Below, in pieces: positions 1-52,167 of a stretch of 52,167 nt of DNA. Below the pieces are notes generated by a model. It was not told the DNA's origin. It ran no database searches and saw only the letters and a program-made list of their open reading frames with translations. The DNA lies in NCBI GenBank assembly GCA_015057055.1, contig SVFE01000012.1, forward strand, positions 1 through 52,167. The letters run 5' to 3'. A program made the position numbers and the translations under genes. The stretch is from Lachnospiraceae bacterium. Lineage in GTDB: Bacteria; Bacillota; Clostridia; Lachnospirales; Lachnospiraceae. Within the stretch, counting starts at the first letter, position 1, and every line of letters begins with the position of its first letter.

Positions 1-562
1 AATATATTTCATGGTGAAGCCTCTCTGCATTCATATCATTTACATAGCCGTTTGCATCAAGAAATTCATCCATGATGGCAACGCTCTTTGGCTCTTCATC
101 AAACGGACCAATATGCATTATTTGGACACACACACCTTCCTCTATGGTTGTAAACTCTGCAGAAGAACAATCTATTTTTTTCTTTTTCGTTGCCATTTTT
201 ACTGCCCAGTCAAAATCCTTTTCGGATATAAAATCAGGAACCCGAATGACCGAAATCCAATGAAATGCAGCCTTATCGTTATAATCCACACCGGAAACAT
301 TTTCCTGCCACCAGAACCCTTCCAACGGCGGAACCACATATTCGTAAAAGCCTTCTATTTTATAATCCGTTTTATAGCTCATTTTCAAGGTGTAGGCTAC
401 TGCGTACAAAATACTAATTGCTTGTTGGTATGCTCCACCTTCTTCATTAGGATCACCACTTCCCCTGACTGCAATGTAGTTTGCCTTCGGTACATTCACA
501 ATTTCAGGTTTATTCTTTGACCTATAAAACTCTTTTGAATCTTTTTTGAAATCGTACGCCAT
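1..562 (-). CDS. GyrI-like small-molecule-binding domain protein, 3' end outside window
   Basis: Reading the minus strand from an ATG at 562 gives 187 codons with no stop before the window edge, so the C-terminus is missing. The ATG follows GGGAGAG at a spacing of about 6 bases. The protein begins MAYDFKKDSKEFY. It contains NYIAVRGSGDPNEEG, then FYEYVVPPLEGFWW and later HIGPFDEEP, the pattern of the GyrI-like family (roughly 200-215 residues), so about 20 residues are probably lost. These domains bind small molecules and often accompany transcription regulators; no enzyme activity is established for most. It is the last visible gene of a likely operon with the MmcQ/YjbR gene (35 bp upstream) and the WYL regulator. 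The family call is from remembered sequence pattern. Confidence 0.72.
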   Translation of the reverse strand, partial: MAYDFKKDSKEFYRSKNKPEIVNVPKANYIAVRGSGDPNEEGGAYQQAISILYAVAYTLKMSYKTDYKIEGFYEYVVPPLEGFWWQENVSGVDYNDKAAFHWISVIRVPDFISEKDFDWAVKMATKKKKIDCSSAEFTTIEEGVCVQIMHIGPFDEEPKSVAIMDEFLDANGYVNDMNAERLHHEIY

Positions 563-597
563 TTCTTTCTCTCCCATTGTTTTATTGAAATATTGTT

Positions 598-1056
598 CTA
601 TTCCTTATTCAACAAGCATTTAATCTTCTTACAAGCTGCAATGCGTGCCCCCGGCGGATTATCCCCATGCTCTGTATCATTTGAATAATCAGTCAGTAAG
701 ATTTCTTGCTGACGCTTTTTGCTAAAGCTGTGAAGCACCAACGCATAGGATTTATCCAACATTTCCATTAACAAATCATCCGGCACTTCACCATCGGGCT
801 TAATAGAATTCCAATGAACTTTATTCATATAATATCCTGGAATAATATCTTCATATTGTTGTCTGAGAAAATCTCCATCCAAGGGTTCCAGTTTCAAAGT
901 TATATAAACAGGTTTATTCTCGTTTGCTTCATCCAAACATATCGCAGCAAACATTTTTCCGCCTATCATATAGCGAATCCAATTCCACTCTTCTTTCAAA
1001 TCCTTGGTTACACCTGTCTTATTCATCAGATATTCATCCATCCATGCATACTTCAT
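598..1056 (-). CDS. MmcQ/YjbR family protein
   Basis: A 152-residue protein beginning MKYAWMDEYL. It shows the MmcQ/YjbR (DUF419) features: an early WNWIRYMIGGKMFAAI stretch, then VYITLKLEP, then PGYYMNKVHWNSI and a C-terminal DKSYALVLHSFSKK helix. The fold is CyaY-like and described as DNA-binding, but the cellular role is not settled. It is slightly longer than the usual 115-125 residues, with a polar, cysteine-containing tail (about residues 122-152) that I cannot assign. Its ribosome site AAGGAGA at 1066-1072 overlaps the stop of the WYL regulator upstream, so the two are probably co-translated. The GyrI-like gene follows 35 bp downstream. Confidence 0.8.
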   Translation of the reverse strand: MKYAWMDEYLMNKTGVTKDLKEEWNWIRYMIGGKMFAAICLDEANENKPVYITLKLEPLDGDFLRQQYEDIIPGYYMNKVHWNSIKPDGEVPDDLLMEMLDKSYALVLHSFSKKRQQEILLTDYSNDTEHGDNPPGARIAACKKIKCLLNKE

Positions 1057-1071
1057 TTTGACGTTTCTCCT

Positions 1072-1980
1072 TTATTTGTATTGTTGTAAGGTCTTCTGTA
1101 ACTCCGCGCACAGTTCCTTGCGTATCTCCTCAGGCTCCAATAAAATCACTTTATTTCGAAAGGTAAGTAACCAAGTAATCAGATTTTCTTTGTCCGTATA
1201 CTCTGTCTGAAATAACAGTTTCCCATCAGCCTGCTCTTCAAAGCAGTGCGTTCCAAATTCTTCCACCAGCCGCCATTTGCAGTCCGCCTCAAAAAGAGCT
1301 TTCACGTGAATTCCTCCAGGAAAAACGTTCTCCACCGAAGTAAAATCCGGCAACACAGACGGACGCTTTTCAAAAACATATTCCGTCATTGCAAGCTCGT
1401 CCAAACGATTTAATTTAAACAGCCTATAATCCTTCCTGGTATCACACCAGCCCCACACATACCAGTTAGACCACTGAAATACCAGATAGTACGGCTCAAT
1501 GGTTCTCCGGGATTCCCCGGATGGTCCATAATAGTAAAATGTAATTTTGCGGCATCCCTTAATGGCACTACGGATAATCTGAATTTTTGGTGCCAGCGAT
1601 TCCTTGTACCAGGAAGAAAGATCAATCAACACCGACTGTTCTCCCACGAGAAAATCCGAAGAACCGGCCTCCAGTTTTTCCATCAACTGCTTATATTGGT
1701 TCGTTCCATTCACACTGTCAAGGCTGCGGATTCCTGCAAGAATATCCTGCATCTCAGCATTTGTAACCAAAGTCTTGCTGATTTTATAGTTATCCATAAT
1801 GTAAATTCCGCCGCCGGTCCCCTGCCTGGTTGCAATGGGAATCCCTGCTTTACACAAATCTTCAATATCCCTGTTTATGGTTCTTCTGGACACTTCGAAA
1901 TGCTCCGCAAGAAAAGGGGCGGTAACCATATCCTTTTGCAACAATATCGATAGAATCCCTATCAGCCTTTCAATCTTCAT
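1072..1980 (-). CDS. YafY-type HTH-WYL transcriptional regulator
   Basis: A 302-residue regulator. The N-terminus MKIERLIGILSILLQ, followed by VTAPFLAEHFEVSRRTINRD, is an HTH_11/DeoR-type winged helix (about residues 1-60). The middle and C-terminal part (about 130-230) is a WYL domain with YYGPSGESRRTIEPYYLVF and WYVWGWCDTRKDYRLFKLNR. WYL domains sense ligands, often nucleotides or nucleic acids. I chose ATG 1980 rather than the ATG at 2019: the family starts MKIxRL, AAGGA lies just upstream, and the 2019 ATG has no Shine-Dalgarno. A promoter is visible at 2064-2091. It likely regulates itself and the MmcQ/YjbR and GyrI-like genes that follow; the target ligand is unknown. Confidence 0.9.
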   Translation of the reverse strand: MKIERLIGILSILLQKDMVTAPFLAEHFEVSRRTINRDIEDLCKAGIPIATRQGTGGGIYIMDNYKISKTLVTNAEMQDILAGIRSLDSVNGTNQYKQLMEKLEAGSSDFLVGEQSVLIDLSSWYKESLAPKIQIIRSAIKGCRKITFYYYGPSGESRRTIEPYYLVFQWSNWYVWGWCDTRKDYRLFKLNRLDELAMTEYVFEKRPSVLPDFTSVENVFPGGIHVKALFEADCKWRLVEEFGTHCFEEQADGKLLFQTEYTDKENLITWLLTFRNKVILLEPEEIRKELCAELQKTLQQYK

Positions 1981-2063
1981 TTTCCTTCTTCGCTTTCCTT
2001 CTTGGCTTTCCTTTATCATACTTTACTACTTTCAACACGTCATCTGTATGTCATGTTAGAAAA

Positions 2064-2091
2064 ATTATATCATATTATTTGGTATACTCAA
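2064..2091 (-). promoter_or_regulatory. Predicted vegetative promoter of the WYL-regulator operon
   Basis: On the minus strand TTGAGT (2086-2091) and TATAAT (2064-2069) are 16 bp apart, about 85 bp upstream of the WYL regulator start. The -35 box abuts the stop codon of the upstream nuclease-like gene. Confidence 0.7.
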
Positions 2092-2093
2092 GT

Positions 2094-2867
2094 TTATAAC
2101 TTGCTCTCCACATATCTTTCCAGCACATTTGTATCCAACGGACTTCCTAAAGTTTCATGTGTAATAATCAATTCTTCCCCTATTAGAATCCCGTTCTTTT
2201 CATACAGATCAATCTTCCACATGGCTTTTTCATAATATGATGACTTATCCATCATTCCCAAATGTTCAAGATAATATCTTTTCCCCGTCCCCTTGCCAAG
2301 TATGGTAAAGTCGGGATAAACCACAACCGGGCGATTTCGGTAATTCAATTCCAGTGGCAGTTCATAATGATAAGGAATTCCCTTTCGCTTTAAAGTATCT
2401 GCAATTATTTTTTCTGATTTTGACCGTACTCTTTCACCCTTCTCCGTATAATAAGCGGTTGTATCATTCTCTTCAAATTCTTTTCCCTGATATGTAATGT
2501 CCTCGAATTCCTTAATAATATCTTCCATTGGCTTTATATATGGAGCCACCAGTTCTTTTCTCGCCGGATGAAGTTTTTCATAAACCTTGTCCAATGCGTA
2601 CCGATCCAAAGTCATCAACAAATCATGAATCGCCATCTTCTGTTTCTTTATACACGGCAACATTTTTTGCCAGTATTCTTTTTGGGCAATCTTCTGAACC
2701 GTTTTTCTCATTTTCTTCCCCTGATACTCGCTTCCGATATAGTATTGATAACTTCCTTTGTTGATAGCACACCGAAGTTTCCCCTCCGGGGCCTCTTTCA
2801 CAAATCTTTCCGCCCGTTTTTCCAATTCAATCAGTTCATACAAAACATTTTTTAATTCTTCTTGCAA
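2094..2867 (-). CDS. PD-(D/E)XK nuclease-like protein with TTG start, next to a palindromic array
   Basis: A 257-residue protein of no assigned function. The start is TTG at 2867, chosen because AAGGAGA lies 7-8 bases upstream (2873-2880). Residues 1-90 are basic and helical, with KLRCAINKGSYQYY, a stretch I associate with a family of uncharacterised Clostridia proteins. The C-terminal half has GERVRSKSEKIIADTLKR, then VVVYPDFTILG, then RYYLEHLGMMD. This E...PD...E(x) arrangement is typical of restriction-endonuclease-fold enzymes, with E152-region, D191-region and E207-region as candidate metal ligands (approximate numbering). The first half-site of the 62-bp array (2882-2889) lies immediately 5' of the Shine-Dalgarno, so its leader or promoter lies within the array. 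DNA binding or cutting is inference. Confidence 0.65.
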   Translation of the reverse strand: MQEELKNVLYELIELEKRAERFVKEAPEGKLRCAINKGSYQYYIGSEYQGKKMRKTVQKIAQKEYWQKMLPCIKKQKMAIHDLLMTLDRYALDKVYEKLHPARKELVAPYIKPMEDIIKEFEDITYQGKEFEENDTTAYYTEKGERVRSKSEKIIADTLKRKGIPYHYELPLELNYRNRPVVVYPDFTILGKGTGKRYYLEHLGMMDKSSYYEKAMWKIDLYEKNGILIGEELIITHETLGSPLDTNVLERYVESKL

Positions 2868-2881
2868 ATCTATTCTCCTTT

Positions 2882-3481
2882 TTTACCTATTATTTTGTTT
2901 TCTCATCTTTCTGGTTGGTATCTTCATAAAGTCCCACACAGCATTTACCTACCAACAAGTTTACTTAAATCCTACGATTGGTAAATTTCAAAGCGCGGTA
3001 TTCGCTTTTACCTATTATGATTTTCTCCAAACTCGCCAATAGGTAAATCGCCATTGTCAATGTCAAACTTTACCTACTCAAATGATTGTCCAATGCAACA
3101 ATAGGTAAATCGCCATCGTCGATGCCAAAGTTTACCTACTCACATGATTGTTCAATGCGACAATAGGTAAATAACAAACCGCAATGCCAAACTTTACCTA
3201 CTCACATGATTGTCCAATGCAACAATAGGTAAATCGCCATCGTCAACGCCAAAGTTTACCTACTCAAATGATTGTCCAATGCAACAATAGGTAAATCGCC
3301 ATCGTCAACGCCAAAGTTTACCTACTCAAATGATTGTCCAATGCAACAATAGGTAAATAACAAACCGCAATGCCAAACTTTACCTACTCACATGACGGCT
3401 CAAAGCACCAATGGGTAACCATGGGAACAAATGGAAATATTTTACCCACGAAAATACACAACACAAAAGCCAGTTGGTAAA
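2882..3481. repeat. Ten tandem 62-bp units, each a TTTACCTA-N25-TAGGTAAA inverted repeat
   Basis: Units begin at 2882, 2944, 3007, 3069, 3131, 3193, 3255, 3317, 3379 and 3441: a period of exactly 62 bp with one 63-bp step. Each unit is 41 bp running from TTTACCTA to TAGGTAAA plus a 21-bp linker. The central units (3069-3419) are nearly identical, with an inner ATTGT...ACAAT stem and two alternating linker types (beginning TCGCCATCGTC or TAACAAACCGC). In the edge units (2882, 2944, 3007, 3379, 3441) the 25-bp centre has diverged, yet the TTTACC and GGTA(AA) half-sites stay at the same offsets. This gives about 20 half-sites alternating in orientation with centres 33 and 29 bp apart, near three helical turns. 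No promoter is convincing inside it. The function is unknown; a protein-binding array is the simplest reading. Confidence 0.95.
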
Positions 3482-3670
3482 TCCCCTGCCAACACGACAA
3501 AAACCTACACTATTTTAACTCTCAAATGAATTTCTTCCCGAATCGGGAATCTAGAGATAGCAGAAACTCTGCTGAAAAATAAAACCGGCAAAATAACCGG
3601 ATAATAACCGGATAATAACCAGAAAAAATAATAGAAATAACTTAAAAAATTTAAGAAAATTATTAGAAAA
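3482..3670. other. Non-coding stretch with small palindrome and 11-bp tandem repeats
   Basis: Between the 62-bp array and the tuf terminator no gene is supported. It holds a 15-bp palindrome TTCCCGA-A-TCGGGAA (3535-3549) and three 11-bp tandem units close to ATAATAACCGG (3590-3600, 3601-3611, 3612-3622). A 69-codon minus-strand open frame (3505-3714) crosses the terminator and has no recognisable features. Confidence 0.6.
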
Positions 3671-3702
3671 TTACAGCCCTCTAAAAACTTAGAGGGCTGT
3701 AA
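3664..3702 (-). terminator. Intrinsic terminator after tuf
   Basis: A perfect 14-bp stem, TTACAGCCCTCTAA (3671-3684) with TTAGAGGGCTGTAA (3689-3702), has a 4-nt loop and is followed on the minus strand by TTTTCTAATA. It lies 21 bp past the tuf stop and closes the str operon. Confidence 0.93.
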
Positions 3703-3722
3703 CAAATTAGACATTACTATAA

Positions 3723-4910
3723 TTACTCGATAATTGTAGCAACACGGCCTGAACCTACAGTACGTCCACCTTCACGGATAGCGAATGTAAGACCCTGTTC
3801 CATAGCGATAGGATGGATGAGTTCGATTGTCATCTCTACGTTATCACCAGGCATGCACATTTCTGTACCAGCGGGAAGTTCACAAACACCTGTTACGTCA
3901 GTTGTTCTGAAGTAGAACTGAGGTCTGTAGTTGTTGAAGAAAGGAGTATGACGTCCACCTTCATCTTTTGTCAAAACGTAAACCTGTGCTGTAAATTTCT
4001 TGTGGCAAGTTACAGAAGCGGGTTTAGAAAGAACCTGTCCTCTTTCGATATCTGTTCTGTTGATACCACGAAGAAGAGCACCGATGTTATCACCAGCCTG
4101 AGCTTCATCAAGCATCTTACGGAACATTTCGATACCGGTTACAACAGTCTTTCTGGTTTCTTCTTTGATACCAACGATTTCTACTTCGTCGTTGAGGTGA
4201 AGAACACCACGCTCTACTCTACCGGTAGCAACTGTACCACGACCTGTGATTGTGAATACGTCTTCTACAGGCATAAGGAAAGGCTTATCTGTGTCACGCT
4301 GAGGATCGGGAACTGTTGTATCAACAGTTGACATAAGTTCCATGATCTTGTCACCCCATTCTCCCATAGGATCTTCAAGAGCCTTAAGAGCAGAACCTTT
4401 AACGATAGGGCAGTCATTGAAATCGTACTCAGCAAGCTGATCTGTGATTTCCATTTCAACGAGTTCAAGCAACTCAGGATCGTCAACCATATCACATTTG
4501 TTCATGAATACAACGATATAAGGTACACCTACCTGACGAGAAAGAAGGATGTGTTCCTTTGTCTGTGCCATAACACCATCAGTTGCAGCAACAACAAGGA
4601 TAGCTCCGTCCATCTGAGCAGCACCGGTGATCATGTTCTTAACGTAGTCAGCATGGCCCGGGCAGTCAACGTGTGCATAGTGTCTGTTCTCTGTTTCGTA
4701 CTCAACGTGAGCAGTAGAAATTGTAATACCTCTTTCTCTCTCTTCGGGAGCCTTGTCGATATTAGCGAAATCTACAGCTGCGTTACCAGCAACTCTTTCA
4801 GAAAGTACTTTTGTGATAGCTGCTGTAAGAGTTGTTTTACCATGGTCAACGTGACCGATGGTACCGATATTACAATGGGGTTTTGTTCTTTCAAATTTAG
4901 CTTTAGCCAT
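3723..4910 (-). CDS. tuf: Translation elongation factor Tu
   Basis: EF-Tu, 395 residues, the usual length. It is a cytoplasmic GTPase that delivers aminoacyl-tRNA to the ribosomal A site. All G motifs are visible: [10 protein letters not shown] (G1), RGITI (G2), DCPGHADYV (G3), NKCD (G4) and the SALKA region (G5), followed by beta-barrel domains 2 and 3 ending GRVATIIE. The ribosome site AGGAGG lies at a normal distance from the ATG. It is the last gene of the rpsL-rpsG-fusA-tuf set but has its own strong promoter in the 108-bp gap after fusA (4986-5014), which would allow higher expression than its neighbours. Only one tuf copy is visible here. Confidence 0.99.
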
Positions 4911-4985
4911 TTTTGTAAATCCTCCTTAAAAAATTAAATAAAATCTTTGAGCTTCTTCGCTCTTTTTTCTTTTACGCTAACTCAA

Positions 4986-5014
4986 ATTATAGTAAAAATG
5001 AGTAATCATTTCAA
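4986..5014 (-). promoter_or_regulatory. Predicted strong promoter for tuf alone
   Basis: TTGAAA (5009-5014), a 17-bp spacer and TATAAT (4986-4991) on the minus strand, about 75 bp upstream of the tuf start. A small GAGC...GCTC hairpin without a T-run follows in the leader. Confidence 0.82.
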
Positions 5015-5018
5015 GTAC

Positions 5019-7136
5019 TTATTTTGCTTTTGCAGCAAGTACTTTTTCCTGAATATTCTTGGGAACCGGCTCATACTTCTCGAAGAACATTGAGTAGTTA
5101 CCACGACCCTGTGTCTTAGAACGAAGGTCGGTAGAATATCCGAACATTTCAGCCAAAGGAACGTATCCTCTGACAATCTTTCCGCCACCGAGGTCATCCA
5201 TACCTTCGATACGTCCACGACGAGAGTTGATATCACCGATAACATCTCCCATGTATTCTTCCGGCATAGTTACTTCTACCTTCATGATAGGCTCAAGCAA
5301 GATAGCGCCACCCTTGTTCATAGCATCTTTGAACGCCATAGAACCGGCAATGTGGAATGCCATTTCGGAAGAGTCAACTTCATGGTAAGAACCGTCATAA
5401 ACGTTAGCGTGTACACCAAGTACGGGGAATCCGCCAAGGATACCTGCTTTTGCAGCTTCTTCGATACCTTCGCCGACTGCAGGGATGTATTCCTTAGGAA
5501 TAGCACCACCAACAACGGTAGATTCGAATTTGAATGTTTCTTCTGCATTCGGATCCATGGGCTCGAATTTAACTTTACAGTGTCCGTACTGACCACGTCC
5601 ACCGGACTGCTTAGCGTACTTACTGTCAACTTCAACAGCCTTAGTAAAGGTTTCTTTGTAAGCAACCTGAGGTGCACCTACGTTAGCCTCTACCTTGAAC
5701 TCACGAAGAAGTCGGTCAACGATGATTTCCAAATGGAGCTCACCCATACCTGCGATGATTGTCTGTCCTGTTTCCTGATCCGTATGAGCACGGAAAGTAG
5801 GATCTTCTTCTGCAAGTTTTGCAAGTGCTTCACCCATCTTGCCCTGACCTGCTTTGGTCTTAGGCTCGATAGCAAGCTCGATAACGGGTTCAGGGAATTC
5901 CATGGACTCTAAGATAACAGGATGCTGTTCGTCACAAATGGTATCACCTGTACCGGTAACTTTAAATCCAACTGCTGCTGCAATATCACCGGAGTAAACT
6001 TTTTCAAGTTCTGCTCTCTTGTTTGCATGCATCTGCAAGATACGTCCAACACGTTCTTTCTTATCCTTTGTTGCATTCAGTACATAAGAACCGGAGTTGA
6101 TTGTACCGGAATACACACGGAAGTAAGCAAGCTTACCAACGAAGGGGTCAGTCATAATCTTGAATGCCAATGCTGCGAAAGGTTCATCATCAGATGAATG
6201 TCTTTCGATTTCATTACCGTCCATATCAACACCCTTGATAGCAGGAATGTCAACCGGTGAAGGCATGAATTCAATTACCGCATCCAACAACTTCTGTACA
6301 CCCTTGTTTCTGTATGCAGTACCACAGCAAACGGGTACAGCGCTACAATCGCAAGTTGCTTTACGAAGTACAGCTTTTAACTGTTCTACGGAAGGTTCTT
6401 CCCCTTCCAAATACATCATCATTAATTCGTCATCTAATTCGCAGATTTTCTCAACAAGTTCGCTACGATACATTTCTGCATCATCTGCCATATCTGCAGG
6501 AATATCTGTGATAGAAATGTCATCACCCTTATCATCGTTGTAGATGTAGGCTTTCATTTCAAACAAATCAACGATTCCTTTAAATTCATCTTCTTTACCG
6601 ATAGGCAACTGAATGCAGATTGCATTTTTACCTAATCTGTTACGGATCTGATCAACAGCTCCGTAGAAGTTTGCACCTAAAATGTCCATCTTGTTGATGA
6701 AAGCCATTCGGGGTACGTTATAAGTGTCTGCCTGACGCCATACGTTTTCAGACTGAGGCTCAACGCCTCCCTTTGCACAGAATACACCAACGGCACCATC
6801 CAATACACGAAGGGAACGCTCAACTTCTACTGTGAAGTCAACGTGACCCGGGGTATCAATGATGTTGATACGATGCTCCAAAGCACCTTCCTTAGGTTTG
6901 CAATTCTCCTGCAATGTCCAGTGGCAGGTCGTAGCAGCTGAAGTAATTGTGATACCTCTTTCCTGTTCCTGCTCCATCCAGTCCATGGTTGCAGTACCTT
7001 CATGAGTATCACCGATCTTATAGTTTACACCAGTATAGTACAAGATACGCTCTGTTGTGGTTGTTTTACCAGCATCGATATGCGCCATAATACCAATATT
7101 TCTGGTTCTCTCTAACGGATATTCTCTTCCAGCCAA
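5019..7136 (-). CDS. fusA: Translation elongation factor G
   Basis: EF-G, 705 residues, full length. It is the ribosomal translocase GTPase. The G domain (about residues 1-290) has [31 protein letters not shown] and NKMD. Domain II follows ([16 protein letters not shown]), then domain III, domain IV with [12 protein letters not shown] and the [10 protein letters not shown] segment, and domain V ending with [18 protein letters not shown]. The strong motif conservation and normal length suggest the housekeeping enzyme rather than a tetracycline-resistance paralogue. It lies 17 bp downstream of rpsG and shares the str promoter upstream of rpsL. Confidence 0.99.
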
Positions 7137-7153
7137 GACTATTTCCTCCCTTC

Positions 7154-7669
<516 letters not shown>

Positions 7670-7787
7670 TTAAATCATAGGTACTCACACTTTGACTAAT
7701 GTGTTCGCGCGGTCTTCTCTATTTATAAACAGATTTGTTATGAATAAGAATCCCAACACCAAATTAGTTCATGCGATATACACAAGC

Positions 7788-8201
7788 TTATTTCTTAGGT
7801 CTCTTAGCGCCGTATTTGGAACGCGCCTGTTTTCTGTTTGCAACACCTGCGGTATCCAATGTACCTCTGATAACATGGTAACGTGTACCGGGCAAGTCCT
7901 TTACTCTTCCGCCTCGGATAAGAACAACGCTATGCTCCTGCAAGTTGTGACCTTCACCGGGAATGTAGCTTGTTACTTCGATTCCGTTGGAAAGACGTAC
8001 TCTGGCGATCTTTCTGAGAGCTGAGTTAGGTTTCTTAGGGGTTGCGGTCTTAACTGCAGTACAAACACCTCTCTTCTGAGGAGAAGCAGTTTCGATTGCT
8101 TTCTTGTGCAAAGAGTTGTAACCCTTCAACAAAGCAGGTGCAGTAGACTTCTTAACGGATGTCTGACGACCCTTTCTTACTAACTGGTTAAATGTTGGCA
8201 T
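7788..8201 (-). CDS. rpsL: 30S ribosomal protein S12
   Basis: S12, 137 residues starting [13 protein letters not shown] at ATG 8201. AGGAGGTG sits 6 bases upstream, so an in-frame GTG at 8210 is not the start. S12 lies at the decoding centre. The [11 protein letters not shown] loop and the [13 protein letters not shown] loop are intact; their lysines, where streptomycin-resistance changes usually occur, are wild type. It is the first gene of the str operon and is driven by the promoter at 8279-8307. The 163-bp interval to rpsG holds no promoter or terminator that I can support. Confidence 0.99.
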
Positions 8202-8278
8202 TCTTTTCACCTCCTGTCGTTTATTTTACTTTTGTACATAATGCACGAAAAAAGCACGCACATTTTGCACGCTTGATT

Positions 8279-8307
8279 ATTATACTTTGTGTGCCGGGGA
8301 TTGTCAA
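8279..8307 (-). promoter_or_regulatory. Predicted promoter of the rpsL-rpsG-fusA-tuf operon
   Basis: Perfect TTGACA (8302-8307), 17-bp spacer and perfect TATAAT (8279-8284) on the minus strand, about 75 bp before the rpsL start. Confidence 0.93.
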
Positions 8308-8327
8308 TAAGTTTTTTCACACTCTTT

Positions 8328-8358
8328 GCAAAAAGGAACCGGCCTCAACCGGTTCCTT
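8328..8358 (-). terminator. Intrinsic terminator after rpoBC
   Basis: A 10-bp stem, AAGGAACCGG (8333-8342) with CCGGTTCCTT (8349-8358), has a 6-nt loop and is followed on the minus strand by TTTTTGC. It lies about 50 bp past the rpoC stop and separates rpoBC from the str promoter. Confidence 0.9.
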
Positions 8359-8410
8359 CTATATATAGTATCTCTATAAGAACTTCTTATACCTATACTG
8401 CTGCTTCCGA

Positions 8411-11400
8411 TTATACTTCAACCGGATCTCCCTGGCCTTCTTCGGTTACTTCCGCCTCAGCGTCTGCTTCTGCATCTGTTTCCGCATCTACCAGAAATTC
8501 TGCATCGATTTCTTCTGTAACGATTTCTTCCTCGTTTTCATCCGCGCCTTCTACTTCGATCTTAACATCGCGGTATCTCTTAATACCGGTTCCGGCAGGA
8601 ATCAACTTACCGATGATAACGTTTTCTTTCAAACCGATGAGCGGGTCAACCTTACCCTTAATCGCAGCTTCCGTAAGAACCTTAGTGGTCTCCTGGAAGG
8701 ATGCTGCGGAAAGGAAGGAGTTGGTTGCAAGAGCTGCCTTTGTGATACCGAGAATAATATCTGCGGTTTCTACCGGCTGTTTGCCTTCTGCAACAAGTTT
8801 CTCATTGATTTCTTCTACCTCAAGACGATCTACCAAAGATCCGGGAAGGAGGTCTGTGTCACCACTGTTCTCCACTCTCTGTTTCTTGAGCATCTGGCGG
8901 ACAATAACTTCGATGTGCTTATCTGCCAAATCTACACCCTGAAGTCCGTAAACCTTCTGAACTTCACGAATGAGATAATTTTCAACCGCTTCAATCTTCT
9001 TAATCTCAAGCAAATCGTGAGGATTTACGGAACCTTCCGTAAGTTCATCACCGGCTTCCACAACCTGACCTTCCAATACCTTAATACGGGCACCGTAGGT
9101 AATTGTGTATGCCTTTTCACGCTCGCCATCATTAATGATGATTTCACGTTTGTTATTATTTTCACGGATTGATACCGTACCGCCAAATTCAGCGATAATT
9201 GCAAGTCCCTTCGGTTTTCTTGCTTCGAAAAGCTCTTCTACTCGAGGAAGACCCTGGGTAATATCGTTACCCGCAACACCACCGGTATGGAATGTACGCA
9301 TGGTAAGCTGGGTACCCGGTTCACCGATAGACTGCGCTGCGATGATACCGACTGCTTCACCGACCTGTACTGCTTCACCGGTTGCCATGTTGGCACCATA
9401 ACACTTCGCACAGATACCAACGCGGGACTTACAGGTAAGCACGGTACGAATCTTCACTGCACTTACCGGAGACTTTCCGTCTTCTGCAACGCCGCTTGCA
9501 ACAATCTTTGCTGCACGTTTTGCTGTAATCATATGATTTGCTTTAACGATAACATTGCCGTCCCGGTCCTTGATTTCGTTCACGGAATATCTTCCCTTGA
9601 TACGATTTTCCAAGGATTCGATAACGTCCTTGCCATCCATCAAAGCCTGTACTGTCATGCCGGTAATTTCCTTACCTGCGCAACAATCTTTTTCTTTAAT
9701 AATGAGTTCCTGACATACGTCAACCATTCGACGGGTAAGGTAACCGGAGTCTGCGGTACGAAGCGCAGTATCGGAAAGACCCTTACGAGCACCGTGAGCG
9801 GAAATGAAGTACTCAAGTACGTCAAGACCTTCACGGAAGTTGGACTTAATCGGGAGCTCGATGGTACGACCTGAGGTATCTGCCATAAGTCCACGCATAC
9901 CGGCAAGCTGTTTCATCTGCTGTTCGGAACCTCGCGCACCGGAGTCCGCCATCATCTTAATATTGTTGTATGCATCCAAACCATTCATCAGTTCTTTGGT
10001 AAGCTGTGCGTCGGTTTCATTCCATACCTGGATTACTCCGCGGTATCTTTCTTCCTCCGTAATCATACCACGACGATAGTTCATCGCAATCTTATCTACC
10101 TTCTTCTGTGCCTCATCCAAAAGCTGCGGTTTCACAGGAGGTACCGTCATATCGGAAATGGATACGGTCATCGCTGCTCTGGTTGAATACTTGTAACCGG
10201 TAGCCTTAACAAGGTCAAGAACCTCTGCGGTCTTTGTAGCACCATGAGTGTTAATAACTTTTTCCAAAATCTTCTTCAACTGTTTCTTTCCTACAAGGAA
10301 ATCAACTTCCGGCAAAAGCATATTTTCGTCGGTATCTCTGGTTACAAAACCTAAATCCTGCGGAAGAATTTCATTGAACAGGAAACGTCCCAATGTGGAT
10401 TCCACAACACCTGAAATCTCTCTTCCATCCGCGGTCGTCTTTTCCACGCGAACTTTAATCTTCGCATGCAAATCAATAACACCGTTTTCATATGCAAGAA
10501 TTGCTTCGTTAACGTTCTTAAAGAACTTACCTTCTCCCATAGTACCCGGTCTTTCCTGTGTCAGGTAGTAAATACCAAGAACCATATCCTGGGAAGGAAC
10601 CGCTACGGGTGCACCGTCGGAAGGTTTCAACAGGTTGTTGGGTGAAAGAAGCAGGAACCGGCACTCGGACTGTGCTTCTACGGAAAGAGGCAAATGTACC
10701 GCCATCTGGTCACCGTCGAAGTCCGCGTTAAACGCCGTACATACCAGGGGATGAAGTTTAATCGCCTTACCTTCTACCAAAATCGGCTCAAATGCCTGAA
10801 TACCGAGACGGTGAAGTGTAGGAGCACGGTTCAACATAACCGGATGCTCTTTAATGGCTTCTTCCAAAACATCCCATACCTGGTCATCCAATTTCTCAAC
10901 CATTTTCTTTGCTGCTCTGATGTTCTGGCAAATCTGTTTTGCCACAAGTTCCTTCATAACGAAGGGTTTGAACAGCTCAATTGCCATCTCCTTGGGGAGA
11001 CCACACTGATAAATCTTAAGTTCGGGACCTACTACGATAACGGAACGTCCTGAGTAGTCAACTCGCTTACCGAGAAGGTTCTGACGGAAACGTCCGGTTT
11101 TACCCTTCAACATATCAGAGAGAGACTTAAGCGCACGGTTACCGGGGCCGGTTACCGGTCTTCCTCTTCTGCCGTTATCAATAAGTGCATCCACCGCTTC
11201 CTGAAGCATTCTCTTTTCGTTACGAACGATGATGTCCGGTGCTCCAAGATCAATCAGTTTTTTCAAACGATTGTTACGGTTGATAATTCTTCTGTACAAA
11301 TCATTCAAGTCAGAAGTTGCAAAACGTCCGCCGTCCAACTGAACCATAGGTCTAAGGTCGGGGGGAATTACCGGGATGGCATCCAGAATCATCCAGGACG

Positions 11401-12094
11401 GTTTATTTCCGGATTCACGGAATGCTTCCACAACTTCCAATCTCTTTACAATCTTTGCTCTCTTCTGGCCCTTGGTAGACTCATTTTCAAGTTCTGCCTT
11501 AAGTTCTGCCATATCCTTATCCAAATCAATGGCATCCAAAAGTTCTTTGATTGCTTCGGCACCCATGCCGACACGGAACTGATCGCCGTATTTATCCAGA
11601 CAATCCTGATACTCGCGTTCCGTCAAAATCTGCTTCATTTCCAAATCCGTTGTTCCGGGATCCAAAACGATGTAAGCAGCAAAATACAATACTTTTTCCA
11701 ACACACGAGGTGTAAGGTCAAGCAAAAGTCCCATTCTGCTGGGGATTCCCTTGAAATACCAAATGTGGGAAACCGGTGCAGAGAGTTCGATGTGACCCAT
11801 ACGCTCTCTACGAACGTTAGCCTTGGTAACCTCAACACCACACTTGTCACAGATTACGCCTTTATAACGAATCTTACGGTACTTACCGCAGTGACATTCC
11901 CAGTCTTTGCTGGGTCCAAATATTTTCTCGCAGAACAAGCCTTCTTTTTCCGGCTTCAATGTTCTGTAATTGATTGTCTCAGGTTTTGTTACTTCACCAC
12001 GGGACCACTCCCTGATTTTCTCAGGTGATGCCAAACCAATTTTAATTGAATCAAATGTTATCGGCTGATAATCATTATTCTTTACTTCAGACAT
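8411..12094 (-). CDS. rpoC: DNA-directed RNA polymerase subunit beta'
   Basis: RpoC, 1227 residues, the catalytic clamp subunit of RNA polymerase. An N-terminal zinc cluster ([19 protein letters not shown]) is near residues 62-80. The Mg-binding active-site loop [12 protein letters not shown] is near 456-467, and the second zinc cluster ([11 protein letters not shown]) is near 887-900. The rudder, bridge and trigger-loop regions are intact. The start [24 protein letters not shown] is normal. The last 45 residues form an acidic tail ([17 protein letters not shown]). It lies 41 bp downstream of rpoB, is co-transcribed with it, and is followed by a terminator. Confidence 0.99.
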
Positions 12095-12135
12095 TACTCA
12101 GTACTCCTTCCAAACGTTTTCATTGCTCAAAAAGA

Positions 12136-15100
12136 CTATTCGTCCTCCATGGTTACATTTTCATCGAAACTCTCGTCGAAATCTCCGTCAAAGTCATCCG
12201 ATGCATCATCAAAATCATCTTCTGCATCTACCAATTCACCGGACTCATCCAATTCCTTGGTACCGTAACCGAGTGCGCTGATATCATCTCTGCTGTAATC
12301 CTGACCGTTTCTTTCCGCGCCAAGTTCAAAGCGATATTCGCTGTCGTTGTAATCGATGCTTTCTTTGATTTCAACTTCTTCCTGATTTTCGTCAAGGACC
12401 TTAACATCCAATGCCAAGGACTGTAACTCTTTCAAGAGTACCTTGAAGGATTCGGGAATACCGGGCTCAGGAATATTTTCACCCTTAACAATTGCTTCGT
12501 AGGTCTTCACACGACCGATAACGTCGTCGGACTTCACGGTCAGGATTTCCTGCAATGTGTAGGATGCACCATAAGCCTCCAGTGCCCATACTTCCATTTC
12601 TCCGAAACGCTGTCCGCCGAACTGTGCTTTACCACCGAGAGGCTGCTGCGTTACTAAGGAGTACGGTCCGGTAGAACGAGCATGAATCTTATCATCAACC
12701 AAGTGATGCAGTTTCAGATAATGCATGTGTCCGATGGTTACCGGGCTGTCGAAATATTCTCCGGTACGTCCGTCACGAAGGCTTACTTTACCGGTTCTGG
12801 AAATAGGAACACCTTTCCAAAGTTCTCTGTGATCTTTATTATCGGAAAGGTACTGGTATACCTCGGGAAGCAAACTGTCTTTGTGCTTCTTGGTAAACTC
12901 ATCCCATTCCATGTTAACGTAATCATTTGCAAGATCCAAAGTATCCATGATGTCTTCTTCGTTGGCACCGTCAAATACCGGAGTTGCAATATTAAATCCG
13001 AGGGCTTTTGCAGCCAGGGACAAATGAATCTCAAGTACCTGTCCGATGTTCATTCGGGAAGGTACACCCAAGGGATTCAATACGATATCCAAAGGACGGC
13101 CGTTGGGCAGGTAAGGCATATCTTCTACCGGCAATACGCGGGAAACAACACCCTTGTTACCATGACGACCCGCCATCTTATCACCAACGCTGATTTTTCT
13201 CTTCTGGGCAATGTAAATACGTACTTTCTGATTTACACCAGGAGAAAGTTCAGTATCACCGGCGCTTCTTGAGAATACCTTGGCATCCACAACCACACCG
13301 TATTCACCGTGAGGTACTTTCAGGGAAGTATCACGGACTTCTCTTGCCTTTTCACCGAAGATTGCACGAAGCAAACGTTCTTCCGGAGTAAGGTCTGTTT
13401 CACCCTTCGGTGTTACTTTACCAACCAAAATGTCACCGGCGCGAACTTCTGCACCCACACGGATAATACCGCGGTCATCCAAATCCTTCAGTGCGTCTTC
13501 ACCAACACCGGGGATATCTCTTGTGATTTCTTCCGGTCCTAACTTGGTGTCACGCGCTTCTGTTTCGTATTCTTCAATGTGAACAGAGGTATAAACATCC
13601 TCTCTGACTAATCTTTCGCTAAGAAGAACCGCATCTTCGTAGTTGTAACCTTCCCAGGTCATGAAACCGATAAGAGGGTTCTTACCAAGTCCGAGTTCAC
13701 CGTTTGCAGTAGAAGGACCGTCAGCAATTACCTGGCCTTCCGCAACATGGTCACCCTTAAATACAATCGCTTTCTGATTGTAGCAGTTGGACTGGTTGCT
13801 TCGAACGAATTTTGCAAGAGTGTATTCCATCTTCTCGCCATCGTCCGCAGTAATCTTAATCTTCTTGGAAGATACATAAGTAACCGTACCCGGTTTCTTT
13901 GCAACCACGCAGACACCGGAGTCAACCGCTGCCTTGGGTTCCATACCGGTACCTACAACAGGTGCTTCCGTAAACAACAAAGGAACGGCCTGACGCTGCA
14001 TGTTGGATCCCATGAGCGCACGGTTCGCATCGTCGTTCTCCAGGAAGGGAATGAGGGCTGTAGCCACAGAGAATACCATCTTCGGAGAAACGTCCATGAA
14101 ATCGAACGCTGTCTTAGGATATTCCTGTGTCTCTTCGCGATAACGACCGGATACCATGTTCTTTACAAAGTGTCCTTCTTTATCCAGCTTTTCATTCGCC
14201 TGTGCTACATGATAATTATCTTCTTCATCTGCGGTCATGTAGATAACTTCATCCGTAACTACAGGATTTTCCGCATTGGTCTTATCAATTTTACGATAAG
14301 GAGCTTCGATGAAGCCGTATTCATTAATTCTTGCGTAGGATGCAAGAGAGTTGATAAGTCCGATGTTGGGACCTTCAGGAGTCTCGATGGGACACATTCT
14401 ACCATAGTGAGTATAGTGTACGTCTCGAACCTCGAATCCGGCACGATCTCTGGAAAGACCACCCGGTCCTAATGCAGACAAACGTCTCTTATGAGTAAGT
14501 TCACCAAGCGGGTTGTTCTGATCCATAAACTGGGACAACTGGGAAGAACCAAAGAATTCTTTGATTGCAGCCTGTACCGGCTTAATGTTAATCAATGCCT
14601 GGGGTGAAATTTCTTCGTTGTCATGGGTATCATGGGTTGTCATTCTTTCACGAACCACACGTTCCATACGGGAAAGACCGATACGGTACTGGTTCTGAAG
14701 AAGTTCACCTACCGCACGGATACGACGGTTACCCAAATGGTCGATGTCATCATCGTTACCGATTCCGTACTCAAGCGCAATGTTGTAGTTTACGGAAGCA
14801 ATAATATCACTCTTGGTAATATGCTTCGGTACCAGATTGTGAATATTCTTCACAATGGCATCTGCAAGCTGTTCCGGCTTCTCTTCATATTCTCTGAGAA
14901 TTCTCTTGAGTTCCGGCCAGTATACATATTCCGTAATTCCCAGCGCTTTCGCATCCAAATCTAACCACTCGTTGATATCTACCATAAGGTTGGACAATAC
15001 CTTAACGTTCTTGGATTCGGTCTGGATAAGTACGCTTTCTACTGCGGAGTTCTGGATTTCATCTGCAATTTCCATAGTTACCTTGGTACCTGCTGCAGCA

Positions 15101-16020
15101 ATCACTTCTCCGGTAAAAGGATTTAATACATCTTCCGCAAGTACATGTCCTCTGATACGGTTGCGGAGTGCCAATTTCTTATTAAATTTGTAACGACCTA
15201 CTTTTGCAAGGTCATATCTTCTCGCATCAAAGAAAGTGGAAGTAACGTATCCTTCCGCACTTTCAATCGTGAACGGCTCACCGGGGCGAACTTTATTATA
15301 TAATTCCTTCAAGCCTTCTTCGTAGCTCTTGGAAATATCTTTGGTAAAACTCTGCAAAATCTTGGTTTCTTCACCGAACAAATCAATAATTTCTTCGTCG
15401 GTTCCGACACCGATTGCACGCAAAAATACCGTGATGGGAACCTTTCTGGTTCTGTCCACACGTACATAGAAAACATCATTTGCATCCGTCTCATATTCCA
15501 ACCACGCACCACGATTCGGAATTACTGTGGAAGAGAACAATTCTTTACCTAAACGGTCATGACCGATTGCATAATAAATACCGGGGGAACGTACCAACTG
15601 ACTGACAATAACACGCTCGGCACCGTTAATTACGAAAGTACCGGTTTCTGTCATAAGAGGGAAGTTACCCATGAAAATTTCATGTTCTTTGATTTCATCT
15701 TTGTCCTGGTTATACAAACGAACTTTTACTTTCAAAGGAGCTTCGTAAGTAAGGTCTCTTTCCTTACACTCCTCAATTGTATGCTTGATTTCGTCTTCTG
15801 CCAGCATAAAATCTACGAATTCCAGACTTAAATGTCCGCCGTAATCAGAGATTGGAGAGATATCATCGAAGGCTTCTTTTAATCCTTCTTCCAAGAACCA
15901 CTTGTAGGAGTCCTTCTGGACTTCAATCAGGTTCGGGATCTCCAAAACTTCTTTCTGCCGTGAATAACTCATACGCATACTGTTGCCGTTTACAATAGGA
16001 CGTATTCTGTTTTTTTCCAT
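12136..16020 (-). CDS. rpoB: DNA-directed RNA polymerase subunit beta
   Basis: RpoB, 1294 residues, the second catalytic subunit. The start is ATG 16020 ([21 protein letters not shown]), 9 bases after GGGGTG; a GTG at 16032 in the same frame is less well placed. The rifampicin pocket ([22 protein letters not shown], then [10 protein letters not shown]) has wild-type residues at the usual resistance positions. The downstream [20 protein letters not shown] segment and the C-terminal [20 protein letters not shown] switch region are intact. The C-terminus carries an unusual acidic tail of about 45 residues ([20 protein letters not shown]) beyond the normal end. It has its own promoter at 16103-16131, after the rplJL terminator. 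Confidence 0.99.
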
Positions 16021-16102
16021 TTGACATTTCACCCCGTTCTAATATTTTGCGGCCCAAAAAAGTGCATAGAAGGGCCTAGCACACCACAATAGTGCATCTT
16101 AC

Positions 16103-16131
16103 ATAATACCACAAGAGTTTTTTTAAGTCAA
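16103..16131 (-). promoter_or_regulatory. Predicted promoter of rpoBC
   Basis: TTGACT (16126-16131), 17-bp spacer and TATTAT (16103-16108) on the minus strand, about 83 bp before the rpoB start and just past the rplL terminator. Confidence 0.88.
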
Positions 16132-16152
16132 CATGAATTTATGGGAAAATAG

Positions 16153-16178
16153 AAAAAGAACGACCGTAGCCCCGGTCG
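16153..16178 (-). terminator. Intrinsic terminator after rplJL
   Basis: A 6-bp GC-rich stem, CGACCG (16161-16166) with CGGTCG (16173-16178), has a 6-nt loop; on the minus strand TTCTTTTTC follows. It lies between rplL and the rpoB promoter. The short stem may let some transcripts pass into rpoBC. Confidence 0.75.
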
Positions 16179-16274
16179 GTGCCGGACATCGGTCAAAATG
16201 ACGGGAATTTTTAAACAACGAAGGAACTTATCCCAAAACGGAATAAGTCCCTTGCATCATTCATTATTCTTAGA

Positions 16275-16649
16275 TTATTTAAGAGTAACAGTTGCTCCAA
16301 CTTCTTCAAGTTTCGCTTTGATATCGTTAGCTTCGTCTTTGGAAGCCTGCTCTTTAACAACCTTGGGAGCGCCCTCAACGAGTTCTTTGGACTCTTTAAG
16401 ACCAAGACCTGTGATAACACGGATAACTTTGATAACGTCCATTTTCTTCTCGCCGAAGCTTGTAAGCTCAACGTCGAATTCTGTCTTTTCTTCAGCTGCG
16501 TCTGCTGCAGGGCCTGCTGCTGCTACAACAACACCTGCTGCTGCGGATACACCAAATTCTTCTTCACAAGCTTTTACTAATTCATTTAATTCTAATACAG
16601 ATAACTCTTTTACTGCGTCAATAATTTCCTGAGTAGATAATTTTGCCAT
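16275..16649 (-). CDS. rplL: 50S ribosomal protein L7/L12
   Basis: L7/L12, 124 residues, the stalk protein that recruits translation GTPases. The N-terminal dimerisation helices ([20 protein letters not shown]) are followed by an Ala/Gly-rich hinge (about residues 36-50). The C-terminal factor-binding domain has [20 protein letters not shown] and ends EVGATVTLK. It lies 38 bp after rplJ and is expressed with it under the L10-leader attenuator. Confidence 0.99.
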
Positions 16650-16687
16650 TTTAATTTACCTCCATTTAATAATGTTAAATTGTTTTC

Positions 16688-17281
16688 TTATTCTTCTGTA
16701 GCAGTTTCTTCAGCGGGAGCTGTTTCTGCTGCAGGTGCTTCTTCAACTACAGGTGCTTCCTCAGCGGGAGCTGCCTCTGCAGGTGCTGCTTCACCGGCGC
16801 CGCCTTTTTCAGCAAGCTGGTTCATAACACGAGCAAAGTTTGTAATCGGTGACTGCCAGCTACCAAGCAACTTAGCAAGGAGTTCTTCTCTGGAAGGAAT
16901 GTTTGCAATTGCTGCGATTCCTTTTGCATCATATGCAGTTCCTTCAACAATACCACCTTTGATTTCAAGCTTCGGTGCTGTCTTTGCGAATTTGCTGATT
17001 TCTCTGGCCGGTGCTGTTGCATCGTCTTTGGAAATTACGATTGCGCTGGGCCCTTCAAGATATTCCTGAAGCTGTTCGCAATCAGTTCCCTTGAACGCAA
17101 ATTCCATCATTTTGTTCTTGTAAACCTTGTAGTTGATTCCGGCTTCACGAAGCTGTTTACGAAGAGCGGTATCTTCTGCTACGGTAAGTCCTCTGTAGTC
17201 AACAAGTACTACGGACTGCGCGTCTTTGATTGCTTCTGAAATCTCATCAACGATCGGTTTTTTCAGTTCAACTTTTGCCAT
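16688..17281 (-). CDS. rplJ: 50S ribosomal protein L10, with low-complexity tail
   Basis: L10, 197 residues, the base of the L7/L12 stalk. The start is ATG 17281 (MAKVELKKPIVDEIS) after AGGAGGA; a longer open frame upstream runs through the leader RNA and attenuator and is not used. The RNA-binding domain has VVLVDYRGLTVAEDTALRK and YKVYKNKMMEFAFKGTD, and the NFARVMNQLAEK helix binds L12. The protein then continues with about 35 residues of Ala/Pro/Glu repeats (EAAPAEAAPAEEAPVVEEAP), longer than the usual 165-178-residue L10. L10 with L12 is known to bind its own leader and trigger attenuation in Firmicutes. Confidence 0.98.
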   Translation of the reverse strand: MAKVELKKPIVDEISEAIKDAQSVVLVDYRGLTVAEDTALRKQLREAGINYKVYKNKMMEFAFKGTDCEQLQEYLEGPSAIVISKDDATAPAREISKFAKTAPKLEIKGGIVEGTAYDAKGIAAIANIPSREELLAKLLGSWQSPITNFARVMNQLAEKGGAGEAAPAEAAPAEEAPVVEEAPAAETAPAEETATEE

Positions 17282-17498
17282 TTTCTTCCTCCTTATAAAT
17301 TTTTTCCGACTTTCATCGGGGTGCCGAAAGGAGTTCTTTCTCTGTGCCGTTAACACAGATATAAAAAACCCTCCGAACAAGCCGGAGGGGATAAAGTTTC
17401 AAAATCATTTTCGAAATTACTCTTTTCTCCTCGGTAGGCATCTTTCAAATTTACGCTTTCGCACCTACTGTCTTCGGCTGATCTTAACGACCTTTGCT
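17282..17498 (-). ncRNA. L10 leader RNA with transcription attenuator
   Basis: The 5' leader of rplJL runs from about 17492 to the rplJ start. On the minus strand it carries GATGCCTACCGAGG, a sequence I associate with L10 leader kink-turn binding sites, then an intrinsic terminator. That terminator has the stem CCCTCCG/CGGAGGG (17369-17375 with 17383-17389) and six T (17363-17368). A second small hairpin CTGTG...CACAG follows before the ribosome site. In Bacillus the L10(L12)4 complex binds such a leader and favours termination, giving autoregulation; the same mechanism is inferred here. Confidence 0.85.
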
Positions 17499-17527
17499 AT
17501 GATAACATCTTGACAAAGACTCGTCAA
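17499..17527 (-). promoter_or_regulatory. Predicted promoter of rplJL
   Basis: TTGACG (17522-17527), 17-bp spacer and TATCAT (17499-17504) on the minus strand. The 17528-17622 interval beyond it, down to the CapA gene stop, holds a CCGGC/GCCGG hairpin (17568-17587) but no minus-strand T-run. I see no clear terminator for the CapA gene. Confidence 0.82.
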
Positions 17528-17622
17528 GCATTATTTTTAAATTCGTACAATTTTTCGTACATTTTTTCCGGCATTTCACGTCGCCGGACGTTTTTGCAAG
17601 CAGTTTCTGTCAGCCAATTCTG

Positions 17623-18870
17623 TCAGCCGTTTCCGGCAGCCGGCACCACATATCCGTTTTCATCAATCACCGCTTCCGAAGATATTCCGCGCATATAATT
17701 TAACACCCGATCCCGATCCGCTCCGTGCAGCAATTCCACGCCGCATCCGGTTTGCAGGCAGGGCACGAACTGCAGCGATTCCAGCTCCCCGTTTTGCAGT
17801 GTCACCGTCACCAGCGCGCTGTCCAAAGTCCTGGAATTAAACCAAAAATTCCCAAGGCTGTATACCACAGGAACCTCCCCTTCGTATCCGATTTCCTGAA
17901 GTACATGAGGATGAGCACCGATAATCAAATCTGCTCCGGCCTCCGCATATAGCGGTGCTTGGTCCACCTGGGCCCAGTCCAGCACATCCGTGCTTTCCGT
18001 CCCCCAATGGATAAAAAGTATTAAAAAGTCGCAATTTTCCTTTGTTTCCCGAATCGTCTCCACCAGATAATCCGGATTCCAGCACCGAAGCACACCCGGA
18101 AGTTCCTCTGTCGCTCCACGGGTGTTGGGATAATCCGTCCGCTCAATCTGGGTCGCCGCAAGAATTCCGATGCGCACGCCATCCGCTTCAAAATAAAACG
18201 GCCTTGCCGCTTCCTCCAGATTCCTGCCCGCCCCCACATAGGGCATTCCGGCTTCTTCCAATGTCGTAAGTGTATCCAAAAACGCTTCTTCCCCGTAGTC
18301 AAAGGTATGGTTATTGGCAATCGAAACAATGTCTACACCCATATCAAAAAGCACATTTACCGATTCCGGATCCGCCCGGAAGGTATACATTTTGTCAGCC
18401 TGAGGCGCACCACCATCGGAATAAGGGAACTCATTATTCACCATCATAATATCCGCCTGCTTCATCAGCGCCAGAAGTTCCGGCGATATACACTCCTCCA
18501 AAACGCTTTCCCGCTGTAAATAGGTGGCATATATCGCATAATAGGGATCAAATAAAATATCTCCGGCAAAAGAAATTACCACCCGGTTTTCCTGCGCCGT
18601 ATTAATCACCCGGGTGTTAGGTTCCGGTTCCGGGCTTTCGTTTTCGGACAAGACCGTTTCATTTTCCGAAACCACCTCCCCCGGCAAAGCATTTCCGCTA
18701 AGCAACTCACCCTCCGGAGCTGTAACCGTATTGCCGGAAGCCACCTCAGAGCGCGCCGCCTCTGCATCCATCCGCGCCATTTCCTGATTCACCCGGTAGT
18801 ACACAAAAGAAAATCCCACCGTCAGAACAATCAATAATGTAATTACAAATACTTTCAGTTTCTTCTTCAT
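17623..18870 (-). CDS. CapA/PgsA-family metallophosphoesterase-like protein, membrane anchored
   Basis: A 415-residue protein with start ATG 18870 (MKKKLKVFVITLLIVLTVGF) after AAGGTGG. One N-terminal membrane segment (about residues 6-24) is followed by a Ser/Glu/Pro-rich linker to about 100. The CapA domain (PGA_cap, metallophosphatase fold) follows with VVISFAGDILFD, MMVNNEFPYSD, VSIANNHTFDYGEEAF, FLILFIHWG and DLIIGAHPHVLQ. Most of the catalytic-type residues (D, N, H pairs) are present. CapA/PgsA proteins act in poly-gamma-glutamate or capsule formation, but many homologues stand alone and their role is unproven. Its position between rplA and rplJ is unusual, and the rplA terminator T-run abuts its Shine-Dalgarno, leaving no room for a promoter in between. 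Confidence 0.9.
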   Translation of the reverse strand: MKKKLKVFVITLLIVLTVGFSFVYYRVNQEMARMDAEAARSEVASGNTVTAPEGELLSGNALPGEVVSENETVLSENESPEPEPNTRVINTAQENRVVISFAGDILFDPYYAIYATYLQRESVLEECISPELLALMKQADIMMVNNEFPYSDGGAPQADKMYTFRADPESVNVLFDMGVDIVSIANNHTFDYGEEAFLDTLTTLEEAGMPYVGAGRNLEEAARPFYFEADGVRIGILAATQIERTDYPNTRGATEELPGVLRCWNPDYLVETIRETKENCDFLILFIHWGTESTDVLDWAQVDQAPLYAEAGADLIIGAHPHVLQEIGYEGEVPVVYSLGNFWFNSRTLDSALVTVTLQNGELESLQFVPCLQTGCGVELLHGADRDRVLNYMRGISSEAVIDENGYVVPAAGNG

Positions 18871-18889
18871 CAATTCCACCTTAAACAAA

Positions 18890-18921
18890 AACCACCGCAC
18901 CGGTGTCATGCACCAATGCGG
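18890..18921 (-). terminator. Intrinsic terminator after rplA, abutting the CapA gene
   Basis: An 11-bp stem (18911-18921 with 18895-18905, two G-U pairs on the minus strand) has a 5-nt loop, followed by TGGTTTTTGTTT on the minus strand. The T-run runs directly into the CapA gene ribosome site, so CapA transcripts must read through it or start within rplA. Confidence 0.8.
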
Positions 18922-18952
18922 CAGCCTTATACACTTTCAGCGTGTCACCAAA

Positions 18953-19642
18953 TTAGAACTTAGCAACACTTACGCGAACGCCGGGTCCCATTGTTGTAGC
19001 AAGGGTAACGCTCTTCAAATACTGTCCTTTCAATGCACTGGGTCTTGCTTTTACGATTGCATCCATAAGTGCGTCAAGGTTTTCGTTCAACTGCTCTTCT
19101 GTAAAGGAAGCCTTTCCGATAGGGCAGTGAATGATATTGCTCTTATCAAGACGATATTCAATCTTACCTGCCTTGATATCGTTGATTGCTTTTGTTACGT
19201 CCATAGTAACGGTTCCTGCCTTAGGGTTGGGCATAAGTCCTTTCGGACCAAGTACCTTACCGAGACGACCAACAACACCCATCATATCCGGTGTAGCTAC
19301 TACTACGTCGAAGTCAAGCCATCCGTCGTTCTGGATCTTCGGAATAAGCTCTTCTCCACCTACGAAATCAGCTCCTGCTGCTTCTGCCTCGTTCAACTTG
19401 TCGCCTTTTGCGAAAACAAGAACTTTTACAGTCTTACCTGTTCCGTTAGGAAGAACAACCGCACCACGAATCTGCTGTTCTGCGTGACGTCCGTCACATC
19501 CTGTTCTGATATGAACTTCAACAGTTTCATCAAATTTCGCTGTTGCTGTCTTTTTTACCAATGCAACTGCATCTGCAGTTTCATAATAGGTTGCGCGGTC
19601 AACCTGAGTTGCTGCCGCATTATATTTCTTTCCGTGTTTCAT
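18953..19642 (-). CDS. rplA: 50S ribosomal protein L1
   Basis: L1, 229 residues, the mobile L1-stalk protein and a translational repressor of its own operon. It starts [16 protein letters not shown]. The conserved segment [21 protein letters not shown] is intact, as are [13 protein letters not shown] and the C-terminal [11 protein letters not shown]. It lies 54 bp downstream of rplK and is followed by a terminator. A 23S-like L1 binding site lies in the rplK leader. Confidence 0.99.
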
Positions 19643-19696
19643 TTACATTTACCTCCTTGTGGTTTTAACGAGTTACACTCTTCCACGCTTCTAAAA

Positions 19697-20122
19697 TTAG
19701 TCTTCTACTACAACGCCCATACTTCTTGCGGTACCAGCGATCATTGACATAGCTGCTTCAATAGATGCTGCATTCAAATCCGGCATCTTAAGTTCTGCGA
19801 TTTCACGAACTTTGTCTTTCGAAATTGTAGCAACCTTTGTCTTGTTAGGTACTGCAGAGCCTGATTTAATGTTGCAAGCTTTCTTAATGAGCACCGGAGC
19901 AGGCGGAGTCTTTGTAACAAAACTGAAACTTCTGTCTGCGTAAACGGTAATTACAACAGGGATGATTAAGTCACCCTTATCTGCTGTTCTTGCGTTGAAC
20001 TGCTTTGTAAATTCAACGATGTTAACACCATGCTGTCCAAGCGCAGGACCAACAGGCGGTGCCGGTGTTGCTTTGCCGGCAGGAATCTGTAATTTGATGT
20101 ATCCTTGTACTTTCTTTGCCAT
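19697..20122 (-). CDS. rplK: 50S ribosomal protein L11
   Basis: L11, 141 residues, part of the GTPase-associated centre. The start [34 protein letters not shown] is canonical (seen here as [12 protein letters not shown] then [11 protein letters not shown]). The C-terminal RNA-binding domain ends in [17 protein letters not shown]. The proline pair used by thiopeptide antibiotics (PAPPVGP) is wild type. AGGAGG precedes the start. It is the first gene after nusG, with an L1 operator-like hairpin just before its ribosome site. Confidence 0.99.
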
Positions 20123-20144
20123 TTTGGCTACCTCCTAATAAAAA

Positions 20145-20191
20145 TGTGGTAGTGGCGCATCTTTTATGCAAGCACGAAAGACGCTCCCACA
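20145..20191 (-). promoter_or_regulatory. Probable L1 autoregulatory site in the rplK leader
   Basis: On the minus strand TGTGGGAGCGTC pairs with GATGC...TACCACA (20187-20191 with 20145-20149, and 20180-20184 with 20157-20161), leaving an asymmetric internal loop (GA opposite GCCACTA). The GUGGGAG and UACCAC strands match, from memory, those of helix 76 of 23S rRNA where L1 binds. It ends 8 bases before the rplK Shine-Dalgarno, so L1 binding could block rplK-rplA translation. A GAAATGC...GCATTTC hairpin (about 20219-20238) lies further upstream, after nusG. Confidence 0.68.
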
Positions 20192-20255
20192 CACGCCCGT
20201 ACATATTATATATGTGAATGAAATGCAGTTCGCATTTCACAAGCGCCGTTATAAA

Positions 20256-20942
20256 TTATAACAACTTCTTTACATCGGAGAATCCGATTTCTACCGGAGT
20301 CTCGCGGCCAAACATTTCCACGATAATCGTCGTGGTCTGCTTGTTTTCGTCAATGCGGCTAACCACTCCGACGGTATCTTTCCATGCGCCGTCTGTAATC
20401 ATGAGGGTATCGCCCACTTCGAAATCTGCCTTCGCAATTTTTTCTTTATCCAGTTTGCCAACTTCATCCTGTTCCAAAGGAACGGGTTTGCTTCCCGGTC
20501 CTACAAAACCGGTAACGCCGCGGGTGTTTCGAACAACATACCATGCGTCATTATCGTCCGCATCCATATGAATCAAAACATAGCCCGGAAGCACTTTCTT
20601 CTGTACGGTCTTTTTGCCGGTCTGACGGATTTCCGTTACATCCTGCATCGGAACACGCACTTCCAAAATCTTGCTTTCCAAATGACGGTTTTCAATCGCT
20701 TTTTCGATGTTGGCTTTTACCTTCTTTTCATAGCCGGAATACGTATGTACCACATACCATCCCATGCCTCGGCCACTCTTGTTATCACTTTGACCGATAT
20801 CAAAATCTTCCACTACGGCGGGTGCATCCTCGGAATCTGCAGTACGCACCGGCTTTAATACCTCGCGAACCTCTTCCTTCTCTTCCAGGATCTTCTTCAG
20901 TTCACCCATTCGTTTTACTTTAATTTTTTTCGAATCTGCCAT
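20256..20942 (-). CDS. nusG: Transcription antitermination factor NusG, with N-terminal extension
   Basis: NusG, 228 residues, about 55 longer than usual. The NGN domain starts at residue 60 (MGWYVVHTYSGYEKKVKANI) and continues through VLPGYVLIHMDADDNDAWYVVRNTRGVTGFVG. The C-terminal KOW domain has DTLMITDGAWKDTVGVV. Residues 1-59 form a charged, probably disordered extension. I keep the ATG at 20942 because AAGGAG precedes it (about 13 bases, a little far). The internal ATG at the NGN domain and the ATG at codon 12 have no ribosome site. NusG couples RNA polymerase with ribosome or Rho and affects pausing. It lies in the secE-nusG-rplK order typical of bacteria. Confidence 0.97.
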   Translation of the reverse strand: MADSKKIKVKRMGELKKILEEKEEVREVLKPVRTADSEDAPAVVEDFDIGQSDNKSGRGMGWYVVHTYSGYEKKVKANIEKAIENRHLESKILEVRVPMQDVTEIRQTGKKTVQKKVLPGYVLIHMDADDNDAWYVVRNTRGVTGFVGPGSKPVPLEQDEVGKLDKEKIAKADFEVGDTLMITDGAWKDTVGVVSRIDENKQTTTIIVEMFGRETPVEIGFSDVKKLL

Positions 20943-20996
20943 TTGAACTTCTATTCTCCTTTTTCAAAAGTATGATAAAAGACGTTTCCGGTAAAC

Positions 20997-21209
20997 TTAG
21001 AAAGTTGTGAGAATATTCACACCTTCAAGAATCACCATATCTATGAGCGCAATAAATGCTCCCAAAAGCACGGTAACCACCAGAACCACCGCAGTCTGCT
21101 TGGTAGCATCCTTCGAAGACGGCCAAGTGATTTTCTTGAATTCTTTTCTCAATCCTTTGAAAAAGCTGGGCTTCTTTTTCTTTTCGTTTGCGTTTGCTGT
21201 ATCTGCCAT
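20997..21209 (-). CDS. secE: Preprotein translocase subunit SecE
   Basis: SecE, 70 residues, the single-span stabilising subunit of SecYEG. The cytoplasmic start is rich in lysine (NEKKKKPSFFKGLRKEFKKITWPS). The conserved amphipathic segment FKKITWPSSKDATKQT precedes one membrane helix (TAVVLVVTVLLGAFIALIDM). The start ATG at 21209 follows a GGAGGTAGAG site. It lies between rpmG (43 bp) and nusG (54 bp). Confidence 0.97.
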   Translation of the reverse strand: MADTANANEKKKKPSFFKGLRKEFKKITWPSSKDATKQTAVVLVVTVLLGAFIALIDMVILEGVNILTTF

Positions 21210-21252
21210 TACTCTACCTCCGAATATCCCAAGTAGGGCACTTCACTGCGAC

Positions 21253-21402
21253 TTATTTTGTTTCTTTGTGTAAAGTATGAGCCTTACAGAATCTGCAATA
21301 TTTCTTTGTTTCCATTCTGTCAGGATGATTCTTCTTATCCTTTGTTGTATCATAGTTACGCTGTTTGCATTCTGTACATGCCAATGTAATTCTTGTACGC
21401 AT
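21253..21402 (-). CDS. rpmG: 50S ribosomal protein L33
   Basis: A 49-residue protein beginning [21 protein letters not shown] and ending LHKETK, with start ATG 21402 after GGAGGTAGAGAT. It has the zinc-binding type of L33: cysteines in CTEC near residue 9-12 and CRFC near 36-39. It is the first gene of the rpmG-secE-nusG set and has its own promoter at 21490-21518. A different, longer frame across the same bases encodes nothing recognisable. Confidence 0.97.
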
Positions 21403-21489
21403 ATCTCTACCTCCAAGTATTTCCTTTGCTTACTTTTTAAACATTCATTTAAAGCACAAAAAAAAGAGTTAATTCTCTCTCGCTGAATT

Positions 21490-21518
21490 AGAATACCATA
21501 GCTTTTCTTCCCCGTCAA
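21490..21518 (-). promoter_or_regulatory. Predicted promoter of rpmG-secE-nusG
   Basis: TTGACG (21513-21518), 17-bp spacer and TATTCT (21490-21495) on the minus strand, about 88 bp before rpmG. The 327-bp region 21403-21729 holds only this and the divergent promoter at 21558-21586. Confidence 0.82.
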
Positions 21519-21557
21519 TTACTTTTTTAATTTTTATTAATCTTTTTCACAAAAACG

Positions 21558-21586
21558 TTGATTTTTCGCTATTTTTGTGATACTAT
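21558..21586 (+). promoter_or_regulatory. Predicted promoter of the FliD-like gene
   Basis: TTGATT (21558-21563), 17-bp spacer and TACTAT (21581-21586) on the plus strand, about 144 bp before the start at 21730. It looks like a vegetative promoter; no sigma-28 motif was found here. Confidence 0.6.
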
Positions 21587-21729
21587 ACAGTTAAGAAATT
21601 GTCTTTTTTCCTATATATATGTTACAGGAAGCGGACATTTCAGACAACAATCAATTTCAAGACCATGCCCCGGCAGGATTCAAGGATGAATCATTTTGCC
21701 GCACTATCAGGGAAGAGAGGAGGGCGCTT

Positions 21730-23028
21730 ATGGCATTTCACAATTCTATTCTAAGTAATGTATACAACTATTATCAGGCTGACTTATCGCCCAAATCAAC
21801 ATCCCGGTTTGATGCGCATAAGCGGGCTGATCTTCGAAGTATCTATCATTCCATCCGAAATATTGATAAAGAATCTCCCGTCTACTTGATCGACCGTTCG
21901 GCCGATTTGGAAAAGTACGTGGTTCATATGAAAGAAAATGCAATCCAATTCCGGAATGTTATGGATTCCCTCGGATACGAGGACGAGGAAACGCTGTTTT
22001 CCAAAAAGACAATCGTCTCCTCTCATCCGGACATTGCTACGGTGGAATACACCGGCAAGGAACAGGTGGCCGAAGACTTCGCGCCCATTGAACTGGAAGT
22101 CAGTTCTCTGGCATCTCCGCAGGTAAATCAGGGTTCCTTCCTTCCTTCTTTTGAAAGTGCCGGTTTGGAAGGGGATTATTCCTTCGACATCACCACCGGT
22201 GATTCCAATTATGAATTGCAGTTTTCCATTGCGGAAGGTGATACCAATTACGAAATCCAATCCCGATTGGCCAGATTGATTTCCGGTTCCGGAATCGGTC
22301 TGAATGCAAATGTAATTCAGGACGATACCAAATCCGCGCTTGTGGTTTCTTCCGTTTCCACCGGCTCTTCACCGGACAGACAACCGCTCTTTAACATCAG
22401 TGATGAAGATACCTCCCACAAGCAGGGTATGGTAGATTATCTCGGTATCCGGGACATCACCCAAATGCCGGAATGGACTACTTATACGATTAATGGAAAC
22501 GCCGGAAGTTCTCCGGACAATCATCTTATTGCAGGACGGAATTTGCAGGTTACACTTAATGCGCTGCCTTCCGAGCCCATTACCATTTCCGCGCGCCCCG
22601 ATATGGAATCCGTTAAAGAAAATATTACCGCATTCCAGCGTTCCTATAATACTTTTATCCAAGCTGCATCCGAATATCTGCACAAGCAGCCGCGTACCGG
22701 GCTCCTCATCGGCAGTATGCGAAAGATGACGGACAGTTATCTGCCCGGTATGAAGGAACTGGGAATTTCCCAGGACGCCGCAGGAATGCTACAGGTATCT
22801 GATGAAACCCTGACCTCGGCCATCAAAAACGGAAATGCGGATACCGCACTTCCCGCCCTTCGCAGTTATGCCAAGGCATCCCTTCATCGGATTTCCCAGG
22901 TACAGCTAAATCCCATGGATTATGTGGATAAACGTATGGTGGCGTATAAAAATCCTTATAAGAAACATTTCGCCAATCCCTACACCACCAGCGCATACAG
23001 CGGAATGCTGTTTAACAGTTACATGTAA
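21730..23028 (+). CDS. FliD-like (flagellar hook-associated protein 2-like) paralogue
   Basis: A 432-residue protein with start ATG 21730, 5 bases after AGGAGGG; the open frame extends upstream to 21619 but without a ribosome site. The middle part resembles FliD C-terminal domains: WTTYTINGNAGSSPDNHLIAGR, LQVTLNALPSEPITIS, then MESVKENITAFQRSYNTFIQ and GISQDAAGMLQVSDETLTSAI. It lacks the normal FliD start (GLDTESIISA seen in the true fliD at 38394) and ends in a Tyr/Asn-rich tail (YKNPYKKHFANPYTTSAYSG). It may cap a different filament, act in surface attachment, or be a flagellar-associated protein. It is followed by a strong terminator and stands apart from the flagellar operons. Confidence 0.68.
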   Translation: MAFHNSILSNVYNYYQADLSPKSTSRFDAHKRADLRSIYHSIRNIDKESPVYLIDRSADLEKYVVHMKENAIQFRNVMDSLGYEDEETLFSKKTIVSSHPDIATVEYTGKEQVAEDFAPIELEVSSLASPQVNQGSFLPSFESAGLEGDYSFDITTGDSNYELQFSIAEGDTNYEIQSRLARLISGSGIGLNANVIQDDTKSALVVSSVSTGSSPDRQPLFNISDEDTSHKQGMVDYLGIRDITQMPEWTTYTINGNAGSSPDNHLIAGRNLQVTLNALPSEPITISARPDMESVKENITAFQRSYNTFIQAASEYLHKQPRTGLLIGSMRKMTDSYLPGMKELGISQDAAGMLQVSDETLTSAIKNGNADTALPALRSYAKASLHRISQVQLNPMDYVDKRMVAYKNPYKKHFANPYTTSAYSGMLFNSYM

Positions 23029-23077
23029 GGATCGCGCGAACAAACTGGGCGCCAATCATAAAGCAACAAAAAATAAG

Positions 23078-23110
23078 GCCGGACGTGCATCAGCACATCC
23101 GGCTTTTTTT
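23078..23110. terminator. Bidirectional intrinsic terminator
   Basis: An 11-bp stem, GCCGGACGTGC (23078-23088) with GCACATCCGGC (23093-23103), has a 4-nt loop and seven T on the plus strand. On the minus strand TTATTTTTT follows. It serves the converging FliD-like gene and the 23122-23493 gene. Confidence 0.92.
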
Positions 23111-23121
23111 CATCTCGAAAC

Positions 23122-23493
23122 CTACGCCATGGCGTTCATAAACTGCTCCAAAAATGGAAGCATATATTTTTCAATACATTCTGCGATTCCGGCGTCTTCC
23201 TTTGCCATAAAACTCTTGCTGAGTTTCTCAACACCTTCTTCCAAAGAAGAAACATCAATCTTCGTCTTCTCCGGGTCTACAGAAGAAACCGTACCGTTAT
23301 AAGCTTCAATAACCCAATTCAAACCGTCAATATTCATGCGCAAATACTCATCCGTATCTTCCTTGCGTTCTCCCTTTAATTCCTCGGTCACCTGAGATAA
23401 CCCTCTTTGTAAATTGGGAATATATTCTTTTAAACTTTCGATTGTCTCTTTTTGTAATTCTGCAATTTCTTCCATATTATATTCCTGTCCCAT
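23122..23493 (-). CDS. Small helical protein of unknown function with a sigma-28 promoter
   Basis: A 123-residue acidic protein starting MGQEYNMEEIAELQKETIES, with GGAGG correctly placed before the ATG. I do not recognise a family. It is predicted all-helical and partly coiled coil (EEIAELQKETIESLKEYIPN, LEEGVEKLSKSFM), with no signal peptide, membrane segment or cysteine. The size and composition resemble flagellar export chaperones of the FliS/FliT/FlgN kind. A near-perfect sigma-28 promoter (23576-23603) lies upstream, so it is probably expressed with late flagellar genes. It shares a bidirectional terminator with the FliD-like gene. A chaperone for that FliD-like protein, or for another late filament protein, is a guess from position and size. 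Confidence 0.8.
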   Translation of the reverse strand: MGQEYNMEEIAELQKETIESLKEYIPNLQRGLSQVTEELKGERKEDTDEYLRMNIDGLNWVIEAYNGTVSSVDPEKTKIDVSSLEEGVEKLSKSFMAKEDAGIAECIEKYMLPFLEQFMNAMA

Positions 23494-23575
23494 GGTAACC
23501 TCCGTTTCAAATTGTTATTGTTATAGCCTTTTAACAATCACATTACATCCCTGTAATCCAAACACTATATCCTAT

Positions 23576-23603
23576 ATATCGGCATGTCTTCCGAAAAACT
23601 TTA
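23576..23603 (-). promoter_or_regulatory. Sigma-28 (SigD/FliA-type) promoter of the 23122-23493 gene
   Basis: On the minus strand TAAA (23600-23603), a 16-bp spacer and GCCGATAT (23576-23583) match the sigma-28 consensus. The start codon lies about 83 bp downstream. Confidence 0.86.
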
Positions 23604-23642
23604 CAGCCAATTTACATTTTCCTGCCGTCTGCCTTATTCCTC

Positions 23643-24608
23643 TCAGGAAGCAAGAATTTCATTGCATTTATCCAGCATTTTTGCCGGAATTTCATCGCCG
23701 TACACCGCTGCCAAAATCGGCTTCGTCTCTTGCAGGGCATTGACAAACCAGATTCTTGCTTCCGGATAATCTCCCCGGTCGAAATAAAACTGTCCCACTT
23801 CATTACACATTTCGGAACAAGGTGAGATGACCAGATTTTTTAGTGCCCATTTAAAAAATTCTTCTGGACAATTTTTCAATCGCCAAATTCTTGCCATCAC
23901 ACAATAACAGTAATCCAACTCTTCCGGACTGCGGCGAGAGTCCATCGCCATTTGGAAAAAGCCGTCCTCTGCTGCCAAAAAATCCTCGGTTTCGCCGGCA
24001 ATAAATAATTCCCGGGCATACATGGTGAGCAGCTTTCCGGATAACCTGCATCCCTGTTCAATCTGTTTTCGAAAGACCCGCAAATCCCGTCCGGCATGAT
24101 TGCTCTCCGGCATATGTAAAATCTCAATATCACTGTCATACACCACCGGATTAAGGTTCACAGATTCGTGAATTGCATCAATCCAGGTAAAGGAACGCAA
24201 TCGACGGAACAATTTCGGTCGGTATTCCTTGTCAAAATTTTCCGTAGTAGCATATTCCTTGGTGTTCACATACCACATTTGTACGATTTCCACCTCCGGA
24301 AGAAGGGCCTCTTTCAAAGCCCGAAAACGCGCCTTGTTTTTTTCATCCAACACTTCATCCGCATCCGCCGAATAAATATACTCCATCGTCGCCTTGGAAA
24401 AGGCAAAATTCCGTGCATCCGCAAAGTCATCAATCCACTGATAATCGTATACCTTATCCGTGTACTCCGCAGCAATCTTTTTCGTATCATCCGTGGAACC
24501 GGTATCCACAATAATAATTTCCTCAAAAAGCCCTTCTAACGAATCCAGACATCTGCGCAAAACCTTCTCTTCATTTTTTACAATCATGCAAAGACTCATC
24601 GTTATCAT
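23643..24608 (-). CDS. Family 2 glycosyltransferase with C-terminal helical repeats
   Basis: A 321-residue GT-A enzyme beginning MITMSLCMIVKNEEKVLRRC. The nucleotide-binding strand has IIIVDTGSTDDTKKIA (about residues 31-46) and the metal-binding SADADE motif is near residue 80. WIDDFADARNFAFSKA and FTWIDAIHESV match the subgroup often fused to TPR repeats. The C-terminal third is helical (FFQMAMDSRR, FYFDRGDYPEARIWF) and TPR-like. The sugar and acceptor are unknown. It lies 24 bp after the O-antigen-ligase-like gene, so both probably share one transcript. Flagellin or cell-surface glycan modification is inferred from the neighbours. Confidence 0.9.
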   Translation of the reverse strand: MITMSLCMIVKNEEKVLRRCLDSLEGLFEEIIIVDTGSTDDTKKIAAEYTDKVYDYQWIDDFADARNFAFSKATMEYIYSADADEVLDEKNKARFRALKEALLPEVEIVQMWYVNTKEYATTENFDKEYRPKLFRRLRSFTWIDAIHESVNLNPVVYDSDIEILHMPESNHAGRDLRVFRKQIEQGCRLSGKLLTMYARELFIAGETEDFLAAEDGFFQMAMDSRRSPEELDYCYCVMARIWRLKNCPEEFFKWALKNLVISPCSEMCNEVGQFYFDRGDYPEARIWFVNALQETKPILAAVYGDEIPAKMLDKCNEILAS

Positions 24609-24632
24609 AACCGCACCCCCGTTTTGCTCTGT

Positions 24633-26273
24633 TTATGCCTTCTTCCCACTTTGTTCCTGCGTTGTATGACGCACAATCATCTCACCGATTCCCATCATGA
24701 TAAAAACTATGGGTGTGCAGATACACTGCTGGTAACAGAAGAAATTGTGTCCCATATAAGCCAGTGTCGCTGCCAAAAAAGGAATTACCGCAGGTTCTGT
24801 TTTTCCTATTTTACCCATGCGGATAATCACCGTCACAAAAATTCCGATATAAGAAGCCACGCCCAAAACACCTTGCGTAACCAACATATTCAGCCATTCA
24901 TTGTGGGCACAGGCCAACTGAAGCCCCTGCCAGTAGGTATAGACCTCTTCAAAGCAATATTTATCCATACTGCAGGCAAAGCAATCTGGGCCCGCTCCCA
25001 CCAATACATCCTTCAGGGAAGCATTTTTAAATGCCTCTATCGCCATCCTCCAGTTAAATCCTCTGTGGTTTCCCCACTGGTCATCAAAGCGGAAAAAGGA
25101 GATTTCGCTGACTTTTTGCAAAATTCCTGTTGGCGCAGCGTCTTCCTTAGATACCAGAATAATCAAAAGAAGCACCAGCCACACGGCAAGAACAGCCGCC
25201 CACACCATAACGCTCCGTAAAAACACAAACTTTCTTACAGAAAACTCTTTATTCACTTTACACACATAACGATACACACCGTACAACACAGCCACCGCCA
25301 CAAGCAAAAACAGCATCAGTCCGCTTCCGGTTACAAAGGCTGTAATTGCTTCATCTCCGGTAATCAGAGTAATCTGTTTTTCCGGGAAAAGCAATCTGCA
25401 GATTCCGATAACTCGAAAAGATGCAAGGCCGATTAACACCGCTTCCAAAAAACGGCCAAAGGTCTGATTGGACTCCAGCGCAAACCAAAAGAAGGCCATT
25501 AGAATCAGGATAAAGGCAACGTATGCACTATCGCTGTTGGTGGTGGCCAACATTCCGTACCCCAGCGCCAAAAAGATTCCTGCAAAAATCCTTGCCCATT
25601 TTTTCTCATCATAACAGTAATAGAACATTCCTATCGGGAAAATCAAAACCGCATAACTGGAAAACCAGGTGGTCTGTCCCAGCGTGGATACAAATTTTTC
25701 GATATATTCCGGTCCGAGATCGATATACATTCCCAGGGGATCAATCAAAAATCTCTGCCAGATTCCAAGTTGATATGTAATCGCGGCGGTACCCAGCGCA
25801 AACAGAAGGGTCGTGGGGCTCCAACGCCAAAAACGCGAAACCAGAAAATAAATAATGACAAAGGCAAACTGGGACATCATTCCCATATACCAACCGTCGT
25901 ATCCATAAAATGCAGTTTCTTTGTATTCGCTCAGTACAAAAGAGAAGTAGCTGAACACAAAAAATCCAACCGCAAACCAATCCGGATAGGAAAAGGTTCT
26001 GGCGATGATTGCAAAATTCATTTCCTTCCTTCGGGCTGCCAGCCAGGCCACCACGGTAAATAACATCGCCACCAGAAAGAACACGCTGACATACTTAAAA
26101 AAATGATATTTGGCATCTCCCATGTTGAAATATTTATTTTCATAATAGAGCGGATAAATGCAAAGCATACAGAACACATACATGCTGCACATAACACTTA
26201 AAATATAATCTGTAGTCTGCATTCCTGCCGATTCTTTGCTCTTATTTTTTTTCTTTTTTGCGTAATTTGCCAT
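24633..26273 (-). CDS. O-antigen ligase/polymerase-like membrane protein
   Basis: A 546-residue integral membrane protein starting at ATG 26273 (MANYAKKKKNKSKES), 6-7 bases after GGAGGT. About 11-13 hydrophobic segments are visible, from YILSVMCSMYVFCMLCIYPL to PIVFIMMGIGEMIV. The Wzy_C-type region has NWRMAIEAFKNASLKDVLVGAGPDCF and the typical ACAHNEWLNMLVTQGVLG motif in its long loop (about residues 415-475). The N-terminal 20 residues are strongly basic. Such proteins polymerise or transfer lipid-linked glycans outside the membrane. It heads a two-gene unit with the GT2 gene. Whether the acceptor is a cell-wall polymer or a protein cannot be told. Confidence 0.85.
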   Translation of the reverse strand: MANYAKKKKNKSKESAGMQTTDYILSVMCSMYVFCMLCIYPLYYENKYFNMGDAKYHFFKYVSVFFLVAMLFTVVAWLAARRKEMNFAIIARTFSYPDWFAVGFFVFSYFSFVLSEYKETAFYGYDGWYMGMMSQFAFVIIYFLVSRFWRWSPTTLLFALGTAAITYQLGIWQRFLIDPLGMYIDLGPEYIEKFVSTLGQTTWFSSYAVLIFPIGMFYYCYDEKKWARIFAGIFLALGYGMLATTNSDSAYVAFILILMAFFWFALESNQTFGRFLEAVLIGLASFRVIGICRLLFPEKQITLITGDEAITAFVTGSGLMLFLLVAVAVLYGVYRYVCKVNKEFSVRKFVFLRSVMVWAAVLAVWLVLLLIILVSKEDAAPTGILQKVSEISFFRFDDQWGNHRGFNWRMAIEAFKNASLKDVLVGAGPDCFACSMDKYCFEEVYTYWQGLQLACAHNEWLNMLVTQGVLGVASYIGIFVTVIIRMGKIGKTEPAVIPFLAATLAYMGHNFFCYQQCICTPIVFIMMGIGEMIVRHTTQEQSGKKA

Positions 26274-26402
26274 CTCCAACCTCCAAGGCAACAATATCCA
26301 CTATCAATATAGCACATATTGAACAGGAACGCACGATTTCTTTTTCCATAACAACACATTTCATGGTACAATAAATATATGAATTTTTACCAAGGAGGCA
26401 CC
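26274..26402. promoter_or_regulatory. Divergent promoter region between O-antigen-ligase-like and GT2 genes
   Basis: TACAAT at 26367-26372 on the plus strand is a plausible -10 for the downstream GT2 gene, with a poor -35 (TTCCAT, 17 bp upstream). On the minus strand TATATT-like sequence near 26309-26314 could serve the other gene. Neither is strong. Confidence 0.3.
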
Positions 26403-27506
26403 ATGATCCACATCTCCGTATGCATTATCATGAAAAACGAAGAAAAGCACATCGGCAATTGTCTGGAAGCATTATCCAGGCATGGTTTCGGAAAAAAGAA
26501 TCACAACCGCTACGGCGAAATTGTTGTGGTAGATACCGGCTCCGAAGACAGAAGCGTGGAAATCGCCCGGGAATACACCGACTCCATCCATTTCTTTGCT
26601 TGGATCAACGATTTTTCCGCGGCCAAGAATTTTGCCATTTCCAAGGCAACCGGCGATTATGTCTTAATCATTGATGCCGATGAATATTTGGAATCCGCCG
26701 ACATGGAACAGATACAGTCTCTGCTTGTCGCCCACCCTCACAGCATCGGCATGCTCCTTCGTTCCAATTACGTGGAAGAAGACGGCATCCGCAGCATCCA
26801 TGACGACCGGGTAGAACGGCTTTTTTCCCGCAGGGATTATCACTATCAGTATCCGATTCACGAACAGGTGGTACCGATTCAAAAGGAGCCTCCCGAAAAA
26901 ACGGCTTCCTTAGCCTGCTATCCGATTCCGCTGCACATCATGCATTACGGCTACCTTCTTCCCAAGGAAGACCTTGATGCAAAAGCGCGCCGAAATAACG
27001 ATATTCTTTTTGAGGAAATTAAAAAACGCCCGGAGGACCCCTATCTCTATTTTCAAATCGGTCAGAGCTTCATGCTGATGCGTGATCTTGCATCCGCGTA
27101 TGAATGGTACAAAAAAGGATTGGCCTACGATGTGAATCCGCAGTTGGAATATGTGCAGATGATGGTAATCGGCTACGGCGAATGTATGCTTAACATAGGA
27201 CTGGAAAAGGAAGCTTTGTCCCTTGCTTCCGTATACGACGACTTCTCCTTTACACCGGAATTTGTCTTTCTTATGGGACAAATCTACTTAAATAACAACA
27301 TGTATATGCAGGCCTACGGCGAATTCCTCAAATGCCTTACCATGAAAGAAAACCGAACCCAAGGCGTAACTTCCTTCTTCTCCTATCATAATATCGGCGT
27401 GATTAACGAAATTCTGGGGAACACAGAAGGGGCAATTACCTTTTATAAAAAAGCAGGGGACTATCCCCGCTCCGTGGAACGCCTAAAGGAACTGGGCGCG
27501 TTGTAA
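26403..27506 (+). CDS. Family 2 glycosyltransferase with TPR repeats
   Basis: A 367-residue protein starting at ATG 26403 (MIHISVCIIMKNEEKHIGNC), just after AAGGAGG. The GT-A part (about residues 1-200) has IVVVDTGSEDRSVEIA, WINDFSAAKNFAISKATGD and the metal-site IIDADEYLES. RRDYHYQYPIHEQVVPI is characteristic of this subgroup. TPR-like helices follow (PYLYFQIGQSFMLMRDLASA, FMGQIYLNNN region, then SFFSYHNIGVINEILGNTEG). It is the closest relative in the window of the first half of the 940-residue fusion at 29019. A substrate cannot be assigned. A terminator follows at 27541. Confidence 0.92.
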   Translation: MIHISVCIIMKNEEKHIGNCLEALSRHGFGKKNHNRYGEIVVVDTGSEDRSVEIAREYTDSIHFFAWINDFSAAKNFAISKATGDYVLIIDADEYLESADMEQIQSLLVAHPHSIGMLLRSNYVEEDGIRSIHDDRVERLFSRRDYHYQYPIHEQVVPIQKEPPEKTASLACYPIPLHIMHYGYLLPKEDLDAKARRNNDILFEEIKKRPEDPYLYFQIGQSFMLMRDLASAYEWYKKGLAYDVNPQLEYVQMMVIGYGECMLNIGLEKEALSLASVYDDFSFTPEFVFLMGQIYLNNNMYMQAYGEFLKCLTMKENRTQGVTSFFSYHNIGVINEILGNTEGAITFYKKAGDYPRSVERLKELGAL

Positions 27507-27540
27507 TATCCGCTTTTGCTAAACATTCAACCATAAATAA

Positions 27541-27565
27541 AAAGGAACCACACGGTTCCTTTTTC
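27541..27565. terminator. Bidirectional intrinsic terminator
   Basis: A 9-bp stem, AAAGGAACC (27541-27549) with GGTTCCTTT (27554-27562), has a 4-nt ACAC loop and continues with T. It separates two converging glycosyltransferase genes. Confidence 0.85.
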
Positions 27566-27567
27566 AT

Positions 27568-28245
27568 TTAATAAAAATAATTTTTTCCCAAATATTCTTC
27601 TTTAAAAATCTGTCGATACTTATCGTAATACCACAAATTCAGCACCCCGTCCTCATGAATACACCAGGGTTTCTTCTGCTCCGGAACAACAATACGAAAT
27701 CCTTTTTTCCGAAATTCAAAGCATTGGGAAATATCATAAAAATCCCAGCCATCAAACAAATCTTCCCGCCACAAGATATCCTCTTTGGTAACCATCATCA
27801 GACCGTCAACCGCTTCCACTTCCGTCATTCCGTCTTCTTTGCAATATTCGTATCCGTTGAAATCAACGTTTTGACTGTCCAGCGCATACAAATTACCAAC
27901 CCGTGCACCGTGCCACATGATTGCGTCCGAGGGCAGGGACGGACTGCCCACCATTCCAATCATTCCGATTTTCCAATTTTGCTTAAACACCGTTAATATA
28001 TCATTTAGAAAATTCGTGTTTATGATAAAAACGTCCTGATGCATATAAATTTTGTACTTTGCATCGGTTAAAGTCATCCCATAATTATATCCGGCCGCCA
28101 TACACTTGGCACCACGAATCGGAAGAATCTCCACCGTATATCCGTCCGGTACTTTTAAACGTTGAATGTACATCTGACATTCATCAAAATACTGTTCATT
28201 ATTAACACAGATAATGAAACAGAATTTTCGTTTGTTTTTTCCCAT
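27568..28245 (-). CDS. StrF-like family 2 glycosyltransferase
   Basis: A 225-residue protein beginning MGKNKRKFCFIICVNNEQYF. The pattern CVNNEQYFDECQMYI, GAKCMAAGYNYGM, KYKIYMHQDVFI and the later VEAVDGLMMVTKED with FDGWDFYDISQCFEFRKKG matches the Glyco_tranf_2_5/StrF-like domain. In that family the HQD motif stands in the place of the metal-binding DxD. It starts with TAAATG immediately after the stop of the 28246-28911 gene, indicating translational coupling. The acceptor is unknown. Located between two large GTs, it is probably part of the same glycan pathway. Confidence 0.85.
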   Translation of the reverse strand: MGKNKRKFCFIICVNNEQYFDECQMYIQRLKVPDGYTVEILPIRGAKCMAAGYNYGMTLTDAKYKIYMHQDVFIINTNFLNDILTVFKQNWKIGMIGMVGSPSLPSDAIMWHGARVGNLYALDSQNVDFNGYEYCKEDGMTEVEAVDGLMMVTKEDILWREDLFDGWDFYDISQCFEFRKKGFRIVVPEQKKPWCIHEDGVLNLWYYDKYRQIFKEEYLGKNYFY

Positions 28246-28911
28246 TTAAAAATTCTCCAATATCTCTGCTTTTTTTTGTTCAAATTTATCTCTTTGGTCC
28301 ACGCTGCAGTTTTCTGCCATAACCGAAACCACAAAGAGCGCTTCCTTTACGCTTTTCTGTTCCAAATACAAATCCGCCAGCGTGAGGGCAACCTTATCCT
28401 TTTCTCCCGTCTTACAATCCAGCAAAATCTGTACAACCGCAAAAACCGTAAGTTTATGGGCACGAATATAGGTCATGGCCTCAACCAAAAGAGGTTTGGC
28501 GAGCCGAAGCTGCATCCTACGGAAGTAGAACAGCATCTGCTGATGAATCCGGTAATAATCATCAATGTACTCAATCTGTTCAAAAATCAACGGATATTGC
28601 CCGCCCCGCTCCATCTGATAAATCGTAGCTGCAGTGGAAAAAACCTTTAACTCATCATCCATGGAAACCAAACGCTCATATTCCGGAGTATTGACAATTC
28701 CCAAAATCGCATCGTAGGCTACTTCTCTGCGCTCCTGTAACTTCTCATTAATCCGGCCTTTCAGCGCACACACACCTGCACTTACCAAAGGTTTTAATTC
28801 TTTCCGTTCACGAAAAAGATTTCTGCAATAGTCTTCCAATAAATCCTCGTCCGAAATCCCCGGATTAGCGGCCCTTAATTCTTCTATATCGAGTTTACTT
28901 TCTATATTCAC
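28246..28911 (-). CDS. Helical protein of unknown function, coupled to a glycosyltransferase
   Basis: A 221-residue soluble protein (MNIESKLDIEELRAANPGIS) that I do not recognise. It is predicted almost entirely helical, with TPR-like spacing (AVVQILLDCKTGEKDKVA, LADLYLEQKSVKEALFVV) in the C-terminal half. There is no signal peptide or membrane segment. Its stop codon abuts the start of the StrF-like GT, and GGAGA inside its 3' end serves as that gene's ribosome site, so the two proteins are made together and may act together. A promoter at 28937-28966 precedes it. It could be a scaffold or adaptor for the GTs; this is inference. Confidence 0.7.
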   Translation of the reverse strand: MNIESKLDIEELRAANPGISDEDLLEDYCRNLFRERKELKPLVSAGVCALKGRINEKLQERREVAYDAILGIVNTPEYERLVSMDDELKVFSTAATIYQMERGGQYPLIFEQIEYIDDYYRIHQQMLFYFRRMQLRLAKPLLVEAMTYIRAHKLTVFAVVQILLDCKTGEKDKVALTLADLYLEQKSVKEALFVVSVMAENCSVDQRDKFEQKKAEILENF

Positions 28912-28936
28912 GTCTATCCCATTCCTCTCTTAATCT

Positions 28937-28966
28937 ATTATACAATCGGTATAAAAGATTTGTAAA
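28937..28966 (-). promoter_or_regulatory. Promoter of the 28911-27568 gene pair
   Basis: TTTACA (28961-28966), 18-bp spacer and TATAAT (28937-28942) on the minus strand. Its -35 box overlaps that of the divergent promoter at 28960-28988. Confidence 0.75.
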
Positions 28967-28988
28967 TAGATACTTGCCTTGCTATAAT
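28960..28988 (+). promoter_or_regulatory. Promoter of the 940-residue glycosyltransferase fusion gene
   Basis: TTGTAA (28960-28965), 17-bp spacer and TATAAT (28983-28988) on the plus strand. The -35 shares five bases with the opposing minus-strand -35, so the two promoters should compete for polymerase. Confidence 0.78.
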
Positions 28989-29018
28989 GAAAGTAGCTTA
29001 TTTACAAGGAGAAAACCT

Positions 29019-31841
29019 ATGCTTTTTTCGTTTTGTCTGATTGGAAAAAATGAAGCATCACGCCTGGACAAATGCTTGGCGCCATTGCAAAAAACCGGCA
29101 TGGAAATCGTGTTTTTGGACACCGGTTCCACCGATGATACCGTAGCAATCGCAAAGAAATATACGGATAAAGTTTTCCACTTTACCTGGGTTAATGATTT
29201 TAGCGCAGCCCGTAATTTTGCTGCCGAAAAAGCTACGCATGACCATGTTCTTTTCATTGACTGCGACGAATACACGGAGGACATCGATATTCGAAAAATA
29301 GGAAAACTGATTGACTCCTACCCCCACGCCATCGGACAAATCAAACGCCGCAATCTTTGCGAAGGTTCTTCCAATCCACTTATTTTTGTGGATATGGTGG
29401 AGCGTCTCTACTGCCGCAAAGATTTTCACTATACCGGGCGTATCCACGAACAGGTTACGCCGCTTCACGGCAACGAAATGCTCGCCTACGAAATTCCCCT
29501 AACCGTCTTTCACGACGGCTATTTTGGAACGCCGGAAGAACGGGCAGAAAAAGCCCGTCGGAATATCCTTCTTCTGGAAAAAGATTTGGAAGAAGACCCG
29601 AATGATCCCTATACCTATTATCAGTTGGGGCAGGCCTATGAGCTTATTAACGATCATGAAAATGCGTGTATTGCCTACGAAAAAGGCTGTTCCCTTCCCT
29701 GCGACAAAAGCTTGCCGTATGTTCACCTTATGTTTCTTGGATACGGTCATTCCCTGATTGCTGCCGGCAAACCGAAAGAGGCAACCACGCTTAAAGAGCG
29801 CTGTCCGTTTTGCAAAGACAATGCGGATTTCATTGCCATGCTGGGAGATGCTTATCTTGCAGCACACCAAATTCCGGAAGCAATCAAAGAGTATAAATAT
29901 GCATTAACCCTTCCTCCTGCCAATACAGAAGGAACCAACAGTTTTTTATCCGCCCACAATCTGGGATGCATATACGAGGCGCTTGGAAACGAATGCGCTG
30001 CGCTCCGCTATTACAAACTGGCCGCGCCGCAAAATCCGCCTTCCCAAAATCGCTATGATGCCTTAAAGCAGCGTCTTTCCGTCTCCGACGTTTCCCGGGA
30101 AAAGCGGGCCTCTTTTTTGATTTTTTGTGATAACAACGCGGATAAACTTCCGCTGTTTTTGGATACCCTAAAGGAACAGACCATCGGACCGGAGCATCTG
30201 GAATTATTATTTATCGACAATCATTCTGACGACCAAACTTCGGAATTATTGTCACGTTTTGAGCAGGACTATCCGGAATCCGTTATTTTACTCCCTCTGG
30301 AAGAAAAAATTTCTCCCTTTGATGCATTTTCCATCGGACTTTCTTATGCATCCTGCGATTATGTCGGTTTTTTATATCCGCATAGCATACCTTCTGCAGA
30401 TTACTGTCGGCATCTTTCATTGGCAGCCCGCACCTATTCCTGTGACGCGGCCTGTGCCAATGCAATACCTCCTGCTGCACAAGGCTTGGTATCCGCGAAA
30501 GAACTTTCTTTTATCCCAAGGTCCCAGGAGGAAAAGAAAGCCATTCTCGGCAGCGGCCTGATGACGCCTTCTCTGACGGGAAAACTATTCAAAAAAAATT
30601 TGGTAAAACCTTTGGTTTCTTCCGCTTCCCCATCCGAGGAAGCACTGACTCTGCTTCTTTTGCTTCATTGCAATAGTTTTTACTTTTACGGAACGGATTT
30701 TTTTCCTCCGCAAAAACCGATTCTACTCTTTAAGGGAGTGCATCCGACCTTAGACTACCTGGCGGATTCTTACAACGATGCGCTGCGCGACTTGGGGGAA
30801 AAAACAATTTTCTTTGATATGCAAAATTTTGAATCCTCTGCCAAAACGCTTCTGTCTCTGGGAAAAGAAGGTGTGCGCGCATCCATTGCATTTAATAACA
30901 TCGGCTTCTCCCTTACAAAAAAAGACGGCGGAAATCTGTTAAAAGAGTTGAAAATTCCTGCCTACAACCTTTTGGTTGATCATCCGATGTACTATTTCGA
31001 TACACTGAATGACGCCCCGGAAAACGGTCATGTGCTTTGCGCCGACCAAAATCATGTCCGCTACGTAAAGGACTTTTATCCCTCCGTTCGGCGATGCTCT
31101 TTTCTGCCTACCGGCGGTACACTGACCTGCGATTATCAGCATCTCCCTTCTTTCTCGGAGCGTCCGATAGACATTTTGTTTTTGGGCAATTTCAAGTCCC
31201 ACCAAGACAAATGCGACACAGAAAACGCAAAGCAGTTGCTGGATTTTCTTAAATCTCATACAGACTATACCTTGGAAGACGCGGCGCGATTCCTGTATCC
31301 GGGCAGAACTTCCCGGCACTGCAAAGAATACATTGAAGAAAATCGCTTTGTGGAAACCCATCTTTGCAGTTTATATCGCGAAGAGGCACTTTTCCTGCTG
31401 TTGGAAGCCGGCTTCGTGGTGGAAGTCTACGGCAACGGTTGGGAGCAGAGCAAATGTGCTGCGCACCCGCGCTTTTCTTTGCATGCTCCGGTTTCCTGCC
31501 GCGATGGCCTGCGTTTGATGCAGAATGCCAAGATTGTTTTCAACAATTTGGCCTGGTTTAAAGCCGGTGGCTCTGAACGGGTATTTAATGCGGCATTGCA
31601 GGGAAGCATTGTCCTGACCGATTCCGGTAGCTACCTGGATGACATTTTTACCCATATGGAATCTGCACTGATTTACTCGTTGGATGATATGCAAAAAATT
31701 CCGCTTCTCGCAGGAGAACTTCTTGCCTCCCCCGAAAAAGCGGAATCCATTCGCAAAAACGCTTATGAAATTGTGACTTCAAATCACACCTGGCTGCACC
31801 GCGCAAAGCAGCTTCTTTCGATTCTTGGCGATACCGATTAA
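29019..31841 (+). CDS. Multidomain glycosyltransferase: GT2, TPR, degenerate GT2, CgeB-like GT-B
   Basis: A 940-residue protein starting at ATG 29019 (MLFSFCLIGKNEASRLDKC), 7 bases after AAGGAG. Residues about 1-180 form a GT-A domain with VFLDTGSTDDT and FIDCDEYTED. Residues about 180-350 hold TPR repeats (YTYYQLGQAYELINDHENA). Residues about 360-480 form a second GT2-like domain (ELLFIDNHSDDQTSELLSRF) where the expected DxD is replaced by YPHS, so it may be inactive. Residues about 565-940 form a CgeB/DUF3880-type GT-B domain with NLLVDHPMYYFD and GGSERVFNAALQGSIVLTDS. Cytoplasmic; substrates unknown. Its stop overlaps by 4 bp the stop of the convergent CgeB-like gene, with no terminator between. 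Confidence 0.88.
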   Translation: MLFSFCLIGKNEASRLDKCLAPLQKTGMEIVFLDTGSTDDTVAIAKKYTDKVFHFTWVNDFSAARNFAAEKATHDHVLFIDCDEYTEDIDIRKIGKLIDSYPHAIGQIKRRNLCEGSSNPLIFVDMVERLYCRKDFHYTGRIHEQVTPLHGNEMLAYEIPLTVFHDGYFGTPEERAEKARRNILLLEKDLEEDPNDPYTYYQLGQAYELINDHENACIAYEKGCSLPCDKSLPYVHLMFLGYGHSLIAAGKPKEATTLKERCPFCKDNADFIAMLGDAYLAAHQIPEAIKEYKYALTLPPANTEGTNSFLSAHNLGCIYEALGNECAALRYYKLAAPQNPPSQNRYDALKQRLSVSDVSREKRASFLIFCDNNADKLPLFLDTLKEQTIGPEHLELLFIDNHSDDQTSELLSRFEQDYPESVILLPLEEKISPFDAFSIGLSYASCDYVGFLYPHSIPSADYCRHLSLAARTYSCDAACANAIPPAAQGLVSAKELSFIPRSQEEKKAILGSGLMTPSLTGKLFKKNLVKPLVSSASPSEEALTLLLLLHCNSFYFYGTDFFPPQKPILLFKGVHPTLDYLADSYNDALRDLGEKTIFFDMQNFESSAKTLLSLGKEGVRASIAFNNIGFSLTKKDGGNLLKELKIPAYNLLVDHPMYYFDTLNDAPENGHVLCADQNHVRYVKDFYPSVRRCSFLPTGGTLTCDYQHLPSFSERPIDILFLGNFKSHQDKCDTENAKQLLDFLKSHTDYTLEDAARFLYPGRTSRHCKEYIEENRFVETHLCSLYREEALFLLLEAGFVVEVYGNGWEQSKCAAHPRFSLHAPVSCRDGLRLMQNAKIVFNNLAWFKAGGSERVFNAALQGSIVLTDSGSYLDDIFTHMESALIYSLDDMQKIPLLAGELLASPEKAESIRKNAYEIVTSNHTWLHRAKQLLSILGDTD

Positions 31842-33019
31842 GCACCAAATGCAATTCGGAGCATCTCTTCTACTCTGTGACGGTACGTATGATGCTCCTT
31901 CACTTTTCGATACCCCCGGGCGGCAATTTCCTGCCGCTCGTTTTCATTTTCCAGATAATACCTTGTCTTCTCAAGCAAATCCTCCGGACTGTCAAAATAC
32001 ACATAATCCTCTCCCGGAACAAAGAAATCCAGGAAGTCATTTTGATAATTGGTGAGTAAAAAACCGCCGCATCCCATAATATCCCAACACCGAAGGGGAA
32101 TTCCGGACACAATACTCCGAAGAGATATATTCAAATTTATTTTTGCACCTTTTATCGCGTAGGGAGCCGCATCATAATAATCGATCTTTCCGCGATTGTC
32201 TACGAGAGGTAAATTCGGCGTTTCTTCCGGCGTATACAATGTAACCGCAAACTCTTTCGAAAGTTGTTCCAACAAGTCGCGCCGCTCCAAAGCCGTAAGC
32301 TTTCTTGCCAAAAAGTAGTTAGCAAATACCCATTCGATATTTTCCAGTCCGTCCCCGTTTTCCATCATAGGGCATACCGCCTGCAACCGCCTAACAATAT
32401 CCCCATGTAGCATTTTCTCCAAAACCGAAATACCGTACAATTTTTTCTGCACTTCCATAACTGCCTCAATATACCCGGATGCATACGGGTCCAAGCCATC
32501 CAAATGGCGGAACAGCTGATGTTTCTTTTCCGAATACATGGAACCAATCATTGCCACATCTGCACGGTATTTCTTTTCCTGTTCCGGTCCGTTCACAAAA
32601 CCGTCATAGTACTCCACCGGCGCCGCCATGGGCAGATAGTATACTGTATTGACGCCCTTTTTACGCAGATTCTCGTATTCTGCTTTGTCAAATACAAATG
32701 CATAATTGGTTTCATACAAAATCGTCCGGGAATACAACTGAATATATGGGCTGTCATACGTCCAGGATAAATATTTCACACGGCAAGCTTTACAGGCGAC
32801 CGCTGCCACCGGGAAGAAATTAAAAGAAAATACAAAATCCACCTTTTCCTGCATAATAAGCATGGCAATCTTTGTGGCCAATTCTTCACTTCGCCTGGTA
32901 TTCTCCGTCTGCTGCGGAAACTCCATGGAGACAATGGCATATCCCGCATTTTCGAATTCTTTTTTTATGTATTCATTGCCAAAACTTTTCCACTCCAGAA
33001 AAAGAAGTTTTCCCTGCAT
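31838..33019 (-). CDS. CgeB-like glycosyltransferase (DUF3880 plus GT-B C-terminal domain), copy A
   Basis: A 393-residue protein starting at ATG 33019 (MQGKLLFLEWKSFGNEYIKK), two bases after the stop of copy B, so the two are translationally coupled; GGGAG in the end of copy B is the ribosome site. The N-terminal domain shows VDFVFSFNFFPVAAVAC, YLSWTYDSPYIQLYS and FVFDKAEYENLRKKGVNTVYYLPM. The C-terminal domain has KINLNISLRSIVSGIPLRCW, IMGCGGFLLTNYQNDF and the nucleotide-sugar-binding-type GGF/E segment. The family name comes from Bacillus spore-coat protein CgeB, but homologues occur in surface-glycan and flagellar glycosylation loci. Three separate copies and one fused copy occur in this window. 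Confidence 0.88.
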   Translation of the reverse strand: MQGKLLFLEWKSFGNEYIKKEFENAGYAIVSMEFPQQTENTRRSEELATKIAMLIMQEKVDFVFSFNFFPVAAVACKACRVKYLSWTYDSPYIQLYSRTILYETNYAFVFDKAEYENLRKKGVNTVYYLPMAAPVEYYDGFVNGPEQEKKYRADVAMIGSMYSEKKHQLFRHLDGLDPYASGYIEAVMEVQKKLYGISVLEKMLHGDIVRRLQAVCPMMENGDGLENIEWVFANYFLARKLTALERRDLLEQLSKEFAVTLYTPEETPNLPLVDNRGKIDYYDAAPYAIKGAKINLNISLRSIVSGIPLRCWDIMGCGGFLLTNYQNDFLDFFVPGEDYVYFDSPEDLLEKTRYYLENENERQEIAARGYRKVKEHHTYRHRVEEMLRIAFGA

Positions 33020-33021
33020 CT

Positions 33022-34230
33022 TTATTCTCCCTTTTTGCATCTTTCCTCTTCTAAAATTTGCACTTTCTCCAGCATTTTCTCCAGAGAGTCACCGTAATTA
33101 TATTTTTTGCACACCTTCTGATATCCGGCAATGGCAACCGAAAGTCGTTCCCGCTCATGGGTCAGATAATATTCCGCTTTCCTTTGCAATTCATCCAAAT
33201 CACGGAAAAACACGATTTCCTTATCCGGCACGAAAAGTTCTTCCATTTCCTCCTGATAATTGCTCATCACAAAACCGCCGACAGCCATAATATCAAATAC
33301 CCGCTGTGGAATTCCCGTTTCAATGGAGCGCATGGTTAGATTCAAATTAATCTTACTTGAGAAAAAAACTTTATACATTTCATCCTGATAATTTACCTCC
33401 GGGCAAACCTCCGTTTTCCCGAGTCCGGTGCATTTTTCCGGCTCCGTGGTGTATAATCTGGTATGATATTTTTCTGCCAAAAGCCGCAGTACACTTGTCC
33501 GTTCCACATTTGCAACGGAGGGCGCCAGCATCAAAACTTCAATCAAATACTTCCGGTCAATTTTATATTCCGACAAATTCTCTTTGTACATAACCTCATC
33601 CACATAGGAGCTTACATCCTCCGGCAATGTGCCAAAAATACTGTTTTCCTTTCCCCAGCGGCAACTTAGTTCCCGGACGACGTGAGATAATTTTTCACTC
33701 ACTTCCTTTGGCGCATGCTCCATAAATTTGCTGTAATAATTCCGATGATACAATCGTCCCACAAAAGAAACGTCGGCGCCATACCGTAAAATATCCTCAT
33801 CCAAAATCTGCAGAGCAGATGTTTGCGCTATATTTGCAGCCAAGGGCTGATAAAACACATTCGATATTCCGATTTCCTGCAAGCGCTTCAACTGACACCG
33901 GTCAAATACAAAAATATAATTGGTATCGTAGAAGGCTTCCTTGCGGTACAACTCTTTTTGGGGCGAATCGTATACCCAGGACACGTAAGGACGGTTGCAT
34001 CGATGGCAGGCTTCCGCCACCGTCACGGAAAAATTCTGTGTCACCACCAGGGAATACCCCTGTACTCTGTTGCACAAATTCAGAATATCCTCTTCCCCGT
34101 ATGACGATAAGTCCACCAAAACCCCCATCGGACATTCCACCGTATATTCTTTTTCCAACAAGCCCCATATGATATCTTCTTTTACAATTTTCGTAGAATG
34201 AAGATACAAAATTTTATCTGTTATTTTCAT
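33022..34230 (-). CDS. CgeB-like glycosyltransferase, copy B
   Basis: A 402-residue homologue of copies A and C, beginning MKITDKILYLHSTKIVKEDI. Family landmarks are YVSWVYDSPQKELYRKEAFY, FVFDRCQLKRLQEIGISNVF and, near the C-terminus, SSKINLNLTMRSIETGIPQRV and DIMAVGGFVMSNYQEEMEEL. It is the first gene of a two-gene minus-strand unit with copy A, and diverges from the GT2 gene at 34376. A minus-strand -10 TACAAT lies near 34262-34267 in the 145-bp gap, with no good -35. It has diverged strongly from copy A, so the two probably use different substrates or acceptors. Confidence 0.88.
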   Translation of the reverse strand: MKITDKILYLHSTKIVKEDIIWGLLEKEYTVECPMGVLVDLSSYGEEDILNLCNRVQGYSLVVTQNFSVTVAEACHRCNRPYVSWVYDSPQKELYRKEAFYDTNYIFVFDRCQLKRLQEIGISNVFYQPLAANIAQTSALQILDEDILRYGADVSFVGRLYHRNYYSKFMEHAPKEVSEKLSHVVRELSCRWGKENSIFGTLPEDVSSYVDEVMYKENLSEYKIDRKYLIEVLMLAPSVANVERTSVLRLLAEKYHTRLYTTEPEKCTGLGKTEVCPEVNYQDEMYKVFFSSKINLNLTMRSIETGIPQRVFDIMAVGGFVMSNYQEEMEELFVPDKEIVFFRDLDELQRKAEYYLTHERERLSVAIAGYQKVCKKYNYGDSLEKMLEKVQILEEERCKKGE

Positions 34231-34375
34231 CTCTTACCCCGCTTATATCATTCTTTTTTCATTGTACCACAGGACCGGATTTTTCCCCATAGGGAATTCA
34301 ATATAGTTGCATTTTTTCTTCTGCCATACTATCATTTAATAAATAACAAAAAGTGTCTTAAAATCGGAGGAAAAT

Positions 34376-35407
34376 ATGCCGAAAATCAGTGTTATCATAC
34401 CCTGCTACAATGTAGCAAACTATATTGATCGTTGTTTAACATCCATTACCGAGCAGACTTTTGACATCCGTGATGTTGAGATTCTCTGTATTGACGATGC
34501 CTCCACAGACGATACCTGGGAGCATCTTGCCGCCTGGCACGAAAAGTATCCCGAGAACGTCCTTGCCATCGGATGTGAAGTCAACGGAAGGCAAGGGACT
34601 GCCCGAAACATCGGACTTCAATATGCTACTGCTCCTTGGATTTGCTTCATTGATTCCGATGACTGGGTAGAGCCGGATTACCTGGAAAAATTGTATGCTG
34701 CGGCTGTTTCGACCGACTGCGAAGTAGTCACTTGCCAAAATAAACGGGATTCTTCCGACACCCTCTCTTATTTTTCGGATCGTAGCACGGGAAAAGAAGA
34801 CCACATGCTCTTGATTGATACGACAGAAAAAAGAAAGCATTTTATCCATATGGCAATGATGGGCTATTCCGCCTGGGGAAAACTGATAAAAAAATCGGTG
34901 CTTCTGGAAAACGAAATTTGGTTTCCGGAAAATCTTGCCTACGAAGATGGCTTTTGGGAAGTATTGATGCATCTTTACATCAAACGCGTCTATGTGATTG
35001 AAGAACGTTTATACCACTACTATGTAAATCCCACTTCCACCGTACTACAAAAAAACAATTACTATCATATTGATATGCTGACTGTACAGTTGCAGCTTTG
35101 GGAAGAATTAAAAGAACGTGATATGTTTGCACTGTATCATGATGAATTAGAATACGAATACTTGTTTTCCTGCTATCTGAGTTTCTTAAAAGTTATTGCT
35201 TTGCGTTTTGAGACGCCGCCCTACTCCCTCTACCAAATACTGCGGACGTGCACGCTTTCCATCATCCCGAATTATAAGCAAAACAAATATGTGCAGGCTC
35301 CCGATTTTTCGCCGGTCTTAGGGACTATTTTAGAATCGCTCTCATTGCAACTAAACAAAGCGGAGTTTTTGCAATTTGCAGAAAACATAAAAAAATTAAA
35401 CATATAA
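34376..35407 (+). CDS. Family 2 glycosyltransferase
   Basis: A 343-residue canonical GT2 enzyme beginning MPKISVIIPCYNVANYIDRC after a well-placed GGAGG. The nucleotide-binding ILCIDDASTDDTWEHL and the metal-binding FIDSDDWVEPDYLEKLY are intact, and YEDGFWEVLMHLYIK fits the catalytic-base region. The C-terminal third is helical without TPR repeats. It resembles capsule and teichoic-acid-type GT2 enzymes more than the TPR-linked ones nearby. It ends 61 bp from the flagellin stop and shares a bidirectional terminator with it, so it is a stand-alone plus-strand gene beside the flagellins. Confidence 0.93.
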   Translation: MPKISVIIPCYNVANYIDRCLTSITEQTFDIRDVEILCIDDASTDDTWEHLAAWHEKYPENVLAIGCEVNGRQGTARNIGLQYATAPWICFIDSDDWVEPDYLEKLYAAAVSTDCEVVTCQNKRDSSDTLSYFSDRSTGKEDHMLLIDTTEKRKHFIHMAMMGYSAWGKLIKKSVLLENEIWFPENLAYEDGFWEVLMHLYIKRVYVIEERLYHYYVNPTSTVLQKNNYYHIDMLTVQLQLWEELKERDMFALYHDELEYEYLFSCYLSFLKVIALRFETPPYSLYQILRTCTLSIIPNYKQNKYVQAPDFSPVLGTILESLSLQLNKAEFLQFAENIKKLNI

Positions 35408-35424
35408 ACATTTTTTCCACCAAA

Positions 35425-35457
35425 AAAGGGGCTGTTATCCAGCCCCTTTCTATTTTT
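35425..35457. terminator. Bidirectional terminator between GT2 gene and flagellin 1
   Basis: A 10-bp stem, AAAGGGGCTG (35425-35434) with CAGCCCCTTT (35440-35449), has a 5-nt loop; CTATTTTTC follows on plus and TTTTTTGG on minus. Confidence 0.92.
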
Positions 35458-35468
35458 CTTTCTTCTAA

Positions 35469-36287
35469 TTAACCAAGAAGTGACAATACATTCTGGTTAG
35501 ACTGATTTGCCTGTGAAAGCATTGATGTACCGGCCTGAGCAAGAATCTGTGCATTAGAGAACTGCACCATTTCGGTTGCCATATCGGTATCACGAATCTG
35601 AGATTCTGCTGCTGTTGTATTTTCAACAACGTTGTCAAGATTCTTAATTGTGTGCTCTAATCTGTTCTGAATTGCACCGAGGTCGGAACGCTGTTTGGAA
35701 ACGCTTGCCAATGCAGTCTTAATCATGCTGATTGCCTTCTGTGCATTAGTGTTGTCGGTACCGGAAACAGCTACTGTGTCAATTCCGATTTTAGACGCAT
35801 TCATGCTGGCAATGGAAATACCAATAAACTGCGCTGCTTCTGCACCAACCTGAAGGTTCTTTGCTGTGAAAGTACCATCCAAAAGGTTCTGCTCATTGAA
35901 AGTAGTTGTAGATGCAACTCGGTCAATTTCAGAAACAAGTGCCTGAACTTCGCTGTCAAGGTATCCACGGTCAACACTGGTCATGGTGTCGTTCGATGCC
36001 TGAATTGCCAATGTGTTCATTCTCTGAAGCATATCATGTACTTCTGCCAAAGCACCTTCTGCTGTCTGCACACAAGAGATACCATCCTGTGCATTTGCGG
36101 AAGCCTGTGTCAAACCTTTGATCTGACGTCTCATCTTTTCACTGATTGCAAGACCTGCTGCATCATCTGCTGCACGGTTAATCTTGTAACCGGAAGAAAG
36201 CTTTTCTGTGGACTTCGCCTGAGCGGAAGTTGTGATTCCTAACATTCTGTTACTGTTCATTGCTGTTAAATTGTGCTGTACTACCAT
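35469..36287 (-). CDS. fliC: Flagellin 1
   Basis: A 272-residue flagellin, the filament subunit exported by the flagellar type III system. It starts [19 protein letters not shown] and has the full N-terminal D0/D1 ([41 protein letters not shown]) and C-terminal D1/D0 ([19 protein letters not shown], ending SNQNVLSLLG). D2/D3 are absent, as in many Clostridia. It is about 93 percent identical to flagellin 2; the differences cluster at residues about 148-183, the surface-exposed middle. The leader carries a CsrA-type hairpin and the promoter is sigma-28-like (36378-36404). Ser/Thr residues in the variable part are candidate O-glycosylation sites by analogy only. Confidence 0.98.
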   Translation of the reverse strand: MVVQHNLTAMNSNRMLGITTSAQAKSTEKLSSGYKINRAADDAAGLAISEKMRRQIKGLTQASANAQDGISCVQTAEGALAEVHDMLQRMNTLAIQASNDTMTSVDRGYLDSEVQALVSEIDRVASTTTFNEQNLLDGTFTAKNLQVGAEAAQFIGISIASMNASKIGIDTVAVSGTDNTNAQKAISMIKTALASVSKQRSDLGAIQNRLEHTIKNLDNVVENTTAAESQIRDTDMATEMVQFSNAQILAQAGTSMLSQANQSNQNVLSLLG

Positions 36288-36317
36288 AATATAATCCTCC
36301 TTGAAGTTAAGTATGTT

Positions 36318-36333
36318 ACGGCATCCCTACCGT
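36318..36333 (-). promoter_or_regulatory. Likely CsrA-binding hairpin in flagellin 1 leader
   Basis: On the minus strand ACGG-TAGGGATG-CCGT places AGGGATG, close to the CsrA consensus ARGGAUGU, in the loop of a short hairpin about 31 bases before the start. A second hairpin GGGA...TCCC (36350-36364) lies upstream and the AAGGAGG ribosome site is the likely second CsrA contact. Confidence 0.65.
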
Positions 36334-36377
36334 TGTTTTATTGTTCTCCGGGATTTTATTTCCCTTACTTGATATAT

Positions 36378-36404
36378 ATATCGGATGGTGTTTTGTAAAC
36401 TTAA
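36378..36404 (-). promoter_or_regulatory. Sigma-28-type promoter of flagellin 1
   Basis: On the minus strand TTAA (36401-36404), 16-bp spacer and CCGATAT (36378-36384). The -35 differs by one base from the TAAA consensus. Confidence 0.8.
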
Positions 36405-36463
36405 CCCCTAAATTGAAATTTTTTTTAAAAACTTTTATCCCCATTCGCTTATTTGTAGACAGC

Positions 36464-36487
36464 AAAAGAGCCATCCGAAGATGGCTC
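36464..36487 (-). terminator. Intrinsic terminator after flagellin 2
   Basis: An 8-bp stem, GAGCCATC (36468-36475) with GATGGCTC (36480-36487), has a 4-nt loop and TTTTGC on the minus strand. It separates the two flagellin transcripts. Confidence 0.85.
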
Positions 36488-36504
36488 CTTTATGGTAGAA
36501 ATAA

Positions 36505-37323
36505 TTAACCGAGAATAGAAAGTACACTCTGGTTAGACTGATTAGCCTGAGCAAGCATTGATGTACCAGCCTGAGCAAGGATCTGTGCATTAGAGAACTG
36601 AACCATTTCGGTTGCCATATCTGTATCACGGATCTGAGATTCAGCTGCTGTTGTGTTCTCAACAACGTTGTCAAGATTCTTGATTGTGTGCTCCAGTCTG
36701 TTCTGGATTGCACCAAGATCGGAACGCTGTTTAGAAACGCTTGCAAGTGCAGTCTTAATCATGCTGATTGCAGACTGTGCATTGGTGTTGTCTGTACCGG
36801 AAATAGATACGCCATTAATACCGATAGCGGATGCTTTCATTTCACCGATAGAGATACCGATGAACTGACCTTTTTCTGCACCAACCTGGAGGTTCTTTCC
36901 TGTGAAGGAACCATCCAAAAGGTTCTGCTCATTGAAAGTAGTTGTAGATGCAACTCTGTCAATTTCAGAAACGAGTGCCTGAACTTCGCTATCGAGGTAT
37001 CCACGGTCAACACTAGTCATAGTGTCGTTAGATGCCTGGATTGCCAATGTGTTCATTCTCTGTAACATGTCATGTACTTCTGCCAAAGCACCTTCTGCTG
37101 TCTGTACACAAGAAATACCATCCTGTGCATTTGAAGAAGCCTGTGTCAAACCTTTGATCTGACGTCTCATCTTTTCACTGATTGCAAGACCTGCTGCATC
37201 ATCTGCTGCACGGTTAATCTTGTAACCGGAAGAAAGCTTCTCTGTAGACTTCGCCTGAGCGCCTGCTGTGATACCTAACATTCTGTTACTGTTCATTGCT
37301 GTTAAATTGTGCTGTACTACCAT
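36505..37323 (-). CDS. fliC: Flagellin 2
   Basis: A second 272-residue flagellin, nearly identical to flagellin 1 over D0/D1 ([21 protein letters not shown] start, [11 protein letters not shown] end). The differing residues are concentrated in the centre, where it reads [20 protein letters not shown]. It has its own sigma-28-type promoter (37408-37434), a CsrA-type leader hairpin and its own terminator, so the two flagellins are independently transcribed. Tandem duplication is the simplest origin, with the D0/D1 codons still highly similar at DNA level. Cellular role as for flagellin 1; which copy dominates in the filament cannot be told. Confidence 0.98.
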
Positions 37324-37350
37324 ATATTTTTCCTCCTTGAAATAATATTT

Positions 37351-37366
37351 GTGGCTTCCTTGCCAC
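37351..37366 (-). promoter_or_regulatory. Likely CsrA-binding hairpin in flagellin 2 leader
   Basis: On the minus strand GTGGC-AAGGAA-GCCAC presents AGGA in the loop of a 5-bp hairpin 28 bases before the start. A stable GGCAGG-AAAA-CCTGCC hairpin (37381-37396) lies upstream. CsrA sites of this GGA-in-loop kind repress flagellin translation in Bacillus. Confidence 0.68.
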
Positions 37367-37407
37367 CGTTATATGTTTCCGGCAGGTTTTCCTGCCTTGT
37401 ATTATAT

Positions 37408-37434
37408 ATATCGGAGAGTTTCTCCAATACTTAA
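37408..37434 (-). promoter_or_regulatory. Sigma-28-type promoter of flagellin 2
   Basis: On the minus strand TTAA (37431-37434), 16-bp spacer and CCGATAT (37408-37414), preceded by GGTA as in the flaG promoter. Confidence 0.82.
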
Positions 37435-37468
37435 TACCTTTTTTTAAAAAATTTCAAATTTTTTTAAA

Positions 37469-37942
37469 TTATTTTTTCCGGTCCATCAACTGAGGGTCAA
37501 TGTAGTTGATTTTACTCATGTTGCGATAATAGTTCGTCGCCACTCGGGTACTGACCCGGCCCTGCTTAATCTTATCTTTCTCCTGGCTGAACTTCATGGT
37601 AATCTGCGCTTTGTTCCGCTCTTCCATAGCCATAAGCGATGTACTCTTTTCCGTCACCGTCATAATCTGCTGTTGAAGTCCGCTGATTTGCTGACGGTAT
37701 TTTGACCGGTTCTCACTTAAACCTTCCCGAATACGTCCGTACAATGCGTCAAATCCTTCTTCCAACTTCTGTACTTCTGCTATCAAGGTTCCTTTTTCTT
37801 CTACCAAATGATCAAAAGCATCCCAATCCACCGCGCTCTCCGCAATCAATCGTTCCTGCTCTTTGGTCTTTTCGGAAAGTTCATCCAAAAGCTTACTCTT
37901 CTTTGTCAGGCTGTCTGACAACATCTGTAAATACTGTTCCAT
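37469..37942 (-). CDS. FliT/FlgN-like flagellar export chaperone
   Basis: A 157-residue coiled-coil protein. The start is ATG 37942 (MEQYLQMLSDSLTKKSKLLDE) after GGAGTG; an in-frame GTG three codons earlier lacks a ribosome site. The first 100 residues form long helices (LLDELSEKTKEQERLIAES, then LIAEVQKLEEGFDAL), as in FlgN/FliT chaperones that bind hook-filament junction or cap proteins before export. The basic C-terminus (STRVATNYYRNMSKINYIDPQL) is less typical. It is the last gene of flaG-fliD-fliS, where FliT-like genes usually sit. The name is by position and helix pattern, since FliT proteins are very divergent. An AT-rich hairpin follows its stop; no GC-rich terminator is seen before the flagellin 2 promoter. 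Confidence 0.72.
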   Translation of the reverse strand: MEQYLQMLSDSLTKKSKLLDELSEKTKEQERLIAESAVDWDAFDHLVEEKGTLIAEVQKLEEGFDALYGRIREGLSENRSKYRQQISGLQQQIMTVTEKSTSLMAMEERNKAQITMKFSQEKDKIKQGRVSTRVATNYYRNMSKINYIDPQLMDRKK

Positions 37943-37973
37943 AGCAACCACTCCGTCTTTCTCAATAATCGGA

Positions 37974-38345
37974 TTATCTAGCTTTACGCATAACCTCTTT
38001 CCAATTATCTCTCACCGAACGCAAATGCATCACAACTTCTTCCATAATCTCTTTGTCTTTTGACATATTTGCTTCTACCAAACGACGATTCAAATAGTTG
38101 TAGATATTGTCAAAATGCTGTGCCACTTCGTATTTATGGTCCAACGTAGCCTGAAATTCTTCAATAATTCTCTGGACCTTAACGATATTAACATGGGCTT
38201 TTTCAACATCATTTTGTTCGATTGCCATAATCGCAATGTTTCCGAATTTAATTGCACCTTCATACAGCATCAAGGTAAGTTCTGCCGGCGAAGCCGTCAA
38301 AATCTTGCTATTTGCATATTGTGCATAAGGATTGTGCATAGCCAT
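37974..38345 (-). CDS. fliS: Flagellin export chaperone FliS
   Basis: FliS, 123 residues, a cytosolic four-helix chaperone that holds flagellin C-termini until export. It begins MAMHNPYAQYANSKILTASPAELTLMLYEGAIKF, a strong FliS signature (here quoted in two parts: NPYAQYANSKILTASP and ELTLMLYEGAIKF). FDNIYNYLNRRLVEANMSKD and LRSVRDNWKEVMRKA complete the family pattern. GGAGG lies 8 bases upstream. It lies 48 bp after fliD and 31 bp before the FliT-like gene. In Bacillus FliS also competes with FliW for flagellin. Confidence 0.97.
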   Translation of the reverse strand: MAMHNPYAQYANSKILTASPAELTLMLYEGAIKFGNIAIMAIEQNDVEKAHVNIVKVQRIIEEFQATLDHKYEVAQHFDNIYNYLNRRLVEANMSKDKEIMEEVVMHLRSVRDNWKEVMRKAR

Positions 38346-38393
38346 CCAACTATCCTCCGTGATTGTTTTATCTTGTTATATGCTTTTGCTATC

Positions 38394-39911
38394 TTACATT
38401 CCAAGCATGGAAGAAACTGCGCTCTGGTTAGAGTTCATCTTGGACAGCGCAACTTCCATCTGGGAGAACTGCGCATAGTAGCGGTCTTCCATATCGGTCA
38501 GTTTCTGTTCCAACTCTGCAATCTTCTTTGTCCATTCATCATGTTCTGTATCCAATTGCTTGTCATTGTATACCTTATAAATACTGCTGAGCTTTGTACT
38601 TCCCATTTTGGAGTACAAATTCGTATAAAGGGACTGGGATAACTGCTGGAAGAATGAGGTTACGGCCTCCGGATCAGAAGCAATCATCGCTTTCAATTTG
38701 TTCGCTTTTGACGCGGTGTTGGAATCATCCTCATCACCGTCAATATGAAGCGCATATCGTTCATTCTCTTCCGCTTCAAAATATCCCATGGTGGATATTC
38801 CGAAGTCAGACAAATACATCTTCTTGCCGTTTACTTCAAATCCCTGGGTTGTTGTATTGGACATTACCGACAATACATCATACAAGGTATCATCATTCCG
38901 AAGAAGTGCACCCTTGATTTTTTCTTCCCAATCTTCAATCTGGGATTCTGTCATAGCTTCCTTCTGCTCATCCGTCAAAGGATCATATCCTTTTGCCGAA
39001 GCTGCATTGTAAAGTTTGGACATCTCATTAACCAGATTGTTGTACTCTTTCATCATATCCTTTACAACATCGTATACTGCATCGTAGTCACGACCTGTTG
39101 TAACGGAAATCTGTTCATCGGTATTTTCCGGTAAATAGTTAATTGTATAAGTAGAACCATTAATATTGAAGGAGTTTGTATTGGATGTAAATTCCGCTCC
39201 GTTCAAAATCAGTTTTGCATCTGCACCGTCAATCTTTACGGCATCGCCGCCCTGTGCCTTGGTCGCAAGTCCCAGTTTCTGAAGTGCATCCAAATCACCG
39301 CCCAGGGAAAAATCTTTCTCCGTACCGGTATTTTTTGCACTCAGGAACAATCTCTGGTTCTCTGTATCAAAGTTTGCGTTAACGCCGGCCTTCTTCAAAG
39401 CATTTACCAGTTCATCCATGGTATTTACCACGGTTGCTCCATCGGTAGCTTCTCCGCCAATCTGAATGGTCTGTTCCACACCACTCTTATCCATATAAGT
39501 AATCTTCTGTCCGGCAGCAATCCCCAGCGTCGCACTCAAATTATCTGTCCCCTTGGTAATTGCTACCTTGGAACCGGTCAAATAAGCAGCCTTTGCCGTT
39601 TCTTTAATCTGCGCTGTCTGCACACCCATAACCGCATTATCCCCTGCTACAACAGAAAGGGCATCGTTGGATGTGGTCACCTTTGTTTTGGAATAAGCGC
39701 TTGCAAGACGATTGGTGGACAGGGTCTTGGAATAAAAACTGTAAATCTTGGAGTTCATATCTTTCCAGGCATCCTGCGTCCATTCATTAATCTGCTTGCC
39801 GTTTTTCGCCTCCTGTACTCGCTTGCTGGCTGTTGATGTATAGGCAGAAATAATACTCTCTGTATCCAATCCGGAATTAATACCGGTTGCACGAATCAAT
39901 TCTGATGACAT
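38394..39911 (-). CDS. fliD: Flagellar filament cap protein FliD (HAP2)
   Basis: FliD, 505 residues, the filament cap that folds flagellin at the growing tip. The N-terminal D0/D1 is MSSELIRATGINSGLDTESI. The centre is the variable D2/D3, with TGTEKDFSLGGDLDALQKLG. The C-terminal domain has GRDYDAVYDVVKDMMKEYNN, then a coiled coil with MEDRYYAQFSQMEVALSKMN and NQSAVSSMLGM, the standard ending. It lies 12 bp after flaG and 48 bp before fliS. It differs strongly from the FliD-like protein at 21730. Confidence 0.97.
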   Translation of the reverse strand: MSSELIRATGINSGLDTESIISAYTSTASKRVQEAKNGKQINEWTQDAWKDMNSKIYSFYSKTLSTNRLASAYSKTKVTTSNDALSVVAGDNAVMGVQTAQIKETAKAAYLTGSKVAITKGTDNLSATLGIAAGQKITYMDKSGVEQTIQIGGEATDGATVVNTMDELVNALKKAGVNANFDTENQRLFLSAKNTGTEKDFSLGGDLDALQKLGLATKAQGGDAVKIDGADAKLILNGAEFTSNTNSFNINGSTYTINYLPENTDEQISVTTGRDYDAVYDVVKDMMKEYNNLVNEMSKLYNAASAKGYDPLTDEQKEAMTESQIEDWEEKIKGALLRNDDTLYDVLSVMSNTTTQGFEVNGKKMYLSDFGISTMGYFEAEENERYALHIDGDEDDSNTASKANKLKAMIASDPEAVTSFFQQLSQSLYTNLYSKMGSTKLSSIYKVYNDKQLDTEHDEWTKKIAELEQKLTDMEDRYYAQFSQMEVALSKMNSNQSAVSSMLGM

Positions 39912-39923
39912 ACTCTCTACCTC

Positions 39924-40352
39924 CTATCTCTTTTCGTCAACAAACATACCTGCCATTTCCCATACTTTGGCAATCATATCCAAAGTCTTTTCAGCCGGTA
40001 ATTCTTTAATAACTTCTTTTGTCTTCTTATCTACAATGCGAATGGTAATTCGATTGGTTTCCTCGTGAATTCCGAATTCGGACTGCACGTTGGACTGGGT
40101 ATTTGCGGATTTTTTATTAATCTCTTTGATTGCGCGGCGCATTGCCTCACTGTCAAAACTACCGGAAGACTCATTACCGCCTTCGTCACCGGACGGATTC
40201 TCACTTACCTTCGCTACTGCCAATGTCTGCGGATCTGCCTGCACTACATTAGGCTGTGTCTGAGGACCTTCCGTGGTCTCTACTGTTCGAACGGGCTGCG
40301 CATTCTGCTGCGCACCATACGTCATAATACTTCCAATTGGTTCCATTGCCAT
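39924..40352 (-). CDS. flaG: Flagellar protein FlaG
   Basis: FlaG family, 142 residues, larger than the common 110-120. It starts MAMEPIGSIMTYGAQQNAQP after GGAGGTG. The first 80 residues are low-complexity (Gln, Ser, Gly, Glu). The conserved C-terminal domain is FGIHEETNRITIRIVDKKTK followed by EVIKELPAEKTLDMIAKVWE. FlaG is thought to influence filament length. It is the first gene of the flaG-fliD-fliS-FliT-like unit and follows a sigma-28-type promoter (40446-40472). Confidence 0.94.
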   Translation of the reverse strand: MAMEPIGSIMTYGAQQNAQPVRTVETTEGPQTQPNVVQADPQTLAVAKVSENPSGDEGGNESSGSFDSEAMRRAIKEINKKSANTQSNVQSEFGIHEETNRITIRIVDKKTKEVIKELPAEKTLDMIAKVWEMAGMFVDEKR

Positions 40353-40445
40353 TGGTAATCACCTCCATGTGAATTTTCGTGAATTTCTCATTTACTCCTC
40401 TGCTACATAAGGGAGGGCATAAAAACAGCCACTCCATTTTAATCT

Positions 40446-40472
40446 ATATCGACTAAAATTTAACAAAGTTAA
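40446..40472 (-). promoter_or_regulatory. Sigma-28-type promoter of flaG-fliD-fliS
   Basis: On the minus strand GGTATTAA (TTAA at 40469-40472), 16-bp spacer and TCGATAT (40446-40452), about 94 bp before flaG. No terminator is visible between csrA and this promoter. Confidence 0.75.
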
Positions 40473-40498
40473 TACCTTTTTATAAAAATTTAATATTT

Positions 40499-40717
40499 TT
40501 ACTGAAACAACTGTTTCAAAAGTTCCGGTGAAGGTTCCGTCATCGCTTCTTTGTTGGCTTCCTGAATCTGGGTATATACTTCCTTACGGTATACCGGCAC
40601 TTCCTTGGGTGCTGCAATTCCGATTTTAACCTGTTCGCCCTTTACTTCCAAAATAGTAATTTCAATATCATTGTTAATAACAATAGCTTCGCCTTTTTTT
40701 CTTGATAATGCCAGCAT
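40499..40717 (-). CDS. csrA: Translational regulator CsrA
   Basis: CsrA, 72 residues, a dimeric RNA-binding protein that blocks ribosome sites at GGA motifs. The start is ATG 40717 ([20 protein letters not shown]); an in-frame GTG at 40726 overlaps fliW and is not needed. The core [19 protein letters not shown] is intact. It starts one base after the fliW stop, so both are co-translated, the standard fliW-csrA pair of Gram-positive flagellates. Its likely targets in this window are the two flagellin leaders with GGA hairpins. Confidence 0.98.
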
Positions 40718-40718
40718 A

Positions 40719-41180
40719 TTATTCACCCGCCTTCCCTTCGTTTTTCTTGCCGTTCAAAATGTCGTAAATATAATATTTTACCGGGAAGTCCTGGTCAATA
40801 ATTACCTGACATGCTTTCCTTGCTTCTACATTGATAATCATGGGTGCCTTCAAATTCACACTCATTTTGGTCAAATCCGAAGGTACGGTAATGGTTACCA
40901 GCACCAGTACATCATCCAAGCCGTCGATTGTTTTAAGCAAATCATCATCCACCTGGGGATTATAGTCGGCTTTTACCGCCAAAGGATCGATTACCGGCAT
41001 TGCAAAATTCGGTTCCTGCACAGACTGCATCCAACGGATTCCTCCCTGGTTACCGCTCTCGGAATCATGCATAAGTGCAAAATCCTTTAACTCCGGAAAT
41101 CCTACGATTCCAAGCGGAAAATGAATCAGTTTATCGTCGCTGATTGTAACTTCCCCAAAAATTCTAGTATTAATGACCAT
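40719..41180 (-). CDS. fliW: Flagellar assembly factor FliW
   Basis: FliW, 153 residues, antagonist of CsrA and binding partner of flagellin. It begins [20 protein letters not shown] followed by [17 protein letters not shown], the family hallmark, and includes [16 protein letters not shown] and [19 protein letters not shown]. Known mechanism in Bacillus: free flagellin sequesters FliW; when flagellin is exported FliW binds CsrA and flagellin translation resumes. AGGAGGA precedes the ATG. It follows flgL by 55 bp and overlaps the csrA ribosome site. Confidence 0.98.
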
Positions 41181-41235
41181 ATTTTTTTCCTCCTATGTCC
41201 CACAAGATATTTCTATTATAACAAAATTTTGTGAA

Positions 41236-42738
41236 TTATAAATAGTTTAACAAGGTTTTCTGAATCATTTCACTGGTTGCCATCAGAGCCGCTTCGTACG
41301 AAACCTGCGCACTGGATAAAAGCACCGCAACTTCCGTTTCATCCGCATCTTCGTTCTCCGATTGAAGGGTTCGGAATGTGGTCTTTTGGTCCGTCAGACG
41401 GTTCTCAATCAAATCCAGCTTCGCACCGCGGTTACCGACTACCGTTAACGCTTCATCCGTATCATCCAGATAAGACTGCATCTTGGTAATGTAATGACTG
41501 AATTTTTCCTGCAACTGGGATTTCATCAAAGTAACTGCCTTATCCGCTGCAGCCAAATCTTTATTAATCAGAGCAATCTCATCTTCCGAATAACTGTCGG
41601 TATCCTTTGCCATTCCTTCCAATTTTACCAAAACTTCTTCTGCCGCCGTAAGCTCATTGGCATACTGAATCAGTTCATCCACATCCCGGCCGATGTCATG
41701 CTGGAAAATCTCTTCCGCATAGGTATTTACCTGGATTTCCTGATTGAATCCTACCTGATAGGCAATTTTCTGGGAAATACTGTTGTCCGTCAAATAATCC
41801 GGATTGTACTCTATCGTATTGCCCTCTTCATCCTGGGAAGTACAGTAAAAATAATGCTGCGGACGCAAATCCGTAGAAAGCCAGTCGGTCTTATCATAGG
41901 AAACCTGAATGTCACCCTCGTGGTTCTTTATTGCCTCGTACATATTCGCACCAAACAAAACTTCTCCGGTGGAAGGGATGAATACCACTGCATCCGGATT
42001 GGTCGCCGCTTCATTAAATGCCGCATCCGTATCTTCCATGGTAGTCACTGCATAATCAGTACCGCCGATAGATAAACTTTGCAATGTCTGTCCGGCATCC
42101 AAATTGTTGTAAGAAAGACGCACCCGATAATAATCCATGGATGCAATATCCTGTTCCACAATCGCTGCATCTCCGCCCTGGGCATAGTTTGCTTCATCAA
42201 TTTCCGTAAGATTTGCGGTATCAATATAGGTTTCTTTTGTAATATCATTTTCATTAAACAATTCGGTTACGGTAAATTTCTGCGTAGTATCTTCACCAAA
42301 ACTAAGAGAAGTATCGGTACGATATCCCGTAAAAATGTATCTGCCGGCATAATCCGCATCGCCGGTGGCGTATACTTCATTACGAAGTTCTTTCAAACTG
42401 TCAATAATGATCTTTCTGTCTTCCGTTGTCAAGGTATCGGAAGAACCTTTTTCACATTGTTTAATCATATCCTTAACCACTGCAACGGTGGTTTTTACCG
42501 CACTTTCCGTAAGTTCCAACCAGCTTCTGGCATCGGACACATTCTTATCCACATATTGACTGACCTGACTTACGTCACTTCTGAGACGAAGTGCTCGGAT
42601 GGCAACCACCGGATCTTCGGAAGGTCTTGCTACCTTCTTACCGGTTGCCAACTGGGTATTGAGCGTGTCCTGAAGTGTTTTATTTCTATTTATGTTGGTA
42701 AGCGCATTGTTCTGCATTACTTTATTGGTAATTCGCAT
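41236..42738 (-). CDS. flgL: Flagellar hook-filament junction protein FlgL (HAP3)
   Basis: FlgL, 500 residues, joins hook and filament. The start is ATG 42738 (MRITNKVMQNNALTNINRNK), 6 bases after AGGAGG. The flagellin-like N-terminal D0/D1 has TLNTQLATGKKVARPSEDPV and YAGRYIFTGYRTDTS, the typical FlgL signature. The C-terminal D1/D0 has ENRLTDQKTTFRTLQSENED and YEAALMATSEMIQKTLLNYL. It is longer than many FlgL (about 300-400) owing to a middle insertion (about residues 150-350). It lies after the second flgK, separated by a 111-bp gap with a large hairpin. Confidence 0.97.
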   Translation of the reverse strand: MRITNKVMQNNALTNINRNKTLQDTLNTQLATGKKVARPSEDPVVAIRALRLRSDVSQVSQYVDKNVSDARSWLELTESAVKTTVAVVKDMIKQCEKGSSDTLTTEDRKIIIDSLKELRNEVYATGDADYAGRYIFTGYRTDTSLSFGEDTTQKFTVTELFNENDITKETYIDTANLTEIDEANYAQGGDAAIVEQDIASMDYYRVRLSYNNLDAGQTLQSLSIGGTDYAVTTMEDTDAAFNEAATNPDAVVFIPSTGEVLFGANMYEAIKNHEGDIQVSYDKTDWLSTDLRPQHYFYCTSQDEEGNTIEYNPDYLTDNSISQKIAYQVGFNQEIQVNTYAEEIFQHDIGRDVDELIQYANELTAAEEVLVKLEGMAKDTDSYSEDEIALINKDLAAADKAVTLMKSQLQEKFSHYITKMQSYLDDTDEALTVVGNRGAKLDLIENRLTDQKTTFRTLQSENEDADETEVAVLLSSAQVSYEAALMATSEMIQKTLLNYL

Positions 42739-42786
42739 ATGTAACCTCCTTCGCAAACACTGCTGCTGAAAATAACTCTATAACGT

Positions 42787-42826
42787 ATATCGGCTGCGGC
42801 AGTCCTTTTCATAACCGCCACAGCCG
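42787..42826 (-). other. Stable intergenic hairpin before flgL, overlapping a sigma-28 -10-like box
   Basis: A 13-bp stem, CGGCTGCGGCAGT (42791-42803) with ACCGCCACAGCCG (42814-42826), has a 10-nt loop and two G-U pairs on the minus strand. No T-run follows, so it is not a terminator. The minus strand of 42787-42794 reads GCCGATAT, a sigma-28 -10 box, but a good TAAA at the right distance is lacking (TTAT only). It may stabilise or process the flgK-flgL message. Confidence 0.6.
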
Positions 42827-42849
42827 AATTATTTTGCTCATTTTATGTT

Positions 42850-44769
42850 TTATACACCGGTCTGTAAAATCAGACGGTCATATACTTCCGACAATACCTG
42901 AATCATCTTGGAAGCCATATTGTACTGCTGCTGGAACTTGGTAAGATTCACCGCTTCCTCATCATTATCCACGCCACTGATATTAAGACGCTGATTGGAG
43001 ATGGAAGATTTCAACACACGGTAACTCTCGGTGAAATTATTGGCTCTTTCTCCGTTCATCGCCACATCCGAAAGCATACAAACCAAATACTGATCAGCTG
43101 CGCAGCCGCGGAAGGTCATTTTTTCTTTGTTGGTCTTTAAGTCAATCAGTTCCAACACAATGTCATTGTCGTCCACACCGGAATACTGGTCCGAACGGGT
43201 TGCCAGCTTATTAGGATCCAGATTAATCTCGTGGGCAATCTTCAAATTACCTGCATTGAGACGGTAATAACTGTCGTCTGCCACATCCACGGTAATCACA
43301 TTGCCCGCCGTGCCGGTGGGTTTATAGGACACTCCGAAATCATACTCTTTGCCGGATACCGGGTCAGTTCCCACAAAAAGATTTTGTCCCTGACTTCCGT
43401 CATTCAAAACGCCGCCCTGCAAAATGGTATTAAACTCTCTGGCAAAGGTACGAACCCATTCATTCATCTGATTAAGATAATACGGAATTCCCTGGTACTT
43501 AATCTCCGCGCCAATGGTTGCTTCCTGTAACTTGGTAGCCGCGGTCTGATTAATCGTATTGGTTCCGTTCTCCTCTTTGTCCAGTTGAAACGTATAGGTA
43601 CATTCGCCGGTATCTTCGTTCATCTCAAAGGACCAGCTCTCATAATAAAACTGGTTGTTTCCCACATTGATAATACCGCCGTCTGCCGGAAGATTACTCT
43701 TATTTAAATCCAAAAGATATTCCGAATCCACGGATACGGTAAAGGACTGCGCCTCCACATCCACACTCGTTACGGTTCCGTTAAAATATTCTCCGTTATT
43801 TCCGTCACGCATCTGTACCAGACCACTGAGCTTACCACCCACAGAAGCGGAATACATATTCAGCATATCACCCTTATTCCGATAATCCGCTACGGTCCAG
43901 GTATCGTCCATTTTAAAATATACATCATACATTCCCGTAACATCAGAAAGATTCGTGCTTTCATCCGTATCTCTGGGAATACAGGTCATCGTCTTAAAAT
44001 CACTTCCGTCCACCAGGGTCTGTCCGCAGATTTCCACACGGTATCTGGTTCCGCCGGTTTTTCTGGAAGGGTCATTGGTATCAATGATATCCGTCTCGGA
44101 AACATTGACATCTACGATTTCCGACAACTCATCAATCATCAGATCTCTCTGGTCACGAAGTTCATTGGCAATCACTCCGGAATTCATTTCAATAACATTA
44201 ATCTGCTTATTCAGCGAAGCAATTTCCTGGGAAAGAGAATTAATCCGGTCCACATTAATCTTAATCTCCTGATTAATGTCCTCCTGAAGTTTTTGCAGAT
44301 TAGTGTACATATCATTAAAATATGCGCACAGATTTCCCGCATAACCGATAGCCTGCTGCTTCACCGTAGCATCATCCGCATTTTTGGCAAGTTCCTGCAT
44401 CATGGAATAAAAATCTTCAAAAATGGTGGTAAATCCCTCGATGGTGTCATCATCCGAATAGTACTCTTCGATGCAGGCCATGTAATAATCCTTCACCTCG
44501 TACTCGCCGAGTTTTTGGTTGTTGTCCCAATATTTTTCATCATAGAACTGGTCGCGAATTCGCTCAATGGCCAATGTCTCTACGCCGGCTCCCACGCAAC
44601 CGTAAGTGGTAAACGCGCGAATGGAATCCGCTGCCTGGGTTGTCACCTTCTGGCGGCTGTATCCTTCCGTTTCCACATTGGCAATATTGTTTGCCGTGGT
44701 GTTCAGCGCTGCATTGGCAGCCTGTAATCCGGTATATGATGTATTTAACCCTAAAAATGTAGAAGACAT
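42850..44769 (-). CDS. flgK: Flagellar hook-associated protein FlgK (HAP1), second copy
   Basis: A 639-residue FlgK. N-terminal MSSTFLGLNTSYTGLQAANA and NTTANNIANVETEGYSRQKV give the HAP1/rod-hook signature. The middle has a coiled coil (NVDRINSLSQEIASLNKQIN, ELRDQRDLMIDELSEIV) and a variable D2 region that is long here. The C-terminus KFQQQYNMASKMIQVLSEVY is the normal FlgK end. It lies 62 bp after the first FlgK (44832-46487). Two consecutive FlgK genes are a feature I associate with Lachnospiraceae; the two have diverged and may form successive junction zones. Confidence 0.95.
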   Translation of the reverse strand: MSSTFLGLNTSYTGLQAANAALNTTANNIANVETEGYSRQKVTTQAADSIRAFTTYGCVGAGVETLAIERIRDQFYDEKYWDNNQKLGEYEVKDYYMACIEEYYSDDDTIEGFTTIFEDFYSMMQELAKNADDATVKQQAIGYAGNLCAYFNDMYTNLQKLQEDINQEIKINVDRINSLSQEIASLNKQINVIEMNSGVIANELRDQRDLMIDELSEIVDVNVSETDIIDTNDPSRKTGGTRYRVEICGQTLVDGSDFKTMTCIPRDTDESTNLSDVTGMYDVYFKMDDTWTVADYRNKGDMLNMYSASVGGKLSGLVQMRDGNNGEYFNGTVTSVDVEAQSFTVSVDSEYLLDLNKSNLPADGGIINVGNNQFYYESWSFEMNEDTGECTYTFQLDKEENGTNTINQTAATKLQEATIGAEIKYQGIPYYLNQMNEWVRTFAREFNTILQGGVLNDGSQGQNLFVGTDPVSGKEYDFGVSYKPTGTAGNVITVDVADDSYYRLNAGNLKIAHEINLDPNKLATRSDQYSGVDDNDIVLELIDLKTNKEKMTFRGCAADQYLVCMLSDVAMNGERANNFTESYRVLKSSISNQRLNISGVDNDEEAVNLTKFQQQYNMASKMIQVLSEVYDRLILQTGV

Positions 44770-44831
44770 TGTATCACCCCTCTGTCATTTATGTACCAAA
44801 TATTTAATACCCAAAATTCAATTCCTGATAT

Positions 44832-46487
44832 TTAGGTTCCCAAGGTATTGATAATATGCTCAATGCACTCGTCAATAACATTGATAAAACGGCTGCTTGC
44901 ATTGTATGCATTCTGGAATTTAATCATATTGGACAATTCCTCATCCGTCGATACGCCGATGGCTCCCTGTCTGGAAGCTTCCACGGATTCTACCGTCATC
45001 TGCTGGTTTTCCGACAACGTCTTGTATACGTTACCGGAGTTGGCCACCTGTCCTACCAGATTGGAATAATATTCCGAGATGGAAATGGAATTCGTCAGTT
45101 CCGGGTTCAAAACATATTCCTTTTCGGAAAAAGCTTTTTCCAAGGCTTTTGCCGTCTGGTAATCCACTGAACCGTCCGGCCGAATCATTCCCAAATGGGA
45201 CGGGTACTGAAGCAACTCCTGATTCACCGTCAGATTGGAACTGGTGAACCAAGTTGCCGAATTGTTCGGATCCTCCGTTATATGCGTCCATGTGCCGGTT
45301 GCTTCGTCCAACTCGTATTCTTCACAGGAAATTCTTTCAAAAATCTGCAAAGGATTACCGTTAGCGTCACAAAGATATCCGGTGGCCGGATCCGCATTAT
45401 CATAAAGCACTTCATTTACCGCAGTAACCACGCTGTGTACCAGTCCGTCAAATTCCGCCATGACATTCATCAGCACGGAATCCTTGACCTTATCATAGGT
45501 TTCCTCCGTTGCCAAATCCGTGTAATCCGCTCTGTGATCTCCGCGGGCAAGCACCAAACCTTTCAGACCGCCCACATCGGTATCCAACTTCGCAGAAATT
45601 TCCAAATCCATGTTAAACGCCATCGCCGTTTCCGGACGGAATACCTTATTGCCTTCTTCATCATAATCAAATTTTGCACTGTCCGGCCAGAAGCAATCGT
45701 AAAAACCGGTTTCTTTATTGGGTTGGCATCCCATGTCATTGACACGGTCCATCATGACAAAATCATGACCTTCAATCTTAACCAGCACATTACCGAAGAA
45801 GTCTTCGTTATAAGAAATATTGCAAAGACCGCCCAACTGGTCCAAAAGAAGATTTCGCTGGTCCTTTAAGTCATTGGCATTTTCCACGCCGCCGGCTTCA
45901 ATTCCCCGGATTTGCATATTCAACTGGTAAATCTTGTGACCAATATCATTCACCTGGTCCACACTGGTCTTAATCTTGTTATTTAATTTATCCTGGTAAT
46001 CCGCAAGACCGTTGTATACGCTCTTGGCCGCTTCCGCAAACGTCTGGGAATACTGGACAAGCATGGACTGACACACCTCACTGCTGGGGTCCTTTACCAG
46101 TTCTTCAATTGCCGTCCAAAGTTCTGACATGGATTCATTAAAATTAGCCCCATCCATCTCGCCGAGGATTTCTTCAATCTCTTCAATACAGCCGTATGAA
46201 ACATCGTAAAACTGCTGACGACCAAACTCCTCCCGGTAAGAGGCATCGATAAAACGATCTCTCACCTGTCTGACTTCTTCTATATAAACGCCAAGGCCTG
46301 TCTGCTTATAAGACACGCTTTTGACATCTACGGAGAGTGTATTATAATCTCTGGTCGCCTGTGAAACCTGCTGCCGTACATACCCTTCCGTATCCGTATT
46401 GGTTACGTTGTGTGCCACTACGTTCAGGGCTTCCTGACTGGTCTGCAACCCTGAGGTTCCCACATACAAATCGCCAAATAAAGACAT
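44832..46487 (-). CDS. flgK: Flagellar hook-associated protein FlgK (HAP1), first copy
   Basis: A 551-residue FlgK homologue. It starts MSLFGDLYVGTSGLQTSQEA and LNVVAHNVTNTDTEGYVRQQ. It has the VRDRFIDASYREEFGRQQFY helix, the NDLKDQRNLLLDQLGGLCN segment and a C-terminal end MIKFQNAYNASSRFINVIDE. It is shorter than the second copy, with low overall identity outside the D0/D1 ends. It lies 23 bp after flgN and 62 bp before the second copy. Both are full length with intact termini, so neither looks like a pseudogene. Confidence 0.95.
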   Translation of the reverse strand: MSLFGDLYVGTSGLQTSQEALNVVAHNVTNTDTEGYVRQQVSQATRDYNTLSVDVKSVSYKQTGLGVYIEEVRQVRDRFIDASYREEFGRQQFYDVSYGCIEEIEEILGEMDGANFNESMSELWTAIEELVKDPSSEVCQSMLVQYSQTFAEAAKSVYNGLADYQDKLNNKIKTSVDQVNDIGHKIYQLNMQIRGIEAGGVENANDLKDQRNLLLDQLGGLCNISYNEDFFGNVLVKIEGHDFVMMDRVNDMGCQPNKETGFYDCFWPDSAKFDYDEEGNKVFRPETAMAFNMDLEISAKLDTDVGGLKGLVLARGDHRADYTDLATEETYDKVKDSVLMNVMAEFDGLVHSVVTAVNEVLYDNADPATGYLCDANGNPLQIFERISCEEYELDEATGTWTHITEDPNNSATWFTSSNLTVNQELLQYPSHLGMIRPDGSVDYQTAKALEKAFSEKEYVLNPELTNSISISEYYSNLVGQVANSGNVYKTLSENQQMTVESVEASRQGAIGVSTDEELSNMIKFQNAYNASSRFINVIDECIEHIINTLGT

Positions 46488-46510
46488 ACCTTCGTTTCCT
46501 TTCTGAATAA

Positions 46511-47029
46511 TTACTGTTTTGCATCGAAGCGTTTCGTTCCGCTTCCCATAATGTTGCCGGTATTATATGCACCCTTGTTATAGTCTGCGGTTTCCGGTGC
46601 CCGGCGCATGGACTGCAACAAATTCATTTCAAACTCAACCATCTCCAAAGAGTTTTTCAAAAGTTCTCTGTTCTGGTCATTGACTTTTGCCATGTTGGCT
46701 AATGTTTCTTTCAACTTATCATGAACGGAAGTAAGTTTTTCTTTTTCCGAAGGGCGCGACGCCATCATCTGAATCAAATCCGCCAGTTTCAAATCCTCTG
46801 CTTTACGGTTGGTCACATTGGCGATATCCTCCATAATCTGCAGACGGGTCTTTTCCAATTTCTGGATTCTTCCCACAACTTCCTGTTCCCGGTCCGTAAT
46901 CCCCGCAAGTCCGTCCAAATCACCCTTGATAATAATCGGTGTTTTTTCCTGAGACAACGAAATCAGAGTACGGTATTCCGCCTCTTCCTTTTCCAACACA
47001 TCGATAATATTTTCCATTAAACTTGCCAC
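46511..47029 (-). CDS. flgN: Flagellar export chaperone FlgN (GTG start)
   Basis: FlgN, 172 residues, chaperone for FlgK and FlgL. The start is GTG 47029, 7 bases after AAGGAGG; the next ATG (codon 5) would be too far from the ribosome site. The protein is helical with LMENIIDVLEKEEAEYRTLI, LAGITDREQEVVGRIQKLEK and VNDQNRELLKNSLEMVEFEM. The C-terminal part is disordered (YNKGAYNTGNIMGSGTKRF). It lies between flgM and the first flgK, its usual position, with a terminator-like hairpin between flgM and flgN. Confidence 0.92.
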   Translation of the reverse strand: MASLMENIIDVLEKEEAEYRTLISLSQEKTPIIIKGDLDGLAGITDREQEVVGRIQKLEKTRLQIMEDIANVTNRKAEDLKLADLIQMMASRPSEKEKLTSVHDKLKETLANMAKVNDQNRELLKNSLEMVEFEMNLLQSMRRAPETADYNKGAYNTGNIMGSGTKRFDAKQ

Positions 47030-47075
47030 GAATAAACCTCCTTTAGTCCGTCCTTAACTGTCTGTTTTCGGACAG

Positions 47076-47112
47076 AAAAAATGGTGTTTGCAAAGTCTCC
47101 CTTACAAACACC
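47076..47112 (-). terminator. Terminator-like hairpin between flgM and flgN
   Basis: An 8-bp stem, GGTGTTTG (47083-47090) with CAAACACC (47105-47112), has a 14-nt loop and ATTTTTT on the minus strand. No promoter is visible between it and flgN, so it would only partly stop transcription and make flgM more abundant than the downstream genes. Confidence 0.6.
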
Positions 47113-47140
47113 ACGCTTACTGCTTATTTACCTTTGTGAT

Positions 47141-47422
47141 TTAAGCGAGTGTCTGTGCAAACTTTTCTATCATCTTATCCGCAAAATCTTCCCCGCTTAC
47201 ATTATAGGTACCGTTCGCCAGTTCTCTTTTCAGAGCTGCCACTTTATCTTCCCTAACGTCAGGAGAATTTGCAACTGCTGCCTTGGCAACCTGCATATCT
47301 CTTCCCGCACTGGAAATCTGAAGTTTATCTCTAAATGCAGCACCGTTGGATACTGATTTGTTTGCAGTAGGCTTCGAAGCATTATACAACTGTTGAATCT
47401 GTGAATATGCTTCAATTCTCAT
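47141..47422 (-). CDS. flgM: Anti-sigma-28 factor FlgM
   Basis: FlgM, 93 residues, binds and inhibits sigma-28 until the hook is complete and FlgM is exported. It starts MRIEAYSQIQQLYNASKPTA after AAGGAGG. The conserved sigma-binding C-terminal half has DKLQISSAGRDMQVAKAAVA and VREDKVAALKRELANGTYNV, ending in FADKMIEKFAQTLA. It is the first gene of flgM-flgN-flgK-flgK-flgL-fliW-csrA and has a consensus sigma-28 promoter (47471-47497), giving the usual negative loop. Confidence 0.95.
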   Translation of the reverse strand: MRIEAYSQIQQLYNASKPTANKSVSNGAAFRDKLQISSAGRDMQVAKAAVANSPDVREDKVAALKRELANGTYNVSGEDFADKMIEKFAQTLA

Positions 47423-47470
47423 AATAATGTCCTCCTTCCGTGGATTTTCAAAATTATTTTCTTGTAATAT

Positions 47471-47497
47471 TTATCGGCAGGGTTTCCCATAACTTTA
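47471..47497 (-). promoter_or_regulatory. Consensus sigma-28 promoter of the flgM operon
   Basis: On the minus strand TAAA (47494-47497), a 15-bp spacer and GCCGATAA (47471-47478) are a perfect sigma-28 consensus, about 50 bp before flgM. Confidence 0.93.
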
Positions 47498-47600
47498 GAG
47501 AAAAAATAATTTTTGTTTATTTTTTTCAATAAATTTTCTATAATCAAAAGAAAGTATAGGAAATTTGTATTAATACGCTATGATTTAATAACACTTAAAC

Positions 47601-47673
47601 GGGTGGATGTATGAAAATCCCACTGCGCTCATCGCTAATGTGGGATTTTCATATACCCACCGGTTTCGCCGGT
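47601..47673. other. Long structured hairpin upstream of CgeB-like copy C
   Basis: A 14-bp perfect stem, TATGAAAATCCCAC (47610-47623) with GTGGGATTTTCATA (47640-47653), encloses the 16-nt loop TGCGCTCATCGCTAAT. It is extended by GGGTGG (47601-47606) with CCCACC (47656-47661) across a small internal loop. A second hairpin ACCGG-TTTCG-CCGGT follows (47659-47673), overlapping its arm. The same loop, with one base changed, recurs at 48944-48959 after the gene. The rest of the 47498-47715 gap is AT-rich, with possible plus-strand -10 boxes at 47539-47544 (TATAAT) and 47579-47584 (TATGAT) lacking good -35s. Confidence 0.9.
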
Positions 47674-47715
47674 ATAACAAAATCTACAGACCAATAAGAA
47701 AGGGATTCCATCGCT

Positions 47716-48897
47716 ATGAAAATCTTATTTTATCGTTATGGCAGCATATGCGAGCCGGATATAATCGATAGTTTTAAGAAAATGGGAATCGAGGTTCTGG
47801 AAGAAACATCGCAAATAAGCAATAAGGAAATGCTTCCTTCCCAAACCGTTACGGACGTTTCTTCCATATTGAAGAAACACACGGTTTTATTTGTGTTTTC
47901 CGTAAACTTCTTTCCTGCAGTCTCCGATACCTGTGAGCTTTTCCGTGTCCCTTACGTCTCCTGGACCGTGGACAGCCCGGTAATGGAACTGTTTTCTCCG
48001 GCGCTTTCCAATAAATGCAACCGCACCTTTTTATTTGACCGGGCACAGTACGAATATTTTCGGCCAAAGAATCCGGAAGGCATTTTCTATTTGCCGCTGG
48101 CTACCAATACCGAGCGTTGGGACAGCGTCATCCGTAGTGCCTCCAATGCTACCCTCCGTCATTTTTCCGCCGACCTCTCTTTTATCGGCTCGTTATACGA
48201 AACCAAAAACCCCTATGCCAAAATTTCCGGATTAAGCGATTATACCAAAGGCTATATCGATGGCGTCATCGAAGCCCAGATGGGAATTTACGGTTACAAT
48301 TTTATCGAATCCATGTTGACTCCTGCCGTAATGGAAGAATTTTTCCAAAAAGTTCCGGACTTAACCTGCAGTCCTTACGCCGATACGCTTTCTCCCGGCT
48401 ATGTTATGGCCAATCATTTTATCGGCATGGAACTGGCCATGCGAGAACGTTACCGGCTTTTAGGGCTTTTGTCCGAACAGTTTGATGTATCCCTCTATAC
48501 CTTCAGCGATACCTCTTCCATTCCCAAAGTTCATGCTAAGGGCGGGGCAAAAACGCTGACGGAAATGCCCCTCATCTTCCATCAAAGCAAAATCAATCTG
48601 AATATGACCATCCGCCCCATCCAGACCGGTCTGTCACTTCGGGTCTATGACGTCTTGGGCTGCGGAGGATTTTTACTGACCAATTATCAGGCAGAGCTTC
48701 CGGAGTATTATGAGCCGGGCAAAGAAGTGGAAACCTTTTCTTCCCCGGAAGAGCTGGCGGATAAAGCTGATTTTTACCTGCGACGGGAGGATGAACGCAA
48801 AAAAATAGCACGGCTGGGCTACGAAAAAACCAAAGCCATGCATACGTACGACCATCGGATTGCGGAAATGATACGGATAATTCACGGAACGCTGTGA
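47716..48897 (+). CDS. CgeB-like glycosyltransferase, copy C
   Basis: A 393-residue protein, the same length as copy A. It begins MKILFYRYGSICEPDIIDSF. Landmarks are LFVFSVNFFPAVSDTCELF, YVSWTVDSPVMELFSPAL, FLFDRAQYEYFRPKNPEG and YLPLATNTERWDS. The C-terminal domain has KINLNMTIRPIQTGLSLRVY then DVLGCGGFLLTNYQAELPEYY. It is closest to copy A (shared FSxNFFP, TNYQ and HTYDHR/HTYRHR endings). It lies alone on the plus strand, next to the flgM operon and flanked by paired hairpins with a shared loop. The weak start context (no clear AGGAGG, GGGATT 12 bases upstream) suggests modest translation. Substrate unknown; flagellar or surface glycosylation inferred from place. Confidence 0.88.
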   Translation: MKILFYRYGSICEPDIIDSFKKMGIEVLEETSQISNKEMLPSQTVTDVSSILKKHTVLFVFSVNFFPAVSDTCELFRVPYVSWTVDSPVMELFSPALSNKCNRTFLFDRAQYEYFRPKNPEGIFYLPLATNTERWDSVIRSASNATLRHFSADLSFIGSLYETKNPYAKISGLSDYTKGYIDGVIEAQMGIYGYNFIESMLTPAVMEEFFQKVPDLTCSPYADTLSPGYVMANHFIGMELAMRERYRLLGLLSEQFDVSLYTFSDTSSIPKVHAKGGAKTLTEMPLIFHQSKINLNMTIRPIQTGLSLRVYDVLGCGGFLLTNYQAELPEYYEPGKEVETFSSPEELADKADFYLRREDERKKIARLGYEKTKAMHTYDHRIAEMIRIIHGTL

Positions 48898-48926
48898 CGG
48901 CGTCTAAAAAAAAGAAACAAAATAGA

Positions 48927-48980
48927 AACCACGGAATTTCCACTGCGCTCATCACTAATGTGAAAATTCCATGGTTTTTT
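48927..48980. terminator. Bidirectional hairpin terminator sharing the 16-nt loop of 47624-47639
   Basis: A 17-bp stem, 48927-48943 with 48960-48976, encloses the loop TGCGCTCATCACTAAT. The two mismatches seen on the plus strand become G-U pairs on the minus strand. T-rich tracts follow on both strands (GGTTTTTTGTTTTTT on plus, TTTCTTTTTTTT on minus). It ends the convergent CgeB-like copy C and DUF6492-type genes. Confidence 0.85.
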
Positions 48981-48996
48981 GTTTTTTCTACTACCA

Positions 48997-49938
48997 TCAC
49001 AAGTCCTCACGGTACCCTTCCGTCATCTCTTCCTGTACAATGGCAAGAATCTGCGCTGCAGATAATTTCGCCTGATATTCTTTGTTCTGGAAAAACTCTG
49101 CACCGGGTTCCACGGTATGTCCCTTTTCAAAAGAAATCGCCGAAAAATCTTTTCCCAGCCACATAATGTCACTTTCCGTTATGGTATTGGGGTCAAAATA
49201 CTGACCCGCATTACGAAAGGACATCCATTTGCGAAGCCGGTAGCTTTCCGGATATTTTTTTACCACAAAGGTTCCGAAGGTTTCAAATTCACTAAAGGAT
49301 GCTTCATTGAGCCTCGGATTCCCGATGCCGCGTAAAATCCGTTCATAAAACGAGGTCCCTAAAAGCGCCGGATTCTCTGTCAGCACCTGCAACATCTCTC
49401 GCATATACTCACTCTTAATCAGCATGTGTTCGGAAATAAAAGAGGTTTGAATACATTTATCCATCCCGGAAAAGAGTGCTCTCATGGAAATGAAATAAGG
49501 CTCATAATATTCCGTCTTCGTATCAAAGTATGCAACGCCGTCCGGAGCCTGCATGGCAATCGGACGCACGGGAATGGTATCGCCGTCCCACACCAGGTAG
49601 TACTCGTCCTTCGTATGAAGCGCATAACTCATTTTCAAAAACTGCTGGTAATACCATCCTACAAATCCGCGGGCAACCTCGGCCCTCGGGAAAATGTCCC
49701 GGATAATATCCCGCACAGCATCAAAAGGCACCAGGGAGTCTTCATCCAACCACCCTGCTGCCTCCTTCGAAATTCCGAATTTTTCTCTCCATGCATCCAC
49801 TAAGGGCTCCAATTCCTTGGAGCCCACAAACCACAAACGCTTTACCGGAAGGTATTTCAGCATATAGGGATACAAATGACACAGCCTGGTAAAATCCTTC
49901 GGCGTAATCAAAATCAATGTATTATACTGCTTCGACAT
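48997..49938 (-). CDS. DUF6492-type putative glycosyltransferase
   Basis: A 313-residue cytoplasmic protein. The start is ATG 49938 (MSKQYNTLILITPKDFTRLC), 7 bases after AAGGAA; an in-frame TTG at 49962 lacks a ribosome site. It shows ILITPKDFTRLCHLYPYMLK and FVGWYYQQFLKMSYALHTKD, then YYLVWDGDTIPVRPIAM, where the DGD resembles a GT-A metal site, and YFDTKTEYYEPYFIS. This pattern belongs, from memory, to DUF6492 proteins found in glycan clusters; the activity is not proven. It follows mscL by 24 bp and probably shares its transcript, which looks accidental functionally. It ends at a bidirectional hairpin terminator. Confidence 0.72.
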   Translation of the reverse strand: MSKQYNTLILITPKDFTRLCHLYPYMLKYLPVKRLWFVGSKELEPLVDAWREKFGISKEAAGWLDEDSLVPFDAVRDIIRDIFPRAEVARGFVGWYYQQFLKMSYALHTKDEYYLVWDGDTIPVRPIAMQAPDGVAYFDTKTEYYEPYFISMRALFSGMDKCIQTSFISEHMLIKSEYMREMLQVLTENPALLGTSFYERILRGIGNPRLNEASFSEFETFGTFVVKKYPESYRLRKWMSFRNAGQYFDPNTITESDIMWLGKDFSAISFEKGHTVEPGAEFFQNKEYQAKLSAAQILAIVQEEMTEGYREDL

Positions 49939-49962
49939 ATCCCATTCCTTTTTTGGTTTCAA

Positions 49963-50388
49963 CTATTTTTCTTCTGCCGTATCTTCCAACATGGATGTAC
50001 AATGTCCGCAACGGGTAGCATCCAAAGGAATCTCGCTCTTGCAATAAGGGCATTTCTTTGTGGTAGGCTTTGCCTCTTCTTTCTTTTTGAACGCATTTGA
50101 TGCTGTATTGATTGATTTAATCAGCAAAAACACGATAAATGCCATTAAAGCAAAGTTGATTACTGCGGTGATGAAGTTTCCGTAATATAGAACAACGTCC
50201 TCACGAATGGTCCAACTGTACTGATTGAAATTCATTCCGCCAAACAGTCCCAAAAGCGGTGTAATAATATCATTTACCAAAGAGGTTACAATGGACGTAA
50301 AAGCACCGCCGATGATGATACCGACCGCCATATCCATTACGTTTCCTCGGCTGATAAACTTCTTAAATTCTTCAAAAAATTTTTTCAT
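49963..50388 (-). CDS. mscL: Large-conductance mechanosensitive channel MscL with C-terminal zinc ribbon
   Basis: MscL, 141 residues, a homopentameric tension-gated channel of the inner membrane. It begins MKKFFEEFKKFISRGNVMDM with the first transmembrane helix AVGIIIGGAFTSIVTSLVND and the second NFITAVINFALMAFIVFLLI. The last 30 residues have CPYCKSEIPLDATRCGHC, a four-cysteine zinc ribbon in place of the usual charged helix. MscL normally protects against osmotic down-shock. GGAGG precedes the ATG, and a promoter lies at 50424-50452. The zinc-ribbon extension is known, to my memory, in several Clostridia MscL. Confidence 0.96.
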   Translation of the reverse strand: MKKFFEEFKKFISRGNVMDMAVGIIIGGAFTSIVTSLVNDIITPLLGLFGGMNFNQYSWTIREDVVLYYGNFITAVINFALMAFIVFLLIKSINTASNAFKKKEEAKPTTKKCPYCKSEIPLDATRCGHCTSMLEDTAEEK

Positions 50389-50423
50389 TGGTATTCCTCC
50401 GGATTCTATAATTTTCTCTGTTT

Positions 50424-50452
50424 ATTATAGCTTGTCACAAGATATTGCGCAA
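50424..50452 (-). promoter_or_regulatory. Predicted promoter of mscL
   Basis: TTGCGC (50447-50452), 17-bp spacer and TATAAT (50424-50429) on the minus strand, about 36 bp before mscL. Confidence 0.7.
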
Positions 50453-50480
50453 TTAATTTTGTCTCGGTTTCCCCGTCTTT

Positions 50481-52094
50481 TTACATTCCCACAACAAATC
50501 CGTTGGCATCAATCAGGAAAACCTGTTCCCCGATGGTTACGGTGGTGTTAATCAACATATAGCCGCCATTAGCCGGATCAAAGAAGAAGGTATTGCCGCC
50601 GATTTCTACAAAGCCTACGACCAAATGGCCATCCGTGGGATCGCAGTATTTAATTCCGCCGGCATCCGCGTATACCCCTTTGAATAACGTTCCGTCCGGA
50701 TTGAAATAATACATGTTTTCACCTACGGCAACCCAACCCGTCTGCATTTTTCCGGTGGCAAGGTCGAAGAACCAGGTGTTGCCGCCGGCGCTCAGCCAGC
50801 CGCGGTGCATATTTCCGTTCTCCGGATCCAGATAGTAAATGCCGTCCGGAAGGGCAAGCCAACCGTAGTACATCTGGCCGCCTTCATTCATATAAAACGT
50901 ACCTTCATTTAAATTCAACCAACCGGTCTGCAAGGTTCCGTCGATACTAAAGTAATATTTGAAGCCGTCAATTTCACGGAAGCCGACTACCATGTGCCCC
51001 ATCTCGTCAAAGAAGTACATCTTTCCGTTTTCCGCATACCAGCCTTTCATCATGTGACCGTCGAGTTCGGAAAAATAGTACGTTCCTTCCGGCGTGATAT
51101 GCCAGCCGGTAAACATCTTTCCTTCCGCGTCAAAGAGATAATGCTGTCCCTCGATTTCAAAAAGTCCGGACTTACGGATTCCGTCGGTTCCAAAATAGTA
51201 AATGGCGTCCCCTACCGGTCTTAATCCGGTACTCATCACGCCGTCCTCGCCAAGATAATAAATCGCGCCGCCAAGGTCAATCCAACCGGTACGCATTACG
51301 CCGGTTACGTCGCAGTAATATCTGGCACCGTTGTAATCAATCCAGCCACGCTGCCAGCGATAGTTAAGGTAAAAATAGGTGTTGCCGCCACGCTGTGAAA
51401 AGCCGTTGGCAACGATAAAAGAATAATCCCGGTACTGATAATTCATATCTACCGCTCCGGCAATGCCCGGAATACTTCCGGTGCAACTATACTGCCAAAA
51501 CGACGGCACGCCCGGATATTCACACTCCGCCGCATATTGTGCCACCCATACGTCGTATGCCACCGGTGCAATTCGGTTTTGGAACCAATATTTGCTGGCA
51601 TATACCATGGGATAATATCCTGCATTTTCCACCGTAGCGCAGAAGGCATTGGCAATAGCCGCTAACTGCTCCGGTGAAAGATGTTTCTGACTGGAGTCCT
51701 CGATGTCAATGGCAACCGGGAACGTTACGGTATAATTCTGCAAAATTCCGATCACCGCATTGGCCTCCGCCACCGCTTCTTCCACCGTCGTTGCATAGGA
51801 ATACACATACACACCGGTACGGATTCCTACCGCATTGGCTCCGGTAATATTTCTTGCAAAATACGGATCCACGCCGCTGTATGAGCTGTATGCTTTGATA
51901 AAAGCAAACGTTACTCCGCTGTTTCTTACCGCATTCCAATCCACGTTGCCCTGGTATTTTGACACGTCAATTCCCACGGCCCCTGCCTGCCCCGGCGTTA
52001 CCGCCTTTGCATTCATCGGAAGCAGTGGCATGAGAAGCGCCGCGCATAACACGATGGTTAAAATCCGCATCATGATTCGTTGTTGTTTTTTCAT
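50481..52094 (-). CDS. Secreted GH25 lysozyme with choline-binding-type repeats
   Basis: A 537-residue exported protein. The signal peptide runs to about residue 31 (MMRILTIVLCAALLMPLLPM, then NAKA-V). The GH25 domain (about 38-225) has GIDVSKYQGNVDWNAV, FAFIKAYS, VYVYSYATTVEEAVAEA and the catalytic-acid region FPVAIDIEDSSQ, then YDVWVAQYAAECEYPGV. From about 235 to the end there are about a dozen 20-25-residue cell-wall-binding repeats of the TGWxxxxGxxYYF type (YYLGEDGVMSTGLRP, YYFSELDGHMMKGWYAENG). These muramidases cut peptidoglycan; the repeats bind choline or other wall polymers. It probably acts in wall turnover. A phage endolysin is unlikely, given the signal peptide and the lack of phage genes. 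Confidence 0.95.
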   Translation of the reverse strand: MKKQQRIMMRILTIVLCAALLMPLLPMNAKAVTPGQAGAVGIDVSKYQGNVDWNAVRNSGVTFAFIKAYSSYSGVDPYFARNITGANAVGIRTGVYVYSYATTVEEAVAEANAVIGILQNYTVTFPVAIDIEDSSQKHLSPEQLAAIANAFCATVENAGYYPMVYASKYWFQNRIAPVAYDVWVAQYAAECEYPGVPSFWQYSCTGSIPGIAGAVDMNYQYRDYSFIVANGFSQRGGNTYFYLNYRWQRGWIDYNGARYYCDVTGVMRTGWIDLGGAIYYLGEDGVMSTGLRPVGDAIYYFGTDGIRKSGLFEIEGQHYLFDAEGKMFTGWHITPEGTYYFSELDGHMMKGWYAENGKMYFFDEMGHMVVGFREIDGFKYYFSIDGTLQTGWLNLNEGTFYMNEGGQMYYGWLALPDGIYYLDPENGNMHRGWLSAGGNTWFFDLATGKMQTGWVAVGENMYYFNPDGTLFKGVYADAGGIKYCDPTDGHLVVGFVEIGGNTFFFDPANGGYMLINTTVTIGEQVFLIDANGFVVGM

Positions 52095-52143
52095 TCGTTT
52101 TCCTTCCTTTTACATTTATGTATTATTTATTTTGTCTGTATCG

Positions 52144-52149
52144 ATTATA
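52144..52149 (-). promoter_or_regulatory. Predicted -10 box of the GH25 lysozyme gene
   Basis: TATAAT on the minus strand about 50 bp before the start; the matching -35 would lie at or beyond the window edge. Confidence 0.5.
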
Positions 52150-52167
52150 GCATAAAGGGAGGGTGTC

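Follow-up and report, generated by a model that had tools for sequence, protein, structure and literature searches.

A phased array of inverted half-sites beside a nuclease-fold gene in a Lachnospiraceae bacterium, possibly one member of a large family of gene-array pairs

Why does a bacterial chromosome keep, directly ahead of one small gene, ten evenly spaced pairs of inverted half-sites? The question is raised by contig SVFE01000012.1 of a Lachnospiraceae bacterium (GCA_015057055.1), whose full 52,167 nucleotides we call the window. A first-pass annotation had described positions 2882-3481 as ten 62-bp units with some 20 half-sites in alternating orientation, with edge units whose centres had decayed around half-sites held at fixed offsets (one 1-bp insertion apart) and with homogenised middle units carrying two alternating linkers. 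Direct reading, TRF, and a half-site scan bear this description out. The array (2882..3481, no strand assigned) consists of ten dyads of the form TTTACCYAYTG-N~19-CARTRGGTAAA, joined by linkers of ~21 bp, and its period of 62 bp is broken by a single 1-bp insertion in unit two. The ten forward half-sites start at 2882, 2944, 3007, 3069, 3131, 3193, 3255, 3317, 3379, and 3441. Nine reverse half-sites were found from 2975 to 3471, and the tenth, which pairs with the forward one at 2882, is degenerate, with GGTA near 2916. In the outer units the centres differ and the TTTACC and GGTA positions are kept. The middle units (3069..3419, no strand assigned) are near-identical, with the two linker types in alternation, and appear to be the product of recent tandem duplication. 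The array opens with a forward half-site and closes with a reverse one, as do most of the array edges that we viewed, and neither target duplication nor empty insertion site was found.

The immediate neighbours of the array are a small gene and a housekeeping gene. Its gene-proximal half-site (2882..2892, no strand assigned) adjoins the Shine-Dalgarno-like sequence of a gene on the minus strand (2094..2867), which encodes a 257-aa PD-(D/E)XK nuclease-like protein and which we propose as the array-binding partner. This gene has a TTG start preceded by AAGGAG, and 14 bases separate the start codon from the array. On the other side, outside the array, lie a terminator-like hairpin (3670..3703, minus strand) and then tuf itself (EF-Tu; 3723..4910, minus strand). 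The element formed by array and gene thus sits downstream of tuf, as do two homologues (L229 and L259). An 11-bp short tandem repeat, ATAATAACCGG, lies at positions 3579-3628 of the window, between the array and the tuf terminator.

The half-site is not confined to this locus. From 59 copies, 54 of them distinct when flanks are included, we derived the consensus (T)TTACC[T>C,A]A[C/T]TG; the copies come from five arrays, four of the window's own genome (G000) and one of another genome of the family (G480). The scan demanded the letters TACC, and the full invariance of these four columns is by construction. Outside positions 1-11, the information is at most 0.21 bits at each position. The 2.23-Mb genome matches the pattern TTTACCTA-N20-35-TAGGTAAA at seven places, six of which are inside the window (0 for the reversed-pattern control), and it matches the triplet TTACC-N28-31-GGTAA-N22-25-TTACC 18 times forward and 19 times in reverse across four contigs, with no match of the control. 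Searching the same genome with the half-site, as the first-pass annotation had advised, yielded three further arrays: in addition to that of the window (contig C55, 10 units), they lie on C26 (8 units), C52 (4), and C60 (4). All four are located between recognisable genes, with short overlapping frames present, and the array on C60 overlaps the end of a small frame. They have half-sites and spacing in common, whereas centres and linkers differ, and at the BLAST threshold used they show no mutual similarity beyond the half-sites. The shared half-sites and spacing amid differing centres and linkers support the annotation's reading of selection on protein-binding half-sites. A stricter dyad pattern matches 13 places in this genome, every one inside an array, and no lone dyads of this strict motif were found there.

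The half-site pair also recurs with its spacing at other loci and in other genera. A covariance model built from 18 array stretches matched 13 of 397 genomes of the family (E <=0.01), with matches on several contigs in G480, G385, G363, and G225. Chains of 5 or more were present in G000, G480, G385, G363, G056, G203, and G257, and inspection by eye revealed arrays in G315 and G225. No chain of 5 or more accompanies the hits of G040, G075, G307, and G420. At the level of the genus, the triplet pattern matched 3 of 35 genomes, and outside the window's own genome only as single triplets, in G002 and G008. A further pattern scan gave single triplets in G037, G246, and G313, and we take all five as chance. 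Over wider genome contigs the strict pattern gave at least 116 stretches; among the matches listed, arrays were found in L051 (TTACC chains of 3 or more) and in L114, L115, and L124 (any 6-mer, 5 or more), while L067, with only three half-sites, was set aside as chance. In L114:1-800 (CADCDW010000035.1, Lachnospiraceae RUG14549), two different arrays adjoin, one of TATAGGTAA type and one of CGGTAACA type, with a period of about 74; no homologue of the 257-aa protein was found near them within the 8-kb piece. The DNA of the window array has no match in plasmids.

Which gene accompanies these arrays? The first-pass annotation had suggested recording the neighbouring gene wherever the pattern recurs, and the answer came first from G315, where two three-unit arrays in the same orientation surround one homologue of the 257-aa gene. 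At this locus (L212, G315:C50:1-1536) the paired arrays bracket the homologue like long terminal repeats. We gathered 71 homologue loci, namely 30 from the search, 40 from further down the list, and L229, to which an array hit had pointed. This selection was not random, since genomes with arrays had priority among the 40 added. Within 1 kb, TRF (period 45-95) identified an array upstream in 44 of the 71 loci and downstream in 11. For comparison, it was positive in 2 of 725 unrelated windows, from which the array-holding L051, L114, L115, and L124 had been excluded beforehand, and in a single one of 120 control windows, which were taken mainly from family genomes and kept at least 1 kb clear of known arrays. 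Alternating 6-mer chains of 5 or more were found upstream in 32/71 loci and downstream in 6/71, against none of 710 mononucleotide shuffles, three of 742 unrelated windows (L051 alone excluded), and none of the 120 family-control windows. The three positive unrelated windows are themselves arrays in Lachnospiraceae or Clostridiales contigs. A first family control drew its 162 windows from loci that had been chosen because of their arrays, and had 19 TRF positives; for the 120-window control, 1 kb around known arrays was removed and eight loci were added, and two of its loci belong to other families of the order.

When either criterion is accepted, an array lies upstream of the gene in 50 of the 71 loci, downstream in 13, and on either side in 54, which supports the earlier hint at the adjacent protein and links array and gene. 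Neither criterion detected an array on either side of the remaining 17, some of whose flanks are cut at contig ends; L259, which scored negative, has two CACCGYTAGTT-type dyads by eye. At class level, 7 of 17 loci (of 18, L326 being left out) have an array by the same criteria, four of them outside the family (L323, L325, L327, and L330). In G225, none of the three homologues fetched, out of seven, lies beside an array of that genome's lone-array motif. Quite a few homologue genes start close to a contig end, at most some hundreds of bases away, which would be expected if flanking arrays break assemblies. Homologues of the protein occur in 125 of the 397 family genomes (E 1e-5), about a third, and in 22 of 291 class genomes (E 1e-8), 15 of these in other families. 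They are present in 10 of the 13 genomes hit by the covariance model versus 115 of the other 384 family genomes (P 0.0008), and absent from G203 and G257 (97 and 98% complete) and G363 (77%).

If each protein has its own array, motif and protein should be expected to change together. The half-site words vary by lineage (TACCTA, ACCACC, ACTGCC, GATGCA, ACGGAC, GGGTAC, AGTCGG, CATGCA, ACCGTA, and others). Clear words could be read at 33 loci, and the 30 pairs of these with a 5-mer in common have a mean protein identity of 0.43 versus 0.368 when shuffled (0 of 2000 shuffles as high). Since 19 of these 30 pairs are at 40% protein identity or less, short words apparently also recur through chance or convergence. 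The periods are quantised: of the 50 upstream arrays, 27 have periods of 52-54, 16 of 62-64, five of 73-75, one of 70, and one of 85. They fit a helical ladder with a pitch of 10.45 bp (concentration 0.90, a value that none of 1000 uniform draws reached), a significance that is overstated by counting related sequences as independent. The earlier proposal that the 62-bp unit, at nearly six turns, would place its sites on one face of the helix is in line with this ladder. On the protein tree (70 rows; L280, with a stop inside, was dropped), period class changes 12 times versus 22.9 when shuffled (a count as low in none of 200 shuffles; period class assigned to 56 of the 70 rows), and in the starred set of nine rows that includes the window protein every period is near 63.

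The window's own genome encodes a second homologue, on C79, which is 46% identical to the window protein over residues 36-252 and whose array has the motif CACCGC and a period of 52. One genome thus holds two systems, TTTACC/62 and CACCGCC/52. Its exact CACCGCC dyads number 50 and form seven clusters, located on C38, C39, C49, C52, C65 (two), and C79 (control 0). The end clusters of contigs C38, C65, and C49 have units in common and are possibly halves of the same loci, hence the CACCGCC loci may number five. These arrays (G000:C79:16650-17570, C38, C39, C49, C52:46008-47084, and C65; loci L271 and L340-L345) have many near-identical units at the 52-bp period, several at contig ends, and their own homologue gene.

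Two other genomes give a view of how arrays come to be dispersed. Those of G480 are 75-91% identical, centres included, across C48 (where they flank the gene on both sides), C83, C26, C77, and C40; C83 and C48 each end within an array and these two may be one locus. In G385, dispersed TTACCTTCC arrays are 76-87% mutually identical, the homologue at C22:63416 has a downstream array with the TTACCTTCC motif, and one ACGTAC array lies away from the homologue that has its own ACGTAC array. With arrays at different loci of G480 and G385 75-91% alike, arrays are evidently copied or converted between loci of one genome. The genes also move or are regained: the three that follow tuf do not form a single clade (p-AU 1e-7). 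Eight of the 71 homologues are downstream of rpsI and two downstream of guaA. The eight rpsI loci are not a clade alone (p-AU 0.0006), though all are in one starred set of 17 rows; they would also fit inheritance with a host function, which we count against a mobilising role of the protein. The rpsI and tuf groups were named before the tree was made, and only interesting-looking groups were tested. Neighbours confirmed by Pfam are EF-Tu (two loci), S9 (one), GMP synthase (two), TIM (one), and a PEP-utilising enzyme (one). Others we take, by eye, to be comEC (three loci), rplQ, rplL, hemZ, and rpsI at seven of its eight loci; two comEC-like ends have no Pfam match.

The 257-aa protein has no match in Pfam or NCBIfam. 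AlphaFold confidently predicts a PD-(D/E)XK nuclease-like fold with the core of that superfamily, resembling TnsA and Bax1. In an alignment of 66 of the 71 homologues (L250, L280, L281, L285, and L293 dropped), E152, D186, E201, and H202 are invariant, and the first three agree with the conserved acidic residues of the superfamily. The usual place of the (D/E)XK lysine holds E-H-x-G instead of E-x-K, and we are therefore unsure of catalysis, although the invariant K150 might replace the missing lysine. Predicted alone, the N-terminal domain has only coiled-coil-type matches, and structure comparison gave it no nameable DNA-binding fold.

The array had been said to fit no standard class. This holds for membership, but not for architecture and population behaviour, which resemble those of BIME/REP repeats with their RAYT transposase, the closest working analogy. 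According to PMC3116915, PMC8266576, and PMC8049555, each RAYT is a single-copy gene with a different REPIN cluster beside it, and REPs in inverse orientation form BIMEs. The parallels with REPtrons are repeats beside a gene, different repeat types for different paralogues, cognate repeats dispersed in mostly intergenic positions, and co-evolution of repeat and enzyme; those with BIMEs are inverse orientation with linkers and tandem copies (PMC3116915, PMC8266576). A gene beside its own repeats together with dispersed cognates is indeed found in G000 (for two motifs), G480, and G385. The systems differ in their enzyme, since RAYT is an HUH Y1 transposase (PF01797) and the partner here is PD-(D/E)XK-like and without Pfam match. 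PF01797 was not found in G000, G385, G315, or G225 and is present in G480 and G363; with the domain missing from the window's own genome, we rejected RAYT as the partner. They differ also in their DNA, since TTTACCYAYTG is not self-complementary, the halves of a unit do not co-vary, and there is no hairpin with a GTAG tetranucleotide foot; the arrays here consist of dyads at helical-turn periods, with lone dyads of the strict motif absent from G000. Because enzyme and DNA element both differ, we do not file the system under RAYT/REPIN. CRISPR does not fit either: successive repeats switch orientation, and the spacers in the middle are near-identical. The predicted fold of the partner is similar to that of the TnsA endonuclease of Tn7. 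The sopC-like centromeres of plasmids have tandem units with inverted half-sites bound by dimers; in contrast, the arrays here are chromosomal, occupy several loci, and have a nuclease-like partner, and no ParA or ParB gene was recognised at the window locus.

Taken together, we lean slightly towards reading the window array as the cognate target array of the adjacent nuclease-fold protein, within a large two-part family in which the protein also mobilises arrays and whose plan is a chromosomal gene with an array mostly 5' of it, accompanied in several genomes by further arrays of that motif at scattered sites. What the sequences themselves show is the linkage of gene and array, motifs that are specific to lineages, quantised periods, and copying of arrays. 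Weighing against this reading are the displaced lysine, the 17 homologue loci and the lone-array case of G225 where no matching array was seen, the three model-hit genomes that lack a homologue, the limited similarity of the four TTTACC arrays to one another, word sharing at low protein identity, and the missing target duplication or empty site. The best reading is a stationary nuclease gene with a population of cognate, non-autonomous arrays. Under such a mechanism, protein dimers would bind each forward-reverse dyad, with units phased by a period near a whole number of turns; the nuclease domain would break or nick the array DNA; and repair by recombination or template switching would lengthen and homogenise arrays and occasionally copy them into other intergenic sites. 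The array would then replicate non-autonomously, mobilised by the protein, which by binding ahead of its own start codon would regulate its gene as well. That these pairs form a new class of chromosomal replicators in Clostridia, in which each population of helically phased dyad arrays has a dedicated PD-(D/E)XK-fold enzyme of its own specificity, independent in origin from REP/RAYT, is a proposition for which we consider the chances to be even.

A rather unlikely alternative is that the array is a multi-site autorepression region and that the dispersed arrays titrate the protein, a defence nuclease restrained by chromosomal arrays. The mostly upstream position of the arrays, in the window 14 bases from the start codon, would suit an operator. 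The nuclease domain also resembles the candidate defence families PDC-S68, PDC-S69, and HEAT_CxxC_PDDEXK; the PADLOC model PDC-S68 matches residues 123-255 (E 1.3e-28), although only the end of this model, which is 1221 positions long, is involved. However, up to 32 half-sites, with arrays at other loci, are more than an operator needs, and arrays on different contigs are copies of each other. Furthermore, the partner is rare on mobile DNA. In protein searches, 7 of 72,556 plasmid records match and none covers 80% (the best, 78%, lies inside an AAA ATPase), 2 of 50,697 phage records match, one of them a 4.2-kb unannotated contig with full cover, and the 8 matching loci on viral contigs are all confined to residues 114-257. 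On the same searches we rejected the idea that the protein is plasmid or phage cargo.

It is improbable, in our view, that the arrays are docking sites for chromosome organisation and that the nuclease fold serves as a structural DNA-binding module. Parallels would be parS and gyrase-binding BIMEs, and the helical phasing, the fixed half-sites between free centres, the positions downstream of housekeeping genes, and the altered active-site lysine are all in keeping with it. Against it stand the patchy presence of the protein across the family, the two unrelated motifs in one genome, and the invariant E and D residues of the nuclease core.

We see very little chance that transcription of the array yields a string of hairpins to which protein or RNA binds. 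In favour of this reading, the half-sites are inverted repeats and could pair in a transcript, and none of 500 shuffles of the 18-stretch alignment reaches its percentage of standard pairs or its co-variation score. However, three motif-variant rows of G385 account for at least 6 of the 16 two-sided cells of that count and reflect differences between arrays, not within them. In 25 distinct forward-reverse pairs, identity within units is not above shuffled at any of the 11 positions (lowest P 0.145). Because the half-sites of one unit vary independently, they speak for DNA-binding sites rather than an RNA stem, which adds to the case for selection on protein-binding half-sites. No promoter-like site was found in 2840-3760, and no Rfam family reaches its gathering score in 2000-3760, where the sole match (U6atac, 14.6 of 33 bits) is far below threshold and outside the array. 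The co-variation and Rfam tests led us to reject RNA hairpins. Finally, the freshly duplicated middle units could suggest a functionless chance tandem expansion, a reading to which we give almost no credence because half-site and spacing recur at other loci and in other genera, where they are linked to one protein family.

Our reading of the window array as the target of its neighbouring protein has consequences beyond this locus. The partnership between this nuclease family and private arrays is apparently widespread and undescribed; we found no description of such arrays in the open-access literature, and a prior description is possible in subscription papers, which were mostly outside the search. 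With homologues in about a third of the sampled family genomes, these elements may contribute notably to the repeats of gut bacteria and to breaks in their assemblies. Each gene's neighbouring array directly predicts its DNA target, which makes the evolution of specificity testable on dozens of natural pairs. If the replicator class is real, it would offer many ready-made pairs of protein and target site, with a specificity that can be read from the adjoining array. And if the enzyme drives the spread of the arrays, a way of life like that of RAYT/REPIN would have been reached a second time and independently, and the persistence of repeat populations could be tested on a new system.
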